In this document: positions 1-64,000 of the stretch, piece after piece
How positions within the stretch are numbered: position 1 is the first letter of the stretch
Layout: each line of letters starts with the position of its first letter
Assembly (NCBI RefSeq): GCF_002160915.1
Contig: NZ_NFLM01000001.1
Coordinates: forward strand, 1-64,000
Direction: 5' to 3'
DNA from: Faecalibacterium sp. An121
GTDB taxonomy: Bacteria > Bacillota > Clostridia > Oscillospirales > Ruminococcaceae
Length of the DNA stretch: 64,000 nucleotides
Notes under the pieces: generated by a model
What the model was told of the DNA's origin: nothing
The model's database searches: none
Seen by the model: the letters and a program-made list of their open reading frames with translations, nothing else
Position numbers and translations under genes: made by a program

Positions 1-27
1 GTATACCTTTCCAAACACCCAAAACGA

Positions 28-70
28 AGCGGCCCCCGGCTCTGTACAGGCAGAGACAGGGGCCGCTTTT
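28..70 (+). terminator. Intrinsic terminator of a gene left of the window
   Basis: Arms AGCGGCCCC and GGGGCCGCT pair and are followed by a short T run. It reads rightwards, so it probably ends a + strand gene lying before position 1, converging on gdhA. Confidence 0.6.
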
Positions 71-74
71 GGCA

Positions 75-113
75 CAAAAACCCCCGGCCTTCTCGCTGGG
101 AGAAAGCCGGGGG
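75..113 (-). terminator. Intrinsic terminator of gdhA
   Basis: On the minus strand the arms CCCCCGGC and GCCGGGGG are followed by TTTTTG. It lies just downstream of the gdhA stop codon. Confidence 0.8.
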
Positions 114-135
114 CGTTCTGGATGCGGGGACAGAC

Positions 136-1641
<1,506 letters not shown>

Positions 1642-1646
1642 TTATT

Positions 1647-1675
1647 ATTATAAAGCATTTGGAAAAAGTTTTCAA
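1647..1675 (-). promoter_or_regulatory. gdhA promoter
   Basis: Minus strand TTGAAA, 17-base spacer, TATAAT. Transcription would start near 1640, leaving a leader of about 150 nt before the gdhA start codon. Confidence 0.85.
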
Positions 1676-1749
1676 TAGAAAATCTGTCTCCCGGATTAAA
1701 AAAACAGAATAAAATGCAAAACCACTTCACAAAAGCAAAAATGGAACCC

Positions 1750-1787
1750 AAAAAGAAAAGTCTGCTTCACAATGTAAAGCAGACTTT
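1750..1787 (-). terminator. Terminator of the mrp-methyltransferase operon
   Basis: Minus strand arms AAAGTCTGCTT and AAGCAGACTTT, followed by TTCTTTTT. It lies about 30 bases after the methyltransferase stop. Confidence 0.8.
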
Positions 1788-1819
1788 GGGCAGGACGGGA
1801 AGTTGGAAAGCCGGCGCGG

Positions 1820-2572
1820 TCACAGGGGCTTGACGGCCCGCACGGCGATGAAACAGGGGATGCCCATTTCATGCAGGCGGCCGGCGCCGTTGGTGTCCTC
1901 GTAGAGGGCGGTAAGGCAGAAGCCCGCGGCCAGCTGGCCGCCCAGCTGCTCCTCCATGGTGTGGGAGAACTGGACGCCGCCGTCGTTTTCCTGCAGCTCA
2001 CGCATCTGGTCGGGGTTTTTCAGAGGATTAAAGGGGAGGCTGTTGACCACCCGCTCCTCGGCCTCGTCCACCGTGTAGCCGAAACCGTTGTCGTAGCCCC
2101 CCAGCAGCGCCCCGCCGGGCTTGAGCACCCGGTAGCACTCCCGGAAAATGGGCTCCACCTTCTCCACATAGCAGTTGGAGACGGGATGGAAGATCAGATC
2201 GAAGCTGTCATCCGGAAAGGGGAGGGGCTTTGTCATATCGGCCCGCACGATTTGGACCGCATAGCCCTCCCGCCGGGCCACCATCCGCTCGCTTTCCAGC
2301 TGCTTTTCGGAGTAGTCCAGTACGGTGCACTCGGCCCCCAGCGCCGTCAGAATGGGGATCTGCTGGCCTCCGCCGCTGGCAAGGCCCAGCACCTTTTTGC
2401 CCCGCAGGTCGCCGAACCAGTCGTGAGGGACCGGTTTGGTGGGGGTCAAAAGCAGGTCCCAACGGCCTTCCAGCGCGTCGGCGTACTGCTGGTGGGTGAT
2501 GGGGATGCCCCATTCCCAGCCGGTCTCCACCCAGCGGTCGATAGCCTGGGCGTTTATGCTTTGGTAGTCCAT
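1820..2572 (-). CDS. Class I SAM-dependent methyltransferase
   Basis: This 250-residue protein has the class I Rossmann methyltransferase layout. The SAM-binding motif I is VLGLASGGGQQ, an acidic residue ends the second strand (CTVLDYSE), a third motif reads VRADMTKPLPF, and motif post-II reads YRVLKPGGALLGG. It belongs to the broad UbiE/COQ5-like Methyltransf_11 group. The substrate cannot be told from sequence. AGGAGGG precedes the ATG at 2572. It follows the Mrp ATPase gene after 27 bases, so the two are very likely cotranscribed, but no functional link is obvious. Confidence 0.85.
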   Translation of the reverse strand: MDYQSINAQAIDRWVETGWEWGIPITHQQYADALEGRWDLLLTPTKPVPHDWFGDLRGKKVLGLASGGGQQIPILTALGAECTVLDYSEKQLESERMVARREGYAVQIVRADMTKPLPFPDDSFDLIFHPVSNCYVEKVEPIFRECYRVLKPGGALLGGYDNGFGYTVDEAEERVVNSLPFNPLKNPDQMRELQENDGGVQFSHTMEEQLGGQLAAGFCLTALYEDTNGAGRLHEMGIPCFIAVRAVKPL

Positions 2573-2599
2573 AGGGACCCTCCTTTCCGTGAGGCGGCT

Positions 2600-3430
2600 T
2601 TACTTGAGCAGGCCTTCCACTGCGTCGGCGGCGCCCTCCAGGACCTGGCCGCCGTAGGCCTCGATCCGGCCTGCGTCCGCCAGCTGGGCCAGCTGGGGAT
2701 CGATGGGCATTTTGGACAGGACCTTCAGGCCATGCTTGGCGGCGATCTCATCCACATGGCTGTCCCCGAACAGGGAGATGTGTTTGCCGCAGTCGGGGCA
2801 GACCAGGTAGCTCATGTTTTCCACGATGCCCAGAATGGGAATGTTCATCATCTGGGCCATGTTGACCGCCTTGGCCACGATCATGCTGACCAGCTCCTGG
2901 GGGCTGGCCACCACGATGATGCCGTCCACCGGCAGGCTCTGGAAAACGGTCAGGGGCACGTCGCCGGTGCCCGGGGGCATATCCACAAAGAGGAAATCGA
3001 CGTCCTTCCAGACCACGTCGGTCCAGAACTGCTTGACCGCCCCGGCAATGACCGGGCCGCGCCAGACCACAGGGTCCTCCTCGTTCTCGACCAGCAGGTT
3101 GATGCTCATGACGTCGATGCCCATCCGGCTCTGGATGGGCCAGCAGCCCTGGCTGTCGGCCATGGCCCGGCCATGGATGCCGAACAGCTTGGGGATGGAC
3201 GGGCCGGTGATGTCGGCGTCCAGGATGCCGCAGCGGTAGCCGCGGCGGCGCATGGCGCAGGCCAGCAGGGCGCTGGTCATGCTCTTGCCGACGCCGCCCT
3301 TGCCGGACACCACGCCGATGACCTTTTTGACGCTGCTGTTGGGGTTGGGCGCCTCATGCTGGGGCGCCTGCTGCCGGGAAGGGCAGTCCGCCCCGCAGCT
3401 GGAACAATCATGGGTGCATTCTTGGCTCAT
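2600..3430 (-). CDS. Mrp/NBP35-family Fe-S cluster carrier ATPase
   Basis: This P-loop ATPase belongs to the family that carries and transfers iron-sulfur clusters to apo-proteins. It has 276 residues. A deviant Walker A GKGGVGKS (43-50), a DADITGPSIP switch segment and FVDMPPGTGD are all present. Cysteines at 5, 9, 12 and 16 form an N-terminal cluster like that of NBP35-type proteins, and C211-x-x-C214 is the CPDC pair that binds the bridging cluster in this family. The nearest good ribosome binding site, AGGAGG near 3461-3466, lies about 30 bases upstream of the ATG. A GCGCCC/GGGCGC hairpin sits between them, so the start is slightly uncertain. Confidence 0.92.
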   Translation of the reverse strand: MSQECTHDCSSCGADCPSRQQAPQHEAPNPNSSVKKVIGVVSGKGGVGKSMTSALLACAMRRRGYRCGILDADITGPSIPKLFGIHGRAMADSQGCWPIQSRMGIDVMSINLLVENEEDPVVWRGPVIAGAVKQFWTDVVWKDVDFLFVDMPPGTGDVPLTVFQSLPVDGIIVVASPQELVSMIVAKAVNMAQMMNIPILGIVENMSYLVCPDCGKHISLFGDSHVDEIAAKHGLKVLSKMPIDPQLAQLADAGRIEAYGGQVLEGAADAVEGLLK

Positions 3431-3474
3431 TCTCTCATGCGCCCGCAGATGGTGGGCGCTACCTCCTGTTCAAT

Positions 3475-3526
3475 TTGGTATGATGGCTTGCCACATTATA
3501 ATAGCACAAACCCGGGCGAGATACAA
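3475..3526. promoter_or_regulatory. Overlapping divergent promoters for mrp and the flippase gene
   Basis: The palindrome ATTATAAT (3495-3502) supplies a -10 box in both directions. Rightwards: TTGGTA, 16 bases, TATAAT (3475-3502). Leftwards: TTGTAT, 17 bases, TATTAT (3498-3526, read on the minus strand). The two promoters cannot be occupied at the same time. Confidence 0.65.
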
Positions 3527-3582
3527 GGCGGGGCATACCCGGGCCAAAGCCGGCATACCTTGTCAGGAAGGAGGGATGCGCC

Positions 3583-5151
3583 GTGCGGCAGAGTTATCTC
3601 AAAAATGCGGCCCTGCTGACCGTGTCCGACGTGGCCTTGCGGCTGGCGGGCATGGGGCTGCGGATCTATCTGGCCAACGCCCTGGGAGGCGAGGGGATGG
3701 GACTATACCAGCTGGTGCTGGCGGTCTATTCGCTGTTCGTCACCCTGGCTACGTCGGGGGTGTCGGTGGCCTCCACCCGGCTGATGGCCGAGGAGATGGC
3801 CTGCAGCCGCCCCCGGGCCCGCGGGATGCTGACCCGGCTGTGCGGTGTGGCCCTGGCGCTGGGACTGGCGGCCATGGCGGGGCAGTGGTGCCTGGCCGGT
3901 CCGGCGGCCCGGTGGTGGTTGGGGGATGTGCGCGGGGCCAAAGCCCTGCGTGCGGCCGCCCTGGGGATGCCCTTTATGGCAGTGGCGTCGGTGCTGCGCG
4001 GCTTTTTTATCGCCCGTGGGCAGGTGGGACCCAACGTGGCCAGCCAGCTGGCCGAACAGGCGTTCCGCATCGGGGTGATGGTGGCCGCCCTGGAGGCCAC
4101 CGAAGGGCTGGACGTGGGGACCCGGTGCGCGGTGGTGCTGGGGGCCACGGCGGCAGGGGAGGCCCTGTCGGCCGCCCTGATGGCCGTATTCTGCCGGCGC
4201 GACGCCCCGGAAGCCTTTGGCCATGACCGGGCGCAGGCTCCACAGGCCGCAGGGCGCCGCATCTGGGAGATCTTCTGGCCGGTGGAGGGAGGCCGGTGCC
4301 TGGCCAGCGCCCTGCACACCGCCGAGAATATGCTGGTGCCCGCCTGCCTGGCGGTCTACCTGGGACAGCGCAGCACAGCCCTGGCCCAGTACGGCACCCT
4401 GAAAGGGATGGCCCTGCCGCTGGTCAACTTCCCCTTTGGGCTGCTGGGCAGCCTGGGGGTGCTGCTGATGCCCGAGATCACCCGGGCCCATATCCGGGCA
4501 AACCGGCCCCGTCTGACAAGCCTGCTGCGGAGGATGCTGCGTCTGACCGTCTATTTTTCGGCCTTTGTGGGGATGGTCTTCTGGGTGTGGGGACAGCCTT
4601 TGGGCCTTGTGCTGTACGGCAGCCGGGAGGCGGGGGCCTATTTGGAGATCCTGGCACCGGCCCTGCCGCTGCTCTACCTGGAAAGCATGGTGGACAACGC
4701 CATGAAGGGGATCGGGGAGCAGCGGGCGGCTTTCCGGTACAGCGTGTGGGACTCGATGCTGCGGATCGGGGCGGTGGTCCTGCTGCTGCCCCGGCAGGGG
4801 ATGCGGGGGTTTTTGCTGGTGATCCTGCTGTCCAGCCTGTTCACCTGCGCGGCCAACACCCGGCGGCTGCTGGCTGCGGCGGGCATCCGGGTGGAGCTGG
4901 CCCGCTGGCTGGCAGGGCCGCTTGGGGCGGCGGCCGCCGCCGGGGCCGCGGGCTGGGGGCTGCGCCGGGCGCTGGCCCCCCTTCTGTCCGCCGGGCAGGG
5001 GATGCAGCTGCTGGCTTTGGCCCTGGGCGGGGCGGGCATGGGGGCGGTGTGTCTGGCCGCCGGCTGGCCCTTCGGACTGGGGGCCGAGATACGGGCGGCC
5101 TGCCGCGGCGGAAGAAACGCTGAAAGTTCTGGACACAGCCGGGAAAACTGA
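3583..5151 (+). CDS. MOP-superfamily flippase (SpoVB-like polysaccharide biosynthesis protein)
   Basis: This is an integral membrane protein of 522 residues with about 12-14 hydrophobic segments, resembling stage V sporulation protein B and other lipid-linked glycan flippases. The N-terminus (LLTVSDVALRLAGMGLRIYLANALGGEGMGLYQL) and the central LPLVNFPFGLLGSLGVLLMPEITRAH segment are typical of the SpoVB branch. The start is a GTG at 3583 preceded by GGAGGG. A competing ATG at 3576 is in another frame. The next gene is a nucleotide-sugar dehydratase, which fits a role in exporting a surface or peptidoglycan-related glycan. Its substrate and any link to sporulation are unknown. Confidence 0.88.
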   Translation: MRQSYLKNAALLTVSDVALRLAGMGLRIYLANALGGEGMGLYQLVLAVYSLFVTLATSGVSVASTRLMAEEMACSRPRARGMLTRLCGVALALGLAAMAGQWCLAGPAARWWLGDVRGAKALRAAALGMPFMAVASVLRGFFIARGQVGPNVASQLAEQAFRIGVMVAALEATEGLDVGTRCAVVLGATAAGEALSAALMAVFCRRDAPEAFGHDRAQAPQAAGRRIWEIFWPVEGGRCLASALHTAENMLVPACLAVYLGQRSTALAQYGTLKGMALPLVNFPFGLLGSLGVLLMPEITRAHIRANRPRLTSLLRRMLRLTVYFSAFVGMVFWVWGQPLGLVLYGSREAGAYLEILAPALPLLYLESMVDNAMKGIGEQRAAFRYSVWDSMLRIGAVVLLLPRQGMRGFLLVILLSSLFTCAANTRRLLAAAGIRVELARWLAGPLGAAAAAGAAGWGLRRALAPLLSAGQGMQLLALALGGAGMGAVCLAAGWPFGLGAEIRAACRGGRNAESSGHSREN

Positions 5152-5158
5152 GTATAAT
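5130..5158 (+). promoter_or_regulatory. Promoter of the dehydratase operon
   Basis: TGGACA, 17-base spacer, TATAAT. The -35 and spacer lie inside the last codons of the flippase gene, giving the downstream genes their own promoter. Confidence 0.75.
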
Positions 5159-5249
5159 ATAAGATGTTTATCTGCGGGGGACGGTCTGGCCGGCGGCCCG
5201 CAGACAGCAATAAACGGCGCTGAGCCGCCGGAGAATAAGAGGACGTATC

Positions 5250-7151
5250 TTGAAAAAGGAAACCAAACGCAAGGGGTCGATCTTGCTGCGGCGGGCGCTG
5301 CTGTTCTTGATCGATCTTTTGATCGTATGCTTCAGTTTTTATCTCGGGCTGCTGCTGCGCGCCGACGGTGCGCCGGACGTGGATATCTGGTGGCCCCACA
5401 ACCTGGCTCTGCTGTACGAGAACCTGCCCTGGATCGCGGCGCTGTATATGCTGTCCTTCGCGGCGGGGGGCCTGTACTCCATCCTGTGGAAGTATGCCGG
5501 CGAACGGGATCTGATCCGCCTGTGCGTGATGGTGGCGGTGCCCACGGTGGCGGTGTATTTCGTCAACCGCCTGTTCGTCCATGGCGTGCTGTTCAACTCG
5601 GCCAACTGCATCGCGGCGGTGTTCATCCTGCTGTTCGTGGGCGGGCTGCGGCTGGCCTGGCGGCTGTTTTTGGACCATCCTCTTGGGGCGGCCCTGCGGG
5701 GCGTGCCCACCAACGACCCCAACCGTCCCATGCTGATCGTGGGCGCGGGGGAGGCCGGCGCCTGGGCCATCAACGTGTGCAAATCCAACAAGACCTATGG
5801 CCGCCCGGTGGTGGTGGCGGACGACGCCCCCGAAAAGCTGAACAAGACCATCCACGGGGTGCCGGTCAAGGGCACCCTGGAGGATATCCCCGAGCTGTGC
5901 ACCCGCTACAACATCTATGGCATCATCATCGCCATCCCCACGCTGCGGGGCAGCCGTCTGAACCACGTCATCGACCTGTGCATCTCCACCCACTGCAAGG
6001 TGCAGGTCCTCAGCGACCCCCAGTCGGTGGGCACGGGCAGCGCCCCCCAGCAGGCGTTCCGTGAGCTGAACACCGCCGATTTCCTCTCCCGGGACGAGGT
6101 CACCTTGGACACCGAGAAGATCAGCGGCTACCTGAAGGACAAGGTGGTGCTGGTGACGGGGGGCGGCGGCAGCATCGGCAGCGAACTGTGCCGCCAGGTG
6201 ATGCGCTTCGGCCCGGCCCGTCTGCTGATCTTTGACATCTATGAAAACTGCGCCTATGAGCTGCAGATGGAATTGCAGCGCAAGTACGGCCGCCAGGCCC
6301 CCATCGAGGTGCTGATCGGCTCGATCCGGGACAAAGAGCGGCTGGACGAGGTGTTTGAGACCTACCACCCCCAGGTGGTGTTCCATGCGGCGGCCCACAA
6401 GCATGTGCCGCTGATGGAAGTCAGCCCCGCCGAGGCGGTGAAAAACAACGTCATGGGCACCAAGAACCTGCTGACCAGCGCCAGCGAGCATCATGTGGAG
6501 CGGCTGGTGCAGCTGTCCACCGACAAGGCAGTCAACCCCACCAGCGTCATGGGCTGCACCAAGCGCATCTGCGAAATGCTGATCCAGACCTTTGCCCAGC
6601 ACACCGAGATGAAATGCGTGGCGGTCCGCTTTGGCAATGTGCTGGGCAGCCACGGCAGCGTGATCCCGCTGTTTGAAGCCCAGATCAAGCAGGGCGGCCC
6701 GGTGACTCTGACCGACGAGAACATCGAGCGCTATTTCATGACCATCCCCGAGGCGGCCCAGCTGGTGCTGCAGGCCGGAGCCCTGGCCGAGAGCGGCAGC
6801 ATCTATGTGCTGGATATGGGCAAGCCGGTCAAGATCATCGACCTGGCCCGGCAGCTGATCCGCTTTTACGGCTATGAGCCGGGGGTCAACATGGAGATCA
6901 AGGTGGTGGGCCTGCGCCCCGGCGAAAAGCTGTATGAGGAGCTGATGATGGACGAGGAGCAGGACAAGATGCGCCGCACCGAGCACAACAAGATCTTTGT
7001 GGCGCCTCCCCGGGACATCAAGCTGGACGTGTTCTACCAGCAGCTGCAGGATCTGTTCCAGGCTGCCGAACACAACGATGAAAAGGTCGTGCAGCAGCTG
7101 CAGAAGATGATCCCCACCTTTACGCCGGTGCGGGAACAACTGAAAAAATAA
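5250..7151 (+). CDS. Membrane-bound nucleotide-sugar 4,6-dehydratase (FlaA1/CapD/PglF family)
   Basis: These enzymes convert UDP-N-acetylhexosamines to 4-keto-6-deoxy sugars as a first step in bacterial glycan synthesis. The 633-residue product has an N-terminal region with about four transmembrane segments. A first nucleotide-binding fold follows (LIVGAGEAGAWAINV), and then the catalytic short-chain dehydrogenase domain with TGGGGSIG (303-310). The catalytic tyrosine of the superfamily is replaced by methionine (M434-x-x-x-K438, in VMGCTK), as expected for these inverting or retaining 4,6-dehydratases. The TTG start at 5250 has AAGAGGA seven bases upstream. The gene sits between a flippase and a LysA-type enzyme, consistent with surface-glycan work. 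The exact sugar is not predictable. Confidence 0.92.
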   Translation: MKKETKRKGSILLRRALLFLIDLLIVCFSFYLGLLLRADGAPDVDIWWPHNLALLYENLPWIAALYMLSFAAGGLYSILWKYAGERDLIRLCVMVAVPTVAVYFVNRLFVHGVLFNSANCIAAVFILLFVGGLRLAWRLFLDHPLGAALRGVPTNDPNRPMLIVGAGEAGAWAINVCKSNKTYGRPVVVADDAPEKLNKTIHGVPVKGTLEDIPELCTRYNIYGIIIAIPTLRGSRLNHVIDLCISTHCKVQVLSDPQSVGTGSAPQQAFRELNTADFLSRDEVTLDTEKISGYLKDKVVLVTGGGGSIGSELCRQVMRFGPARLLIFDIYENCAYELQMELQRKYGRQAPIEVLIGSIRDKERLDEVFETYHPQVVFHAAAHKHVPLMEVSPAEAVKNNVMGTKNLLTSASEHHVERLVQLSTDKAVNPTSVMGCTKRICEMLIQTFAQHTEMKCVAVRFGNVLGSHGSVIPLFEAQIKQGGPVTLTDENIERYFMTIPEAAQLVLQAGALAESGSIYVLDMGKPVKIIDLARQLIRFYGYEPGVNMEIKVVGLRPGEKLYEELMMDEEQDKMRRTEHNKIFVAPPRDIKLDVFYQQLQDLFQAAEHNDEKVVQQLQKMIPTFTPVREQLKK

Positions 7152-7172
7152 AGACGAGAGGGATGTCGATTT

Positions 7173-8477
7173 ATGATGGACAAGAAACCGTTCCTGACCG
7201 AGGCGCAGGCCCAGCAGATCCTGCAGGACGTGCCCACACCCTTCCACATTTACGATGAAAAGGGCATCCGGGAGAACGCCCGCCGCATCAACGAGGCGTT
7301 CAGCTGGAACAAGGGCTTCAGGGAATACTTTGCGGTCAAGGCCCTGCCCAACCCCTATATCCTGCAGATCCTGCGGGAGGAGGGCTGCGGGGTGGACTGC
7401 TCCTCCTTCACCGAGCTGATGCTCAGCGAGGCGGTGGGCTTTGCGGGGGAGGAGATCATGTTCTCCTCCAACCAGACCCCCAGCGAGGATATGAAGAAGG
7501 CCGCCCAGCTGGGGGCCTACATCAACCTGGACGACGCCACTATGGTGGACTTCCTGGACCGTGTGGCCGGCGTGCCCGAGACGGTGTTCTGCCGCTACAA
7601 TCCCGGCGGCACCTTCAGCCTGGGCGAGAGCGAGGAGGGCTTCCAGGTGATGGACCGGCCCGGCGAGGCCAAGTACGGTATGACCGAGGAGCAGATGGCG
7701 GACAGCTTCCGCCGTCTGAAGGCCAAGGGCGCCCGGACGTTCGGCATCCACGCGTTCCTGGCTTCCAACACCATCTCGGATGAGTATTATCCCCAGCTGG
7801 CGGCCATCCTGTTCCGGCTGGCGGTGCGCCTGTCCAAAGCGGCGGACGTCCATATCAAGTATATCAACCTGTCGGGAGGCGTGGGCATCCCCTACCGTCC
7901 CGGCCAGCCCGAAAACAACATCTACGCCATTGGCGAAGGGGTGCGCCGCCAGTTCGAGGAGATCCTGGTGCCGGCGGGCATGGGGGATGTGGCCATCTTC
8001 ACCGAGATGGGCCGGTTCATGACCGGGCCTTACGGCGCCCTGGTGTCCACCGCCATCCACGAAAAGCACATCTACAAGGAGTACATCGGTCTGGACGCCT
8101 GCGCGGCCAACCTGATGCGCCCGGCCATGTACGGGGCCTACCACCACATCACGGTGCTGGGCAAGGAGGACGCCCCCTGCGACCACACATACGATGTGGT
8201 GGGCGGTCTGTGCGAGAACAACGACAAATTTGCGGTGGACCGGATGCTGCCCCGGATCGACATCGGGGACCTTATCTACATCCACGATACCGGCGCCCAC
8301 GGCTCGGCCATGGGCTACAACTACAACGGCAAGCTGCGCAGCGCCGAGGTGCTGCTGTGCACCGACGGCGAACACCGCCTGATCCGCCGGGCCGAGACCC
8401 CCCAGGACTACTTTGCCACTCTGGATTTCACCCCCTTCTACAAGGAGATGTTCCCCGGCGAGGACGAAAAGAAGTAA
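7173..8477 (+). CDS. lysA: Diaminopimelate decarboxylase family PLP enzyme
   Basis: This fold-type III PLP enzyme most likely decarboxylates meso-diaminopimelate to lysine. It has 434 residues, the normal length. The PLP lysine is K56 in YFAVKALPNP, the glycine-rich phosphate loop reads NLSGGVGIPYRPG, and GGLCENNDKFA matches the CE(S/N)xD motif of the active site. The C-terminal segment YIHDTGAHGSAMGYNYNGK is also typical. Two adjacent ATG codons (7173 and 7176) compete, with GAGAGG upstream. It follows the dehydratase gene after 21 bases. Other decarboxylases of this fold, such as carboxynorspermidine decarboxylase, are less likely given the motifs. Confidence 0.88.
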   Translation: MMDKKPFLTEAQAQQILQDVPTPFHIYDEKGIRENARRINEAFSWNKGFREYFAVKALPNPYILQILREEGCGVDCSSFTELMLSEAVGFAGEEIMFSSNQTPSEDMKKAAQLGAYINLDDATMVDFLDRVAGVPETVFCRYNPGGTFSLGESEEGFQVMDRPGEAKYGMTEEQMADSFRRLKAKGARTFGIHAFLASNTISDEYYPQLAAILFRLAVRLSKAADVHIKYINLSGGVGIPYRPGQPENNIYAIGEGVRRQFEEILVPAGMGDVAIFTEMGRFMTGPYGALVSTAIHEKHIYKEYIGLDACAANLMRPAMYGAYHHITVLGKEDAPCDHTYDVVGGLCENNDKFAVDRMLPRIDIGDLIYIHDTGAHGSAMGYNYNGKLRSAEVLLCTDGEHRLIRRAETPQDYFATLDFTPFYKEMFPGEDEKK

Positions 8478-8558
8478 CCTGGGCTTATCGGAAAAGTCCT
8501 CCGGCTGCCCGGTCGTTGGGACCCGGCAGGTACACCATCAGGCAACGAGGCGAGAGAG

Positions 8559-8969
8559 ATGTTTTTTGGTTTTCAGCTGACCTGCGGCATGATGCTGCTC
8601 TATTATGGCTACACGGTGATGAAAAATCCCCGGGTCTGGGGCGACCAGGGGCGCAACGCCATCAAGCCCGAAAACTTTGCCGAATATGCCCGGCAGAACG
8701 GCCTGTTCTTTATGAAAGCGGGGTTCGTCATCTGCATTGTGGGTGCCCTGGACGCCCTGGGCTGGCTGGACGGGCTGCTGTATGTGCTGCTGTATGTCTT
8801 TGGACTGGCCTTTGCCTTTGTGCCCCTGAGCCGCTGGTGCAAGGAACATGAGGGCCACGCCTGGCCCTGGCGCCATGTGGAGAGCGAGAAAAAGCGGATC
8901 CGCCGCCTGCGCAGAGAGCAGGAAGAACAGCAGGCCGGAGAGGACCCGGAAGGCCCTTCCCAAACATAA
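8559..8969 (+). CDS. Small membrane protein of unknown function
   Basis: I do not recognise this 136-residue protein. It opens with a hydrophobic segment (FFGFQLTCGMMLLYYGYTVM). A second and third hydrophobic stretch run from about residue 49 to 90 (MKAGFVICIVGALDAL and LLYVLLYVFGLAFAFVPL). The C-terminal tail is strongly charged and rich in Glu, Arg and Gln (KKRIRRLRREQEEQQ), probably cytoplasmic. A purine-rich GAGGCGAGAGAG precedes the ATG. It lies 81 bases after lysA and before a strong terminator, so it is probably the last gene of the dehydratase-lysA transcript. Confidence 0.7.
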   Translation: MFFGFQLTCGMMLLYYGYTVMKNPRVWGDQGRNAIKPENFAEYARQNGLFFMKAGFVICIVGALDALGWLDGLLYVLLYVFGLAFAFVPLSRWCKEHEGHAWPWRHVESEKKRIRRLRREQEEQQAGEDPEGPSQT

Positions 8970-8984
8970 CAAGCATAACAAGAT

Positions 8985-9018
8985 AAGGCCCTTTCCCATA
9001 CGGGAAAGGGCCTTTTTG
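8985..9018. terminator. Bidirectional terminator between the small membrane gene and yifB
   Basis: Arms AAGGCCCTTTCCC and GGGAAAGGGCCTT with a four-base loop, followed by TTTTTGTT on the + strand. The stem is also suited to stop leftward transcription from yifB. Confidence 0.85.
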
Positions 9019-9042
9019 TTTGCTGACGCAGGAGCGGGCGGC

Positions 9043-10578
9043 TCAGAAGTTTTCCTGGGGACGGTATTGCAGCGCCTCCAGCAGGGCGTTCACCTCGATC
9101 TGTTCGGTGCCGGCCAGGTCGGCGATGGTGCGGGCCACCCGCAGGATGCGGTCGTGGCTGCGGGCGGACAGCCCCAGCCGGTCAAAAGACTTCTTCAGCA
9201 GCTGGTCGGCGTCGGGCTCCATCTGGCATACCTCGCGCACCTGGCTGGCGGACAGGCGGGCGTTGCAGGGAACGTTCTGGTAGCCCAGGGCTTCGAACCG
9301 CTCGGCCTGGATCTGGCGGGCGGCCAGGACCTGCTGGCGCATCTCGGCGCTGCTTGTCTGCTGGCCCGTGCCATGAAGCTCGCTGTAAGAGATGGGGGCC
9401 ATCTGGACGTACAGATCGATGCGGTCCAGCAGGGGACCCGACACACGGCTGCGGTACTGCTGCACCGCGCGCGCAGAACAGGTGCAGGGCCGGGTGGGAT
9501 GGCCGAAGTAGCCGCACCTACAGGGATTCATGGCGGCCACCAGCTGGAAGTGGCTGGGATAGGTGGCGCTGCCCGCCGCCCGGCTGATGGTGATCTGCCC
9601 GTCTTCGAGGGGCTGGCGCAGCACTTCCAGGCTTTCCCGGGGAAATTCGGGCAGCTCGTCCAAAAACAGTACGCCCGCATTGGCCAGGCTGCACTCACCC
9701 GGACGGAACTGGCTGCCGCCTCCGGCCAGGGCTGCCGGGCTGGCCGAGTGGTGGGGACTGCGGAAAGGCCGGGTGGTGATCAGGCCGCTGCCCCGGGGCA
9801 AAAGGCCCGCCACCGAATAGATCTTGGCCGTCTCGACCGACTCCTCCCGGGTGAGGGGCGGCAGGATGCCGGGCAGGCGTTTGGCCAGCATCGACTTGCC
9901 GGTGCCGGGCGCGCCGATCATCAGGACATTGTGGCCCCCGGCGGCGGCCACCACCATGGCCCGGCGGGCCATATCCTGTCCCAGCACATCGGCAAAGTCG
10001 GGGCAGGCGTCCGGGCCGCTGTCCGGCACAAAGGGGATGGCCTCGGTGGGCGGGATGAGCGTCTCGCCTTCCAGCGCCTCCACCACCTGGGTGACCGTCT
10101 GGGCGGGGTAAACGCACATCCCGGTGCTGCCGCAGGCCTCGGCGGCCTCCGCGGCATTGTCAGCGGGCAGATAGAGGGCCTGCACCCCGGCCTCGGCGGC
10201 GGCCAGGGCCATGGGCAGCACCCCGGCCACGGGCCGCAGGGAACCGTCCAGGGCCACCTCCCCCAGAAAGGCGGTGCCGGGGGAGGGGACACGGATCTGG
10301 CGTGAAGCGGCCAGCACCGCCAGAAGCAGGGGCAGGTCGTAGACGGGACCGGTCTTGCGGACATCGGCGGGGGCCAGGTTGACCGTCACCCGGCCTGCGG
10401 GCCAGCGGTAATGCAGGTTGCGTGCGGCTGCCCGCACCCGGTCGGCGCTCTCCCGCACCGCCGAGTCGGGCAGTCCCACGATGGCAAAGGCGTCCATCCC
10501 CAGACAGACGTCCGCCTCCACCACCACCTTGAATCCTTGCAGGCCGTTCAGGCCAAAACTTTGCAATACAGCGTACAT
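9043..10578 (-). CDS. YifB/ComM-family Mg-chelatase-like AAA ATPase
   Basis: The protein has 511 residues with the standard three-part layout: an N-terminal Lon-protease-like domain (MYAVLQSFGLNGLQGFKVVVEAD), a Mg-chelatase type AAA+ core with Walker A GAPGTGKS (222-229) and Walker B VLFLDELPEF, and a C-terminal Mg-chelatase subunit domain. CRCGYFGHPTRPCTCS is the family cysteine cluster. ComM in Haemophilus and Vibrio is a branch-migration helicase promoting recombination of transformed DNA; the function in Clostridia is not established. The gene follows the pseudouridine synthase by 19 bases and is probably cotranscribed with it. Confidence 0.93.
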   Translation of the reverse strand: MYAVLQSFGLNGLQGFKVVVEADVCLGMDAFAIVGLPDSAVRESADRVRAAARNLHYRWPAGRVTVNLAPADVRKTGPVYDLPLLLAVLAASRQIRVPSPGTAFLGEVALDGSLRPVAGVLPMALAAAEAGVQALYLPADNAAEAAEACGSTGMCVYPAQTVTQVVEALEGETLIPPTEAIPFVPDSGPDACPDFADVLGQDMARRAMVVAAAGGHNVLMIGAPGTGKSMLAKRLPGILPPLTREESVETAKIYSVAGLLPRGSGLITTRPFRSPHHSASPAALAGGGSQFRPGECSLANAGVLFLDELPEFPRESLEVLRQPLEDGQITISRAAGSATYPSHFQLVAAMNPCRCGYFGHPTRPCTCSARAVQQYRSRVSGPLLDRIDLYVQMAPISYSELHGTGQQTSSAEMRQQVLAARQIQAERFEALGYQNVPCNARLSASQVREVCQMEPDADQLLKKSFDRLGLSARSHDRILRVARTIADLAGTEQIEVNALLEALQYRPQENF

Positions 10579-10597
10579 GGGTGCCCCTTTCTGCCGG

Positions 10598-11584
10598 TCA
10601 GTCCGGCTGTTTGGAATGGTCGAGGGCGTCGAACTGCCCCAGGATCTGGGGATCTTTCAGTTTGATGACCTTGCCGGTGAGGTAATGCAGGGTGTTTTCT
10701 TTGGGAATATCCAGAAAGCTGATCCGCACGGCGCACAGCGCCTGGGTGCGGGCGCCGGCACGCTGGTTGGCTTTGCGGTTGCCGTATTTGATGTCCCCCA
10801 GTACGGGCCGGCCCAGGTAGGCCAGGTGGGCCCGGATCTGATGGGTGCGCCCGGTGACCAGGCCGATCCGGCACAGGGCGTACGGCCCGGCGGTGCGCAG
10901 CACGTCCACGTCGGTGACGATCTGCTTGCGGCGGCCCGCCTGGTCGGGGTGGGCGTGTATGCTGACCTTGTTGGCTTTTTCGTCGTGCTCCCACCAGGCC
11001 GTGAAGCGGCCCCGGGGCGGGATGCCCACCGTGATGGTGTAATACTCCTTCTTCAGCCGGTCGGTGCGTATGATCTCGTTCATGTCGCGCAGGGCGGCAT
11101 AATTTTTGGCCGCGATCACCAGGCCCTCGGTGCCGCGGTCCAGCCGGTTGCACAGGGCGGGGGCAAAGCGGTTTTCCCCGCCGGGAAGGTATTCCCCCTT
11201 GCCGGCCAGATACTGGGTGAAGGCGTCCACCAGGTTGGCGTCCCCGGTGCGGTCGCTGTGGCACAGCAGATGGGCGGGCTTGTAGAGGACGGCGATGTTT
11301 TCGTCCTCGTACACCACCTGCACGCTGGGCTGGCGTGTCCTGGGAGGTTTGGCGGGGCGGGGAGCCGCCGTCCCGGACGGGAAAAACTCGTCGTTGATGT
11401 ACAGCTGCACCAGATCCCCGGCGGCCAGCCGGTCCTCGGGGGCGGCCCGTTTGCCGTTGACCTTGATCCGCTTGTTGCGGAAGCTCTTGTACAGCAGGCT
11501 GGTGGGCAGCCCCACCGTCACACTCTGGACGAAGCGGGACAGCCGCACCCCCGCGTCGTTGGATGTTGCGGTAAATTCTTTCAT
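10598..11584 (-). CDS. RluA-family RNA pseudouridine synthase
   Basis: The 328-residue product has an N-terminal S4-like RNA-binding region (SLLYKSFRNKRIKVNGKRAAPEDRL) and the RluA catalytic domain, with the active-site aspartate in CNRLDRGTEGLVIAAK. Later family motifs include RTHQIRAHLAYLGRPVLGDIKYG. The ATG at 11584 (MKEFTATSN) sits seven bases after GAGGAG. The upstream in-frame ATG at 11590 touches that site and is less suitable. The exact rRNA or tRNA position modified cannot be assigned from sequence. It heads an operon with yifB. Confidence 0.9.
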   Translation of the reverse strand: MKEFTATSNDAGVRLSRFVQSVTVGLPTSLLYKSFRNKRIKVNGKRAAPEDRLAAGDLVQLYINDEFFPSGTAAPRPAKPPRTRQPSVQVVYEDENIAVLYKPAHLLCHSDRTGDANLVDAFTQYLAGKGEYLPGGENRFAPALCNRLDRGTEGLVIAAKNYAALRDMNEIIRTDRLKKEYYTITVGIPPRGRFTAWWEHDEKANKVSIHAHPDQAGRRKQIVTDVDVLRTAGPYALCRIGLVTGRTHQIRAHLAYLGRPVLGDIKYGNRKANQRAGARTQALCAVRISFLDIPKENTLHYLTGKVIKLKDPQILGQFDALDHSKQPD

Positions 11585-11611
11585 GGGCATTCTCCTCATT
11601 GATTTAAGTCC

Positions 11612-11640
11612 ATGATAAACGATTTTCGCCCCTGCGTCAA
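11612..11640 (-). promoter_or_regulatory. Promoter of the pseudouridine synthase-yifB operon
   Basis: Minus strand TTGACG, 17-base spacer, TATCAT, ending about 28 bases before the start codon. Confidence 0.75.
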
Positions 11641-11683
11641 CGGGCAGAACGGATCTGGGACGCCAAAATGTTGCAGCATCCGA

Positions 11684-11699
11684 CCGAAAGCGCTTTCGG
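11684..11699. promoter_or_regulatory. 16-bp perfect palindrome, operator-like
   Basis: CCGAAAGCGCTTTCGG is perfectly self-complementary and lies between the divergent rluA-family and radC promoters. The core GAAAGCGCTTTC resembles LacI/CcpA-family operators. No T run follows, so it is not a terminator. Which protein, if any, binds it is unknown. Confidence 0.4.
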
Positions 11700-11732
11700 G
11701 AAGAGGCTTTCAGGAAAATTTGCCCGGAGGGC

Positions 11733-11767
11733 TTGAGTTTTTGCACAAAGAAAAGTATCCTTATAGT
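11733..11767 (+). promoter_or_regulatory. Possible radC promoter
   Basis: Two overlapping candidates fit: TTGAGT, 17 bases, TATCCT; or TTTGCA, 16 bases, TATAGT. Either would give a leader of about 65-75 nt. Confidence 0.45.
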
Positions 11768-11839
11768 ACAGGACGGTTGAGAGAACCGATCGAACGGGCG
11801 CGCTGCGCAGGCAGCCGCCTGAGGAAGGAGCAGGAAATT

Positions 11840-12571
11840 ATGGCTGGCAAAAAACAAATCCATGCAGGGCACCGCCAGCGGATGCATGACCGTGTGAGCC
11901 AATATGGGCTGGAGAGTCTGGCCGAACATGAGGTGCTGGAATATCTGCTGTACTTTACCAACGCCCAACGGAACACCAACCCCATCGCCCATGCGCTGTT
12001 GGAGCAGTTCGGGGATCTGGCAGGGGTGCTGGAGGCGACCGAGGCGGAGCTATGCCAGGTGGAAGGGGTCGGCCCCGCCAGCGCCAGGCTGCTGCATCTG
12101 CTTCCCCAGGTCTGCACGTGTTACAACCGCAGCCGGACCAACGACCGCCGCAAGCTGCAGACGGTGGAACAGATGGGCAGCTACATGATGAACCGTTTCC
12201 GCGGCCTGAACAAGGAACGGGTGCTGCTGGTCTGCCTGGACAAAAACCGCCGCATCACCAATACCTCCTGGCTCAACGCCGGCAAGGACGATCAGGTGGA
12301 CCTGCCCGTACAGGAGGCCATCGCGCAGGCGGTGCGGATGCGGGCCTGCAACGTCCTCATCTGCCACAACCACCCCAACGGCAACGTGCTGCCCTCCCGG
12401 CAGGACATCGAGGCCACCGCAGAGCTGGCCCGGGGAATGTACCTGGTGGGGGTGCGGCTGCTGGATCATATCATCGTCACCGAGAATGAGTTCATCTCCC
12501 TGCGCCAGCGCAACGAAATGTCCGACCCCGGCGGGATCAAGCTGGATCTGTTCGCCCCCCGGGAAGTATAA
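11840..12571 (+). CDS. radC: RadC-family JAMM domain protein
   Basis: This 243-residue protein combines a helix-hairpin-helix region (LCQVEGVGPASARLLHLLP) with a JAB1/MPN+ metalloprotease-like domain. The metal site is CHNHPNGNVLPSRQD, with H176, H178 and the downstream aspartate as ligands. The family was named for a supposed repair role that later genetic work did not support, so the cellular job is unclear. AAGGAG lies nine bases before the ATG at 11840 (MAGKKQIHAGH). In-frame sequence further upstream is in the promoter region. It is a stand-alone gene with its own terminator. Confidence 0.9.
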   Translation: MAGKKQIHAGHRQRMHDRVSQYGLESLAEHEVLEYLLYFTNAQRNTNPIAHALLEQFGDLAGVLEATEAELCQVEGVGPASARLLHLLPQVCTCYNRSRTNDRRKLQTVEQMGSYMMNRFRGLNKERVLLVCLDKNRRITNTSWLNAGKDDQVDLPVQEAIAQAVRMRACNVLICHNHPNGNVLPSRQDIEATAELARGMYLVGVRLLDHIIVTENEFISLRQRNEMSDPGGIKLDLFAPREV

Positions 12572-12614
12572 CGTCTGCCCGGGCCGGAAACGCCGGCCCG
12601 CTGGCTTTGCGCGC

Positions 12615-12660
12615 CCTGCCGCTGCCCGCCTTTGACAGGCTGGCCGGCAGGTTTTCTTTT
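12615..12660 (+). terminator. radC terminator
   Basis: Arms CCTGCCG and CGGCAGG, with further inner pairing, are followed by TTTTCTTTT. A separate GGGCCGG/CCGGCCC hairpin precedes it near 12579-12602. Confidence 0.65.
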
Positions 12661-12669
12661 AAAAGCCAC

Positions 12670-12698
12670 TGTACATAATAAAACAAATGTGGTATAAT
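12670..12698 (+). promoter_or_regulatory. uvrBA promoter
   Basis: TGTACA, 17-base spacer and an extended -10 TGGTATAAT. No LexA/DinR box is obvious to the eye. Confidence 0.65.
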
Positions 12699-12764
12699 CT
12701 GAGACGATTACACAACTATTGATTGTTAAAACCGGGTAAAAGCACCCTGAGGGAGGGATGCGTT

Positions 12765-14822
12765 ATGGAAGAAAGACCATTCAAACTGGTGTCGCCTTAT
12801 CAGCCCACCGGCGACCAGCCCGAGGCCATCCAGCAGCTGGTGGCGGGGGTGCAGCGGGGGGACCGCTGCCAGACCCTGCTGGGCGTCACCGGCAGCGGCA
12901 AGACCTTTACCATGGCCAACGTCATTGCCCAATGCAACCGGCCTACCCTGGTGCTGGCCCACAACAAGACGCTGGCCGCCCAGCTGTGCACCGAGTTCCG
13001 GGCCTTTTTCCCTGAGAATGCGGTGGAGTATTTCGTATCCTACTACGATTACTACCAGCCCGAGGCCTATATCCCCAGCACCGACACCTATATCGAAAAG
13101 GACAGCGCCATCAACGATGAGATCGACCGCCTGCGCCACTCGGCGACGGCGGCTTTGTCTGAGCGGCGGGATGTGATCATCGTGGCGTCGGTGTCCTGCA
13201 TCTACTCCCTGGGCGACCCCATCGACTACCGCAGTATGGTCATCAGCCTGCGGCCGGGCATGGAGATGAGCCGGGAGGAGCTGTGCCGCCGTCTGGTAAA
13301 CCTGCAATATGAGCGCAACGACGTGAACTTTGTGCGAAATAAGTTCCGCGTGCGGGGAGACACGGTGGACATCTACCTGGCCTATATGAGCGAGCTGGCC
13401 ATCAAGGTGGAGTTTTTCGGGGACGAGATCGACCGCATCACCGAGTTCAACCCCGTCACCGGCGCCCGGCAGAACGTCGTCAAGCATGTGGCCATCTTCC
13501 CGGCCAGCCACTATATCGTCAGCGCCGAGAAGAAGGCCGCCGCCATCGAAAAGATCCGGGCCGAATGCGACAGCCAGGTCAGGCAGTTCACCGCCCAGGG
13601 CAAGCTGATCGAGGCCCAGCGGATCGCCCAGCGCACCAGCTACGACATCGAGATGCTCAACGAGGTGGGGGTGTGCAAGGGGATCGAGAACTATTCGGCG
13701 GTGCTGTCGGGGCGCGCTCCGGGCAGTATGCCCACCACCCTGCTGGATTATTTCCCCAAGGATTTTTTGCTGTTCGTGGACGAGAGCCACGTCACCCTGC
13801 CCCAGGTGCGGGCCATGTACGGCGGGGACTACGCCCGCAAAAAGACCCTGGTGGAGTACGGCTTCCGGCTGCCCTCCGCCTTTGACAACCGCCCCCTCAA
13901 GTTCGAGGAGGTGGAGAGCAAGCTGAACCAGATGATCTTCGTCTCGGCTACTCCCGGACCGTATGAGCAGGCCCACAGCACCCAGGTGGCCCAGCAGGTG
14001 ATCCGGCCCACCGGCCTGCTGGATCCGCCCATCTCGGTGCGTCCGGTGGAGGGCCAGGTGACCGACCTGCTGGGGGAGATCAACGCCCGCACCGCCCGGG
14101 GCGAGCGGGTGCTGGTGACCACCCTGACCAAAAAGATGGCCGAGGATCTGACCGATTACCTGACCGACCAGGGGGTCAAGGTGAAATATATGCACCATGA
14201 GGTGGACACCTTCGAGCGGATGGAGCTGATCCGGGACCTGCGGCTGGGCACCATCGACGTCATCGTGGGCATCAATCTGCTGCGGGAAGGCCTGGACCTG
14301 CCCGAGGTCAGCCTGGTGGCCATTCTGGATGCAGACAAGGAGGGTTTCCTGCGCAGCGAGACCAGCCTGATCCAGACCATCGGCCGGGCGGCCCGCAACG
14401 CCGACGGCCTGGTGATCATGTACGCCGATACCGTCACCGACAGCATGGAGCGGGCCATCACCGAGACCGAGCGCCGCCGCGCCATCCAGATGGCTTACAA
14501 CGAGGCCCATGGCATCGTGCCCCGGACCATCGTCAAGGAGATCCGGGACTCCATCGAGATCAGCGACAAGGCCGAGAATGCCAAAGCCGGCACCCGCCGC
14601 ATGGGCAAGAAGGAGCGGGAGGCCGCCATCGAGCGTTTGACCCGCGAGATGAAGGAGGCTGCAAAGCTGCTGGAATTCGAGCACGCGGCCTTCCTGCGGG
14701 ACCAGATCGACCGGCTGCGCCGGGGCGAGAACCCCACCGTGGACTCGGACGCCGAGGCCGAGCGCCGCGCAAACCATGCACAGACACAGAGAAAGGGACG
14801 AAAACATTTTGGCAAACGATAA
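12765..14822 (+). CDS. uvrB: Excinuclease ABC subunit B
   Basis: UvrB is the damage-verifying helicase of nucleotide excision repair, loaded by UvrA and serving as the platform for UvrC. The 685-residue protein has Walker A GVTGSGKT (40-47), the beta-hairpin region [10 protein letters not shown], the [14 protein letters not shown] interaction segment, helicase motif [26 protein letters not shown], and a C-terminal UVR domain ([24 protein letters not shown]) for UvrC contact. The ATG at 12765 (MEERPFKLV) follows GGGAGGG by about eight bases. An upstream TTG in frame is not supported. The last 14 bases overlap the start of uvrA, so the two are translationally coupled. Confidence 0.97.
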
Positions 14823-17676
14823 GATCGTCATCAAGGGCGCCCGGGAGCACAACCTGAAAAACGTCAGCCTCACCCTTCCCCGGGAAAAGTTCATCGTTAT
14901 GACCGGGCTGTCGGGGTCGGGCAAGTCCAGCCTGGCGTTCGACACCATCTATGCCGACGGCCAGCGCCGCTATGTGGAGAGCCTGTCCAGCTACGCCCGG
15001 ATGTTCCTGGGCCGGATGGACAAGCCCGATGTGGACGAGATCACCGGCCTGTCGCCGGCCATCTCCATCGACCAGAAGACCACCAGCCACAACCCCCGCT
15101 CCACCGTGGGCACCGTCACCGAGATCTACGATTACCTGCGCCTGCTGTACGCCCGCATCGGCGTGCCCCACTGCCCGGTCTGCGGCAGGGTGATCAGCCA
15201 GCAGAGCGTGGATGAAATGGTGGACGCGGTGCTCAAGCTGGAGGAGGGCACCCGCTTCCAGGTGCTGGCCCCGGTGGTGCGCCAGCGCAAGGGCACCCAG
15301 CAGAAAGAGCTGGAGGCTGCCCGGCGGGCCGGCTATACCCGCGTCAAAGTGGATGGGAACCTCTACGACCTGGACGAGGAGATCACCCTGGAAAAGAACA
15401 TCAAGCACACCGTGGAGGTGGTGGTGGACCGGCTGGTGATCCGCAAGGGGGTGCGCAGCCGCCTGGCTGACAGCCTGGAAACCGCCCTGAGCCTGACCGG
15501 CGGGGTGGCCGAGGTGGAGGTGATCGGGGGCGAGACCATGACCTTCAGCCAGAATTTCGCCTGCCCCGAACACGGTGTGTCCATCAGCGAACTGACCCCG
15601 CGGCTGTTCTCCTTCAACAATCCCCAGGGCGCCTGCGATACCTGCACCGGCCTCGGCATTTTTATGAAGGTGGACGAGGACCGCATCATCCCCAACCGCA
15701 GCCTGTCCATCCGGCAGGGGGCCATCAAGGCCAGCGGCTGGTACTATGCCGAGGGATCGGTGAGCGAGATGTACTACAAGGCCCTGGGCAAGCGGTACGG
15801 CTTCACCCTGGATACCCCCATCCGGGACTTCAGCACCGAGGCCCTGAACGCCCTGCTCTACGGCACCAACGGCGAAAAGCTGGAGCTGCACCGCACCAAC
15901 GAGTTTGGCAGCGGCAAATATATGGCGGCCTTTGAGGGGATCGTGGAGAACCTGGAGCGCCGCTTCCGGGACACCGGCAGCGAGTGGATGAAAGAGGAGA
16001 TCGCCGGGGTGATGTCGGGGGTCAAATGCCCCGCCTGCCAGGGGCAGCGGCTCAAGCCGGTGGTGCTGGCCGTGACGGTGGGGGATATCAACATCAGCCA
16101 GTTCTGCGAAATGTCCATCCGGGAGGAGCTGGCCTTCATCCGGGCCAACGAGGACAAGCTGACCGAAAAGCAGCGCCAGATCGGCGGGCAGATCCTGAAG
16201 GAGATCCGCACCCGTCTGGAGTTTTTGCAGAGCGTGGGGCTGGATTACCTGACCCTGGCCCGCTCGGCGGGCACCCTGTCGGGCGGCGAGAGCCAGCGCA
16301 TCCGGCTGACCACCCAGATCGGCAGCGCCCTGTCGGGGGTGCTGTATGTGCTGGATGAGCCCAGCATCGGCCTGCACCAGCGGGACAACGACAAGCTGAT
16401 CGACACCCTCAAGCATCTGCGGGATCTGGGCAACACGGTGATCGTGGTGGAGCACGACGAGGACACCATCCGGGCCGCCGACTACATCGTGGACGTGGGT
16501 CCGGGGGCAGGCGTACACGGGGGCGAGATCGTGGCCGCCGGCAAGGTCAAGGATATCTGCAAGGCCAAGCGCAGCGTCACGGGAGATTACCTTTCGGGGC
16601 GCAAGCGGATCCCGGTGCCCGCATCCCGCCGCACCGGCAGCGGGCACGTCCTGCGGGTGAACGGCGCCCGGGAGAACAATTTGCAGGACATCACGGTGGA
16701 TTTCCCGCTGGGCACCTTCACCTGTGTCACCGGCATCTCGGGCTCGGGCAAGTCCAGCCTGGTGAATGAGATCCTCTACAAGACCCTGGCCGGCGAGCTG
16801 AACGGCGCCCGCACCCGTCCCGGCAAGAGCGACGGCGTGGACGGGCTGGACTATGTGGACAAGGTGATCGGCATCGACCAGCAGCCCATCGGGCGGACGC
16901 CCCGTTCCAACCCGGCTACCTACACCGGGGTGTTCAACGACATACGGGCGGTGTTTGCCCAGACCCAGGACGCCAAGATGCGGGGATATGGGCCGGGACG
17001 GTTCAGTTTCAACGTCAAGGGCGGCCGGTGCGAGGCCTGCGAGGGCAACGGCATTTTGCAGATCGAGATGCATTTTCTGCCCGACGTCTATGTTCCCTGC
17101 GAGGTGTGCAAGGGGGCCCGCTACAACCGGGAGACCCTGGAGGTCAAGTACAAGGAAAAGACCATTGCCGACGTGCTGAACATGACGGTGGAGGAAGCCG
17201 TGGTCTTTTTTGCCAACCAGCCCAAGATCGCCCGCAAATTGCAGACTTTGCTGGATGTGGGCCTGGGCTATGTCACCCTGGGTCAGAGCGCCACCACCCT
17301 GTCGGGCGGCGAAGCCCAGCGGGTCAAGCTGGCCAATGAGCTGGCCCGCCGCTCCACCGGCAAGACGGTGTATATCCTGGACGAGCCCACCACCGGGCTC
17401 CACATCGCCGACGTGCACCGGCTGATCGAAGTGCTGCAAAAGCTGGTGGACGCGGGCAATACGGTGATCGTCATCGAGCACAACCTGGACCTGATCAAAT
17501 GCGCCGACCATATCATCGACCTGGGCCCCGAGGGGGGCGCGGTCGGCGGCAGGATCGTGGCCACAGGCACCCCTGAACAGGTGGCCGCCGTGCCGGACAG
17601 CTTTACCGGGCAGTACCTGCGCCCCCTGCTGGAGCGGGACCGGGAAGCCCGGGCCGGCGGGCCGGAAGAAATTTGA
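14809..17676 (+). CDS. uvrA: Excinuclease ABC subunit A
   Basis: UvrA is the damage-recognising ABC-type ATPase of excision repair. The 955-residue protein holds two ATP-binding halves, with Walker [10 protein letters not shown] and GISGSGKSS and signatures [11 protein letters not shown] and [11 protein letters not shown]. Zinc fingers appear as CPVCGRVI and, in the second half, CEACEGNG...CEVCKG. The TTG at 14809 gives the canonical [18 protein letters not shown] start, with AAGGGA ten bases upstream. An in-frame ATG at 14776 would add eleven residues that do not resemble the family. A second, shorter UvrA homologue lies at 54964-57480. Confidence 0.97.
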
Positions 17677-17685
17677 AAAAAGCTG

Positions 17686-17714
17686 TTGACAAACCACCGG
17701 CTTCTGAGTATAAT
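17686..17714 (+). promoter_or_regulatory. tRNA-Pro promoter
   Basis: Consensus TTGACA, exactly 17 bases, consensus TATAAT, about 40 bases before the tRNA and just after the uvrA stop. Confidence 0.9.
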
Positions 17715-17754
17715 ATTGTTCGTCGCCCCGGTTCGGACGGGCCGGGGCAGATAT

Positions 17755-17832
17755 CCGGGTGTAGCGCAGTTTTGGTAGCGCGCTTGAATGGGGTTCAAGA
17801 GGCCGTGAGTTCGATTCTCGCCACTCGGACCA
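17755..17832 (+). tRNA. tRNA-Pro (anticodon GGG)
   Basis: The acceptor stem CCGGGTG pairs with CACTCGG, giving the C1-G72 pair and A73 typical of bacterial tRNA-Pro. D stem GCGC/GCGC, anticodon stem CTTGA/TCAAG with loop ATGGGGT (anticodon GGG), T arm GTGAG-TTCGATT-CTCGC, and an encoded CCA end are all visible. It reads CCC and CCU codons. Confidence 0.95.
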
Positions 17833-17834
17833 GA

Positions 17835-17875
17835 AGCCGGGCTGTATTTCGCAGGAAATACAGCCCGGCTTTTTC
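17835..17875 (+). terminator. tRNA-Pro terminator
   Basis: Arms AGCCGGGCTGTATTTC and GAAATACAGCCCGGCT around GCAG, followed by TTTTT. Confidence 0.9.
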
Positions 17876-17899
17876 GTTGTGGAAAAGGAGGGAACGGGT

Positions 17900-18682
17900 A
17901 TGGATTGGTTTTGGGCGCTGCGGGCCCGGCTGGGGCTGGACCCGGCGGTCAACAAGGGGATCGAAGGGGAGGACGCAGTGGCCGGGAAGCTGGCCGAGAA
18001 AGGCTGGTTCCGGGTCAAGGGGCTGTGCCTGCGCAACCTCTATCTGCCCGCGGGGCAGGAGGGGACCGCCGAGATCGACCTGGCCTATCTGACCCGCCGG
18101 GGGATCTATGTGATCGAAAGCAAGAATTACAGCGGCTGGATCTTTGGCCGGGAGGAAGAGGCGGAGTGGGTGCTATCGGTGTATGCCGGCAGGGACTGGC
18201 TGGGCCGCATCAAGACCGAAAAACATCCCTTTTACAATCCGCTGTGGCAGAACCGGGGGCACATCCGCGCTCTGGAAGCGCTGACCGGCCCCGATGTGCC
18301 CCTTTGGTCGGTGGTGGTGTTCCCGGGCCGGTGCCATCTGGCCGATGTGGAGTGGGACAGCGAAGATACCCAGGTCTGCCTGCTGGAACAGCTGCCCCGC
18401 GCCCTGCGCCGGATGGGGCGGCGGACCCTCAGCCGGGGGCAGGTGCGGCGCCTGTACGAGCAGCTGCAGCCCTACACCCGGGCCAGCTGGGGGGAGAAAA
18501 AGGCCCACATCCGGCAGGTGCGTCGGCTCGAAAAGGCCCGGGCCCGGGACGGCGGCCCGGGGCGCTGCCCCTGGTGCGGCGGGGCGCTGGTGCTGCGAAC
18601 GGCCCGCCGGGGCAGCCAGGCCGGACGGCAGTTCTACGGCTGCATCCATTATCCGGACTGCACCTATACACAGGAACTTTGA
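17900..18682 (+). CDS. NERD domain protein with C-terminal topoisomerase-type zinc finger
   Basis: The 260-residue protein starts with a nuclease-related domain (NERD). GIEGEDAVAGKLAEKGW is followed by EIDLAYLTRRGIYVIESKNYSGWIFG, where the D and the E-x-K are the positions shared with restriction-endonuclease-like nucleases. Near the C-terminus CPWCGGALVLRTARRGSQAGRQFYGCIHYPDC is a four-cysteine finger like those at the end of type IA topoisomerases. AAAGGAGGG precedes the ATG at 17900. Members of this family are thought to act on DNA, but the substrate and cellular role are unknown. It is a monocistronic gene between the tRNA terminator and its own terminator. Transcription may partly read through from the tRNA because I see no separate promoter. 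Confidence 0.85.
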   Translation: MDWFWALRARLGLDPAVNKGIEGEDAVAGKLAEKGWFRVKGLCLRNLYLPAGQEGTAEIDLAYLTRRGIYVIESKNYSGWIFGREEEAEWVLSVYAGRDWLGRIKTEKHPFYNPLWQNRGHIRALEALTGPDVPLWSVVVFPGRCHLADVEWDSEDTQVCLLEQLPRALRRMGRRTLSRGQVRRLYEQLQPYTRASWGEKKAHIRQVRRLEKARARDGGPGRCPWCGGALVLRTARRGSQAGRQFYGCIHYPDCTYTQEL

Positions 18683-18695
18683 AGCGAAAAACCAT

Positions 18696-18723
18696 GCGCC
18701 TGCCCTTTGGGGCGGGCGCTTTT
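18696..18723 (+). terminator. Terminator of the NERD gene
   Basis: Arms GCGCCTGCCC and GGGCGGGCGC (one T-G pair) followed by TTTT. Confidence 0.7.
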
Positions 18724-18849
18724 GGCTGTAAGGCTGTCAACCCCCCGGAGCGCAGAAATAAAAGGTAAAAAATTGTAAAGTATACACAAATTTAAAGGTA
18801 ATACTATGGGGTAATTGCGAAAATATGGTGAAAGTTTGCCCTCGAACTA

Positions 18850-18879
18850 TTTACAAAAAGGTAACAGACGCGCTAAAAT
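18850..18879 (+). promoter_or_regulatory. Promoter of the secreted C39-like gene
   Basis: TTTACA, 18-base spacer, TAAAAT, within an unusually AT-rich 120-base stretch. Confidence 0.55.
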
Positions 18880-18908
18880 AGAGACACAATCGTTGATCGG
18901 AAGGGAAG

Positions 18909-19961
18909 ATGGCAAACGTGCAAACACAGAACCGATGGCGCCGCCGCATGGCCGCGCTGATGCTGACCGTGATGCTGCTGGTGCCCTGTATGCCCCGGGC
19001 CCTGGCAGCCGATCTGAGCGTAGACGCAGGGTTTTATCTCAAGCAGAGCCGCAGCGGCACCTGCACCCTGACCGCCGCCGCCATGATGCTGCGCCGCCGC
19101 GCCTATCTGGACGGCCTGGCCGACTGGGTGGACGTGACCGAAAACAGCGTCCGGCCGCAAGCCTGGGCCAACGGCCTTTCCCACAGCTTTACATACAAGG
19201 CCATGAAGGTGCGCTATGCCACCCTGCCCGCCGACCAGGGCGCCAAGACCCAGGCCCTCATCGACCTGCTGGCGGCCCATCCCGAAGGCATCGTCCTGTA
19301 TGACCGCAGCCAGCCCCACGCCATCCTTCTGACCGATTACACCAACGGTGTGTTCTATTGCTCCGACCCGGCGGGCAACATCACGGCCGGGCGGGTACCC
19401 ATCGACAGCGCCAGCGTGTCCATTGCGGGTTCCTCCTGCTACTGGTACATCGCTGAGGACCAGAACGCCGCCTCCGCCGCAGCCCAGAGCATCGAGCTGC
19501 AGCTGGTGGGGGTGACCTATCCCGTCAACGTCCACACCGGTTCGGGCCTGAGCCTGAACGGCGCCGTGTCGGCCTCCAGCGGCAGCACCCTCACCGAGGT
19601 GGCGGTGCTGATCGAGGACACCGCCGGCAACACCGTCATGAGCGCTTCCGCCAGCTTGACCGGCACGGAATCCAGCTGGTCTTTGCAGCAGGTGGACGAT
19701 CAGATCCGGTTCGGCACCCTGCCCGCCGGCAGCTACACCTACCTGATCATCGCGGAGGACGCCGCAGGGGACAGCCTGTGCTTTGCCAGCAGCTTTACCG
19801 TTTCGGACGGCCCGACCGCCGACGGCTGCTACTGGTCGGTGCAGGACCCCGAGGGGGCCATGCTGCAGCAGGAAGCCCCTGCCGCACAGGAGCCCGCAGC
19901 GGAAAGCTCGCTGGGCAGCCAGGTGGCCGCCTTCCTTGAGGGTCTGGGCAGCCTTTTCTGA
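18909..19961 (+). CDS. Secreted protein with a peptidase C39-like domain
   Basis: The 350-residue protein has a clear signal peptide: an RRR n-region, a hydrophobic core MAALMLTVMLLVP, and ALA-AD as the likely signal peptidase I site near residue 33. The first domain carries SGTCTLTAAAMMLRRR with Cys52. PHAILLTDY with His137 and SDPAGN with Asp153 follow, matching the Cys-His-Asp layout of C39-like papain-fold domains. A second part (about 185-300) looks like a beta-sandwich. The tail is Ala/Glu-rich. Whether it is an active peptidase is unknown. No LPxTG motif or cell-wall anchor is seen, so it is probably released or loosely bound. Confidence 0.7.
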   Translation: MANVQTQNRWRRRMAALMLTVMLLVPCMPRALAADLSVDAGFYLKQSRSGTCTLTAAAMMLRRRAYLDGLADWVDVTENSVRPQAWANGLSHSFTYKAMKVRYATLPADQGAKTQALIDLLAAHPEGIVLYDRSQPHAILLTDYTNGVFYCSDPAGNITAGRVPIDSASVSIAGSSCYWYIAEDQNAASAAAQSIELQLVGVTYPVNVHTGSGLSLNGAVSASSGSTLTEVAVLIEDTAGNTVMSASASLTGTESSWSLQQVDDQIRFGTLPAGSYTYLIIAEDAAGDSLCFASSFTVSDGPTADGCYWSVQDPEGAMLQQEAPAAQEPAAESSLGSQVAAFLEGLGSLF

Positions 19962-19982
19962 GAGCCAAACAAACCATGAAGC

Positions 19983-20022
19983 GGCCCCGGCGCTGTCTGA
20001 CTACGCCGGGGCCTCTTTTTCT
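19983..20022 (+). terminator. Terminator of the secreted C39-like gene
   Basis: Arms GGCCCCGGCG and CGCCGGGGCC followed by TCTTTTTCTT, between converging genes. Confidence 0.85.
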
Positions 20023-20026
20023 TCCA

Positions 20027-21052
20027 TCATTCCTCCCGGATGACGGTGCCGGGGAAGTAATGGGCCAGGATCTCCTGCCAGCTGCTGCCCTGCTGGGCCA
20101 TGGCTCTGGCGCCCCATTGGCTCATGCCCACCCCGTGGCCGTAGCCCCGCGTGGTGATGGAAAAGTCGTCCCCCTGCAGCTGGATGGAAAAGCAGGCGCT
20201 GCGCAGCCCCAGAGCGGCCCGCAGCCGGGTGCCCTCCACCATTTGCCCGCAGACCGGCAGGGAGGCTACATAGCCCGACGGGGTGTAGCTGGCCGCGCCG
20301 AACCAGGCGGAGGGGTCGATGCCGGCGGTCTGGATGCCCAGAGCCGACGCCAGGGCCGCGCTGACCTGCTGGGCCGACAGCTGCACCGTCACTTCATAGC
20401 CGTCGGCCTGCCGGTCGGAACTGCTGTCCACTGCGGTCAGGTAGGGCAGGGGAGCATCCCAGACGTTCTCGCTGGCCTCGGTCTGGCCGTTGGAGATGGC
20501 AAAGTAACTGGCCCCCGCCGGGGCTCCGTCGTAGTACAGCACCGCCCCCGCCACCTGGTCGATGAGGGCGGACAGGCGGGCGTAGTTTTCGGCGTAGGCG
20601 GTGCCCCAGTAGCTGCGCAGCACCGGGTCGGTCAGACAGCCCTGCCGCCGGGCAGGGTCTACCGTCAGCCAGGGGCCTTCGGCATCGGCCCGGTGGTCCC
20701 GGCAGTAGAGGATGTAGCTGTGGCTGGCCACGGCCTGGGCTTTCAGGGCCTCGTCGGGCCAGCTGACGGGCATCTCGGAGGCCACCGCCCCGATCAGGTA
20801 ATCCCGCATGGAGAGGGTGAGATCCTGGCCGCTGTCCTGGTCCCGGAGCAGCACCTGCTGATCCGTGCTGCCGGACGGGGCCAGCCCTCCGAGGCTGCCC
20901 GGTTCCAGGGAGGAAGCCTGCGCCTGGGAGGAGGCCGGGGAAACGGGGGCGGCAGTGCCCAGCAGCCTGCGGGCCAGCAGATAGCCTGCCAGGGGCAGGG
21001 CGCTGCCCAGCGCCAGCAGGAGGGCGAATAAAAGAGCGATGGCTTTTTTCAT
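20027..21052 (-). CDS. spoIID: SpoIID/LytB-domain protein
   Basis: SpoIID is a lytic transglycosylase that works with SpoIIP to degrade septal peptidoglycan during engulfment. The 341-residue product has an N-terminal membrane anchor (AIALLFALLLALGSALPLAGYLLA) and a linker rich in Ser, Ala and Gly. The SpoIID domain follows, with IGAVASEMPVSW holding the expected catalytic glutamate, ALKAQAVASHSYILY, and the C-terminal RGYGHGVGMSQWGARAMA motif. The gene symbol is by homology. Some Oscillospiraceae that do not visibly sporulate keep such genes, so a vegetative wall role is possible. No adjacent spoIIP or spoIIQ is present. Confidence 0.85.
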   Translation of the reverse strand: MKKAIALLFALLLALGSALPLAGYLLARRLLGTAAPVSPASSQAQASSLEPGSLGGLAPSGSTDQQVLLRDQDSGQDLTLSMRDYLIGAVASEMPVSWPDEALKAQAVASHSYILYCRDHRADAEGPWLTVDPARRQGCLTDPVLRSYWGTAYAENYARLSALIDQVAGAVLYYDGAPAGASYFAISNGQTEASENVWDAPLPYLTAVDSSSDRQADGYEVTVQLSAQQVSAALASALGIQTAGIDPSAWFGAASYTPSGYVASLPVCGQMVEGTRLRAALGLRSACFSIQLQGDDFSITTRGYGHGVGMSQWGARAMAQQGSSWQEILAHYFPGTVIREE

Positions 21053-21216
21053 GCCGAAACAGCCTCCTTTGGGGGTAAGGGATGGTCAGAATCAGGATAC
21101 CACCGCCCCGGCGCAAGAAAGGACGAAACCCGCCCTGCGCTCAGAAAGGAAATATGAGGAGAGTGTGAATAAAGTCGGAACTTTTGCTCTGCATGGAGGG
21201 TTCGGACGGTTTTGAC

Positions 21217-21245
21217 TTGAATTTACTTAACAAAAGCGATATTAT
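21217..21245 (+). promoter_or_regulatory. Citrate synthase promoter
   Basis: TTGAAT, 17-base spacer, TATTAT. A second, weaker extended -10 (TGGTATACT, near 21279-21287) lies closer to the gene. Apart from these, I see nothing in the 310-base gap 21053-21362. Confidence 0.6.
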
Positions 21246-21362
21246 AGGACCATCTACCACATTTTCGGAAAGGAGATCTGGTATACTGTTACAGAGGAGT
21301 TTGGAATCGAAAGACCGCGGGCCGGGGGCCTGCCGGGAACTTTGGAAGGGAAGGGATATGCC

Positions 21363-22727
21363 ATGATGAACACCAATGTGGGAAACCATGACCACGAGGC
21401 CATGAAAGGGCTCTGTGAGGAGTACCTGGCCAATAACTACATCGACCCCGAGACCAGTGAGCGGCTGGGGGTCAAACGGGGATTGCGCAACCCGGATGGC
21501 ACCGGTGTGCTGGCCGGCCTGACCAACGTCTGTGACGTTGTGGGTTACCGCAAGGACCAGGAGGGGCACATCATCCCCATCCCCGGTCGGCTGATCTACC
21601 GCGGGGTGAACATCAATGAGATCGTGGACGAAGCCTACCGCAACGACCGCTTCGTCTTTGAAGAAGTGATCTGGCTGCTGCTGTTCGGCAGCCTGCCCAC
21701 CAAGGCGCAGCTGGACTCGTTCTGCAACATCCTGGCCGAGCACCGGGCCCTGCCCGACGGCTTCATGGACACCATGAACGCACCTTCGCCCAACATCATG
21801 AACAAGATGCAGCGCTGTGTGCTGGGCATGTACTCCTACGACGAGAACCCGGAGGACCTGAGCCTGGAGAACCTGCTGCACCAGAGCATCACCCTGATCG
21901 GCTGTATGCCCACCATGATGGTCAACGCCTACCAGATGAAGCGCCGGGTCTACGACAAGCAGAGTATGTTCTTCCATCTGCCCCAGCCCGGCCACTGCAC
22001 CGCAGAGCACATCCTGAGCACCTACCGCCCGGACCAGAAGTTCACCCATGAGGAAGCCAAGCTTCTGGATACCTGCCTGCTGCTGCACGCAGACCACGGC
22101 GGCGGCAACTGTTCCACTTTCTCTACCCGCGTGGTGTCCTCTTCCGGATCGGACACCTATTCCGCCATCGCGGCGGGCATCGGCGCCCTCAAAGGCCCCA
22201 AGCACGGCGGCGCCAACCTGCAGGTCAACCGGCAGCTGAAGGATATCCTGGCCCACGTGGAGGACCCCGACGACGATGAGGAAGTGCGGGAATACCTGCG
22301 CCGCATCCTGCGCAAGCAGGCCGGGGACGGCAGCGGCCTGATCTACGGCATGGGCCACGCGGTGTACACCATCAGCGACCCCCGTGAGGTGATCCTGAAA
22401 GAGCGCGCCCGCCACCTGGCCTATGAGAAGGGCTTTGAAAAAGAGTACAATATGCTGTGCAGCGTCGAGCGGCTGGCCCCCGCCATCTTTGCGGAGGAAA
22501 AGGGCAGCTCCAAGCCTGTGTGCGCCAACGTGGACCTGTTCAGCGGCCTGATCTACCAGATGCTGGGCATCTCGGAGGACCTGTACACCCCGTTGTTCGC
22601 CATCGCCCGTCTGCCGGGCTGGTGCGCCCACCGCATTGAGGAAGTCATCTTCGCCAACCGGATCATCCGCCCGGCTTACAAGTACCTGGGCGTCCGGCAG
22701 CGCTATAAGCCCCTGGAGGAGCGGTAA
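21363..22727 (+). CDS. gltA: Citrate synthase
   Basis: This enzyme condenses oxaloacetate and acetyl-CoA to citrate. The 454-residue protein belongs to the type I group used by many Clostridia and Bacteroidetes. LLLHADHGGGNCSTFSTRVVSSSGSDTYSAIAAGIGALKGPKHGGAN carries the first catalytic histidine region, GMGHAVYTISDPRE the second, and NVDLFSGLIYQMLGI the catalytic aspartate region. The ATG at 21363 was chosen because AAGGGA lies six bases upstream; a second ATG follows immediately. No aconitase or isocitrate dehydrogenase gene is nearby, so a route to 2-oxoglutarate for glutamate synthesis is inferred only. Confidence 0.95.
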   Translation: MMNTNVGNHDHEAMKGLCEEYLANNYIDPETSERLGVKRGLRNPDGTGVLAGLTNVCDVVGYRKDQEGHIIPIPGRLIYRGVNINEIVDEAYRNDRFVFEEVIWLLLFGSLPTKAQLDSFCNILAEHRALPDGFMDTMNAPSPNIMNKMQRCVLGMYSYDENPEDLSLENLLHQSITLIGCMPTMMVNAYQMKRRVYDKQSMFFHLPQPGHCTAEHILSTYRPDQKFTHEEAKLLDTCLLLHADHGGGNCSTFSTRVVSSSGSDTYSAIAAGIGALKGPKHGGANLQVNRQLKDILAHVEDPDDDEEVREYLRRILRKQAGDGSGLIYGMGHAVYTISDPREVILKERARHLAYEKGFEKEYNMLCSVERLAPAIFAEEKGSSKPVCANVDLFSGLIYQMLGISEDLYTPLFAIARLPGWCAHRIEEVIFANRIIRPAYKYLGVRQRYKPLEER

Positions 22728-22730
22728 GCC

Positions 22731-23525
22731 ATGCAGAAACGTGTCGTCGGCTGTCTGGCGGCGGGGGCAGCGCTGGGAGCGGCCCGCTTTGCCGACCTGG
22801 CCCTGTGGACCGACCGTGACACCGGCCTTGTGACTGCGGGCTGGGTGGGATGGCGGTATCTGGCCCTGTTCGCATTTGTGGCGGCGGTGCTGCTGGTGTC
22901 CTGGCGGGGCAGCTGGCAGGCCGGGCCTGTGGTCCGGCCCGGGGGCCGGGTGCCGGCCGGGGCGCTGGATGTGTCCGCCGCCCTTGCCGCCCTTTGTATG
23001 CTGGAACAGGCGGTCGGGAGCTTTGTCCAGGCCGAAGGGGGCGCCAGCCTCGTCCGCGGGGCGCTGGCCGTGGTGTGCGCCCTCTGGCTGGCTGCCCTGG
23101 ACTGGTACTGGCTGACAAACCGCAGGGAAAGCCCCGCCGCCCCGCCGCCCTGGATGGCCTGGCTGGGTGTGGCGGGCAGCCTGGTGTTCGTGTGGGATAT
23201 CCTGCGCAGCTTTATGACCAACGGCTCGAGCTGGCACCGGGTGGCACAGACGGCGGCGGTGTGGCAGCAGCTGGCTGCTTTGCTGCTGCTGTCCGCTTTG
23301 CTCCGGGCCGTCTGCCTGCCCGGAGAGCCCAACCCCCGGGCGGTGGGGCGCTATGGGCTGCTGGCGTTCGGGCTGTGCCTGTGCTGGCAGCTGCCCCAGT
23401 GCATCCTGCTGCCGGGCGGCCCCGGAGACTGGGCCCTGTGCGCTTTGGGGCTGCTGGGAGGGCTGTGCGCCGTGCTCTGCGCGGGGCCGGGACTGGAAAA
23501 ACGGGGCAGCCACGCGGCTGACTGA
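22731..23525 (+). CDS. Polytopic membrane protein of unknown function
   Basis: I do not recognise this 264-residue protein. It is very hydrophobic, with about seven predicted membrane segments, for example YLALFAFVAAVLLVSW, GALAVVCALWLAALDWYWL, AAVWQQLAALLLLSALL and WALCALGLLGGLCAVLCAG. Short charged loops separate them, and composition is rich in Ala, Leu, Gly and Trp. The ATG lies three bases after the citrate synthase stop, so the two are almost certainly cotranscribed, but no metabolic link is evident. No terminator is clear after it. Confidence 0.7.
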   Translation: MQKRVVGCLAAGAALGAARFADLALWTDRDTGLVTAGWVGWRYLALFAFVAAVLLVSWRGSWQAGPVVRPGGRVPAGALDVSAALAALCMLEQAVGSFVQAEGGASLVRGALAVVCALWLAALDWYWLTNRRESPAAPPPWMAWLGVAGSLVFVWDILRSFMTNGSSWHRVAQTAAVWQQLAALLLLSALLRAVCLPGEPNPRAVGRYGLLAFGLCLCWQLPQCILLPGGPGDWALCALGLLGGLCAVLCAGPGLEKRGSHAAD

Positions 23526-23611
23526 ATCAACAAAAATACCAAAAAATCCTGAACAAAATCAGCCAGAATCTATAAAAACAAAAATCCGCTCGTTATTTCT
23601 TTGTCGGACAC

Positions 23612-23640
23612 TTGCAGGTTTCGCAATTTTGTTCTATAAT
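23612..23640 (+). promoter_or_regulatory. gapA promoter
   Basis: TTGCAG, 17-base spacer, TATAAT, followed by a 55-nt leader with TAGGAGG. Confidence 0.8.
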
Positions 23641-23699
23641 AAAGACACCGTGAAATTTATCCGGATTCCAAGGGTAAAAATTTTAGGAGGTACTATACA

Positions 23700-24731
23700 A
23701 TGGCTGTAAGAGTTGCTATCAATGGTTTTGGCCGCATTGGCCGTCTGGCTTTCCGTCAGATGTTCGACGCTGAGGGCTACGAGGTCGTCGCGATCAACGA
23801 CCTGACCAGCCCCAAGATGCTGGCCCACCTGCTGAAGTACGACACCGCTCAGGGCTCCTTCTGCGGCAAGATCGGCGAGAACAAGCACACCGTTTCTTCC
23901 ACCGAGGACTCCATCGTCGTTGATGGCAAGGAGATCAAGATCTACGCCATTAAGGACGCAAAGGACTGCCCCTGGGGCGAGCTGAACGTTGATGTCGTGC
24001 TGGAGTGCACCGGCTTCTACACCAGCAAGGAGAAGAGCATGGCTCACATCGCTGCCGGCGCCAAGAAGGTCGTCATCTCCGCTCCTGCCGGCAACGACCT
24101 GAAGACCATCGTCTACTCGGTCAACGAGAAGACCCTGACCAAGGAAGATCAGGTCATCTCCGCTGCTTCCTGCACCACCAACTGCCTGGCTCCCATGGCT
24201 GATACCCTGAACAAGACCTATCCCGTCGTCTCCGGCATCATGACCACCGTGCATGCTTACACCGGCGACCAGATGATCCTGGACGGCCCCCAGCGCAAGG
24301 GCGACCTGCGCCGCGCTCGTGCCGGCGCTCAGAACATCGTGCCCAACAGCACCGGCGCTGCCAAGGCCATCGGCCTGGTCATCCCCGAGCTGAACGGCAA
24401 GCTGATCGGCTCTGCCCAGCGTGTGCCCGTTCCCACCGGCTCCACCACCATCCTGGTGGCTGTCGTCAAGGGCAAGGACGTCACCAAGGAGTCCATCAAC
24501 GCCGCTATGAAGGCTGCCGCTTCTGAGTCCTTCGGCTACAACGAGGATCAGATCGTTTCTTCCGATGTCATCGGCATGCGTTACGGCTCTCTGTTCGACG
24601 CTACCCAGACCATGGTCGCCAAGATCGACGATGACACCTATCAGGTTCAGGTCGTGTCCTGGTACGACAACGAGAACAGCTACACCTCTCAGATGGTCCG
24701 CACCATCAAGTACTTCGCTGAGAACTGCTAA
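23700..24731 (+). CDS. gapA: Glyceraldehyde-3-phosphate dehydrogenase
   Basis: The enzyme oxidises and phosphorylates glyceraldehyde 3-phosphate with NAD. The 343-residue sequence begins with the NAD-binding [14 protein letters not shown] and has the catalytic cysteine C158 in [22 protein letters not shown] follows, and [15 protein letters not shown] lies near the end. TAGGAGG lies ten bases before the ATG. Codon choice differs from most neighbours: GCT, TCT, TCC and GTT/GTC are used far more often, as expected for a very highly expressed gene. It is a single-gene unit with promoter and terminator, separated from pgk by two unrelated genes. Confidence 0.98.
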
Positions 24732-24760
24732 GTACGGAGGGTACTCCAAAGACCTAATCA

Positions 24761-24794
24761 GGGCCGCAGCCTTTCGGGGCTGCGGCCCTTTTTG
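24761..24794 (+). terminator. gapA terminator
   Basis: Arms GGGCCGCAGCC and GGCTGCGGCCC followed by TTTTT. Confidence 0.9.
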
Positions 24795-24876
24795 GTCGGC
24801 GCACTGGACAAGCGGCCTGCAAAAGTGGTTTAATAGGATTGTATCCAACAAGATCCCCAGAGGGAGGCGAGCCGTT

Positions 24877-26520
24877 ATGTCTGATATCACCCGGGAGAGC
24901 GGGCGGGGCAGTTTCCGCCTGCTGTATCCGCCCGATGTGCCGGCGCGGGGAGCGCCTTTGCCCGACGCGGGCTTTTTCCACACCCTGCAGATCGACCAGA
25001 TGGTGTCGGTGCGCAGAGAGAGCTGGCGCGGCCTGCCCGACCTGCGGCTGGAACAGTTTTACGCCGCCGACCCGGCGGTGCTGGCCTGGCGGCTGGACGT
25101 GGTGGCCGATTTGGTGGACAGCGAAGCCCTGCGCAGCCTGCTGCAGGATGCGCTGCCCATGCTGCGGGACGCCGCCGAGATGCGCAAGGTGCTGAACAGT
25201 TCCTCCTCCACGGTGGAGAGCAGCCTGGCCTCGGTGCGGTATCTGGAGATCTATCTGGAGCTGGTGGAGCTGTTCCACGCCCGGCTGGCGGCGGCGCAGA
25301 TCCACAGCGACGGTTTTGCGGCCCTGCGAAACGAGGTGGAGGCCCGGCGCAGCAGCCGGGATTACCAGACCCTGAGCCGCCAGCTGGAACAGACCCAATA
25401 CCAGATCGGCCATGTCAAGAGCATCGCACTGGGGGTCAACCTGGACGGTACCCTGCGGGTGACCGATGTGGGGGTGCTGTCCATCAACACCGAAAAATAC
25501 CGCCAGGGCAGCGTGCTGGACAAGCTGCTGGGCCGGGACAAGGCCGGCCCCATGGTGTGCATCTCGGGCTTTGCCAACCTGGCCAAGACCGCCCGGGAGG
25601 AGGAAAAACACGCCCTGGACCAGGCGGTCTGCCGGGCGCTGGACACCGCCTTTGCAAAGACCATCCGGAGCTGGGAGCCGGTGATCGACCAGTATTTCCG
25701 GGACGAGACTGCTTTCTTCATCGGGCTGCTGGACGATTTTCGATTTTTGTCGGCGGCGGTCAGCTTTTTGCTGCAGCTCCGGGCGCTGGGGTGCCCCTTG
25801 TGCCGCCCGGAGATCCGCCCCATGGAGGAAAAGGCCCTGCGGCTGAAGGATGTCTGCAACCCCATGCTGGCCCTGCGCACCGAGGGCCAGGGCCCGGTGG
25901 TGTCCAACGATTTCGGCTACGACGAGAAGGGCCGTTTCTATCTGGTCACAGGTCCCAACCACGGAGGCAAGTCCATCTTCTGCTACTCGGTGGGGATGGC
26001 CCAGGCCCTGTTCCAGCTGGGGCTGCTGGTGCCGGCCCGGGAGGCCGTCATGAGCCCGGTGCACTGTATCTATACCCATTTCCCCACGTCGGATGAGGAC
26101 AACTACGGCAAGGGCCGGCTGGAGAGCGAATGCGCCCGGATGAGCCAGATCCTGCGGCAGCTGCAGGGGGATGACCTGCTGCTGATGGACGAGAGTTTCA
26201 GTTCCACCAGCCTGCTGGAAGGCAGCTACATCGCGGGAGAAGTGCTGTCGGCCATCGCGGTGCTGGGCTGCGGCGGGGTGTATGTCACCCATATCCATGA
26301 GCTGACCCAGCAGGTGGACCGGTTCAACGCCGTGCCGGGGCGCACCGGCTGCATCGACAACCTGGTGGCCCAGATGGAAAACGTAGCCGATGGCACCCGC
26401 AGCTACCGGGTGCTCCGCACCACCCCCGACGGCCTGAGCTATGCCAAGGACATTGCGCGCAAATACGGCCTGAGCCAGGAGGAGATCCTGGCAGAACACG
26501 GCATCCGCCTGCCGGACTGA
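24877..26520 (+). CDS. MutS-related ATPase lacking the mismatch-recognition domain
   Basis: The 547-residue protein carries only the lever/core and ATPase parts of MutS. Walker A GPNHGGKS starts at about residue 359, Walker B LLLMDESFSS has D438-E439, and THIHELTQQ follows, as in the MutS ABC-type ATPase. The N-terminal 350 residues are helical and do not resemble the mismatch-binding domain with its Phe-x-Glu motif. There is no Smr nuclease domain either, so it is not MutS2. GGGAGG precedes the ATG at 24877; in-frame sequence upstream belongs to the gapA 3' region and is not coding. Similar stand-alone MutS-like proteins are widespread in Clostridia, without an assigned role. Confidence 0.8.
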   Translation: MSDITRESGRGSFRLLYPPDVPARGAPLPDAGFFHTLQIDQMVSVRRESWRGLPDLRLEQFYAADPAVLAWRLDVVADLVDSEALRSLLQDALPMLRDAAEMRKVLNSSSSTVESSLASVRYLEIYLELVELFHARLAAAQIHSDGFAALRNEVEARRSSRDYQTLSRQLEQTQYQIGHVKSIALGVNLDGTLRVTDVGVLSINTEKYRQGSVLDKLLGRDKAGPMVCISGFANLAKTAREEEKHALDQAVCRALDTAFAKTIRSWEPVIDQYFRDETAFFIGLLDDFRFLSAAVSFLLQLRALGCPLCRPEIRPMEEKALRLKDVCNPMLALRTEGQGPVVSNDFGYDEKGRFYLVTGPNHGGKSIFCYSVGMAQALFQLGLLVPAREAVMSPVHCIYTHFPTSDEDNYGKGRLESECARMSQILRQLQGDDLLLMDESFSSTSLLEGSYIAGEVLSAIAVLGCGGVYVTHIHELTQQVDRFNAVPGRTGCIDNLVAQMENVADGTRSYRVLRTTPDGLSYAKDIARKYGLSQEEILAEHGIRLPD

Positions 26521-26536
26521 CGGGACATAAAATGGA

Positions 26537-26574
26537 CCCCATCCATGCACTGCACGGATGGGGTTTGCGTTTTT
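26537..26574. terminator. Bidirectional terminator between converging genes
   Basis: Arms CCCCATCC and GGATGGGG, with T-rich sequence on the right (TTTGCGTTTTT) and A-rich sequence on the left. Confidence 0.75.
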
Positions 26575-26577
26575 GGG

Positions 26578-27486
26578 TCAGAATTGGGCAGGGTAGAGGC
26601 CCTGCCGGGTGAGGGCGGCCAGGGCGGCCACCACTCCGGGCTTATCTTCCCGGTAGGTGACGCCGTACCACTTGTCGGCGCTGTGCAGTACCTTGAGCTG
26701 GGCCTTGTCCTCCGCGATCAGCTGGGAGATGACGGAGGGCAGGAAGTATTCGCATTTGAGGGGGTTTTGGGGCAGTTCTTCGGCCAGGAAGCGGGAGAAG
26801 CGGGCCTCGGCCTCGGCCAGGAAGCTGGCCCCCAGCCCCCACAGCCCCATGCTGACGGTGGTGGAGCCGGGCAGGGTGACCCAGCTGTCCCCGTCGGCGT
26901 ACTGGATCAGGCCGTCCCGCTGGACGATCCTGGTGCGCTCGGTGACGCTTTGCAGCATACCGTCGGGGCCCACCTGGCACACCCCCCGGGAGACGCTGCC
27001 GTTTTCGGTGACGGTGTTTTGCAGCTGGTAGCCCACCATGCAGTACTGGTAGCGGGCGCCGTCGGTGTGGGTGGACAGGTGATCGTAGACGGCCTGGAAG
27101 GCCTGGGGCCCGTAGTAGTCATCCGAGTTGATGACCGCAAAGGGACCTTCGATCAGGCTGCGGGCGCTGAGCACCGCCTGTCCGGTGCCGAAGGGCTTGG
27201 TCCGCCCGGCCGGGACGGTATAGGGGGCGGGCAGGTCCTCCAGGGCCTGGAAAGCGTAGCCCACCTCCATCAGGTGGGACAGCCGGTCCCCGATGGCGGC
27301 GCGGAAGTCGGCTTCGTTTTCTTTGCGGATGATGAAGATGACCTTCTCAAAGCCGGCGCGCCGGGCGTCGTAGATGGAATAATCGATGATCAGCTGCCCG
27401 GCGGGGCCCACCGGGTCCAGCTGTTTCATGCCGCCGTAGCGGCTGCCCATGCCGGCAGCCAGCACGACCAAAACGGGTTTTTGCAT
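26578..27486 (-). CDS. Sugar-phosphate nucleotidyltransferase family protein
   Basis: The product (302 residues) has the nucleotidyltransferase signature LAAGMGSRYGGMKQLDPVG at its N-terminus and the metal/sugar site VINSDDYYG in the middle. It resembles UTP- or CTP-dependent sugar-1-phosphate nucleotidyltransferases, but the substrate is not predictable. Two consecutive ATG codons (27489 and 27486) follow AGGAGG. The second gives the better seven-base spacing and is used here. It lies alone between converging mutS-like and divergent pgk transcription units. Confidence 0.82.
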   Translation of the reverse strand: MQKPVLVVLAAGMGSRYGGMKQLDPVGPAGQLIIDYSIYDARRAGFEKVIFIIRKENEADFRAAIGDRLSHLMEVGYAFQALEDLPAPYTVPAGRTKPFGTGQAVLSARSLIEGPFAVINSDDYYGPQAFQAVYDHLSTHTDGARYQYCMVGYQLQNTVTENGSVSRGVCQVGPDGMLQSVTERTRIVQRDGLIQYADGDSWVTLPGSTTVSMGLWGLGASFLAEAEARFSRFLAEELPQNPLKCEYFLPSVISQLIAEDKAQLKVLHSADKWYGVTYREDKPGVVAALAALTRQGLYPAQF

Positions 27487-27517
27487 CATGTAACCTCCTT
27501 TGTGTGGCGCTGTCTCC

Positions 27518-27547
27518 ATTATAGCCCCGCAGGGCGGCCGCTGGCAA
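27518..27547 (-). promoter_or_regulatory. Promoter of the nucleotidyltransferase gene
   Basis: Minus strand TTGCCA, 18-base spacer, TATAAT. Confidence 0.65.
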
Positions 27548-27651
27548 GACCCGCCGGCCCAAAAGCCGGGGCGGCGGCGCTTTTTTGACAGTCTGGATAC
27601 TTTTGCCCGGCCGGCAGGGGAATGTTTGGCAGGGGGCGGGCAAAGAACTTC

Positions 27652-27680
27652 TTGCTTTGCGCCTTTGAATTGTATATAAT
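27652..27680 (+). promoter_or_regulatory. pgk-tpiA-gpmI promoter
   Basis: TTGCTT, 17-base spacer, TATAAT, with a leader of about 70 nt before pgk. Confidence 0.75.
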
Positions 27681-27756
27681 AGAGGTATCCACGGGGAGAC
27701 CCGATGATGACAAAACTCACTTCAGGCAAAATAAGATTTGAGAGGAGTTTAGAACA

Positions 27757-28965
<1,209 letters not shown>

Positions 28966-28996
28966 GGACAGTCGCTTTTTCACAACCGTATGTGAT

Positions 28997-29029
28997 GGGT
29001 GCGGCGGCGATGCGCCGCCGCGCCCTTTT
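28997..29029 (+). terminator. Terminator-like hairpin between pgk and tpiA
   Basis: Arms GGGTGCGGCGGCG and CGCCGCCGCGCCC (one T-G pair) with a three-base loop, followed by TTTTG. No promoter is visible between it and tpiA, so it probably allows partial readthrough and lowers tpiA-gpmI expression relative to pgk. Confidence 0.7.
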
Positions 29030-29081
29030 GTTTGCAGCAGGTTGCGAGGACCTGCCAGGGAAAAGATAAGGAGAGATCAAG

Positions 29082-29852
29082 ATGGATAAAGCAAAGCGCA
29101 AGGCCGTTATTGCCGGCAACTGGAAGATGAACAAGACCGCCACCGAGGCTGCCGCCCTCATCGACGAGCTGATCCCCGCCGTCAAGGACGCATCCTGCGA
29201 AGTGGTCATCTGCACCCCCTACACCGACCTGGTCACCGCCGTGGCCAAGACCAAGGGCACCAACATCCATGTGGGCGCCGAGAACGTCCACTTTGAGAAG
29301 TCGGGCGCCTACACCGGCGAGATCAGCGCCGATATGCTGGTGGACCTGGGCGTGGAGTACGTCATCGTGGGCCACTCGGAGCGCCGCCAGTATTTTGCCG
29401 AGACCGACCAGACCGTCAACAAGCGTGCTCTGGCTGCTCTGAACGCCGGCCTCAAGACCATCATCTGCGTGGGCGAGAGCCTGCAGCAGCGGGAAGAGGG
29501 CGTGACCGAGGAGCTGGTCCGGATGCAGACCAAGATCGCCCTGCGGGACGTCACCGCCCAGCAGATGGCCAACGTCATCATCGCCTATGAGCCTGTGTGG
29601 GCCATCGGCACCGGCAAGACCGCCACGGCCGACCAGGCCCAGGAAGTGTGCGCCCAGATCCGCAAGGTGATCGGCGAGCTGTACGGCGAGGAAGTGGCCG
29701 AGGCCACCACCGTCCAGTACGGCGGCAGCATGAACGCCAAGAACTGCGAGGAGCTGGTGGGCAAGAAGGACGTGGACGGCGGCCTGATCGGCGGTGCCTC
29801 CCTCAAGGCAGCCGACTTTGCGGTGATCGTCAACGCCGCTTCCAAGGGCTGA
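29082..29852 (+). CDS. tpiA: Triosephosphate isomerase
   Basis: The enzyme interconverts dihydroxyacetone phosphate and glyceraldehyde 3-phosphate. The 256-residue protein has K15 in GNWKMNK, H98 in GHSERRQ, the catalytic E170 in [11 protein letters not shown] (which also begins the flexible loop), and YGGSMNAKN for phosphate binding. AAGGAGAG precedes the ATG. It lies 116 bases after pgk and 46 bases before gpmI, and depends on readthrough from the pgk promoter as far as I can see. Confidence 0.98.
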
Positions 29853-29898
29853 GAACGGCCTTTGGCTGCACCAAATAAACCAAGGAGTTAAAAATCAT

Positions 29899-31431
29899 AT
29901 GGCAAAGAAACCCATGATGCTGTGCATCCTTGACGGCTTCGGCTGGGTGCCGGACCAGACGTATGGCAACGCCATCGTCGCCGCCAAGACCCCCTATATC
30001 GACCATCTGTTCGCGACCTGCCCCCACGTCACCATTGGCGCATCGGGCATGAGCGTGGGCCTGCCCGACGGCCAGATGGGCAACTCGGAAGTCGGCCACA
30101 CCAACATCGGCGCGGGCCGCATCGTCTACCAGCAGCTGACCCTGATCACCAAGTCCATCCAGGACGGCGAGATGCAGAAAAATGAGGTGCTGGTGCGCAA
30201 CATGAAGGCCGCCATCGACCATGGCAAGGCCATCCACTTTATGGGCCTGATGGGCACCGGCGGCGTCCACAGCCACGAGGACCACCTGTTCGGCCTGCTG
30301 GATATGGCCAAGGCCCTGGGGGCCAAGGACGTGTACGTCCACGCCATCATGGACGGCCGTGACACCGACCCCCACGACGGCGAGCACTTCCTGCAGAGCG
30401 TCCAGAACAAGCTGGATGCGCTGGGCATCGGCACCATCGCGTCGGTCAGCGGCCGCTATTACGCCATGGACCGCGACAAAAACTGGGACCGTGAGGAGAA
30501 GGCCTATGCCGCCTTTGTCTACGGCGAGGGCGACCACGCTGCCGACTGGAAGGAATGCATCCAGCGCAGCTACGCCAACGGCGTCACCGACGAGTTCGTG
30601 GTGCCCTGCGTCACCTGCGAGGGCGGCCGCGTAGCCGAGGGCGATACGGTGGTGTTCATCAACTTCCGCCCCGACCGCGCCCGCGAGATGACCCGCATCT
30701 TTGTGGACGATGACTTTGACGGGTTCGAGCGCCGGTACGGCCGCTTCCACGTCAACTACGTCTGCATGACCGAGTACGATGCCACCATGCCCAACTGCGA
30801 GGTGGCCTATCCTCCCGTGGACCTCAAAAACGTCATGGGCGAGTATATCGCAAACCTGGGCATGACCCAGCTGCGCATTGCCGAGACCGAGAAGTACGCC
30901 CATGTCACCTTCTTCTTCAACGGCGGCCGCGAGGAGCCCTTTGAGGGCGAGGACCGCTGCGTCATCCCCAGCCCCAAGGTGGCCACCTACGACCTCAAGC
31001 CTGAGATGAGCGCCCCCGAGGTGGCAGAGGAGTGCGTCAAGCGGATCGAGAGCGGCAAGTATGACGTGATCATCCTGAACTTTGCCAACTGCGACATGGT
31101 GGGCCACACCGGCGTCTTTGATGCCGCCGTCAAGGCTGTGGAGGCTGTGGACCAGTGTGCCGGCAAGGTGATCGACGCAGTGCTGGCCGCAGGCGGCAAG
31201 GTGATCCTGACCGCCGACCACGGCAACGCCGACAAGATGAAGAACGAGGACGGCACCCCCTTCACCGCCCACACCACCAACCCCGTGCCCTGCGTGGTCA
31301 TCGGCGCAGGCAATGACTTCCAGCTGCGGGAAGGCGGCGTGCTGAGCGACCTGGTGCCCACCATGTTCGAGCTGATGGGCATTCCCCAGCCCAAAGAGAT
31401 GAGCGGCAAGAGCCTGATCGTCCACGCATAA
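29899..31431 (+). CDS. gpmI: Phosphoglycerate mutase, 2,3-bisphosphoglycerate-independent
   Basis: This metal-dependent enzyme of the alkaline phosphatase superfamily interconverts 3- and 2-phosphoglycerate. The 510-residue protein has metal ligand D12 in ILDGFGW and the phosphorylated serine S63 in MGNSEVGHTN. GGVHSHEDHL, AIMDGRDTDPHDG, FINFRPDRAR and the C-terminal metal site LTADHGNADKM are also present. AAGGAG precedes the ATG. It is the last gene of the pgk-tpiA-gpmI cluster and is followed by a strong terminator. Enolase, the next step, is encoded 22 kb away on the other strand. Confidence 0.98.
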   Translation: MAKKPMMLCILDGFGWVPDQTYGNAIVAAKTPYIDHLFATCPHVTIGASGMSVGLPDGQMGNSEVGHTNIGAGRIVYQQLTLITKSIQDGEMQKNEVLVRNMKAAIDHGKAIHFMGLMGTGGVHSHEDHLFGLLDMAKALGAKDVYVHAIMDGRDTDPHDGEHFLQSVQNKLDALGIGTIASVSGRYYAMDRDKNWDREEKAYAAFVYGEGDHAADWKECIQRSYANGVTDEFVVPCVTCEGGRVAEGDTVVFINFRPDRAREMTRIFVDDDFDGFERRYGRFHVNYVCMTEYDATMPNCEVAYPPVDLKNVMGEYIANLGMTQLRIAETEKYAHVTFFFNGGREEPFEGEDRCVIPSPKVATYDLKPEMSAPEVAEECVKRIESGKYDVIILNFANCDMVGHTGVFDAAVKAVEAVDQCAGKVIDAVLAAGGKVILTADHGNADKMKNEDGTPFTAHTTNPVPCVVIGAGNDFQLREGGVLSDLVPTMFELMGIPQPKEMSGKSLIVHA

Positions 31432-31460
31432 GGCCCGGCCCGTTCGAGCACACAACAAAC

Positions 31461-31506
31461 AAGGCCCCGCAGGCGGCGTCGAAGGACGCGGTCTGCGGGG
31501 CCTTTT
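31461..31506 (+). terminator. gpmI terminator
   Basis: Arms AAGGCCCCGCAG and CTGCGGGGCC, closing a further inner stem, followed by TTTT. Confidence 0.85.
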
Positions 31507-31546
31507 GCAGGGTGAGGGATACTTTTATTTGAGGAGGCCGTGGATA

Positions 31547-31693
31547 TCACGAATACTTATAAAAGCCTTCCCCCGCGATGACGCCCAGTTTGCCTTTGTC
31601 GAGGTACTCCTCTTTCAGAAGTTTAGCCAATCTGGCGTGCATACAGGTGGGGTCGGTGTGGGTGTCCCGGTGGTTCATTATCACATGGATGAT
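31547..31693 (-). pseudogene. C-terminal remnant of a 3-hydroxyacyl-CoA dehydrogenase family gene
   Basis: The minus strand keeps an open frame of about 49 codons ending in TGA at 31547. Its product ends LLKEEYLDKGKLGVIAGEGF followed by YKYS, closely resembling the extreme C-terminus of 3-hydroxyacyl-CoA dehydrogenases, where a helix is followed by G-x-L-G-x-x-x-G-x-G-F-Y. The NAD-binding and catalytic parts are missing, and no ribosome binding site precedes the frame. A promoter with an operator-like palindrome abuts it directly, as if a deletion removed the rest of the gene. The 550-base gap 31432-31988 holds only this remnant, that promoter and the rplU promoter/leader. Confidence 0.6.
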
Positions 31694-31733
31694 ACCTGTA
31701 ATACAAGTATACATAGAAAGAATGGAAAGTCAA
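31691..31733 (-). promoter_or_regulatory. Leftward promoter overlapping a palindromic operator (copy 2)
   Basis: Minus strand TTGACT, 16-base spacer, TATACT. The -10 is part of an imperfect 21-bp palindrome (31691-31711) that matches the one at 46254-46274 at 19 of 21 positions. The -35, spacer length and operator placement are the same at both sites. Confidence 0.65.
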
Positions 31734-31789
31734 GGGCGGGTTAGAGGGCAAAGGTCAGTCTGTCAGCTGGTCCGGACGGCACGCCGGCC

Positions 31790-31810
31790 CCGGCGGTGCA
31801 ACACCGCCGG
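31790..31810. repeat. Perfect inverted repeat upstream of the rplU promoter
   Basis: CCGGCGGTG and CACCGCCGG flank a three-base loop. No T run follows on either strand, so a terminator role is doubtful. Confidence 0.5.
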
Positions 31811-31871
31811 CAGCGGTCTGAAAAACCGACGTCGGGCGGTAAAAAGAAACAGAAAAAATTGGAACTTCCTC

Positions 31872-31900
31872 TTGCATTCCGGCCGGTTTTTTGGTATACT
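31872..31900 (+). promoter_or_regulatory. rplU-rpmA promoter
   Basis: TTGCAT, 17-base spacer and an extended -10 TGGTATACT. Confidence 0.8.
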
Positions 31901-31904
31901 ATAT

Positions 31905-31976
31905 CAGCCGCTTGGCGTGGGCGCCTGAAACGGCCCCGATGCGGGCCTGCCTTGACGGCCAGCGAGTACAGAGAAA
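31905..31976 (+). promoter_or_regulatory. Structured rplU leader, candidate L21 autoregulatory RNA
   Basis: The leader of about 80 nt can fold: CGCTTGGC pairs with GCCAGCG at its ends, and GGCCC/GGGCC forms an inner hairpin. Firmicutes are known to carry an L21-binding leader in this position. I cannot confirm a match to that consensus by eye. Confidence 0.4.
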
Positions 31977-31988
31977 AGGATGAAAAAT

Positions 31989-32300
31989 ATGTACGCAATC
32001 ATCGTTACCGGCGGTAAGCAGTACCGCGTGGAGCAGGGCGACATCGTCTACATCGAGAAGCTGGACGCTGAAGCTGACTCCGAAGTGAAGTTTGATCAGG
32101 TCCTCGCTGTGGGCGAGGAGGGCTCGGTCAAGGTGGGCGCTCCCGTCGTGGAGGGCGCCAGCGTTTCTGCCAAGGTCATCAAGAATGGCAAGGGCAAGAA
32201 GCTGAACATCATCACCTATCGTCCCAAGAAGCACAGTGCTCGCCGTATGGGCCATCGTCAGCCCTACACCAAGGTTGAGATCACTGCGATCAACGGCTAA
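31989..32300 (+). CDS. rplU: 50S ribosomal protein L21
   Basis: This 23S rRNA-binding ribosomal protein has the usual 103 residues, starting [18 protein letters not shown] and ending with the [19 protein letters not shown] block typical of L21. The ATG at 31989 was preferred over the one at 31980 because AAAAGGA abuts the first ATG but is nine bases from the second. Codon choice is that of a highly expressed gene. rpmA follows after 14 bases with no gene between them. Confidence 0.97.
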
Positions 32301-32314
32301 GGAGGAAGTTTACA

Positions 32315-32566
32315 ATGGCACACAAGAAAGGCGTAGGCAGCACCAAGAACGGCCGCGACTCCATGGCCCAGCGTCTGGGCGTGAAGCGTGCCGATGGGCA
32401 GAAGGTCCTGGCTGGCAACATCCTGGTCCGTCAGCGTGGCACTCACATCCATCCGGGTGAGAACGTTGGCAAGGGCAGCGATGACACCCTGTTCGCTCTG
32501 GTGGACGGCACCGTCCGTTTTGAGCGGGTGGGCAAGACCGGCAAGAAGTGCAGCGTCAAGCAGTAA
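32315..32566 (+). CDS. rpmA: 50S ribosomal protein L27
   Basis: L27 reaches the peptidyl-transferase centre with its N-terminal tail. The 83-residue sequence begins [16 protein letters not shown]. Most Firmicutes encode about nine extra residues before this point, ending in a phenylalanine-rich motif that the cysteine protease Prp removes. That extension is absent here, and the prp gene normally found between rplU and rpmA is also absent. GGAGGA precedes the ATG. Confidence 0.97.
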
Positions 32567-32595
32567 CTTCGCGCGGGCCTGAGAAACTGCAGATC

Positions 32596-32633
32596 AAAGA
32601 GCCGGACCAGGTTTCGTGGCCCGGCTCTTTTGC
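32596..32633 (+). terminator. Terminator between rpmA and obgE
   Basis: Arms AAAGAGCCGG and CCGGCTCTTT followed by TGCTTG. obgE may depend on readthrough, because I see no strong promoter after it. Confidence 0.75.
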
Positions 32634-32677
32634 TTGTGTCCCCACATCCCTGCCCATGCAGAGAAAAGGAGAAAACT

Positions 32678-33961
32678 ATGGCAGTACAGACGAATTTTAT
32701 TGATATCGCCACCATCTGGCTCCACGCGGGCAAGGGCGGCGACGGGGCGGTCAGCTTCCACCGGGAAAAGTTTGTGGCGGCGGGCGGCCCGGACGGCGGC
32801 GACGGCGGCCGGGGCGGCGACATCCTCTTTGTGGTGGATGACAACCTTTCCACCCTGATGGATTTCCGCTACAAGCGCAAATATGTGGCCCAGGCGGGCG
32901 GCAATGGCCGCGGCAGCAACTGCCATGGCGCCAACGCCCCCGACCTGGTCATCAAGGTGCCCATGGGCACCGTCATCAAGGACGCAGCCAGCGGCCTTGT
33001 CATTGCGGACCTGTCCGACCACCAGCCGGTGGTGGTGGCCAAGGGGGGCCGGGGCGGCTTTGGCAACGCGCATTTTGCCACCCCCACCCGCCAGGTGCCC
33101 AAGTTTGCCAAGCCCGGCCTGCCCGGCGAGGAGCTGCAGGTGACGCTGGAACTGAAATTGATCGCCGACGTGGGCCTGATCGGCTTCCCCAATGTGGGCA
33201 AATCGACCCTGATCTCCACCATCAGCGCGGCCCGGCCCAAGATCGCCAACTACCATTTTACCACCCTGGTGCCCACCCTGGGTGTGGTGTCGGTGGGGGA
33301 GGGGGCCAGCTTTGTCTGCGCCGACATCCCCGGCCTGATCGAGGGCGCCAGCGAGGGCGTGGGCCTGGGCCACGACTTTCTGCGCCACGTGGAGCGCTGC
33401 CGCCTGCTGCTCCATGTGGTGGATGTGTCGGGCAGCGAGTGCCGCGACCCCGCCGATGACTTTGAAAAGATCAACCAGGAGCTGGCCCGCTTCAGCCCGG
33501 CGCTGGCGGCCCGGCCCCAGATCGTGGTGGGCAACAAGTGCGATCTGGCCACCCAGGAACAGATCGACGCCTTCCGCCAGTATGTTGAGGCCAAGGGCCT
33601 GACCTTTGTGCCCATCTCGGCGGCCACCATGCAGGGAGTCAAGGCCCTGCCCGGCCTGGTGTACAACCGGCTGAAGGACATCCCCCCGGTGCCGGTGTTC
33701 GCGCCCGAATACAAAAAGCCGGAGGCCAAAGCCGACGGCCGGTCCTTCACCATCACCCGGCTGGAGGCCCACCGCTGGTCCATCGACGCTCCCTGGCTGG
33801 AGCGCATCCTGGCCGGCAGCAACGTGGACGACTACGAGAGCCTGCAGTTCTTCCAGCGGCAGCTGGGTGAGAGCGGCATCCTGGACGCCCTGGTGGAAAA
33901 GGGCGTGGAGGAGGAAGATACCATCCTCATCGGCGATTACCAGTTCGACTATATCTTCTAA
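32678..33961 (+). CDS. obgE: Obg-family GTPase
   Basis: ObgE is an essential GTPase linked to 50S ribosome assembly and stress responses. The 427-residue protein has the glycine-rich Obg domain (GGKGGDGAVSFHREKFVAAGGPDGGDGGRGG), then the G domain with GFPNVGKS (169-176), DIPGL and NKCD. It ends with a C-terminal OCT domain from about residue 350, the extra domain typical of Gram-positive Obg proteins. AAAAGGAG precedes the ATG at 32678. The order rplU-rpmA-obgE is conserved widely in bacteria. Confidence 0.97.
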   Translation: MAVQTNFIDIATIWLHAGKGGDGAVSFHREKFVAAGGPDGGDGGRGGDILFVVDDNLSTLMDFRYKRKYVAQAGGNGRGSNCHGANAPDLVIKVPMGTVIKDAASGLVIADLSDHQPVVVAKGGRGGFGNAHFATPTRQVPKFAKPGLPGEELQVTLELKLIADVGLIGFPNVGKSTLISTISAARPKIANYHFTTLVPTLGVVSVGEGASFVCADIPGLIEGASEGVGLGHDFLRHVERCRLLLHVVDVSGSECRDPADDFEKINQELARFSPALAARPQIVVGNKCDLATQEQIDAFRQYVEAKGLTFVPISAATMQGVKALPGLVYNRLKDIPPVPVFAPEYKKPEAKADGRSFTITRLEAHRWSIDAPWLERILAGSNVDDYESLQFFQRQLGESGILDALVEKGVEEEDTILIGDYQFDYIF

Positions 33962-33973
33962 GGAGGGCGCAGT

Positions 33974-34381
33974 ATGGAAAAGATGCCCGCCCAAAAGATC
34001 GACCTGCGGGAGATCAGCCCCCTGGCTCTGGCCTTTGTGGGGGACAGCGTGCTGGAGCTGCTGGTGCGCCAGCGCCTGGTGGAATACCACCGGATGGCCC
34101 CCGGCCGCCTGAACGCCGAAAAGGTCAAGTATGTGTCCGCCCGGGCCCAGTTCCGGGAGGAGCAGCTGCTGGAGCCGCTGTTCACCACCGAGGAGATGGA
34201 CGTATTCAAGCGGGGGCGCAACGCCAGCCGCACCGCCGTTTCCAAGCACGCCACCCCCGAGGAATACCGCGCCTCCACCGGCTTTGAGTGCCTGTTGGGC
34301 TGGCTGTACCTGCGGGGGGATACTGCCCGCATCGGCCAGCTGTTCGAGGCCATGTGGGCCGGCTACGACCCCGCAGAATGA
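33974..34381 (+). CDS. mrnC: Mini-ribonuclease III
   Basis: MrnC is a stripped RNase III: the catalytic domain without the dsRNA-binding domain, which matures 23S rRNA ends in Bacillus. The 135-residue protein has LALAFVGDSVLELLVR, with the conserved Asp of the RNase III signature, then VSARAQ, KRGRNA and FECLLGWLYLRGD, the last holding the second acidic site. AGGAGGG precedes the ATG, which lies 12 bases after obgE, so the two are cotranscribed. In Bacillus the gene is usually beside cysS; here it is beside obgE. Confidence 0.93.
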   Translation: MEKMPAQKIDLREISPLALAFVGDSVLELLVRQRLVEYHRMAPGRLNAEKVKYVSARAQFREEQLLEPLFTTEEMDVFKRGRNASRTAVSKHATPEEYRASTGFECLLGWLYLRGDTARIGQLFEAMWAGYDPAE

Positions 34382-34382
34382 C

Positions 34383-34433
34383 AAAAAAGCAGGCCAGGCC
34401 GGATGTATGCGTCTGCACATATCCGGCCTGGCC
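34383..34433 (-). terminator. Minus-strand terminator facing mrnC
   Basis: Arms GGCCAGGCCGGAT and ATCCGGCCTGGCC. On the minus strand they are followed by TGCTTTTTTG; no T run follows on the + strand. This supports a real leftward gene at 34495-34686, while mrnC may share the stem. Confidence 0.8.
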
Positions 34434-34494
34434 GCTCTCAGCTTTGCAGGATCAGAGGAAGGAAAAGAACGTTTCGCCCTCTTTGGGGGACGGG

Positions 34495-34686
34495 TCAGCG
34501 GCAGTTTTTGCTGCTGGTCTTGGTGCTCTTGGCGTTCTTCGCGCCCTCGTCATCTGCGCCCTTGGTGTACTGGTTGGGATGCTTGTGCTCGTTGGATGCG
34601 GCGTTGATGGTGCGGCTGTTGCCGGCCGTGCGGGTGTTGTTCTGGCTGCCGGACTGGGTCTTGCAGTTGTTGCTGCGATTTTCCAT
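34495..34686 (-). CDS. Small Asn/Ser/Thr/Lys-rich protein
   Basis: I do not recognise this 63-residue protein. It begins MENRSNNCKTQSGSQNNTRT and is almost wholly polar: Asn, Ser, Thr, Lys and Gln dominate, with only a handful of hydrophobic residues. A cysteine lies near each end (C8 and C62). AAAGGAG lies ten bases before the ATG, and a strong minus-strand terminator stands 60 bases after the stop, so it is very likely expressed. Composition is strikingly unlike the neighbours. It is reminiscent in size and polarity of small acid-soluble spore proteins such as Tlp or SspK, but I see no family motif that would prove it. Confidence 0.65.
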   Translation of the reverse strand: MENRSNNCKTQSGSQNNTRTAGNSRTINAASNEHKHPNQYTKGADDEGAKNAKSTKTSSKNCR

Positions 34687-34822
34687 GGTGTGATTGCTCC
34701 TTTCGGATGTTGGATCGGGATGAGGTCGCTTGCCTGCAGGGGCTTTTGCCCCCGCTGGTGATAGTTTGGCCGAAAGGGGCGGCAATATTCAAAGACTTTT
34801 GACAGTGAAAAGGTGGTATCCT

Positions 34823-36274
34823 GTGCCAACAGAATATTTTGAAGCTAGGGAGCGGGCCCTGCTGGGAGAACGCTATGACCGGCTGTACGCTCCGCCGGGC
34901 GCAGAGCCTGCCCGGGGCGTGACCGTCTCGGCGCTGCGGATGAGCCCCGAGGCTTTCCGGGCCGGGGCGGGCTTTGGACTGGAGGCGTCCCCTTTCTGCG
35001 CCGCGGGCTTTGTGGTGACCGAACCGGGCTTTAAGCCGGGGCGCCATCCCTGGCACCATGCGGGGGTGTTCTACTCCCAGGAACCCTCGGCCTCGGCGGC
35101 GGCCCCCTTGCTGGGGGTGCGGCCGGGGATGCGGGTGCTGGACCTGTGCGCCGCGCCCGGCGGCAAGACCAGCCAGCTGGCGTCCGCTCTGGCGGGGCAG
35201 GGGCTGCTGGTGGCCAACGAGTATGTGGCGGCCCGGGCCGAGATCCTGAAAAGCAACCTCGAGCGGATGGGGGTATCCAACGCTGTGGTGCTCAACGAGA
35301 GCCCCGAGCGGATCGCCGCCGCCCTGCCCGCCTTTTTTGACCGCATCCTGGTGGATGCGCCCTGCTCGGGGGAGGGGATGTTCCGCAAGGAGCCTGCCGC
35401 CCTGGCCCAGCATTCGGAGGCCCTGGTGGCCCAGTGCGCGGCCCTGGGAGCGTCCATCCTGGACAGCGCCGCGGAGGCCCTGGCCCCCGGCGGAGAGATC
35501 CTTTACTCCACCTGTACCTTTGCCCCGCAGGAGGATGAGGGCCAGGTGGCGGCCTTTCTGGCGCGGCATCCGGAATTTGCCCTGGCCGACGTGATGGAGC
35601 GGGCTTTCGCGCCCTTTGGCAGTCCCGGCGAGGCCAACCGCACCGGCGGCTTGCCGCTGGATGTGTCGCTGGTCCGCCGGATCTGGCCCTGCCAGGGGGG
35701 CGAGGGACATTTTATGGCGCGTCTGGTCAAGGCGGGGCCCCCGCCCGACATCGACCGCGCCGCCCAGGAATCCCTCTGGCTGGCGCGGATGCAGCGTCCC
35801 GCCGCCGAAAAGAAAAAGCCTGCCCGGCCCGCCCGGGGCCGCAGGGGGGCCGAGGCCGCCGCGCCTGCCCAGGTACTGGAGGCATGGCGCGCCTTTGCAC
35901 AGGAGACGTTCCCCGCCCTGGCGGGCCGGCCCGCCGTGGCACTGGGGGAGAATGTGCTTCTGCCTCCCGCCTGCCCGCCCCTGGGGCTGCACATCCTGCG
36001 GGCCGGGGTGCTGGCGGGCGAGGTGCACAAGGGAAGGTTTGTGCCGGGGCATCACCTGTTCACCGCCTTTGGGGCGTTTTGCGCCAACATCGAGGCCCTG
36101 GACAGGGCGGACCCCCGCTGCGCAGCCTACCTGTCCGGCCAGGAGATCCCGGCCGGCACAGCCCGGGAGGGCTGGTGCTGCGTCACGGTGGACGGCTGCC
36201 CCCTGGGGGGCGGCAAGGCGTCGGGGGGCAGGGTGAAGAACCACTACCCCAAAGCCCTGCGGCTGCTGGGCTGA
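34823..36274 (+). CDS. rsmF: RsmB/RsmF-type rRNA cytosine-C5 methyltransferase
   Basis: This SAM-dependent enzyme methylates cytosine-5 in rRNA; the RsmF name is by similarity. The 483-residue protein has SAM motif I VLDLCAAPGGKTSQLA, motif IV ILVDAPCSGEGMFRKEP with its cysteine, and motif VI YSTCTFAPQEDEGQV with the catalytic nucleophile cysteine. A C-terminal PUA-like extension follows. The GTG at 34823 (MPTEYFEARERALLGERYDRL) has AAGGTGG upstream and gives the start seen in relatives. The in-frame region before it overlaps the divergent small gene. A basic Ala/Lys/Arg linker (about 315-345) separates catalytic and C-terminal parts. Confidence 0.9.
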   Translation: MPTEYFEARERALLGERYDRLYAPPGAEPARGVTVSALRMSPEAFRAGAGFGLEASPFCAAGFVVTEPGFKPGRHPWHHAGVFYSQEPSASAAAPLLGVRPGMRVLDLCAAPGGKTSQLASALAGQGLLVANEYVAARAEILKSNLERMGVSNAVVLNESPERIAAALPAFFDRILVDAPCSGEGMFRKEPAALAQHSEALVAQCAALGASILDSAAEALAPGGEILYSTCTFAPQEDEGQVAAFLARHPEFALADVMERAFAPFGSPGEANRTGGLPLDVSLVRRIWPCQGGEGHFMARLVKAGPPPDIDRAAQESLWLARMQRPAAEKKKPARPARGRRGAEAAAPAQVLEAWRAFAQETFPALAGRPAVALGENVLLPPACPPLGLHILRAGVLAGEVHKGRFVPGHHLFTAFGAFCANIEALDRADPRCAAYLSGQEIPAGTAREGWCCVTVDGCPLGGGKASGGRVKNHYPKALRLLG

Positions 36275-36286
36275 GCCAATTTTCTC

Positions 36287-36315
36287 TTGAAGACACAGCC
36301 CAGTTGTGCTAAAAT
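36287..36315 (+). promoter_or_regulatory. yebC promoter
   Basis: TTGAAG, 17-base spacer, TAAAAT. Confidence 0.7.
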
Positions 36316-36382
36316 AGATAAGACACTGCAACATGACATTTTGTACCATGTAGATGTTTTAAATCGCTAGGAGGCTTACCCC

Positions 36383-37120
36383 ATGTCAGGACATAGCAAA
36401 TGGAACAACATCAAGCGCAAGAAGGAAAAGACCGACGGCGCAAGGGCCAAGGTCTTTACCAAGATCGGCCGCGAGATCAGCGTCGCGGTCCGGAACGGCG
36501 GCCCTGACCCGGCCTCCAACGGCAAGCTGGCCGACCTGATCAGCAAGGCCAAGCGGATGAACGTGCCCAACGACAACATCCAGCGGATCATCAAGAAGGC
36601 CGAGGGCGGCGACAAGACCGAGTACGAGGCCATCAACTACGAGGGCTACGGTCCCGGCGGCGTGGCCGTCATGGTGGAGACCCTGACCGACAACCGCAAC
36701 CGCACCGCCGCAGACCTGCGCCACTATTTTGATAAAAACGGCGGCAACCTGGGCACACTGGGCTGTGTGGGCTTTATGTTCACCCAGAAGGGCGTCATCG
36801 ACATCTCTCTGGAGGACAAGGACGCCGACGAGGCCATGATGGATGCTCTGGACGCCGGCGCCGAGGACTTTGACGCCGGGGAGGATGCCGCCGAGATCAC
36901 CACCGATCCCGACAGCTTCTCGGCGGTGTGCAATGCGCTGGAGGCCAAGGGCTATGAGTTCATCTCGGCCGACCTGGCCATGGTGCCCATGACCACCACC
37001 CGCCTGACCGACCCCGACCAGCTCAAGCAGATGGGCAAGCTGCTGGATGCGCTGGAGGAGGACGACGATGTGCAGAACGTCTGGCACAGCCTGGAGAACG
37101 AGGAAGACCTGCCGGAATAA
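36383..37120 (+). CDS. yebC: YebC/PmpR-family protein
   Basis: The 245-residue protein begins MSGHSKWNNIKRKKEKTDGARAKVFTKIGREI, diagnostic for the family, and continues with NYEGYGPGGVAVMVETLTDNRNRT. Members are described as DNA-binding transcriptional regulators; recent work also links YebC-type proteins to translation of difficult, proline-rich sequences. It is a single-gene unit with its own promoter and terminator. A TAGGAGG motif precedes the ATG. Confidence 0.95.
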   Translation: MSGHSKWNNIKRKKEKTDGARAKVFTKIGREISVAVRNGGPDPASNGKLADLISKAKRMNVPNDNIQRIIKKAEGGDKTEYEAINYEGYGPGGVAVMVETLTDNRNRTAADLRHYFDKNGGNLGTLGCVGFMFTQKGVIDISLEDKDADEAMMDALDAGAEDFDAGEDAAEITTDPDSFSAVCNALEAKGYEFISADLAMVPMTTTRLTDPDQLKQMGKLLDALEEDDDVQNVWHSLENEEDLPE

Positions 37121-37147
37121 CGCCCGGCGCCAAAAAAGCAAAACAGG

Positions 37148-37185
37148 GAGCCGGGCCGTGGCTTTGGCCCGGCTCTTTCTGCTTT
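37148..37185 (+). terminator. yebC terminator
   Basis: Arms GAGCCGGGCC and GGCCCGGCTC followed by TTTCTGCTTTT. Confidence 0.85.
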
Positions 37186-37214
37186 TGGAAGGTCCCATGG
37201 AAGGGGGATGAACG

Positions 37215-38897
37215 ATGGACGACGCGCACAAGATCCTTTGCCCGTACTGCCGGGCCGAGCTGGAGGAGGGAGCGGCCGGCTGTCCCCACTGCAAGCGCAG
37301 TTTTGAGGGGCGCAACCCGGCCGGAGCCCTGCCGGTGGGCACCCTGCTGGCGGGACGGTATACCGTGGGGGAGATGCTGAGCCTGGACGGGGAGGGTATC
37401 CTCTACCGGGGTGTGGAGAACCGGGGCCGCTTCCGGGTGACCATCAAGGAATATTTTCCCATCACCCTGTCGGCGGAGCGGGGCAGCGACTGGCAGCTGC
37501 GCCCCAAGCCCGGCAGCGAAGTGCTGCTCAAGACCACCCGGATGGATTTTGCGGACCTGTACCGCTCGATCCAGCGGATCACCCCCGCCACCGGCCTGGA
37601 AGCGGTGCTGGATGTGGTGGAGGCCAACAACACCGTCTATGCGGTGCTGGAAAACCCCGGCGGCATCCCTCTGGACCAGTGGCTGGACAAGCAGAAAAAG
37701 AACGTCCCTCCCGAGGCCGCCTGCGCCATGCTGCAGCCGGTGTTCAACGGGGTGGCGGCCATGCACCAGGTGGGGCTGGTGCACCGGGGCATCTGCCCGG
37801 AAAACATCCGGGTGCTGGACAACGGCCGGGCCCGGCTGACCGGCTACGCCACCATCGGCCTGCGGACCGCGGGCAGCGGCCTCCACGGCCAGCTGTACGA
37901 GGGCTACTCCGCCCCCGAGCAGTATTCGGCGGTGGAGTTTGAGGGGCGGTACACCGATGTGTACAGCCTTTCGGCGGTGTTCTACCGGATGGTCTGCGGC
38001 CAGAGCCCTGTGCCGGCGGCCCAGCGGCTGGTGACCGACTCCAACCTGGGGGCCCGCACCGTCAACCCGGCGGTGCCCGCCTATGTGTCCGAGGCGCTGG
38101 ACCTGGGCCTTCAGCTGGAGCCCGCGAGGCGGATCCAGACGGTGCCCCAGCTGGGACGGGCCCTTTCCTCGCCCCAGGCCGCCGAGGAGGAGGCGCGCAC
38201 CCTCCATGCGGCGGGCCGCCGGCTGCAGCGGGAGAAAAAGCCCGCCCTGAGCCTGACCGCTATCCTCACCGGCATCCTGATCCTGCTGGCGGTGCTGACC
38301 CTGCTGACCCTGTGGGGCCTGCTGGGCCGGGTGGGACAGCCGGAGGAACCCCCTGCTTCCTCCCAGGCGTCCAGCGCCCCCAGCGCCGTCACCGTCAACT
38401 ATGTGCCGGATTTTGTGGGGATGACCTATTCCCAGATCCAGACCAACCGCCAGTATGCGGGCATCTACCTGTTCTATGTCACCGAGGAGTACAGCGACAG
38501 CGCCCCCGTGGGCACCGTGCTGACCCAGGAGCCCGCCGCAGGAACCGCCATCACCGAGGGGGAGAACCCCACCATCCGGCTGGTGATCAGCAAGGGACCC
38601 CAGATGGTGGAAATGCCCAATACCATCGGCTTTACCCAGGAGGGCGCCATCCATGAGCTGGAGAGCCGGGGACTGGTGCCCAGCTGCTTCATGGTGGTGA
38701 ACGACGGCTCCTATGCCTCGGGCTGCGTGGTGGCCTGCAGCGTGGAGCCGGGCACCATGGTGGAGGCCGGCAGCACCATCGTAGTGTATATCGCCGCCGA
38801 CCGGGACGTGCAGATCACCACCACCCCCGAGACGGCAGACCCCGCCGGCCAGGGAGAGAGCCAGGACGGCGATCCGGAACAGACCCCGGCGGAGTGA
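37215..38897 (+). CDS. Zinc-ribbon PASTA-domain pseudokinase
   Basis: The 560-residue protein begins with a zinc ribbon (C9-x-x-C12 and C23-x-x-C26). A Ser/Thr-kinase-like domain spans about residues 47-320, one transmembrane helix about 346-370 (LSLTAILTGILILLAVLTLL), and two PASTA repeats about 397-535, followed by an acidic Pro/Glu-rich tail. The ATP lysine appears kept (K78 in VTIKEYFP) and APEQY (233-237) is present. However, the catalytic HRD is HRG (190-192), and the DFG position reads TGY, so catalysis is unlikely. PASTA kinases of the PknB type bind peptidoglycan fragments; this protein may sense the wall without phosphorylating, or act as a scaffold. It stands alone, with no phosphatase gene next to it. 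Confidence 0.85.
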   Translation: MDDAHKILCPYCRAELEEGAAGCPHCKRSFEGRNPAGALPVGTLLAGRYTVGEMLSLDGEGILYRGVENRGRFRVTIKEYFPITLSAERGSDWQLRPKPGSEVLLKTTRMDFADLYRSIQRITPATGLEAVLDVVEANNTVYAVLENPGGIPLDQWLDKQKKNVPPEAACAMLQPVFNGVAAMHQVGLVHRGICPENIRVLDNGRARLTGYATIGLRTAGSGLHGQLYEGYSAPEQYSAVEFEGRYTDVYSLSAVFYRMVCGQSPVPAAQRLVTDSNLGARTVNPAVPAYVSEALDLGLQLEPARRIQTVPQLGRALSSPQAAEEEARTLHAAGRRLQREKKPALSLTAILTGILILLAVLTLLTLWGLLGRVGQPEEPPASSQASSAPSAVTVNYVPDFVGMTYSQIQTNRQYAGIYLFYVTEEYSDSAPVGTVLTQEPAAGTAITEGENPTIRLVISKGPQMVEMPNTIGFTQEGAIHELESRGLVPSCFMVVNDGSYASGCVVACSVEPGTMVEAGSTIVVYIAADRDVQITTTPETADPAGQGESQDGDPEQTPAE

Positions 38898-38920
38898 GCC
38901 GGAACAAAAAACGATCCAAA

Positions 38921-38963
38921 CAGAAACGGGAGCCCTTGCAACGGGGCTCCCGTTTCTGTGTTT
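38921..38963. terminator. Bidirectional terminator between the pseudokinase and gltD
   Basis: Arms CAGAAACGGGAGCCC and GGGCTCCCGTTTCTG around an eight-base loop, with weak T runs on both sides. Confidence 0.7.
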
Positions 38964-38993
38964 AGGATAGGAAAGAGAATGGCGTAAGAAAAA

Positions 38994-40472
38994 TTAGAGG
39001 TTGGTGTAGCCCATCAGGTACTGGTCCACCTGGGCGGCACAGTCCCTGCCTTCCCGCAGGCCCCACACCACCAGGCTCTGGCCCCGGCGCATATCGCCGC
39101 AGGTGAATACCCGGTCCACGTTGGTTTGGAAGCGATGGTCGGCGGCACAGCCCCGGGCGTTCCGTTCCACTCCGAAAGCCTGGGCTACATAGTCCTCGCA
39201 CCCCACAAAGCCCGCCGCGATCAGGGCCAGCTGGCAGGGATAGGTGAACTCCTCCCCGGTGGGGACCATGACGGTGCGTCCGGTGTCAGGGTCCTGCCGG
39301 GGCTCCAGTCGGGCCACCACCGCGCCGGTCAGCTGGCCGGCCTCGTCCTTCAAAAATTCCTTGACGGTGGTCTGGTAGGCCCGTGGGTCTTTGCCAAAGC
39401 GGGCGATGCACTCCACCTGGCCGTAGTCCACCTTGCGCACCCGGGGCCATTCGGGCCAGGGGTTGGAAGGGGTGCGCTGGGCGGGCGGCTCGGGCATCAT
39501 CTCAAGGGCCAGCAGGTCGGTGCAGCCCTGGCGCAGCGCGGTGCCCTGGCAGTCGTTGCCGGTGTCGCCGCCGCCGATCACCAGTACGTTTTTGCCCGCG
39601 GCGGAGATGGCCCGGCCGTCGGCCAGGTCCGAATCCAGCAGGCTGCGGGTGACGCTGGTCAGATAGTCCACCGCGAAAAAGACCCCGGCGGCATCGCGGC
39701 CCGGAACGTCCAGATCCCGGGGCTTTTTGGCCCCGCAGCACAGCACCACCGCGTCGTAGTGAGCCAGTACCTCGGCGGCGTCCACCGTGCGGCCCACGTC
39801 CATGCCGGTGAGGAACTCCACTCCCTCCTCCTGCATGATCCGGACCCGGCGCTCGACGACCGCTTTATCCAGCTTCATGTTGGGGATGCCGTACATCAGA
39901 AGGCCGCCAGGGCGGTCCTCCCGCTCGTAAATGGTGACGGTATGCCCCCGCTTGTTGAGGTATTCGGCCACCGAGAGCCCCGCAGGGCCCGAGCCGATGA
40001 CCGCCACGCTCTTGCCGGTGCGGGTGGGAGGCGGGCAGGCCGGCATCCAGCCCTTGGCATAGCCCCGCTCGATGATGGCGTGTTCGTTCTCCCGCACCGA
40101 GACGGCGCTGCCGGTGACGTCCCCGCAGGTGCAGGCGGCCTCGCACAGGGCGGGGCAGACCCGGCTGGTGAACTCGGGGAAGCGGTTGGTGGCCAGCAGG
40201 CGGCGGAGGGCCAGCTCCCATTTGCCCCGGTAGACCAGCTCGTTCCACTCGGGGATGAGATTGTTGAGCGGGCAGCCCGAGGCCGCCCCGCCGATGGTCA
40301 TGCCTGCCTGGCAAAAGGGCACGCCGCAGTCCATGCAGCGGGCCGCCTGGGTCTGCTGCTCCTCCCGGGGCAGCCAGACGTGGAATTCATTGAAATGCTC
40401 CAGCCGCGCAAGGGGTTCCAGTTCGGCGCTGGTCTTGCGCTGGTAATCCATAAAACCTGTCGTTTTACCCAT
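38994..40472 (-). CDS. gltD: Glutamate synthase small subunit
   Basis: GltD supplies electrons from NAD(P)H through FAD and Fe-S clusters to GltB. The 492-residue sequence has the N-terminal cysteine clusters ARCMDCGVPFCQ and RVCPALCEAACTCG, the FAD-binding motif VAVIGSGPAGLSVAEYL, the second nucleotide motif VLVIGGGDTGNDCQG, and a final CGDMRRGQSLVVWGLREGR. It lies 11 bases downstream of gltB in the same operon. A similar protein is found in other NADPH-dependent oxidoreductases, but the direct link to gltB settles the assignment. Confidence 0.96.
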   Translation of the reverse strand: MGKTTGFMDYQRKTSAELEPLARLEHFNEFHVWLPREEQQTQAARCMDCGVPFCQAGMTIGGAASGCPLNNLIPEWNELVYRGKWELALRRLLATNRFPEFTSRVCPALCEAACTCGDVTGSAVSVRENEHAIIERGYAKGWMPACPPPTRTGKSVAVIGSGPAGLSVAEYLNKRGHTVTIYEREDRPGGLLMYGIPNMKLDKAVVERRVRIMQEEGVEFLTGMDVGRTVDAAEVLAHYDAVVLCCGAKKPRDLDVPGRDAAGVFFAVDYLTSVTRSLLDSDLADGRAISAAGKNVLVIGGGDTGNDCQGTALRQGCTDLLALEMMPEPPAQRTPSNPWPEWPRVRKVDYGQVECIARFGKDPRAYQTTVKEFLKDEAGQLTGAVVARLEPRQDPDTGRTVMVPTGEEFTYPCQLALIAAGFVGCEDYVAQAFGVERNARGCAADHRFQTNVDRVFTCGDMRRGQSLVVWGLREGRDCAAQVDQYLMGYTNL

Positions 40473-40483
40473 GATATCCTCCC

Positions 40484-43400
40484 TTACCTGCTTTTCTGCT
40501 GGGCGTAGAATGCCTCGATCTGCGCCTGCTCTCCGTCAAGGCCGCGCTCTTCCATCGAGGCGATGACCCGCAGCATCCGGTCGTAGTCGTAAGGCAGGAC
40601 CTTTTTGAATTTGGGCAGGAATGCGCCGAAGCTGTCCAGGATCTCCTTGCCCCGGGGGCTGCCGGTGGCCTCCACGTGCTCCCGGATCAGCTCCTTGAGG
40701 GTGGCCACGTCGTGTTTGTGCTCCACCGGCTCCAGGCTGACCGTCTCCTTGTTGACCCGCTGGTAGAAGTCCCAGTTCTCATCCAGCACATAGGCGATGC
40801 CGCCGGTCATGCCGGCCGCAAAGTTTTTGCCGGTCTGGCCCAGCACCACCACTGTGCCGCCGGTCATGTACTCGCAGCCGTGGTCGCCCACGCCCTCCAC
40901 CACGGCGGTGACGCCGGAGTTGCGGACGCAGAACCGTTCGCCGGCCACACCCGAAATAAAGGCTTTGCCGCCGGTGGCGCCATAGAAGGCCACATTGCCG
41001 GTGATGATGTTCTCCTCGGGCTTGTAACAGATGCCCTGGGGCGGGCGCACCACGATCTTGCCTCCCGACATCCCCTTGCCCATGTAGTCGTTGCAGTCGC
41101 CGGTGAGGCAGAGGGTCAGACCCTTGGGGATGAAGGCCCCGAAGCTCTGGCCGCCCGCACCGGCGCAGTGGACGGTGAAGGTGTCATCGGGAAGGGTATT
41201 GCCGTACCGGCGGGTGATCTCGCTGCCAAAGATGGCTCCGAAAGCCCGGTCGGTGTTGGATACCTGGACGCTGACCGACTGGGGGTTCTTGCTGCCCAGC
41301 TTGAACTTTTTCATCAGCACCCGCATATCCAGGGTCTTTTCGAGGTGGAAGTCATAGGTGTCCTCGGGCTGGTAGTGGACGTTCAGGTCGCGGATGGCGG
41401 GGTTGTGCAGGATGGCGTCCAGATCCAGCTTGGCGGCACGGCCGGCGCAGGGCTTGACGTGCAGCAGGTCGGTGCGGCCCACCAGTTCGTCCATGGTGCG
41501 CACCCCCAGCCGGGCCATGTATTCCCGCAGCTCGGTGGCCACAAAGGTCAGGTAATGGATGATGTATTCCGGTTTGCCCATAAAGTGCTTGCGCAGCTCG
41601 GGGTTCTGGGTGCAGATGCCCATGGGGCAGGTGTCCAGGTTGCACACCCGCATCATGACGCAGCCCTCGGCCATCAGCAGGCTGGTGCCAAAGCCGAACT
41701 CCTCTGCGCCCAGCATACAGCTGATGGCCACATCCCGGCCGCTGAGCAGTTTGGAGTCGCTCTCCAGCCGTACCCGGGTGCGCAGCCCGTTGAGGATCAG
41801 GGTCTGATGGGTCTCGGCGATGCCCAGTTCCCAGGGCAGGCCGGCATTTTTGATGGAGGTGCGGGGGGCTGCGCCGGTGCCGCCGTCGTAGCCCGACACC
41901 AGGATAACCTGCGCGCCGCCCTTGGCCACACCGGCGGCGATGGTGCCCACCCCCGCCTCGCTGACCAGCTTGACGTTGATGCGTGCATCCCGGTTGGCGT
42001 TTTTCAGGTCGTAGATCAGTTCGGCCAGGTCCTCAATGGAATAGATGTCGTGGTGGGGCGGGGGAGAGATCAGGCCCACGCCGGTGGTGCTGTGGCGGGT
42101 CCTGGCGATCCAGGGGTAGACCTTGCTGCCGGGCAGCTGGCCTCCCTCGCCGGGCTTGGCGCCCTGGGCCAGTTTGATCTGGATCTCCTCGGCGGACACC
42201 AGATACTGGCTGGTGACGCCGAACCGGGCCGAGGCCACCTGCTTGATCTTAGAATTGCTGGCACTGTGGTAGCGCTCCTCCGGCTCGCCGCCCTCGCCGG
42301 TGTTGCTGCGGGCGCCGATCTGGTTGAAGGCCAGAGCGATGGTCTCGTGGGCCTCGCTGCTCAGGGCGCCGTAGCTCATGGCCGCCCCCTTGAACCGCTT
42401 GAGGATGGACGAGACCGGCTCCACCTCCTCCAGGGGAATGCCTCCGTTGGACGGATAGCTGAAATCCAGCAGGCTGCGCAGGTGCATCCCGTTTTCGCCC
42501 ATGTTGTCCACCGCCTGGGTGAACTGCTTGAAGGCGCCGTAGTCGTTTTCAAAGCAGGCCTTGCGGAACAGGTAGATGGTCTGGGGGGTGAACAGATGGT
42601 CCTCTTTGCCGCTGCGGAACTTGTGTTCCCCGCTGCTGGCCAGCTGCATATTGATGTCCAGGCCCAGCGGGTCGAAGGCGGCGCTGTGCCGGGCCTCCAC
42701 GTCAGCCTGGATATCATCCAGGCCGATGCCTCCCACCCGGCTGACCGTGCCGGTGAAGTACTTGTCGATGACCTCTTTGGAGATGCCCACAGCCTCAAAG
42801 ATCTGGCTGCCCTGGTAGCTCTGGATGGTGGAAATGCCCATCTTGGAGGCGATCTTGACGATGCCGTTGAGGACGGCGGTGTTGTAGTCGTCCACGGCGG
42901 CATAGAAATCTTTGTCCAGCAGCCCGTCGCCGATCAGCTGGCCGATGGCCTCATGGGCCAGGTAGGGGTTGACGGCGCAGGCGCCATAGCCCAGCAGAGC
43001 TGCAAAGTGGTGGACTTCCCGGGGCTCGGCGCTCTCCAGGATGAGGGCCAGGGCGGTGCTCTTTTTGGTGCGGATCAGGTACTGGGACACCGCCGACACC
43101 GCCAGCAGGCTGGGGATGGCCACATGGTATTCATCGATATCCCGGTCGGACAGGATGATGATGCTGGCCCCCTCTTTATAGGCCCGGTCCACTTCCAGAA
43201 AGACCCGGTCGATGGCCTTTTCCAGGCTGGTGTTCTTGTAGTAGTTGATGGACACGGTGGCCACCTTGAAGCCGGGTACGTTCATGTGGCGGATCTTGAG
43301 CAGGTCGGTCTCGGTCAGGATGGGGTTGTGCACCTTGAGCACCTTGCAGTTTTCGGGCTGGTCCTCCAGCAGGTTGCCGTGGGCGCCGATGTAGACGCTG

Positions 43401-45025
43401 GTGGAGGTGACCACCTTTTCCCGGATGGCGTCGATGGGAGGATTGGTCACCTGGGCAAACATCTGCTTGAAATAGCTGAACAGGGGCGGATGCTGGGTGC
43501 TCAGCACCGCCAGGGGGGTATCGGTGCCCATGGCGCCGCTGGGTTCGGAGCCCTGCCGGGCCATTTGCAGCAGGATCACGTTGATCTGCTCATAGCTGTA
43601 GCCAAAGGCCTTCTCCAGGCGTGTCAGCTCGTCGGCGGTGTAAGAGGGGACCTTGCAGTTGGGGATCTTGAGATCCTGCAGCTGGACCAGGTTGCGGTCC
43701 AGCCACTCGCCGTAGGGTTCCCGGCTGGCGTAGTATTCTTTCAGCTTTTCGTCGTCCACCACCTCGCCCTTGACGGTGTCCACCAGCAGCATCTTGCCGG
43801 GGCGCAGGCGGTCCTTGACCAGGATGTTGTCGGGGGCGCAGTCCAGCACGCCCACCTCGGAGGACAGGATCATCCGGCCGTCCCGGGTGATGTAGTAGCG
43901 GCTGGGACGCAGGCCGTTGCGGTCCAGCACCGCGCCCACCACGTCGCCGTCCGAGAACAGGATGGCCGCAGGGCCGTCCCAGGGTTCCAGCATGGTGGCA
44001 TAATACTGGTAGAAGTCCCGTTTTTTCTGGCTGATGTTCTTGTTGTTCTCCCAGGGCTCGGGAATGGTGATCATCACCGCCAGGGGCAGGTCCATGCCGT
44101 TCATCACCATGAACTCAAGGGTATTGTCCAGCATGGCGGAATCCGACCCGGCGGTGTTGACGATGGGCAGGATCTTGTTCATGTCCTCCTGCATGATGCG
44201 GGAGGAGATGGATTCCTCCCGAGCCAGCATGGCGTCGGTGTTGCCCTTGATGGTGTTGATCTCGCCGTTGTGCAGGATGAACCGGTTGGGGTGGGCGCGC
44301 ATCCAGCTGGGGGTGGTGTTGGTGGAAAAGCGGCTGTGCACCATGCCGATGGCCGACTCGTAGTCCTCGTCCTGCAGATCGGCGTAGAAGCGGCGCAGTT
44401 CGCCCACCAGGAACATCCCCTTGTAGACGATGGTGCGGCTGGACAGGCTGGCCACATAGGTGCCGTTGCTGGCCTGCTCGAATACCCGCCGGACGATGTA
44501 CAGCCGGCGGTCAAAGTCGATGCCCTTGGACACCTTGGCGGGCTTTTTGATGAAGCACTGCCAGATGGCGGGCATACAGTCCCGCGCCTTCTGGCCCACT
44601 ACCTCGGGGGACACCGGAACCTGGCGCCAGGCCAGGAACTCCAGCCCCTCCTTGCGGGTGACCAGTTCGAACAGCTTCATGGCGCGGGCCCGCAGGTGCT
44701 CGTCCTGGGGGAAGAAAAACATCCCTACGCCGTATTCCCGCTCGGCGCCGATGGTGATGTTCAGACCCTCGGCAACCTTGGAGAAGAATTTGTGGCTGAT
44801 CTGCAGCAGGATGCCCACGCCGTCGCCGGTCTTGCCTTCGGCGTCCTTGCCGGCCCGGTGTTCCAGATGCTCCACGATGGTCAGCGCGTCGCTGACGGTC
44901 TGGTGTGATTTGCGCCCCTGGATGTCCACCACCGCGCCGATGCCGCAGGCATCGTGCTCGAACTGGGGGTCATACAGGCCAGCGGGCGCTGTGCGTTCGG
45001 TAAATCGATCCATTTCCTTTCCCAT
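40484..45025 (-). CDS. gltB: Glutamate synthase large subunit
   Basis: GltB hydrolyses glutamine and channels the ammonia to 2-oxoglutarate, making two glutamates. The 1513-residue protein has the class II amidotransferase domain, whose nucleophile is Cys27 (HDACGIGAVVD) after removal of a propeptide. A central domain and the FMN/Fe-S synthase domain follow, with KPGEGGQLPG, VSGYDGGTGAAPRTSIKNAGLPWELG and the cluster CNLDTCPMGICTQ. The C-terminal beta-helix domain is present. Two ATG codons (45025 and 45013) are possible and neither has ideal spacing from a Shine-Dalgarno site. The operon is preceded by a promoter with a palindrome and by a leader terminator that suggests antitermination control. 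Confidence 0.97.
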   Translation of the reverse strand: MGKEMDRFTERTAPAGLYDPQFEHDACGIGAVVDIQGRKSHQTVSDALTIVEHLEHRAGKDAEGKTGDGVGILLQISHKFFSKVAEGLNITIGAEREYGVGMFFFPQDEHLRARAMKLFELVTRKEGLEFLAWRQVPVSPEVVGQKARDCMPAIWQCFIKKPAKVSKGIDFDRRLYIVRRVFEQASNGTYVASLSSRTIVYKGMFLVGELRRFYADLQDEDYESAIGMVHSRFSTNTTPSWMRAHPNRFILHNGEINTIKGNTDAMLAREESISSRIMQEDMNKILPIVNTAGSDSAMLDNTLEFMVMNGMDLPLAVMITIPEPWENNKNISQKKRDFYQYYATMLEPWDGPAAILFSDGDVVGAVLDRNGLRPSRYYITRDGRMILSSEVGVLDCAPDNILVKDRLRPGKMLLVDTVKGEVVDDEKLKEYYASREPYGEWLDRNLVQLQDLKIPNCKVPSYTADELTRLEKAFGYSYEQINVILLQMARQGSEPSGAMGTDTPLAVLSTQHPPLFSYFKQMFAQVTNPPIDAIREKVVTSTSVYIGAHGNLLEDQPENCKVLKVHNPILTETDLLKIRHMNVPGFKVATVSINYYKNTSLEKAIDRVFLEVDRAYKEGASIIILSDRDIDEYHVAIPSLLAVSAVSQYLIRTKKSTALALILESAEPREVHHFAALLGYGACAVNPYLAHEAIGQLIGDGLLDKDFYAAVDDYNTAVLNGIVKIASKMGISTIQSYQGSQIFEAVGISKEVIDKYFTGTVSRVGGIGLDDIQADVEARHSAAFDPLGLDINMQLASSGEHKFRSGKEDHLFTPQTIYLFRKACFENDYGAFKQFTQAVDNMGENGMHLRSLLDFSYPSNGGIPLEEVEPVSSILKRFKGAAMSYGALSSEAHETIALAFNQIGARSNTGEGGEPEERYHSASNSKIKQVASARFGVTSQYLVSAEEIQIKLAQGAKPGEGGQLPGSKVYPWIARTRHSTTGVGLISPPPHHDIYSIEDLAELIYDLKNANRDARINVKLVSEAGVGTIAAGVAKGGAQVILVSGYDGGTGAAPRTSIKNAGLPWELGIAETHQTLILNGLRTRVRLESDSKLLSGRDVAISCMLGAEEFGFGTSLLMAEGCVMMRVCNLDTCPMGICTQNPELRKHFMGKPEYIIHYLTFVATELREYMARLGVRTMDELVGRTDLLHVKPCAGRAAKLDLDAILHNPAIRDLNVHYQPEDTYDFHLEKTLDMRVLMKKFKLGSKNPQSVSVQVSNTDRAFGAIFGSEITRRYGNTLPDDTFTVHCAGAGGQSFGAFIPKGLTLCLTGDCNDYMGKGMSGGKIVVRPPQGICYKPEENIITGNVAFYGATGGKAFISGVAGERFCVRNSGVTAVVEGVGDHGCEYMTGGTVVVLGQTGKNFAAGMTGGIAYVLDENWDFYQRVNKETVSLEPVEHKHDVATLKELIREHVEATGSPRGKEILDSFGAFLPKFKKVLPYDYDRMLRVIASMEERGLDGEQAQIEAFYAQQKSR

Positions 45026-45088
45026 CCTCTGTCGTAATCTCTGAAAAGGCAGTTGACGGGCCGCGGCCCACTCCGCGTCCCGGCGGGT

Positions 45089-45147
45089 AAAAAAGAAAAG
45101 GCGCCCCTGACGGGCGCAGCTGGCCCGTCAGGAACACCTTTGTTCCC
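45089..45147 (-). promoter_or_regulatory. gltB leader attenuator with an ANTAR-type hexaloop hairpin
   Basis: On the minus strand the first hairpin is GGAAC-AAAGGT-GTTCC (45131-45146), a hexaloop with A at position 1 and G at position 4. Its 3' arm is part of the 5' arm of the next hairpin, a fully paired 16-bp stem (45100-45115 with 45123-45138, including four G-T pairs) followed by TTTTCTTTTTT. The two structures are mutually exclusive, as in known ANTAR antitermination sites. Only one hexaloop hairpin fits between the start site and the terminator; classical targets have two. Confidence 0.7.
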
Positions 45148-45156
45148 GTACTGTTA

Positions 45157-45184
45157 ATTATAATCCGTATTGAATCAAATTCAA
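45157..45184 (-). promoter_or_regulatory. gltBD promoter with overlapping palindrome
   Basis: Minus strand TTGAAT, 16-base spacer, TATAAT. TTGAAT-CAA-ATTCAA (45170-45184) is a perfect inverted repeat covering the -35 and adjacent spacer, a typical repressor position. Confidence 0.75.
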
Positions 45185-45253
45185 GTGACGGATGCAACAA
45201 ATAATATACCTGAGCCGCACCGGATTTGCGGCAAAACGCACAGGGACAGCCGT

Positions 45254-46186
45254 TTACAGGCTGTGGTCCAGCAGATAGATCATCAGCCGCTGGGCCATCC
45301 TGGCCTCCGGGATGGGAAAAGCAGGGAATACATGGGTCATCCCCTCAAAGACATAAGTGCGGTGGGGCAGGCGTTTCTGGTCCAGGATGCGGTGGAATTT
45401 CATGGTGTCAGGGTAGAGGATCTCCCGTGTGCCGGTGATCATGGTGATGGGCGCTACCCGTGCCGGATCTCCAAACATGGGACTGACATAGGGGTTGGAC
45501 AGCTGGCTGTGGCCGCCGGCCCACATTTCGCCCATGATCCGCAGCCGCCAGGGGGAGAGGGAGGGGTCCAGCTTCTCATAGAGGTCCAGGTCCTCGGGGT
45601 CGGTGTGCAGGTCCAGCCAGGGGCAGATCAAAAGCAGCTGGCGGGGCTGAGGGCGGCCCAGATCGCTGAGGCGGTAGGCAAAGCCCAGGGCCAGCCCGCC
45701 GCCGGAGGAATCCCCCGCCAGGGTGATCTGCCGGGGACCGTATTGGGCGCACAGACTGTCGTAGAGGGCCAGCAGCTTGGGAAAGGTGTCGGCGTAGCTG
45801 TGGTCCGGGATCTTGGGATAGACCGGGAACACCGCCATGGACCCGATGCCCCGGGCCAGGTTGGCCAGCATCTTGAAGTGGAAGCTGGTGGGCGGGTTCA
45901 TATAGGCGCCGCCATGGAGATACAGCAGCACCTTCTGACGGGGCTTATCCTGCCCGCCCCAGAAAAAAGTCTGCATCCCGCAGCTGTTGTCCTCGGTCAC
46001 GGGGCAGCCCACCAGCTTTTCGGGGTTGGGGAAGGGCTGGGCGTTGACCTGCTGCATCCTGTCGATATAGGCAAGGCAGTGCTGTTTGGTCTTTTCGGTG
46101 CAGGGGGTCTGTTTGCTGGTGGCTTTCAGCAGGGCGTGCAGGCCATGGCTCTGCAAAGAAGGGGAGAGGGTATAGGTGCGCAGCAT
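45254..46186 (-). CDS. Alpha/beta hydrolase of the hormone-sensitive lipase family
   Basis: The 310-residue protein has the HSL-family oxyanion motif LYLHGGAY, the nucleophile elbow GDSSGGG with the catalytic serine, a downstream ITGTREILYPD for the aspartate, and FEGMTHVFPAFP with the catalytic histidine. These enzymes hydrolyse short-chain esters or acetylated compounds. There is no signal peptide, so it acts in the cytoplasm. AAAGGAG sits five bases before the ATG at 46186. Its promoter overlaps a perfect 21-bp palindrome, so expression is probably inducible. No regulator gene is adjacent. Confidence 0.88.
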   Translation of the reverse strand: MLRTYTLSPSLQSHGLHALLKATSKQTPCTEKTKQHCLAYIDRMQQVNAQPFPNPEKLVGCPVTEDNSCGMQTFFWGGQDKPRQKVLLYLHGGAYMNPPTSFHFKMLANLARGIGSMAVFPVYPKIPDHSYADTFPKLLALYDSLCAQYGPRQITLAGDSSGGGLALGFAYRLSDLGRPQPRQLLLICPWLDLHTDPEDLDLYEKLDPSLSPWRLRIMGEMWAGGHSQLSNPYVSPMFGDPARVAPITMITGTREILYPDTMKFHRILDQKRLPHRTYVFEGMTHVFPAFPIPEARMAQRLMIYLLDHSL

Positions 46187-46253
46187 GATAGCTCCTTTCC
46201 GGCATAGAACAGCCGCTGACTGCCTGCCGCCGCCCATGCGCCGGCAGATACGG

Positions 46254-46296
46254 TATACTTGTAATACAAGTATAGCCTGAACGACAGGAAAGTCAA
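46254..46296 (-). promoter_or_regulatory. Hydrolase promoter overlapping a palindromic operator (copy 1)
   Basis: Minus strand TTGACT, 16-base spacer, TATACT. The half-site TATACTTGTA and its inverse meet around a central A to form a perfect 21-bp palindrome (46254-46274) that includes the -10. A near-identical promoter/operator lies at 31691-31733. Confidence 0.75.
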
Positions 46297-46310
46297 GGAG
46301 AGGGAAGGGA

Positions 46311-46339
46311 AAAGAAAAAGCCCCAGCATGGAGCCGGGG
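46311..46339 (-). terminator. Second terminator after tRNA-Ala
   Basis: Minus strand arms CCCCGGC and GCTGGGG around TCCAT, followed by CTTTTTCTTTT. Confidence 0.75.
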
Positions 46340-46354
46340 ACACAAGGCAAACAA

Positions 46355-46397
46355 AAACACCCGCCTGGACGCTTGACCTTGCAAGCACCCATGCGGG
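46355..46397 (-). terminator. First terminator after tRNA-Ala
   Basis: Minus strand stem CCCGC-A-TGGGTGCTTG pairs with CAAGCGTCCA-GGCGGG, followed by TGTTTTTG. Confidence 0.75.
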
Positions 46398-46405
46398 CTG
46401 TATGA

Positions 46406-46481
46406 TGGTGGACCCGGAGGGATTCGAACCCTTGACCTCTCGGATGCGAACCGAACGCTCTCCCAACTGAGCTACGGGCCC
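46406..46481 (-). tRNA. tRNA-Ala (anticodon CGC)
   Basis: The minus strand folds as a 76-nt tRNA with encoded CCA. Acceptor GGGCCCG pairs with CGGGTCC and includes the G3-U70 pair that identifies tRNA-Ala. D stem GCTC/GAGC, anticodon stem TTCGG/CCGAG with loop TTCGCAT (anticodon CGC), and T loop TTCGAAT are present. The first T-stem pair is A-C. It reads GCG codons, suiting a GC-rich genome. Confidence 0.94.
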
Positions 46482-46520
46482 ATATCGATGCGGGGCGCGG
46501 CGGCGCCCTGCGGCCTCCTT

Positions 46521-46549
46521 ACTATACCGCGTTTTGGCGGAATTGTCAA
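46521..46549 (-). promoter_or_regulatory. tRNA-Ala promoter
   Basis: Minus strand consensus TTGACA, 17-base spacer, TATAGT. The -35 overlaps the stop codon of the upstream kinase-like gene. Confidence 0.88.
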
Positions 46550-47439
46550 GGGATTTTTGTGGGGATCGCAAACGGGGCGTCCTCCAGGCCGGGGATGTTT
46601 CTCAGTTCCACCACCAGCTGCAGCCAAAGGGCCTGGGCCTTGTACAGGTCTTCCTCGGGGCTGGGGGAGTGGAGGACCGGGCGGACCTGGTCGAGGGCAG
46701 GGCGGGGCATGGCCAGGGTGGCCACCGTGCCGCGGCCCCTGGGACGGCGGGACAGCTCCAGCTGCCAGCCGGACAGGCGGCAATATTCCTGGCAGAGCAG
46801 CAGGCCGGTGCGGGTGCCGCCCAGGAAATGGGCGCGGTTGGCGTCCATGGAGGCATAGTTGTTGTTGTCCGGCAGGCCGCAGCCTGTGTCGGTCAGGGTA
46901 AGGGTCGCACCCCCCTGACCGTCGGGGTGCAGCACAAGGGCGACCGTCCCCCCCTCCGGCGCGCAGGCCCGCAGGGCATTGGACAGCAAATGAAGGCAGA
47001 TCTGGCTCAAAAAGCGGCGGTCGGCCTGGATGTACAGCGGACTCTGGGAGCCGCAGTCCAGGGTGAGGCGGATGTGCATGCGCTCCTTGAGGGACTGGCT
47101 GACCGAGCAGAGCACCCGGACAAAGGCGCACAGATCCAGCGTCTCCCACTGGGGCTGCTCGCCCCCCTGGATGCACCGCAGCAGGGCGGTGGTGTTGTTC
47201 AGGGTGCGGTCCAGGCGGCTGGAAGCGGCCTGCATATCCCGCAGGCAGGCCTGGAGCTTGTCGGAGACGGGGGTTTGTTTGTCCTGGATCAGATGGTTCA
47301 GGCGGCGCTGGGACAGCTCGATCATATCCAGAGAGCGCTGCCACTCGCCTTCAATGGTGCGAAGAGGCAGCTTTTCCAGCAGGGCGTCCCGGGAAGAGCC
47401 GGGGCCATTCTCATACAGGCAGGATCTCTCGTTGTTCAC
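46546..47439 (-). CDS. Histidine-kinase-like ATPase without a canonical phosphoacceptor motif
   Basis: The 297-residue protein ends in a GHKL ATPase domain: N box LLSNALRA (151-158), G1 box DTGCGLP (184-190), and a G2-like GGTRTGLLLCQEYC from about 207. The preceding helical region (30-85) could be a dimerisation domain, but it lacks the H-E/D-x-R/K-x-P phosphoacceptor signature; H49 in LNHLIQ is the only histidine placed similarly. There are no membrane segments or sensor domain. The GTG at 47439 follows GAAGGAG by nine bases and overlaps the end of the Spo0A-like gene by 29 bases, so the two are coupled. It may be a Spo0B-like phosphotransferase or an allosteric partner; this is inference. 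Confidence 0.72.
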   Translation of the reverse strand: MNNERSCLYENGPGSSRDALLEKLPLRTIEGEWQRSLDMIELSQRRLNHLIQDKQTPVSDKLQACLRDMQAASSRLDRTLNNTTALLRCIQGGEQPQWETLDLCAFVRVLCSVSQSLKERMHIRLTLDCGSQSPLYIQADRRFLSQICLHLLSNALRACAPEGGTVALVLHPDGQGGATLTLTDTGCGLPDNNNYASMDANRAHFLGGTRTGLLLCQEYCRLSGWQLELSRRPRGRGTVATLAMPRPALDQVRPVLHSPSPEEDLYKAQALWLQLVVELRNIPGLEDAPFAIPTKIP

Positions 47440-48247
47440 TTTGCAGATCTCCTTCTGGTGACGGCTCTGCCGACTGGAGCAGCAGGTCGGTCTTGATGGC
47501 ATACAGTAGGGTGCCGGCGGTGAACTTTCCACGGCGGGGCGGCTGACGCTCCTTAAAGGCCCGCCAGGAGGGCAGGTCTTTCTTGTCCAGGGCAGAGATG
47601 ACGCGGCGGATACCGCTGTCCACGGCCTTGACCGAGACGTTGTGCCGCTCGCTGACCTGCTGCAGGATATCCTTGCGGATGGCCAGCTTCTCCCGGCTTT
47701 TCAGCAGCAGGCTGACCGTCTCCAGCAGGTACTCGCAGCCGGAGGTGGACGGCTCGACGCCCCACTCGGTGAACATACGGATCAGGGAGGCCGAGGAGAT
47801 GGAGCTCTGCTGCATCCGCTCAGGGGCCGCATCCAGCAGCAGGTTGCGCAGCATGGGCAGGTCGGGCGCCTGTACGCCTGCCCGGGCCAGCAGCTGCAGA
47901 CATTGGCTGTCAGGCAGGGCGGCCTGCTGGCTGTCCAGGCTCCGGGGCGTGATGAGCAGGATCTGGGGCCGGTGCGCCAGGGGCAGTTCCATCACCTGGC
48001 GGTACAGCTGGTCGGCGTCCATGTCGCTCAGGGCGGTGTCCAAGATCAGGGCGTGGTAGGGCGGGCCGCTTTGCAGCGCCTGCATCACCTGCTGGCCGGT
48101 GGTGTATGCGTCAAAGAGGAACAGGTCCTCTTGGCTGGCAAAATAGCCGCGGCAGACACGCAGAAACTGCCCGTCGTAGCTTGCCGCCGCTACCCGCAGG
48201 ATATACCGGTCGCTCTTTTCACTCACTGCAAACGCCATCCTTCCCAT
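47411..48247 (-). CDS. Spo0A-like regulator with degenerate receiver and Spo0A C-terminal DNA-binding domain
   Basis: The 278-residue protein has a receiver-like N-terminal domain: a phosphoacceptor-like D70 in HALILDTALSDMDADQL, but the paired acidic residues of strand 1 (VAAASYDG) and the usual switch lysine (ILLITPRS) are not conserved. Residues about 146-220 (SSASLIRMFTEWGVEPSTSGCEYLLETV onwards, to VSVKAVDSGIRRVISAL) match the Spo0A effector domain, which recognises 0A boxes. A 50-residue tail follows. The start may be 48247 or 48238; both overlap the upstream gene. Whether this is the genome's only Spo0A or a divergent paralogue cannot be told from the window. Confidence 0.78.
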   Translation of the reverse strand: MGRMAFAVSEKSDRYILRVAAASYDGQFLRVCRGYFASQEDLFLFDAYTTGQQVMQALQSGPPYHALILDTALSDMDADQLYRQVMELPLAHRPQILLITPRSLDSQQAALPDSQCLQLLARAGVQAPDLPMLRNLLLDAAPERMQQSSISSASLIRMFTEWGVEPSTSGCEYLLETVSLLLKSREKLAIRKDILQQVSERHNVSVKAVDSGIRRVISALDKKDLPSWRAFKERQPPRRGKFTAGTLLYAIKTDLLLQSAEPSPEGDLQSEQREILPV

Positions 48248-48524
48248 CCAACTGCTGTATTATGGGGTAAAAATCCGCAATAACGTCCCGCCAAATCTCT
48301 GGCTGGACTGCATTTTCATACAGATACCGCAAAACAGGGTAGCAGGACTGGGGTGGCGCATCCAAAACCAGACTGTCGCAGCAGGCTGCCGCACCGGTAC
48401 GGGACAAGGTCAGCCGGCAGGGACCGCTTGTGCCTGCAGGGGCCAGCGCATAGGTCAAATGATAAGGCAGCTGCAGCTTCTCGATCGCAGAAAATTCCCT
48501 GGTCAATGGTGCATATGCTTTCAT
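48219..48524 (-). CDS. Small protein leading the Spo0A-like operon
   Basis: The 101-residue protein begins MKAYAPLTREFSAIEKLQLPYHLTYALAP and is soluble in appearance, with a C-terminal helix (RYLYENAVQPEIWRDVIADFYPII). Possibly it is of the DUF6514 type seen beside similar loci in Oscillospiraceae, but I hold that only tentatively. GGAGGAG precedes the ATG by ten bases. Its last 29 bases overlap the Spo0A-like gene, implying tight co-expression. Confidence 0.65.
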   Translation of the reverse strand: MKAYAPLTREFSAIEKLQLPYHLTYALAPAGTSGPCRLTLSRTGAAACCDSLVLDAPPQSCYPVLRYLYENAVQPEIWRDVIADFYPIIQQLDGKDGVCSE

Positions 48525-48600
48525 GATACAGATTCTCCTCCTGCATAGATCCGTTTGTAACTTGCCCCACGGTGATGGACCATATCGAGGCTATGCTTTT

Positions 48601-48655
48601 ATTTTAATGAAGCCCCGGCCCGTATGCAACGAGAAAAATGCGTCAAAATGCGTCA
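48601..48655 (-). promoter_or_regulatory. Spo0A-like operon promoter with tandem 10-bp repeats
   Basis: Minus strand TTGCAT, 17-base spacer, TAAAAT (48601-48629). Immediately upstream of the -35, TGACGCATTT is repeated twice without a gap (48636-48655), one helical turn apart. TGACGCA differs from the Spo0A box TGTCGAA at two positions, so autoregulation is possible. Confidence 0.6.
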
Positions 48656-48828
48656 GCGGGCGTCGCAAGCGCGGCAGGAAGAAAGCTGTTTTTATAAGGA
48701 TACCGCGAAACGCCCCGTTCTGCAAGCCTTTTTTGGCGAAAAAGAGTGACAAATGGGCGGCATTCACAGAATGTTTGCTTTTTGGTTACAGAGAAAGTAG
48801 AAATTTCGTGTAAAATAAAGTGAACCGA

Positions 48829-48857
48829 TTGCGTCCTGTAAAAAAATACGATATAAT
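48829..48857 (+). promoter_or_regulatory. Promoter of the CoA-dehydratase activase operon
   Basis: TTGCGT, 17-base spacer, TATAAT. The leader has a TGGGGC/GCCCCA hairpin near 48907-48920. The 427-base gap 48525-48951 holds this and the divergent Spo0A-like promoter; I see no gene in it. Confidence 0.75.
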
Positions 48858-48951
48858 TTATTATGTTTGCGGACGGGACTCTCTGTTCGCTATCTAACAA
48901 TGGGTGGGGCGGGCGCCCCATCATGGCATTCCCTAGCAGGAGGATCAAAAC

Positions 48952-51930
48952 TTGAGAGTTGGTCTTGATATAGGCAGCACGACCATCAAATGCGCCGTGC
49001 TGGACGAACAGGAGAAGCTGCTGTATTCGACCTACGAGCGTCATTACAGCCACATCCTGGAAAAGGCGCAGGAACTGCTGCGCCGCATCGATAAAGAGTA
49101 CCTCCATGGCGGCAAAGCGCTGCTCAGCATTTCCGGCTCGGCCGGCATGGGTCTGGCGGACAGCTGCGGCGTGCCCTTTGTGCAGGAGGTGTTTTCCACC
49201 CGGGTGGCAGTCAAGCGGTTTGTGCCCCAGACCGACTGCGTCATCGAGCTGGGCGGCGAGGACGCCAAGATCCTGTTCCTCACCGGCGGCACCGAGGTGC
49301 GGATGAACGGCAGCTGTGCCGGCGGCACCGGCGCCTTCATCGACCAGATGGCCACCCTGCTGAAGATGAGCGCCGACGAGATGAACCGGGCGGCAGAGGG
49401 GGCCCAGCGCACCTACACCATCGCTTCCCGCTGCGGCGTGTTCGCCAAGAGCGACGTGCAGCCCCTCATCAACCAGGGCGCCCGCGCCGAGGACATCGCC
49501 GCCAGCATCTACAAGGCCGTGGTCAGCCAGACCATTGCGGGCCTGGCCCAGGGCCGGCCCATCCAGGGCAACATCCTGTATCTGGGCGGCCCCCTGACCT
49601 TCAGCTCGGTGCTCCGCCAGAGCTTTGACGAGGCGCTGGGGGTCACCGGCATCTGCCCCGAGAACAGCCTGCTGTATGTGGCGCTGGGCGCAGCCCTCTA
49701 TGCCGACAAGGCCTTCAACCTGTCGGAGGTGGCCTCGGCCCTGGACCGCTACGCCGCCACCGCCACCTACGCCAGCGAGCCGCCCCTCTTTGCCAGCAAG
49801 GAGGAGTACGAGGCCTTCCATGCGCGGCATATGTCCCACAGCGTGCCCTATATGCCCTTTGGGGCCCAGTGTGGCCCGGTGCATATCGGCATCGATTCGG
49901 GTTCGACCACCGTCAAGCTGGTGGTGGTGGACGAGCAGAGCCGCATCCTCTACACCAACTACCAGCCCAACCTGGGCAATCCGCTGCCCCTCATCCAGGA
50001 GCAGCTGCTCAAGATCTACCATGAACACCCGGGCCTCCAGGTGGCCAGCGTGACCACCACCGGCTACGGCGAGGACCTGGTCAAAAACGCGTTCCGCTGC
50101 GACTATGGCCTGGTGGAAACGGTGGCCCATTTCACCGCCGCCAAATACTTCATGCCCGACGTGGATTTCATCATCGACATCGGCGGCCAGGACATGAAGT
50201 GCTTCAAGATCGAGGATGGGGCCATCAGCAACATCTTCCTCAACGAGGCCTGTTCTTCGGGCTGCGGCAGCTTTTTGCAGACCTTCGCCCAGGCTCTGGG
50301 CTACGATGTCAAGGAGTTTGCCGCTCTGGGCCTGTTTGCAGACCGTCCGGTGGACCTGGGCAGCCGCTGCACCGTCTTTATGAACAGCTCGGTCAAGCAG
50401 GCCCAGAAGGACGGCGCCAGCATCGAGAACATCAGCGCGGGCCTGTCCATCAGCGTGGTCAAGAACGCCCTGTATAAGGTCATCCGCGCTTCCAGCCCCG
50501 AGGAGCTGGGCCGCAAGATCGTGGTGCAGGGCGGCACCTTCTACAATGAGGCGGTGCTGCGCGCCTTTGAAAAGGAGATGGGGGTGGAGGTCATCCGCCC
50601 CGACATTGCCGGCCTGATGGGCGCCTATGGCGCGGCCCTGTTCGGGCTGCGGCGCAGCCATAAGGCGGGACAGCCGCGTTCCTCCATGATGAGCCAGGAG
50701 GAGCTGGAAAACTTCACCCAGAAGGTGGTCAGCGTCAAGTGCGGCGCCTGCGGCAACCACTGCCAGCTGACCGTCAACACCTTCGCCGACGGCCGCAAGT
50801 ACATCTCGGGCAACCGGTGCGACAAACCCGTCACCGGCAAGGGCGAGGACAACTCCCTCAACCTCTACGCCTACAAGCAGGAACTGCTGGCTTCCTATAA
50901 GCCGGTGCCCGGCAAGCGCGGCTCCATCGGCATCCCCCTGTGCCTCAACTTCTATGAGCTCCTGCCTTTCTGGCACGCGTTCTGGACCCGGCTCGGCTTT
51001 GCGGTCCATGTCAGCCCGGTGTCCAGCCGGGGCCTGTACCTGGCAGGCCAGGCCACCATCCCCAGCGACACCGCCTGCTTCCCGGCCAAGCTCAGCCACG
51101 GGCACATCAAGGCCCTGTCGGCCATGCAGCTGGACGCCATCTTCTACCCCTGCCTGACCTACAACATCGACGAGGGCCTGGGGGACAACCATTACAACTG
51201 CCCGGTGGTGGCTTACTACCCCGAGGTGCTGGAGGGCAACTGCCCCGAGCTGGAGGGCAGGAAGTTCATCAGCGATTACATCGGCATCCACCGCCCCAAG
51301 GACTTTGTCCACAAGATGGCCAAAGAGATCCTGCCCAAATACTTTGGCGGCATCTCCCAGAAGGAAGTGCAGGAGGCCGCCGACGCGGCCTACGCCGAGT
51401 ACGCCGCCCATATGGCCAAGATCCGTGCCAGGGGCGGGCAGATCATCGACGAGGCCCGCCGCCAGGGCAAGCGGATCATCGTGCTGGCCGGCCGGCCCTA
51501 CCATGTGGACCCGGAGGTCAACCACGGCATCGACCGGCTGATCGTCCGGCACGGGGCCGCGGTGATCACCGAGGACAGCATCTCGGACCGTGTGCAGAAG
51601 TTCCCCACCAGCGTGCTGAACCAGTGGACCTACCACAGCCGCCTGTATGCGGCGGCCAAATACTGCACCACCCAGCCCGATATGGACCTGGTGCAGCTGG
51701 TCAGCTTCGGCTGCGGCGTGGACGCCATCACCACCGACGAGACCCGCGAGATCCTGCAGGAGGGCGGCAAGCTGTACACCCAGCTGAAGATCGACGAGAT
51801 CACCAACCTGGGCGCGGTGAACATCCGCCTGCGCAGCCTGTTTGCGGCTTTGGAGGAGCGGGACGAGGTGGCCCGGGAGAAAAAACAGGAGCAGGCCGCC
51901 GCGCCTGCCCAGCCCGCCGCCGTCCGCTGA
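48952..51930 (+). CDS. Two-domain acyl-CoA dehydratase activase-like ATPase
   Basis: The 992-residue protein contains two BadF/BcrA-type ASKHA ATPase domains in tandem. The first starts MRVGLDIGSTTIKCAVLDE, with cluster-ligand type motif GSCAGGTGAFIDQMA. The second starts HIGIDSGSTTVKLVVVDE, with NEACSSGCGSFLQTFA. A C-terminal DUF2229-type region (from about 640) follows, with VKCGACGNHCQL. Activases of this family use ATP to inject an electron into 2-hydroxyacyl-CoA or benzoyl-CoA-type reductases through a bridging [4Fe-4S] cluster. TTG start with AGGAGGA upstream. The protein ends in an Ala/Pro/Lys-rich tail. The physiological substrate is unknown; such proteins also occur in organisms without hydroxyglutarate fermentation. 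Confidence 0.85.
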   Translation: MRVGLDIGSTTIKCAVLDEQEKLLYSTYERHYSHILEKAQELLRRIDKEYLHGGKALLSISGSAGMGLADSCGVPFVQEVFSTRVAVKRFVPQTDCVIELGGEDAKILFLTGGTEVRMNGSCAGGTGAFIDQMATLLKMSADEMNRAAEGAQRTYTIASRCGVFAKSDVQPLINQGARAEDIAASIYKAVVSQTIAGLAQGRPIQGNILYLGGPLTFSSVLRQSFDEALGVTGICPENSLLYVALGAALYADKAFNLSEVASALDRYAATATYASEPPLFASKEEYEAFHARHMSHSVPYMPFGAQCGPVHIGIDSGSTTVKLVVVDEQSRILYTNYQPNLGNPLPLIQEQLLKIYHEHPGLQVASVTTTGYGEDLVKNAFRCDYGLVETVAHFTAAKYFMPDVDFIIDIGGQDMKCFKIEDGAISNIFLNEACSSGCGSFLQTFAQALGYDVKEFAALGLFADRPVDLGSRCTVFMNSSVKQAQKDGASIENISAGLSISVVKNALYKVIRASSPEELGRKIVVQGGTFYNEAVLRAFEKEMGVEVIRPDIAGLMGAYGAALFGLRRSHKAGQPRSSMMSQEELENFTQKVVSVKCGACGNHCQLTVNTFADGRKYISGNRCDKPVTGKGEDNSLNLYAYKQELLASYKPVPGKRGSIGIPLCLNFYELLPFWHAFWTRLGFAVHVSPVSSRGLYLAGQATIPSDTACFPAKLSHGHIKALSAMQLDAIFYPCLTYNIDEGLGDNHYNCPVVAYYPEVLEGNCPELEGRKFISDYIGIHRPKDFVHKMAKEILPKYFGGISQKEVQEAADAAYAEYAAHMAKIRARGGQIIDEARRQGKRIIVLAGRPYHVDPEVNHGIDRLIVRHGAAVITEDSISDRVQKFPTSVLNQWTYHSRLYAAAKYCTTQPDMDLVQLVSFGCGVDAITTDETREILQEGGKLYTQLKIDEITNLGAVNIRLRSLFAALEERDEVAREKKQEQAAAPAQPAAVR

Positions 51931-51947
51931 CCAGATAGGAGGTTACC

Positions 51948-53273
51948 GTGGAATACAATTATCCCAAATTCACCAAGGAGATGAAGCAGACCCACACCAT
52001 CCTCATCCCCAACATGGCGGTGACCCAGTTCCGTCTGCTGAAATACGCCCTGGAGCACGAGGGCTACCGGTGTGAGATCCTGGGCAACTGCGGCAGCGCC
52101 GTGGCCCAGCTGGGTCTGAAGTATGTGCACAACGACACCTGCTATCCGGCGCTGCTGGTCATCGGCCAGTTCATCGACGCGCTGAACAGCGGCAAATACG
52201 ATCTGGACCACACCGCCCTGCTGATCACCCAGACCGGCGGCGGGTGCCGTGCTTCCAACTACATCCATCTGCTGCGCAAGGCCCTGGTCAAGGCGGGCTA
52301 CCCCCAGATCCCGGTGGCCAGTTTGAACTTCTCGGGCCTGGAAAAGGACAGCGGCTTCCAGATGACGGTGCCCCTGCTGCGGCAGGCGGTGGCCAGCATC
52401 TTCTATGGGGATATGCTGTGCGCTCTGCGCAACCAGGTGGCGCCCTATGAGGATACCCCCGGCGCGGCCGACCGCCTGGTGGATACCTGGATCAGCCGTC
52501 TGGGCCGGGCCCTGCTGGCCGACAAGGGCTATACCGCCCGGGAGATGAAGCACACCTTCCCCCTCATCGCGCGGGAGTTTGCCACCATCCCGGTCACCCG
52601 GGTGCCCAAGGTCAAGGTGGGCGTGGTCGGGGAGATCTACGTCAAATACAGCCCCCTGGGCAACAACGACCTGCAGAAATTCCTGGAGTCGGAGGGATGT
52701 GAAGTCAACTTCCCCGGCCTGATGGGCTTTGTGCAGTACTGCGCCTTCAACATGGGGGAGGACCACGTCCTCTACGGCGGCGGCAGCGTCAAGAAGTTCG
52801 GCGTGGACCGTCTGCTGGACTGGCTGGACGGCATCGAGCGCTCGATGCTCAAGGCCATTTCCGGCGCGGGCTTCTATGCCCCCGGTCCCTTCAAGGAGCT
52901 GATCGAAAAGCCCAAGGGGGTCATCTCGCTGGGCGCCAAGATGGGGGAGGGCTGGCTGCTGACCGCCGAGATGATCGAGCTGGTGCAGGGCGGCTATCCC
53001 AACATCGTCTGTGCCCAGCCCTTTGGCTGCCTGCCCAACCACATCGTGGGCAAGGGGATGGTCAACAAGATCCGGGCGCTGTACCCCATCGCCAACATCA
53101 CCCCCATCGATTACGACCCCAGCGCCACCAAGGTCAACCAGGAGAACCGCATCAAGCTGATGCTGGCGGTGGCCAAGGAGAGGCTGGAAAACCCCGCCCC
53201 CGTGGATGCAAAGCCCCTCACCGCCGAAGAACTGGCGGGCGGCGCGCCCACCATCGGCCGGCACGGCGTCTGA
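51948..53273 (+). CDS. 2-hydroxyacyl-CoA dehydratase subunit D-like protein
   Basis: The 441-residue protein matches the region that in many relatives is fused to the C-terminus of the activase-like protein (COG3581-type). Conserved cysteines occur in VHNDTCYPALLVIGQF, TQTGGGCRASNYI and AQPFGCLPNHIVGKG, suiting Fe-S cluster ligation, and KVGVVGEIYVKYSP is a family motif. The start is a GTG at 51948 with AGGAGG upstream, 17 bases after the activase gene, so they form one operon and probably one complex. The substrate is unknown. Confidence 0.82.
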   Translation: MEYNYPKFTKEMKQTHTILIPNMAVTQFRLLKYALEHEGYRCEILGNCGSAVAQLGLKYVHNDTCYPALLVIGQFIDALNSGKYDLDHTALLITQTGGGCRASNYIHLLRKALVKAGYPQIPVASLNFSGLEKDSGFQMTVPLLRQAVASIFYGDMLCALRNQVAPYEDTPGAADRLVDTWISRLGRALLADKGYTAREMKHTFPLIAREFATIPVTRVPKVKVGVVGEIYVKYSPLGNNDLQKFLESEGCEVNFPGLMGFVQYCAFNMGEDHVLYGGGSVKKFGVDRLLDWLDGIERSMLKAISGAGFYAPGPFKELIEKPKGVISLGAKMGEGWLLTAEMIELVQGGYPNIVCAQPFGCLPNHIVGKGMVNKIRALYPIANITPIDYDPSATKVNQENRIKLMLAVAKERLENPAPVDAKPLTAEELAGGAPTIGRHGV

Positions 53274-53341
53274 GGACGCAGTCCTGGGCCGTTCCATAAG
53301 AATACCGCTGCGCCGGGCCAGACCCGCGCAGGAAGTCCGAA

Positions 53342-53388
53342 AGGGCCTGCTCTCTGCAAAGACAGAGGGCAGGCCCTGTTTTGTTCTG
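53342..53388 (+). terminator. Terminator of the activase operon
   Basis: Arms AGGGCCTGCTCTCTG and CAGAGGGCAGGCCCT followed by GTTTTGTT. Confidence 0.85.
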
Positions 53389-53396
53389 CCGGGACG

Positions 53397-53434
53397 CAAA
53401 AAAGGGCGGCGCAGCCCGAAAGCTGCGCCGCCCT
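53397..53434 (-). terminator. Enolase terminator
   Basis: Minus strand arms AGGGCGGCGCAGC and GCTGCGCCGCCCT followed by TTTTTGCG. Confidence 0.88.
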
Positions 53435-53465
53435 GCGGCGGTTCTGGGTTCAAACGGCCATGCGC

Positions 53466-54788
<1,323 letters not shown>

Positions 54789-54884
54789 TCATTATCCTGC
54801 GCAGGGCCCGGCGGAGGGCCGTGCCCCTTGGCGGGCAGGCAGCCCTGGGGGCTGCGCCTGCCTGATGCGCGCCTGATTATCTTT

Positions 54885-54913
54885 ATTCTACCACACACCG
54901 GCCCAAGGCTCAA
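54885..54913 (-). promoter_or_regulatory. Enolase promoter
   Basis: Minus strand TTGAGC, 17-base spacer, TAGAAT preceded by TGG. Confidence 0.75.
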
Positions 54914-54963
54914 GAGTGAAACGGGAAGTTTCGTTCGTTATTATTCTAACGATACGCGCCGGC

Positions 54964-57480
54964 TCACAGCTGCCCCTGCAAATGCCGGGCCAGATACAGG
55001 CCGGTGGCGCTCTGGGGACAGGCTGCCACCTGCTCCGGGGCGCCGGCGGCCACCAGCCGTCCGCCGGCCTGGCCGCCGCCGGGACCCATGTCCACCATAT
55101 AGTCGGCGTTGGCCATCATGTCCAGGTCGTGCTCGATCACCACCACCGTGGCCCCTGCCTGCAAAAGACCCTCAAACACTCCGATCAGGGTGCGGATGTC
55201 CAGCGGGTGCAGGCCGATGGTGGGCTCGTCGAACACAAACAGGGCGTCGTCCTGGGGGCGTCCCATCTCAAAGGCGATCTTGAGCCGCTGGGCCTCCCCG
55301 CCCGAGAGGGCAGGGGTGCCTTCGCCCAGGGTCAGGTAACCCAGTCCCAGCTGACTGAGCAGGTCCAGCTTTTCCTCCACCTTTTTCACCCCGCGGAACA
55401 GCTCCCGGGCCTGGTCCACCGTGCAGGCCATCAGCTGGGGCAGGCTGACGGTGCGGCCGTCCCTGGCGGTGTAACGGATGGCATCGGCCTCTCTGGCGTA
55501 GCGCAGCCCCCCGCAGTCGGGGCAGGTGACCGCCACATCGGGAAGGAACTGGATGTCCATGGTGATCTGTCCGGTGCCGTCGCAGCCGGGACAGCGCAGG
55601 GAACCGGTGTTGTAGGAGAAATCCCCGGCCTTGCGTCGGGCGGCTTTGGCCTCGGGCAGGGCCGCAAACAGCCGCCGCAGATCGTCCAGCACCCCGCTGT
55701 AAGTGGCCACCGTGGAGCGGACGTTGGCCCCGATGGGGGCCGCGTCGATCATGTTGACCCGGCGGATGCCCTCGGCCTCCAGGGCTTTGACATGGCCCGG
55801 CAGGGGCTGTCCGGCGATCCGGGCCTGCAAAGCGGGCACCAGGCTCTCCAGCACCAGGGTGGTCTTGCCCGAGCCGGATACCCCGGTCACCACCGTCAGG
55901 CGGCCTTTGGGCAGCCGGAGGCTCAGGGGATGGACGGTATGCAGGGGACCGGTCTCCAGGGTGATGGCGCCTTTGGCAAACAGCGCTTCGCCCTGGACGC
56001 GCTGCCGGGCCCGGATCACCTGGCCCCCCGCCAGGAAAGGTCCGATCAGGCTGTCGGGGTCTTGGGCGGCGTTCTGCACCGTGCCGGCGGATACCACACG
56101 GCCCCCGTACTCCCCGGCGCCCCGGCCCATCTCCACCAGCCAGTCGGCGGCCCGCAGCACCTGGGTGTCATGCTCCACCAGAACGACGGTGTTGCCGTGG
56201 CTTGTCAGGTCCCGGATGACCCCCAGCAGGCCCTCCACATTGGCGGGATGCAGCCCAATGGAAGGTTCGTCCAGCACATACAGCACGCCGGTGCTCTGGC
56301 TGCGTACCGCCCGGGCCAGCTGTACCCGCTGCCGCTCTCCGGTGGAAAGGGTGCTGCCGGCCCGGTCCAGGGCCAGATAGCCCAGGCCCAGGTCCAGCAG
56401 GCGGCGGGCGGTGTTTTGGAATTGGGATGCGATGCTGGCGGCCATCTCCTGCATGGGAGGGGGCATCTCCCCGGGCACGGCGGCCACCCAGCCGGTCAGT
56501 GCGTCCAGCGTCATGGCCGAGGCCTCGGGCAGAGAAATGCCCCGCAGCAGGGTGGAACGGGCCCGGGCGCACAGCCGGGTCCCGCCGCAGTCGGGGCAGG
56601 GGGACTGTTTGAGGAACTTTTCCACCCGCTTCATCCCCTTGTCGTCCTTTACCTTGGACAGGGCGTTTTCCACCGTATACACCGCGTTGTAGTAGGTGAA
56701 GTCCAGCTCGGCGGCCTGGTTGGAACTCTTGGCCTTGTAGAGGATGTGCTTTTTGACGGCGGGGCCGTGGTAGACGATCTCCTTTTCCCGGCTTGTCAGG
56801 TCCCGGAAAGGCACGTCGGTGCGCACCCCCATCTCCCGGCAGACGTCCACCATCAGGGACCACATCAGGCTGTTCCAGGGTGCCACGGCCCCCTGGTCGA
56901 TGGTCAGGCTGTCGTCGGGCACCAGGGTGCTCTCATCCACGGCGCGCACCACGCCGGTGCCCCCGCAGGTGCGGCAGGCCCCGTCGCTGTTGAAGGAAAA
57001 GCTCTCGGCGCTGGGCGGGTCGAACACCGCGCCGCAGACCGGGCAGGTCAGCCTGCGGTCCAGCGCCACGTCGGGACTGGGGGGCAGGTGATGGCCGTTG
57101 GGGCACAGGTGGCTGCCCAGCCGGGAATACATCAGCCGCAGGCTGTTCAGCAGCTCGCTCATGGTGCCGAAGGTGGAGCGCACCCCCGGCACGGCGGGGC
57201 GCTGGTGCAAAGCCAGAGCCGCCGGGATGTTGGAGATGCTGTCGATGCGGGCGGCGGCCGCCTGGGTCATCCGGCGGCGGGTGTAGGCCGACAGGGCGTC
57301 CAGATACCGCCGGGAGCCCTCGGCGTACAGCACGCCCAGGGCCAGGCTGGATTTGCCCGACCCCGATACCCCTGCCACTGCGGTGACCTTGCCCAGCGGA
57401 ATGTCGATGTCGATGTTCTTCAGGTTGTGCACCCGGGCGCCCCGCACCTGGATGGCAGTGGGACCGTGTTGGTTTGGCAT
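54964..57480 (-). CDS. Second UvrA-like ABC ATPase
   Basis: The 838-residue protein is about 115 residues shorter than the main UvrA (14809-17676) and resembles the UvrA paralogues often tied to drug or DNA-damage tolerance. Walker A motifs are GVSGSGKSS and GVSGSGKTT, and signatures are LSTGERQRVQLA and [12 protein letters not shown]. Zinc-finger cysteines appear as CPVCGAVF, CRTCGG, CPDCGGTR and CPGCDGTG...CPDCGG. The UvrB-binding region appears shortened. It is preceded on the same strand by a small membrane protein gene and a terminator. I see no clear promoter of its own. Its relation to excision repair is inferred only by homology. Confidence 0.88.
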   Translation of the reverse strand: MPNQHGPTAIQVRGARVHNLKNIDIDIPLGKVTAVAGVSGSGKSSLALGVLYAEGSRRYLDALSAYTRRRMTQAAAARIDSISNIPAALALHQRPAVPGVRSTFGTMSELLNSLRLMYSRLGSHLCPNGHHLPPSPDVALDRRLTCPVCGAVFDPPSAESFSFNSDGACRTCGGTGVVRAVDESTLVPDDSLTIDQGAVAPWNSLMWSLMVDVCREMGVRTDVPFRDLTSREKEIVYHGPAVKKHILYKAKSSNQAAELDFTYYNAVYTVENALSKVKDDKGMKRVEKFLKQSPCPDCGGTRLCARARSTLLRGISLPEASAMTLDALTGWVAAVPGEMPPPMQEMAASIASQFQNTARRLLDLGLGYLALDRAGSTLSTGERQRVQLARAVRSQSTGVLYVLDEPSIGLHPANVEGLLGVIRDLTSHGNTVVLVEHDTQVLRAADWLVEMGRGAGEYGGRVVSAGTVQNAAQDPDSLIGPFLAGGQVIRARQRVQGEALFAKGAITLETGPLHTVHPLSLRLPKGRLTVVTGVSGSGKTTLVLESLVPALQARIAGQPLPGHVKALEAEGIRRVNMIDAAPIGANVRSTVATYSGVLDDLRRLFAALPEAKAARRKAGDFSYNTGSLRCPGCDGTGQITMDIQFLPDVAVTCPDCGGLRYAREADAIRYTARDGRTVSLPQLMACTVDQARELFRGVKKVEEKLDLLSQLGLGYLTLGEGTPALSGGEAQRLKIAFEMGRPQDDALFVFDEPTIGLHPLDIRTLIGVFEGLLQAGATVVVIEHDLDMMANADYMVDMGPGGGQAGGRLVAAGAPEQVAACPQSATGLYLARHLQGQL

Positions 57481-57500
57481 GGAAAAACGCCTCCTTCATC

Positions 57501-57548
57501 AAAAAGCAAAACGCCCCGTCCGGCCGGCAGGGGCAGGCGGACGGGACG
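57501..57548 (-). terminator. Terminator between the small membrane gene and the second uvrA
   Basis: Minus strand arms CGTCCCGTCCG and CGGACGGGGCG (one T-G pair) followed by TTTTGCTTTTTG. Confidence 0.8.
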
Positions 57549-57554
57549 TACGGG

Positions 57555-57767
57555 TCAGTCTGCAAAAATGCAGTAGATCACGGAATATTGATAAGGGCCT
57601 GTCGCAAGGACGCGCCCGTTGGAGATGACGGTGATGGAGTCCCCCTGGACCTCCAGGACGTAGAGATGCTCGGCGGAAGGGTGAAGGACACAGAGCAAAA
57701 GGGCACAGGCCACAAGGCAGATGAGGACAACGGTGAGGATACGGCTGCGCCGTTTTGTGGGATCCAT
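57555..57767 (-). CDS. Small single-pass membrane protein
   Basis: I do not recognise this 70-residue protein. It starts MDPTKRRSRILTVVLICLVA: a short basic N-terminus, then a hydrophobic helix to about residue 27 (ACALLLCVL), then about 43 residues outside (HLYVLEVQGDSITVISNGRVLATGPYQYSVIYCIFAD). The topology is likely N-in, C-out. AGGAGG lies seven bases before the ATG, and it has a promoter and a terminator of its own, so it is a genuine independent gene. No function is suggested by its neighbours, pyrG and the second uvrA. Confidence 0.72.
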   Translation of the reverse strand: MDPTKRRSRILTVVLICLVACALLLCVLHPSAEHLYVLEVQGDSITVISNGRVLATGPYQYSVIYCIFAD

Positions 57768-57810
57768 GGGAAAACCTCCTTCCAGATGCAGGCAGCGTGC
57801 CATTACCTGT

Positions 57811-57839
57811 ATTATAGGGGAACGGGCCGGAAAAGTAAA
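57811..57839 (-). promoter_or_regulatory. Promoter of the small membrane gene
   Basis: Minus strand TTTACT, 17-base spacer, TATAAT. Confidence 0.7.
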
Positions 57840-57852
57840 GAGCGGGCACGCG

Positions 57853-57890
57853 CAAAAAGCCCCGCCTTTCCGATGCGGGAAAGACGGGGC
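57853..57890 (-). terminator. pyrG terminator
   Basis: Minus strand arms GCCCCGTCTTTCC and GGAAAGGCGGGGC (one T-G pair) followed by TTTTTGCG. Confidence 0.9.
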
Positions 57891-57911
57891 GTGATGAAAA
57901 GGCAAACAGGC

Positions 57912-59576
57912 TCAGCGGTTCACTTTCTTGTCCGCGGCCAGGTAGGGATCCATGCTGCTGCGGCCCGCCGACTTGCGGTTGTCCAGGCTGGCGGCGATGA
58001 AGGCCTTGAACAGGGGATGGGCCCGGTTGGGACGGCTCTTGAACTCGGGATGGAACTGTGCGCCCAGGTGGAAGGGACGGCCGGGCAGCTCCACCGTCTC
58101 CACCAGACGGCCGTCGGGGCTGGTGCCCGAGATGACCAGGCCGGCGGCCTCCATCTCGGCGCGGAAGTCGTTGTTGAACTCGTAGCGGTGGCGGTGACGC
58201 TCCCAGATCAGGTCCTGGCCGTAGCACTGGGCCATCTTGGTGCCGGGGGCCACCTTGCAGGGATACTTGCCCAGGCGCATGGTGCCGCCCTTGGGGATGT
58301 TGCCCTGCTGGTCGGCCATCAGAGCGATGACGTTGTGGGCGCCGTCGGGGGTGAACTCGCTGGAGTTGGCGTCGGCATAGCCCAGCACGCCCCGTGCGAA
58401 CTCGATGACCATGATCTGCATCCCCAGGCAGATGCCAAAATAGGGGATCTCGTGCTCCCGGGCCCAGCGGGCGGCGGCCACCATCCCTTCGATGCCGCGG
58501 TCGCCAAAGCCGCCGGGCACGATGATGCCGTCCACATCGCAGAAGGCGGCGGCGCAGTCGGCGTCCGAGCGCAGCTCCTCGCTGTCCACCCACTTGATCT
58601 CCACCTGGCTGTCGTTCTCAAAGCCGGCGTGGTACAGGCTCTCCATCACCGACAGGTAGGCGTCGTGCAGCTTGACATACTTGCCCACCAGAGCGATGGT
58701 GCAGGTGCGGGACCGGGAGGCGATGCGGGCCACCACGTCCTTCCACTCGGCCAGGTCGGCGGCGGGGACGTCCAGATGGAGCTTGTCCACCACCACGTCA
58801 TCCAGCCCGTTGGAGTGCAGCATCAGAGGGCACTGGTAGAGGCTGGGCATGGTCAGGTTCTCGATGACGCACTCGGGCTTGACGTTGCAGAAGGTGCTGA
58901 TCTTGCGTCGGATGTCGCTGCCCACGCTGCCGTCTGCCCGCAGGATGATGATGTCGGGGCTGATGCCCATCCCCTGGAGCTCCTTGACCGAGTGCTGGGC
59001 GGGCTTGGACTTGTACTCGTTGGAACCCGAGATATAGGGCACCAGCACCACATGGATGTAGCAGCAGTTGTCGTGGCCCTGCTCGATGCCCACCTGGCGG
59101 ATGGCCTCCAGGAAGGGCTGGCTCTCGATGTCGCCGGTGGTGCCGCCGATCTCGGTGATGACCACGTCGGCCTCGGTGGAGGAGGCCAGATTGTAGATGT
59201 AGCTCTTGATCTCGTTGGTGATGTGGGGGATGATCTGGACGGTCTGGCCCAGGTATGCGCCCTGGCGCTCCTTGTTCAGCACGTTCCAGTAGACCTTGCC
59301 GGTGGTCAGGTTGGAATATTTGTTCAGGTTCTCATCGATGAAGCGCTCATAGTGCCCCAGGTCCAGGTCGGTCTCGGTGCCGTCGTCGGTGACGAAGACC
59401 TCGCCGTGCTGCAAAGGGCTCATGGTGCCGGGGTCCACGTTGACATAGGGGTCCAGCTTCTGGCTGGCCACCTTCAGCCCGCGGCACTTGAGCAGCCGGC
59501 CCAGCGAGGCCGCCGTGATCCCCTTGCCCAGGCCGGAGACTACGCCGCCAGTCACAAAGATGTATTTCGTCGCCAT
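57912..59576 (-). CDS. pyrG: CTP synthase
   Basis: PyrG aminates UTP to CTP using glutamine. The 554-residue protein has the N-terminal synthase domain ([23 protein letters not shown], then [32 protein letters not shown]). The C-terminal class I amidotransferase domain has its nucleophile cysteine in [18 protein letters not shown] and its His-Glu dyad in [18 protein letters not shown] precedes the ATG at 59576; the frame is open further upstream but lies in the leader. The gene has its own promoter and a structured leader of about 130 nt. Confidence 0.97.
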
Positions 59577-59706
59577 ATTCGGTTCCTCCATCTGCCCCGG
59601 TCCGGGGCGCCTTTGAAAAGCCGCCCGGGGGTCCTGCCCGGCCAAAGCGGCCATACATACGAAAAGCGCCGGGTGACCCCCGCACGCTTTTCGCCAAGAA
59701 TCATAC
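59577..59706 (-). promoter_or_regulatory. Structured pyrG leader
   Basis: Three hairpins are visible on the minus strand: CGAAAAGCG/CGCTTTTCG (59660-59693); a GCCG...CCGGG/CCCGG...CGGC stem followed by TTTTC (about 59616-59651), terminator-like but weak; and GCCCCGG-A-CCGGGGC just before the ribosome binding site. pyrG leaders in Gram-positive bacteria are known attenuators. The G-run start site needed for the Bacillus reiterative mechanism is not seen here. Confidence 0.45.
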
Positions 59707-59713
59707 AGCTTCT

Positions 59714-59743
59714 ATTATACACCATCCAGGCCGTCGGAATCAA
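59714..59743 (-). promoter_or_regulatory. pyrG promoter
   Basis: Minus strand TTGATT, 18-base spacer, TATAAT. It lies in the last codons of the ANTAR gene; no terminator separates the two genes, so some readthrough from glnA is possible. Confidence 0.75.
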
Positions 59744-60302
59744 GTGCATCTATGATATCCTGGGCAACATCCCCCCGGCTGCGGCGGGTGTCCATGGCCT
59801 GCTTTTCGATCAGGCGGTGGGCTTCGGCCTCGGTCATCTGTTTGTACTGGATCAAAAGGCACTTGGCCCGGCTGATCAGGCGCAGCTGGGCCAGCTTTGC
59901 CTGGATGCGGTCGTTCTCCTGCCGCAGCCGCTGCAGCCGGTGGTTGCTGGCGGCTGCCATATGGACCGCCTGCAGAAACAGCGCCGCCGAAAAGGGCTTG
60001 CCCACCACCAGCACCCCTTCCTGGTTCATCCGGGGCATCAGCTGGTCGATGGCGGCGGCTTTGGCCAGCAGGATGACCCCGGCGTCGGTCTGGTCTGCCG
60101 CGGCGGCGCACAGCTCGTGCCCGAACTCGTCCGGCAGGGGGGCGTTTACGATCACCAGCTCAAAGCCGCCCTCCAGCATCCGGCGCCTGGCTTCGGTGCC
60201 GCTGGGGACGATGACGGGCCGGACATAGCCCAGTTCGGTCAGGCGGGCGGACAGGTACTCATTGGAGCTTGCCCCCGCGCTGACGATCATCGCTCGTGCC
60301 AT
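59715..60302 (-). CDS. ANTAR-domain RNA-binding antiterminator with receiver-like domain
   Basis: The 195-residue protein has an N-terminal receiver-like domain and, after a coiled-coil (about 118-140), a C-terminal ANTAR domain (about 140-190; SRAKCLLIQYKQMTEAEAHRLIEKQAM and RSRGDVAQDIIDAL). ANTAR proteins bind paired hexaloop RNA hairpins and block terminator formation. The receiver has Asn53 where the phosphorylated Asp normally sits (LVIVNAPLPDEFG), though the switch lysine is kept (VVGKPF). Control by another route, such as binding to glutamine synthetase, should be considered. The gene starts 27 bases after glnA, the arrangement known for the nitrogen antiterminator of Clostridium saccharobutylicum. 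Targets may include the gltB and gdhA leaders. Confidence 0.85.
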   Translation of the reverse strand: MARAMIVSAGASSNEYLSARLTELGYVRPVIVPSGTEARRRMLEGGFELVIVNAPLPDEFGHELCAAAADQTDAGVILLAKAAAIDQLMPRMNQEGVLVVGKPFSAALFLQAVHMAAASNHRLQRLRQENDRIQAKLAQLRLISRAKCLLIQYKQMTEAEAHRLIEKQAMDTRRSRGDVAQDIIDALDSDGLDGV

Positions 60303-60329
60303 GATACCCTCCTTTCTCCCGCGCCGGGG

Positions 60330-61655
60330 TCAGATGGCACAGAAATACCGGGCCCGTTCAAATTCGGCGGGGTCGGCGGCCTGGCGCAGCTCATCGCAGC
60401 GCCGCAGCTGCTCGGCAAAATAGCGCTGGGCCAGCCCCTCGGGCAGATACTTGGCCAGGAAGGGGCTCTGGCGCGCGGCGTCCACCGCTTCCTCCAGGGT
60501 GGCGGGCAGGACCTCCAGCCCCAGGCCGGCGGCCTCGGGGGGCTCCAGCTCGAACAGATTGCGGTTGACAGGGCCGCACAGCTGCATCCGGTTCTCGATG
60601 CCGTCCAGACCGGCGGCCAGGACCAGCCCGAAGGCCAGATAGGGGTTGCAGGCAGGGTCGGGGCTGCGCAGCTCCATCCGGCAGTTGTCCCCCTGCACCG
60701 CCGGGATGCGCACCAGCTGGCTGCGGTTCTGCCGGCTCCAGCTGACGTAGCGGGGGGCCTCGTCGCAGCCGAAGCGCAGGTAGCTGTTGGGCAGGGGATT
60801 GGTAAAGGCGGTCAGCTCCCGGCTGTGGGCCAGCACGCCGGCCATAAAGCTGCCGGGGATGCTGTCGGGGGCGATGTCCCCTTCAAAGAGGTTTTTGCCG
60901 TCCATATACAGGGAGATGTTGACGTGCAGGCCGCTGCCCGCCTGGCCGGCCAGGGGCTTGGGCATAAAGCTGGCGTACAGCCCGTTGCGCCCCGCGACGG
61001 CCCGTGTGATCTGCTTGAACGTCATGACGTTGTCGGCCGTTTTGAGGGGGCTGGCATAGTGGAAATCGATCTCGTTCTGGCCGCTGCCGCTCTCGTGATG
61101 GCTGTGCTGGGGGGCCAGGCCCATCTGCTCCATGGTCAGGCAGATGTCGCGGCGCAGGTTCTCGGCGGCGTCCAGAGGGTACACGTCAAAATAGCCGCCC
61201 TGGTCGATGGGAATGCGGGTGGGGCGGCCCCGGTCGTCGGTCTCGAAAAGATAGAACTCGCACTCGGCCCCCACGTTGCAGGTCAGGCCCAGGTGCTTGA
61301 AGCGGCGGACCATCCCCCGCAGAAAGCCGCGGCAGTTGCCCCCGAAGGGCCGCCCGTCCGGCTTCTGGATGTCGCAGAAGAACTGCATCACCCTCCCCTC
61401 GGCGGGGCGCCAGGGCAGGATGGCCAGGGTGCTCAGATCGGGGCGGAGCACCAGGTCGCTCTCCTCCACATGCATAAAACCGGGCACCGAACTGCCGTCG
61501 AAGCAGACCCCTTCCTCCAGGGCTTTGGGCAGGTCGCTGGCCAGCACGGCGATGTTTTTCTGGGTGCCGAAGATATCCGTAAAGGCAAAGCGGACGAATT
61601 TGACGTTGTTGTCCTCCACAAAATCGAGGACGTCCTGCTGTGTGGTGTAATGCAT
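60330..61655 (-). CDS. glnA: Glutamine synthetase type I
   Basis: GlnA makes glutamine from glutamate, ammonium and ATP. The 441-residue length fits the GSI-alpha type of Firmicutes. Motifs seen: FDGSSVPGF, AECEFYLFE, GQNEIDFHY, AGQAGSGLHVNISL, and RSPDPACNPYLAFGLVLAAGLDGIENR near the substrate site. It begins 163 bases downstream of glnN and is followed by the ANTAR gene. The usual adenylylation-site tyrosine region of the beta type is not evident. GAGACTGCC precedes the ATG, a weak ribosome binding site. Confidence 0.96.
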   Translation of the reverse strand: MHYTTQQDVLDFVEDNNVKFVRFAFTDIFGTQKNIAVLASDLPKALEEGVCFDGSSVPGFMHVEESDLVLRPDLSTLAILPWRPAEGRVMQFFCDIQKPDGRPFGGNCRGFLRGMVRRFKHLGLTCNVGAECEFYLFETDDRGRPTRIPIDQGGYFDVYPLDAAENLRRDICLTMEQMGLAPQHSHHESGSGQNEIDFHYASPLKTADNVMTFKQITRAVAGRNGLYASFMPKPLAGQAGSGLHVNISLYMDGKNLFEGDIAPDSIPGSFMAGVLAHSRELTAFTNPLPNSYLRFGCDEAPRYVSWSRQNRSQLVRIPAVQGDNCRMELRSPDPACNPYLAFGLVLAAGLDGIENRMQLCGPVNRNLFELEPPEAAGLGLEVLPATLEEAVDAARQSPFLAKYLPEGLAQRYFAEQLRRCDELRQAADPAEFERARYFCAI

Positions 61656-61686
61656 AGGCAGTCTCCCTAGGGCGTCTTGGTCGCGC

Positions 61687-61742
61687 CTTCAAAAAATGCC
61701 CGAAGGCCCGCCCCTCGCCCGCGAGGGGAAAGGGCGGGCCTC
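61687..61742 (-). terminator. Hairpin and T run between glnN and glnA
   Basis: Minus strand arms GGCCCGCCC and GGGCGGGCC enclose a CCCCTCGC/GCGAGGGG stem. They are followed by TTCGGGCA and TTTTTT. I see no clear promoter between glnN and glnA, so this may be a partial terminator or a target of antitermination. Confidence 0.55.
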
Positions 61743-61818
61743 CAGGCCGGTGTAAGAAATAGGAAAAGGGAAATGGCACAGGAACCGGGCTGCGGTGCAG
61801 CCGGGAACAGGCAGCGGT

Positions 61819-63912
61819 TTACCCTTCGACGTAGTAGAGCATCTGGCTGTAGCTGGGCAGCGGCCAGTATTCTTCGCCGCAAATGGTCTCGGCGTTGTCG
61901 GCGGCGGCGCGCAGCACATCCATGGCGGGCAGGACGCTGTCGTGGAAGGCGTTGGCCTTCTTGGTCATGTCGGTCAGGGACTGGGCGGTGCGCTCGGCGG
62001 CGGCCAGATGGGCGACGGCGTCGCTCATGGCGTCGGCGTCTTTGGACAGCTGCTCCAGGGTGGAAGTCTCGCTGCGGGTGCTCAGGCTCTGGCTGACCGC
62101 ACGCTTGGCGTTGATGGTGGCGGCCAGCTGGCCCATATAGGCGTTGATGGCGGGCAGCAGCTGCTTGCGGGCCATCTCCAGCATGGTCAGCGCCTCGATG
62201 TTGATGATCTTGGCGTAGTGCTCCATCTCCACCTCGTAGCGGCTGAACATCTCGGTGCGGGTCATCACCCCGAACTCCTCCATCAGCTGGATGTTCTTGG
62301 GGGCGATCAGCGCGGGCAGGGCCGCGGGGGTGTACTTCTTGTTGGGCAGGCCGCGGCGCTCAGCCTCGATCTCCCACTCGGCCGAATAGCCGTCCCCGTT
62401 GAAGATGACCCGGCGGTGATCCCGGATGGTCCGCTTGACCAGGGCGATGACGGCGCTGGTGAAGTCCTCGGCGCCCTCCAGCTCGTCGGCGTAGCCCTTC
62501 AGCTCCTTGGCCACGGCGGTGTTCAGGATGGTGTTGGCGTCGCTCAGGTTCTCATGGGAACCGGGCATACGGAACTCGAACTTGTTGCCGGTGAAGGCGA
62601 AGGGGGAGGTGCGGTTGCGGTCGGTGGTGTCCTTGCTGAACTTGGGCAGCACGTCCACGCCCAGGTCCATCTTCATCCGCATAGGGCCGGCGTAGGGGGA
62701 ATCGGAGGCGATGGCGTCGATGACGGCCTCCAGCTCCTCGCCCACAAAGATGGAGATGATGGCGGGAGGCGCCTCATTGGCGCCCAGACGGTGGTCGTTG
62801 CCGGGGGTGGCCACCGAGGTCCGCAGCAGGTCGGCGTATTCATCCACCGCCTTGATCACCGCCGCCAGGAACACCAGGAACTGCAGGTTTTCCATGGGGG
62901 TGTCGCCGGGGTCCAGCAGGTTCTCTTTGCTGGTGCTCATGGACCAGTTGTTGTGCTTGCCGCTGCCGTTCACCCCTTCAAAGGGCTTTTCGTGCAGCAG
63001 GCAGACCAGGCCGTACTTGGGGGCCAGCTTCTGCATCATCTCCATGGTCAGCAGGTTGTGGTCGATGGCCACGTTGGAGGTGTCGAAGATGGGGGCCAGC
63101 TCATGCTGGCAGGGGGCCACCTCATTGTGCTTGGTCTTGGCGGGGACGCCCAGCTCCCACAGCACATCGTCCAGCTCCTTCATAAAGGCGGACACCCGGG
63201 GACGGATGGTGCCGAAGTAGTGCTCCTCCAGCTCCTGGCCCTTGGCTGCGGGGGCGCCAAACAGGGTGCGGCCGGTCAGGATCAGGTCCTGGCGCTTCTC
63301 ATAGTCCTCTTTGGGGATGAGGAAATACTCCTGCTCGGGGCCCACGGTGGTGGAAACGTAGTCGGTGTCCTTGCCGAACAGCTTGAGGATGCGCCGTGCC
63401 TGGATGGACAGGGCCTTCATCGAGCGCAGCAGAGGGGTCTTTTTGTCCAGGGCCTCGCCGGTGTAGCTGACAAAGGCGGTGGGGATGCACAGCACGTCAT
63501 CCTTGACGAAGGCGTAGCTGGTGGGGTCCCATGCGGTGTAGCCCCGGGCCTCACAGGTGGCGCGCAGGCCGCCGGAAGGGAAGGAGGAGGCGTCGGGCTC
63601 GCCCCGGACCAGCTCCTTGCCGCTGAATTCCATGATGGCGGTGCCGTCCCCCACCGGGCTGACAAAGCCGTCGTGCTTTTCGCTGGTGATGCCGGTCAGC
63701 GGCTGGAACCAGTGGGTGTAGTGGGTGGCGCCCAGCTCCATGGCCCAGCGCTTCATGACGCTGGCCACTACGTTGGCCACTTCGATGTCCAGAGGGGCGC
63801 CCTTGTGCAGGGTGTCCTTCAGGCTCTTATAGGTAGCACTGGGCAGACGCTCCTTCATCACATGCTCGTTGAAGACCTTGCTGCCGTAGATTTCCATAAC
63901 GTTGGCTGCCAT
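61819..63912 (-). CDS. glnN: Glutamine synthetase type III
   Basis: GSIII enzymes are dodecamers of about 75-80 kDa subunits, found in Bacteroides, cyanobacteria and many Clostridia. The 697-residue protein has the typical N-terminal region ([23 protein letters not shown]), [74 protein letters not shown], and the C-terminal helical region ending YVEG. AAGGAG precedes the ATG by eight bases. It shares a strand with glnA and the ANTAR gene. Two different glutamine synthetases side by side suggest they serve different nitrogen conditions or regulate one another. Confidence 0.97.
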
Positions 63913-64000
63913 AAATCCTACTCCTTACTCAACATTGTCCATTCTTGTGCATCTCACCGCCCCCGGGCAGGGACGGGGCCGCAAACACAAAAGGCGCTGC
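63913..64000 (-). promoter_or_regulatory. glnN leader, cut by the window edge
   Basis: On the minus strand the first bases seen are GCGCC followed by TTTTGTGTTTG, which look like the 3' arm and T run of a terminator whose 5' arm lies beyond position 64000. The remaining 75 bases hold only the ribosome binding site and a CCCC-rich/GGGG stretch. No promoter is visible in this part. Confidence 0.3.

Follow-up and report, generated by a model that had tools for sequence, protein, structure and literature searches.

The glutamate synthase genes gltB and gltD lie on the minus strand of a 64,000-nucleotide stretch of DNA from Faecalibacterium sp. An121, which was analysed as a whole and is called the window here. 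They are preceded by a leader in which a promoter, a small hairpin and an intrinsic terminator follow each other closely. This arrangement raises the question whether the leader decides on transcription of gltBD and, if so, which protein reads it and how many RNA hairpins that protein needs. The first-pass annotation of this DNA had proposed an attenuator under the control of the ANTAR protein encoded after glnA. The comparative data presented here make it likely that the gltBD leader is indeed an ANTAR-controlled transcription attenuator, and they point to the same switch at further genes of ammonium assimilation.

The architecture of the leader (Table 1) is largely as first described. On the minus strand, a promoter with -35 box TTGAAT (45184-45179), 16-nt spacer and -10 box TATAAT (45162-45157) is followed 8-10 nt further on by the hairpin CGGGAAC AAAGGT GTTCCTG, in agreement with the claim that a GGAAC/GTTCC hairpin with loop AAAGGT stands within about 10 nt of a promoter. 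The two arms occupy 45146-45142 and 45135-45131, and with their flanks they form seven pairs (45148-45129). The terminator was also correctly recognized, but its stem had been put at 16 bp and extends to 19 pairs when G-U is counted (45141-45097). Likewise, the 3' arm of the hairpin does lie within the 5' arm of the terminator, yet this overlap had been understated, as it takes in the whole loop. Since the terminator begins at base 1 of the hexaloop, hairpin and terminator are mutually exclusive. The predicted fold of the leader is the terminator, with -39.2 kcal/mol and z = -4.3 against shuffled sequences. Judging from the position of the -10 box, the RNA would start at about 45150, which would make the hexaloop hairpin its extreme 5' end.

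Table 1. Features of the window that belong to the gltBD leader and to the proposed regulon
Feature	Position	Strand	Basis
gltD-like small subunit	38994..40472	minus	ORF and domain reading
gltB, glutamate synthase large subunit	40484..45025	minus	ORF and domain reading
Second hairpin with A1/G4 hexaloop AGTGGG, 3' of the terminator	45062..45077	minus	hairpin search; an alternative pairing there scored higher
T tract TTTTCTTTTTT	45089..45099	minus	sequence reading
Intrinsic terminator, 19 pairs including G-U, 5' arm from loop base 1	45097..45141	minus	folding, two-sided changes
Hexaloop hairpin (antiterminator), loop AAAGGT at 45141-45136, closing pair C-G	45129..45148	minus	stem covariation
Promoter, sigma-A type, TTGAAT-16-TATAAT	45157..45184	minus	sequence reading
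ANTAR protein with receiver-like domain, Asn replacing the phosphoacceptor Asp	59715..60302	minus	PF03861 match
glnA, glutamine synthetase I	60330..61655	minus	ORF and domain reading
Glutamine synthetase III (GSIII)	61819..63912	minus	ORF and domain reading
3' end of a second single-hexaloop attenuator, upstream of GSIII; remainder outside the window, on contig C1 to about 64048	63989..64000	minus	upstream sequence read

These elements suggest a simple mechanism. RNA polymerase would start a few bases before the hexaloop hairpin and, when active ANTAR protein is absent, the RNA would fold into the terminator and be released as a short RNA of about 55-60 nt. Active ANTAR protein, expressed from the gene behind glnA, would bind the A1/G4 hexaloop and hold the small hairpin, which would keep the loop and the 3' arm out of the terminator and allow transcription of gltBD. 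Control would thus be positive, with nitrogen limitation as the presumed signal and a single hexaloop as a sufficient target.

How unusual the arrangement is can be gauged within the window itself. These 64 kb contain two instances of a composite in which a C-[A..G..]-G hexaloop opens a terminator of at least nine pairs with a T tract, compared to 0.53 per random window (30 made), and restriction to the loop form A[AT]NG[AG][CT] leaves one occurrence compared to 0.07. The last base of the loop in the window is U, which in the isolated hairpin is predicted to pair with A1 and so to leave a tetraloop; unlike this U6, C6 is found in 30 of the 33 leaders of the alignment described below. Upstream of the -35 box, a block at about 45185-45215 on the minus strand (TTTGGTGCAGCTGTCACTTGAA-like in relatives) is conserved in Faecalibacterium gltB promoters and may be a regulator site.

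The conservation expected for a functional element is present. The nearest named relatives of the window's GltB are from Faecalibacterium species (88-91% identity; records very near the window were possibly left out). Of the gltB loci fetched from the genus, 24 of 27 have promoter, hexaloop and terminator, and in the three exceptions (L006, L008, L028) gltB lies close behind another open frame and has no leader. All 22 distinct gltB upstreams in the genus, drawn from 24 rows, have a promoter-like pair whose end lies 6-13 nt ahead of the hairpin, where shuffled sequences would give 6.0. The loop, its closing C-G pair, the overlap with the terminator and the distance to the promoter are all kept in relatives, so that a lack of such conservation, which the first-pass annotation had named as a refuting outcome, did not occur. 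Judged from record titles, the arrangement is also present in leaders from Gemmiger and other Oscillospiraceae and in some from Lachnospiraceae, although most Lachnospiraceae leaders failed; overall, 55 of 110 scanned leaders passed, a count that includes redundant and distant leaders, with some of the distant passes looking weak. In two genomes, a gltB-like hexaloop and terminator without a visible promoter (L188 in G017, L189 in G004) lie apart from gltB, which is found elsewhere; these elements are perhaps left-behind leaders.

Covariation was assessed in an alignment of 33 of the 55 passing leaders, with near-duplicates, weak leaders and L025 set aside, and this check, which had been suggested at the outset, returned compensatory changes in both stems. 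In the terminator, 11 of 18 pairs show two-sided changes, including the one between loop position 3 and the 3' arm; 95.8% of cells are paired, and 109 cells carry two-sided changes versus 28.7 after shuffling. The hexaloop stem shows them in three of five pairs, with 95.2% of cells pairing and 11 changed cells versus 2.7, and on two weaker controls its number of pairs with two-sided changes was matched by 22 of 500 shuffles and its further pair types by 76 of 500. All 33 rows have a loop of the form AANGRY, with A1, A2, G4 and the closing C-G invariant. Since A1/G4 loops closed by C-G were what the search behind these rows asked for, the invariance of those bases is partly built in, and since that search also required at least four stem pairs, so is the covariation of the remaining pairs, though less.

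These patterns speak to a first alternative, in which a promoter-near terminator is constitutive or otherwise regulated and the hexaloop is a by-product of its 5' arm. The terminator is strong, and with the loop lying inside its 5' arm some conservation of the loop follows from pairing. By contrast, the GGAAC to the left of the loop is outside the terminator and yet covaries with the 3' arm of the hairpin. Moreover, A2, G4 and the closing C-G are kept while the interior of the terminator changes freely, albeit in rows picked for A1, G4 and C-G, and the element follows the presence of an ANTAR gene, as detailed next. We therefore regard a by-product as improbable and continue with an ANTAR-controlled attenuator.

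The genome of the window, searched as 2.71 Mb in 62 contigs, contains a single ANTAR gene (PF03861), the third in the run GSIII-glnA-ANTAR. A terminator-like site was found between GSIII and glnA and a promoter-like site was not, so a common transcript of the three genes is uncertain; the switch before GSIII would perhaps carry glnA and the ANTAR gene along. Among 61 relatives, a glutamate synthase match (partial domain matches counted) and an ANTAR gene occur together in 45, neither occurs in 14, and one occurs alone in two (G040, G056). An RNA model trained on leaders of this type, R1, matched at E <=0.05 in 39 of the 46 of these genomes with ANTAR and in two of the 15 without it (G041, G058), many of their leaders having trained the model. 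In a survey of 291 genomes of the class at E <=0.001, R1 matched in 79 of the 145 ANTAR genomes and in 8 of the 146 others, giving an odds ratio of 20.6 (Fisher p 1.3e-21; the test ignores shared ancestry, and some training leaders came from searched genomes, G000 and G054 at the least). The element is within 12 kb of the ANTAR gene in at least 43 of the 79, counting pairs among the matches listed, and 66 of the 145 ANTAR genomes of the class have no R1 match.

Could a different factor read the leader? A second alternative holds that another RNA-binding protein, or a response to translation or a metabolite, acts on the element, and that ANTAR co-occurs only through a shared tie to ammonium assimilation. 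It gains from the genomes that carry the element without an ANTAR gene at the threshold used, namely eight of the 87 element-bearing genomes of the class as well as G041. A search with the window's ANTAR protein against these nine and G058, G027 and G019 returned weak matches only: the best (E 4.3e-4) covers residues 22-81, outside the ANTAR domain, one in G294 (E 0.0019) covers residues 34-148, and one in G041 (E 0.07) covers residues 88-176 with one stop inside, on contig C70. Most ANTAR-less carriers are therefore taken as real within these assemblies. Against another factor stand the frequent proximity of the ANTAR gene to the element and the character of the element itself, as A1/G4 hexaloops that overlap terminators upstream of nitrogen genes are the ANTAR signature described in Ramesh 2012 (PMC3369931). 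Furthermore, the gltB leader matches no Rfam family at gathering score, where the only matches in the window are two tRNAs. This second alternative thus appears quite unlikely. ANTAR control of glutamate synthase, as first predicted, is supported by the A1/G4 loops, the single ANTAR gene beside glnA, the co-occurrence across the 61 and the 291 genomes, and G027, a 99% complete member of the genus that lacks ANTAR and also gltB, amtB and the GSIII attenuator. In G003, ANTAR is present and the attenuator before GSIII is absent (L227). A plasmid search with the ANTAR protein gave seven records, all below 60% identity.

The protein itself shares the RNA-reading part of known regulators and probably departs from EutV in its input. 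It comprises a receiver-like and an ANTAR domain. As in the EutV/EutW system of the Enterococcus faecalis eut genes, portrayed in Ramesh 2012 (PMC3369931), an ANTAR protein is paired with A1/G4 hexaloops, AC/GU closing pairs and a hairpin that excludes an intrinsic terminator. In an alignment of 30 rows (the window protein counted twice, L057 missing, EutV numbering matched by allowing for a shift of two in its PDB chain), K147 and E158, which align to the G4-contacting residues K149 and E160 of EutV, are invariant in 30 of 30. Where EutV has Tyr164, all 30 rows have His, as does AmiR, and EutV Arg142 aligns to Leu140, which Arg141 adjoins. EutV is activated by phosphorylation according to the same source; in the window protein, the acceptor is replaced, as Asn53 aligns with EutV Asp54, so it lacks the phosphoacceptor of an EutV-type phosphorylation-activated regulator. 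Asn is found in 27 of the 30 rows, the others having one Asp, one Cys and one Gly. This replacement suggests that the input is probably a partner protein rather than phosphorylation. In AmiR/AmiC and NasT/NasS, a partner protein, not phosphorylation, controls the output of the ANTAR protein, and given Asn53, these pairs are a possible parallel.

The most marked departure from the known systems is the number of hexaloops. Ramesh 2012 (PMC3369931) defined the ANTAR target as a dual hairpin, P1 and P2, joined by a short linker and with P2 overlapping the terminator, and reported that loss of P1 or an altered linker harms induction; the eutP leader needs both with a set linker. Walshe 2022 (PMC8934654) redefined the binding motif as one hexaloop, with the EutV dimer contacting one at a time, and concluded that termination is prevented only when both are contacted. 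Both hairpins are thus necessary in the dual-hexaloop work published in these two papers. The gltB leader, in contrast, has one hairpin, at the predicted 5' end of the RNA, and lacks the two-hairpin arrangement. Of 93 distinct upstreams (42 gltB, 24 GSIII and 27 class matches, all rows kept), 86 have a promoter-like pair no more than 25 nt from the hairpin, versus 28.6 in shuffles (39 of 42 gltB, 24 of 24 GSIII, 23 of 27 class matches), and a P1-like hairpin with stems of at least three pairs occurs in four (L025, L069, L135, L262), versus 4.0 expected. Within 40 nt upstream, it was found in none of 22 distinct genus gltB leaders (0.8 expected) and none of 24 GSIII leaders (1.2 expected), and P1 with stems of at least four pairs is absent from 27 of 28 class leaders, with L262 as the exception. 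In leaders of the genus, 6-13 nt separate the end of the -10 box from the hairpin (22 of 22 for gltB, 22 of 22 for GSIII), so a transcript from this promoter could not include P1. Nor is R1 biased against P1, since the model begins with the 5' arm of the hairpin.

The first reading of the gltB site as a reduced variant with one hexaloop thus fits, and it extends to most leaders examined in the group. The upstream hairpins of L025 (gltB of G049) and L262 (before a nifB-like gene) look real, which means that dual forms exist in the class; those of L069 and L135 look like chance. In L025, the second of two hexaloops sits, by eye, at the apex of the terminator stem, unlike the published dual motif. 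A palindrome around the -35 box, TTGAA-N5-TTCAA in the window, was considered as P1 and rejected because its loop has five bases and it would be untranscribed.

A third alternative retains a dual target and places the second hexaloop downstream of the terminator. An A1/G4 hexaloop hairpin occurs there in 17 of the 24 genus gltB leaders with an attenuator, and its loop bases 2 and 3 vary while base 6 stays G (bases 1 and 4 being fixed by the search). It would, however, be made after the termination decision, and it is absent from L003, L004, L005, L024, L029, L030 and L031. Moreover, it is found in only four of 30 GSIII leaders, closes with G-C instead of C-G, and in a free search ranks as the best hairpin of its stretch in just 11 of the 24 leaders, not including the window, where a different pairing scores higher. 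We regard this option as very unlikely and retain a single hexaloop at the predicted RNA 5' end.

The same switch is found at other genes of the pathway. In the window's own genome, the GSIII attenuator just past the window end has loop AACGGC, and amtB on contig C62 is preceded by one with loop AAAGGC and three pairs. A GSIII match is present in 59 of 61 genomes, and 26 of 30 fetched GSIII leaders have an attenuator; those without are L211 (broken stem), L227 of G003 (ANTAR present), L234 of G027 and L235 of G057 (no ANTAR). For amtB, present in 40 of the 61 genomes, hexaloop and T tract precede 26 of the 27 starts found in 30 loci, a count obtained at a lax three-pair threshold and in which some may be chance, most genus amtB hairpins having only three pairs. 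Two single-hexaloop attenuators stand in tandem before amtB in L198 (G043, 441-565), and L258 is another tandem leader. The RNA model missed the own GSIII and amtB leaders, both of which were found by reading upstream sequence. Its eight rows in that genome include the gltB site on the opposite strand and L151, the orphan element described below, and five others (L152, L154, L155, L156, L157) look like ordinary terminators. A strict pattern search of the same genome gave 9 matches versus 13 in the backward control, with gltB alone convincing.

In 24 of 28 new loci of the class, the next gene downstream was read as one for nitrogen assimilation or nitrogenase, with 10 of the 28 proteins run against Pfam. 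Specifically, these genes are the amidotransferase-type subunit of glutamate synthase (13), glnA (4), GSIII (2) and one each of amtB, gdhA, asnB, gltB (962 nt away) and a nifB-like gene that falls below that model's cut-off. Of the other four loci, one each precedes a PucR-type regulator, the ATPase of an ABC transporter and an unknown frame, and one has no frame behind it. Matches were also seen before dapF and purB, genes named by eye, and in G041, which has no ANTAR at the threshold, a single-hexaloop attenuator stands before a purB-like gene (L186).

With the same switch before gltBD, GSIII and amtB, one protein would set ammonium assimilation. We lean, by a little, towards a general picture for Clostridia in which one phosphorylation-independent ANTAR protein runs an ammonium-assimilation regulon (gltB, GSIII/glnA and amtB; elsewhere gdhA, asnB and nifB) through single-hexaloop attenuators at the first transcript bases, and in which an orphan amtB-type leader of the window's clade is maybe an ANTAR-controlled small RNA or decoy. 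ANTAR control of nitrogen genes and the gene set are already known: Ramesh 2012 (PMC3369931) describes nitrogen regulons in Desulfotomaculum and others, whose targets include glutamate and glutamine synthases, ammonium transporters and nitrogenase genes. Those regulons were found with a two-hairpin model, whereas the elements here have one hairpin; what is new is a regulon in which a single hexaloop at the 5' end is the rule. In the open-licence literature on ANTAR antitermination, the phrase "single hexaloop" appeared in Walshe 2022 only, among the matches listed. That paper (PMC8934654) predicted single-hexaloop sites and expected them where polymerase sets no time limit; here, single loops are found at attenuators.

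If correct, this picture would mean that P1 is dispensable where the binding hairpin is the RNA 5' end. Dozens of natural one-hexaloop leaders make the role of P1, and its replacement by proximity to the start site, testable, and searches with dual-hairpin models are expected to miss such sites. The ANTAR regulon would then also reach Faecalibacterium, a genus abundant in the human gut, with a nitrogen switch that probably responds to an input other than phosphorylation.

The orphan element lies on contig C5 of the same genome (18320-18610, minus strand; L151 1310-1600). It has a promoter and a hexaloop attenuator with no gene directly behind; non-coding sequence follows that is conserved over about 200 nt and includes a CU-rich stretch and, later, a second terminator. 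An Rfam search of L151 gave no match. In four other Faecalibacterium-type genomes, with more in the set of amtB leaders, a matching leader stands directly before amtB; the amtB gene of the window's own genome sits elsewhere, with its own attenuator. The orphan, which is kept at 73-81% in six relatives, could possibly serve as a small RNA or as a decoy for the ANTAR protein.
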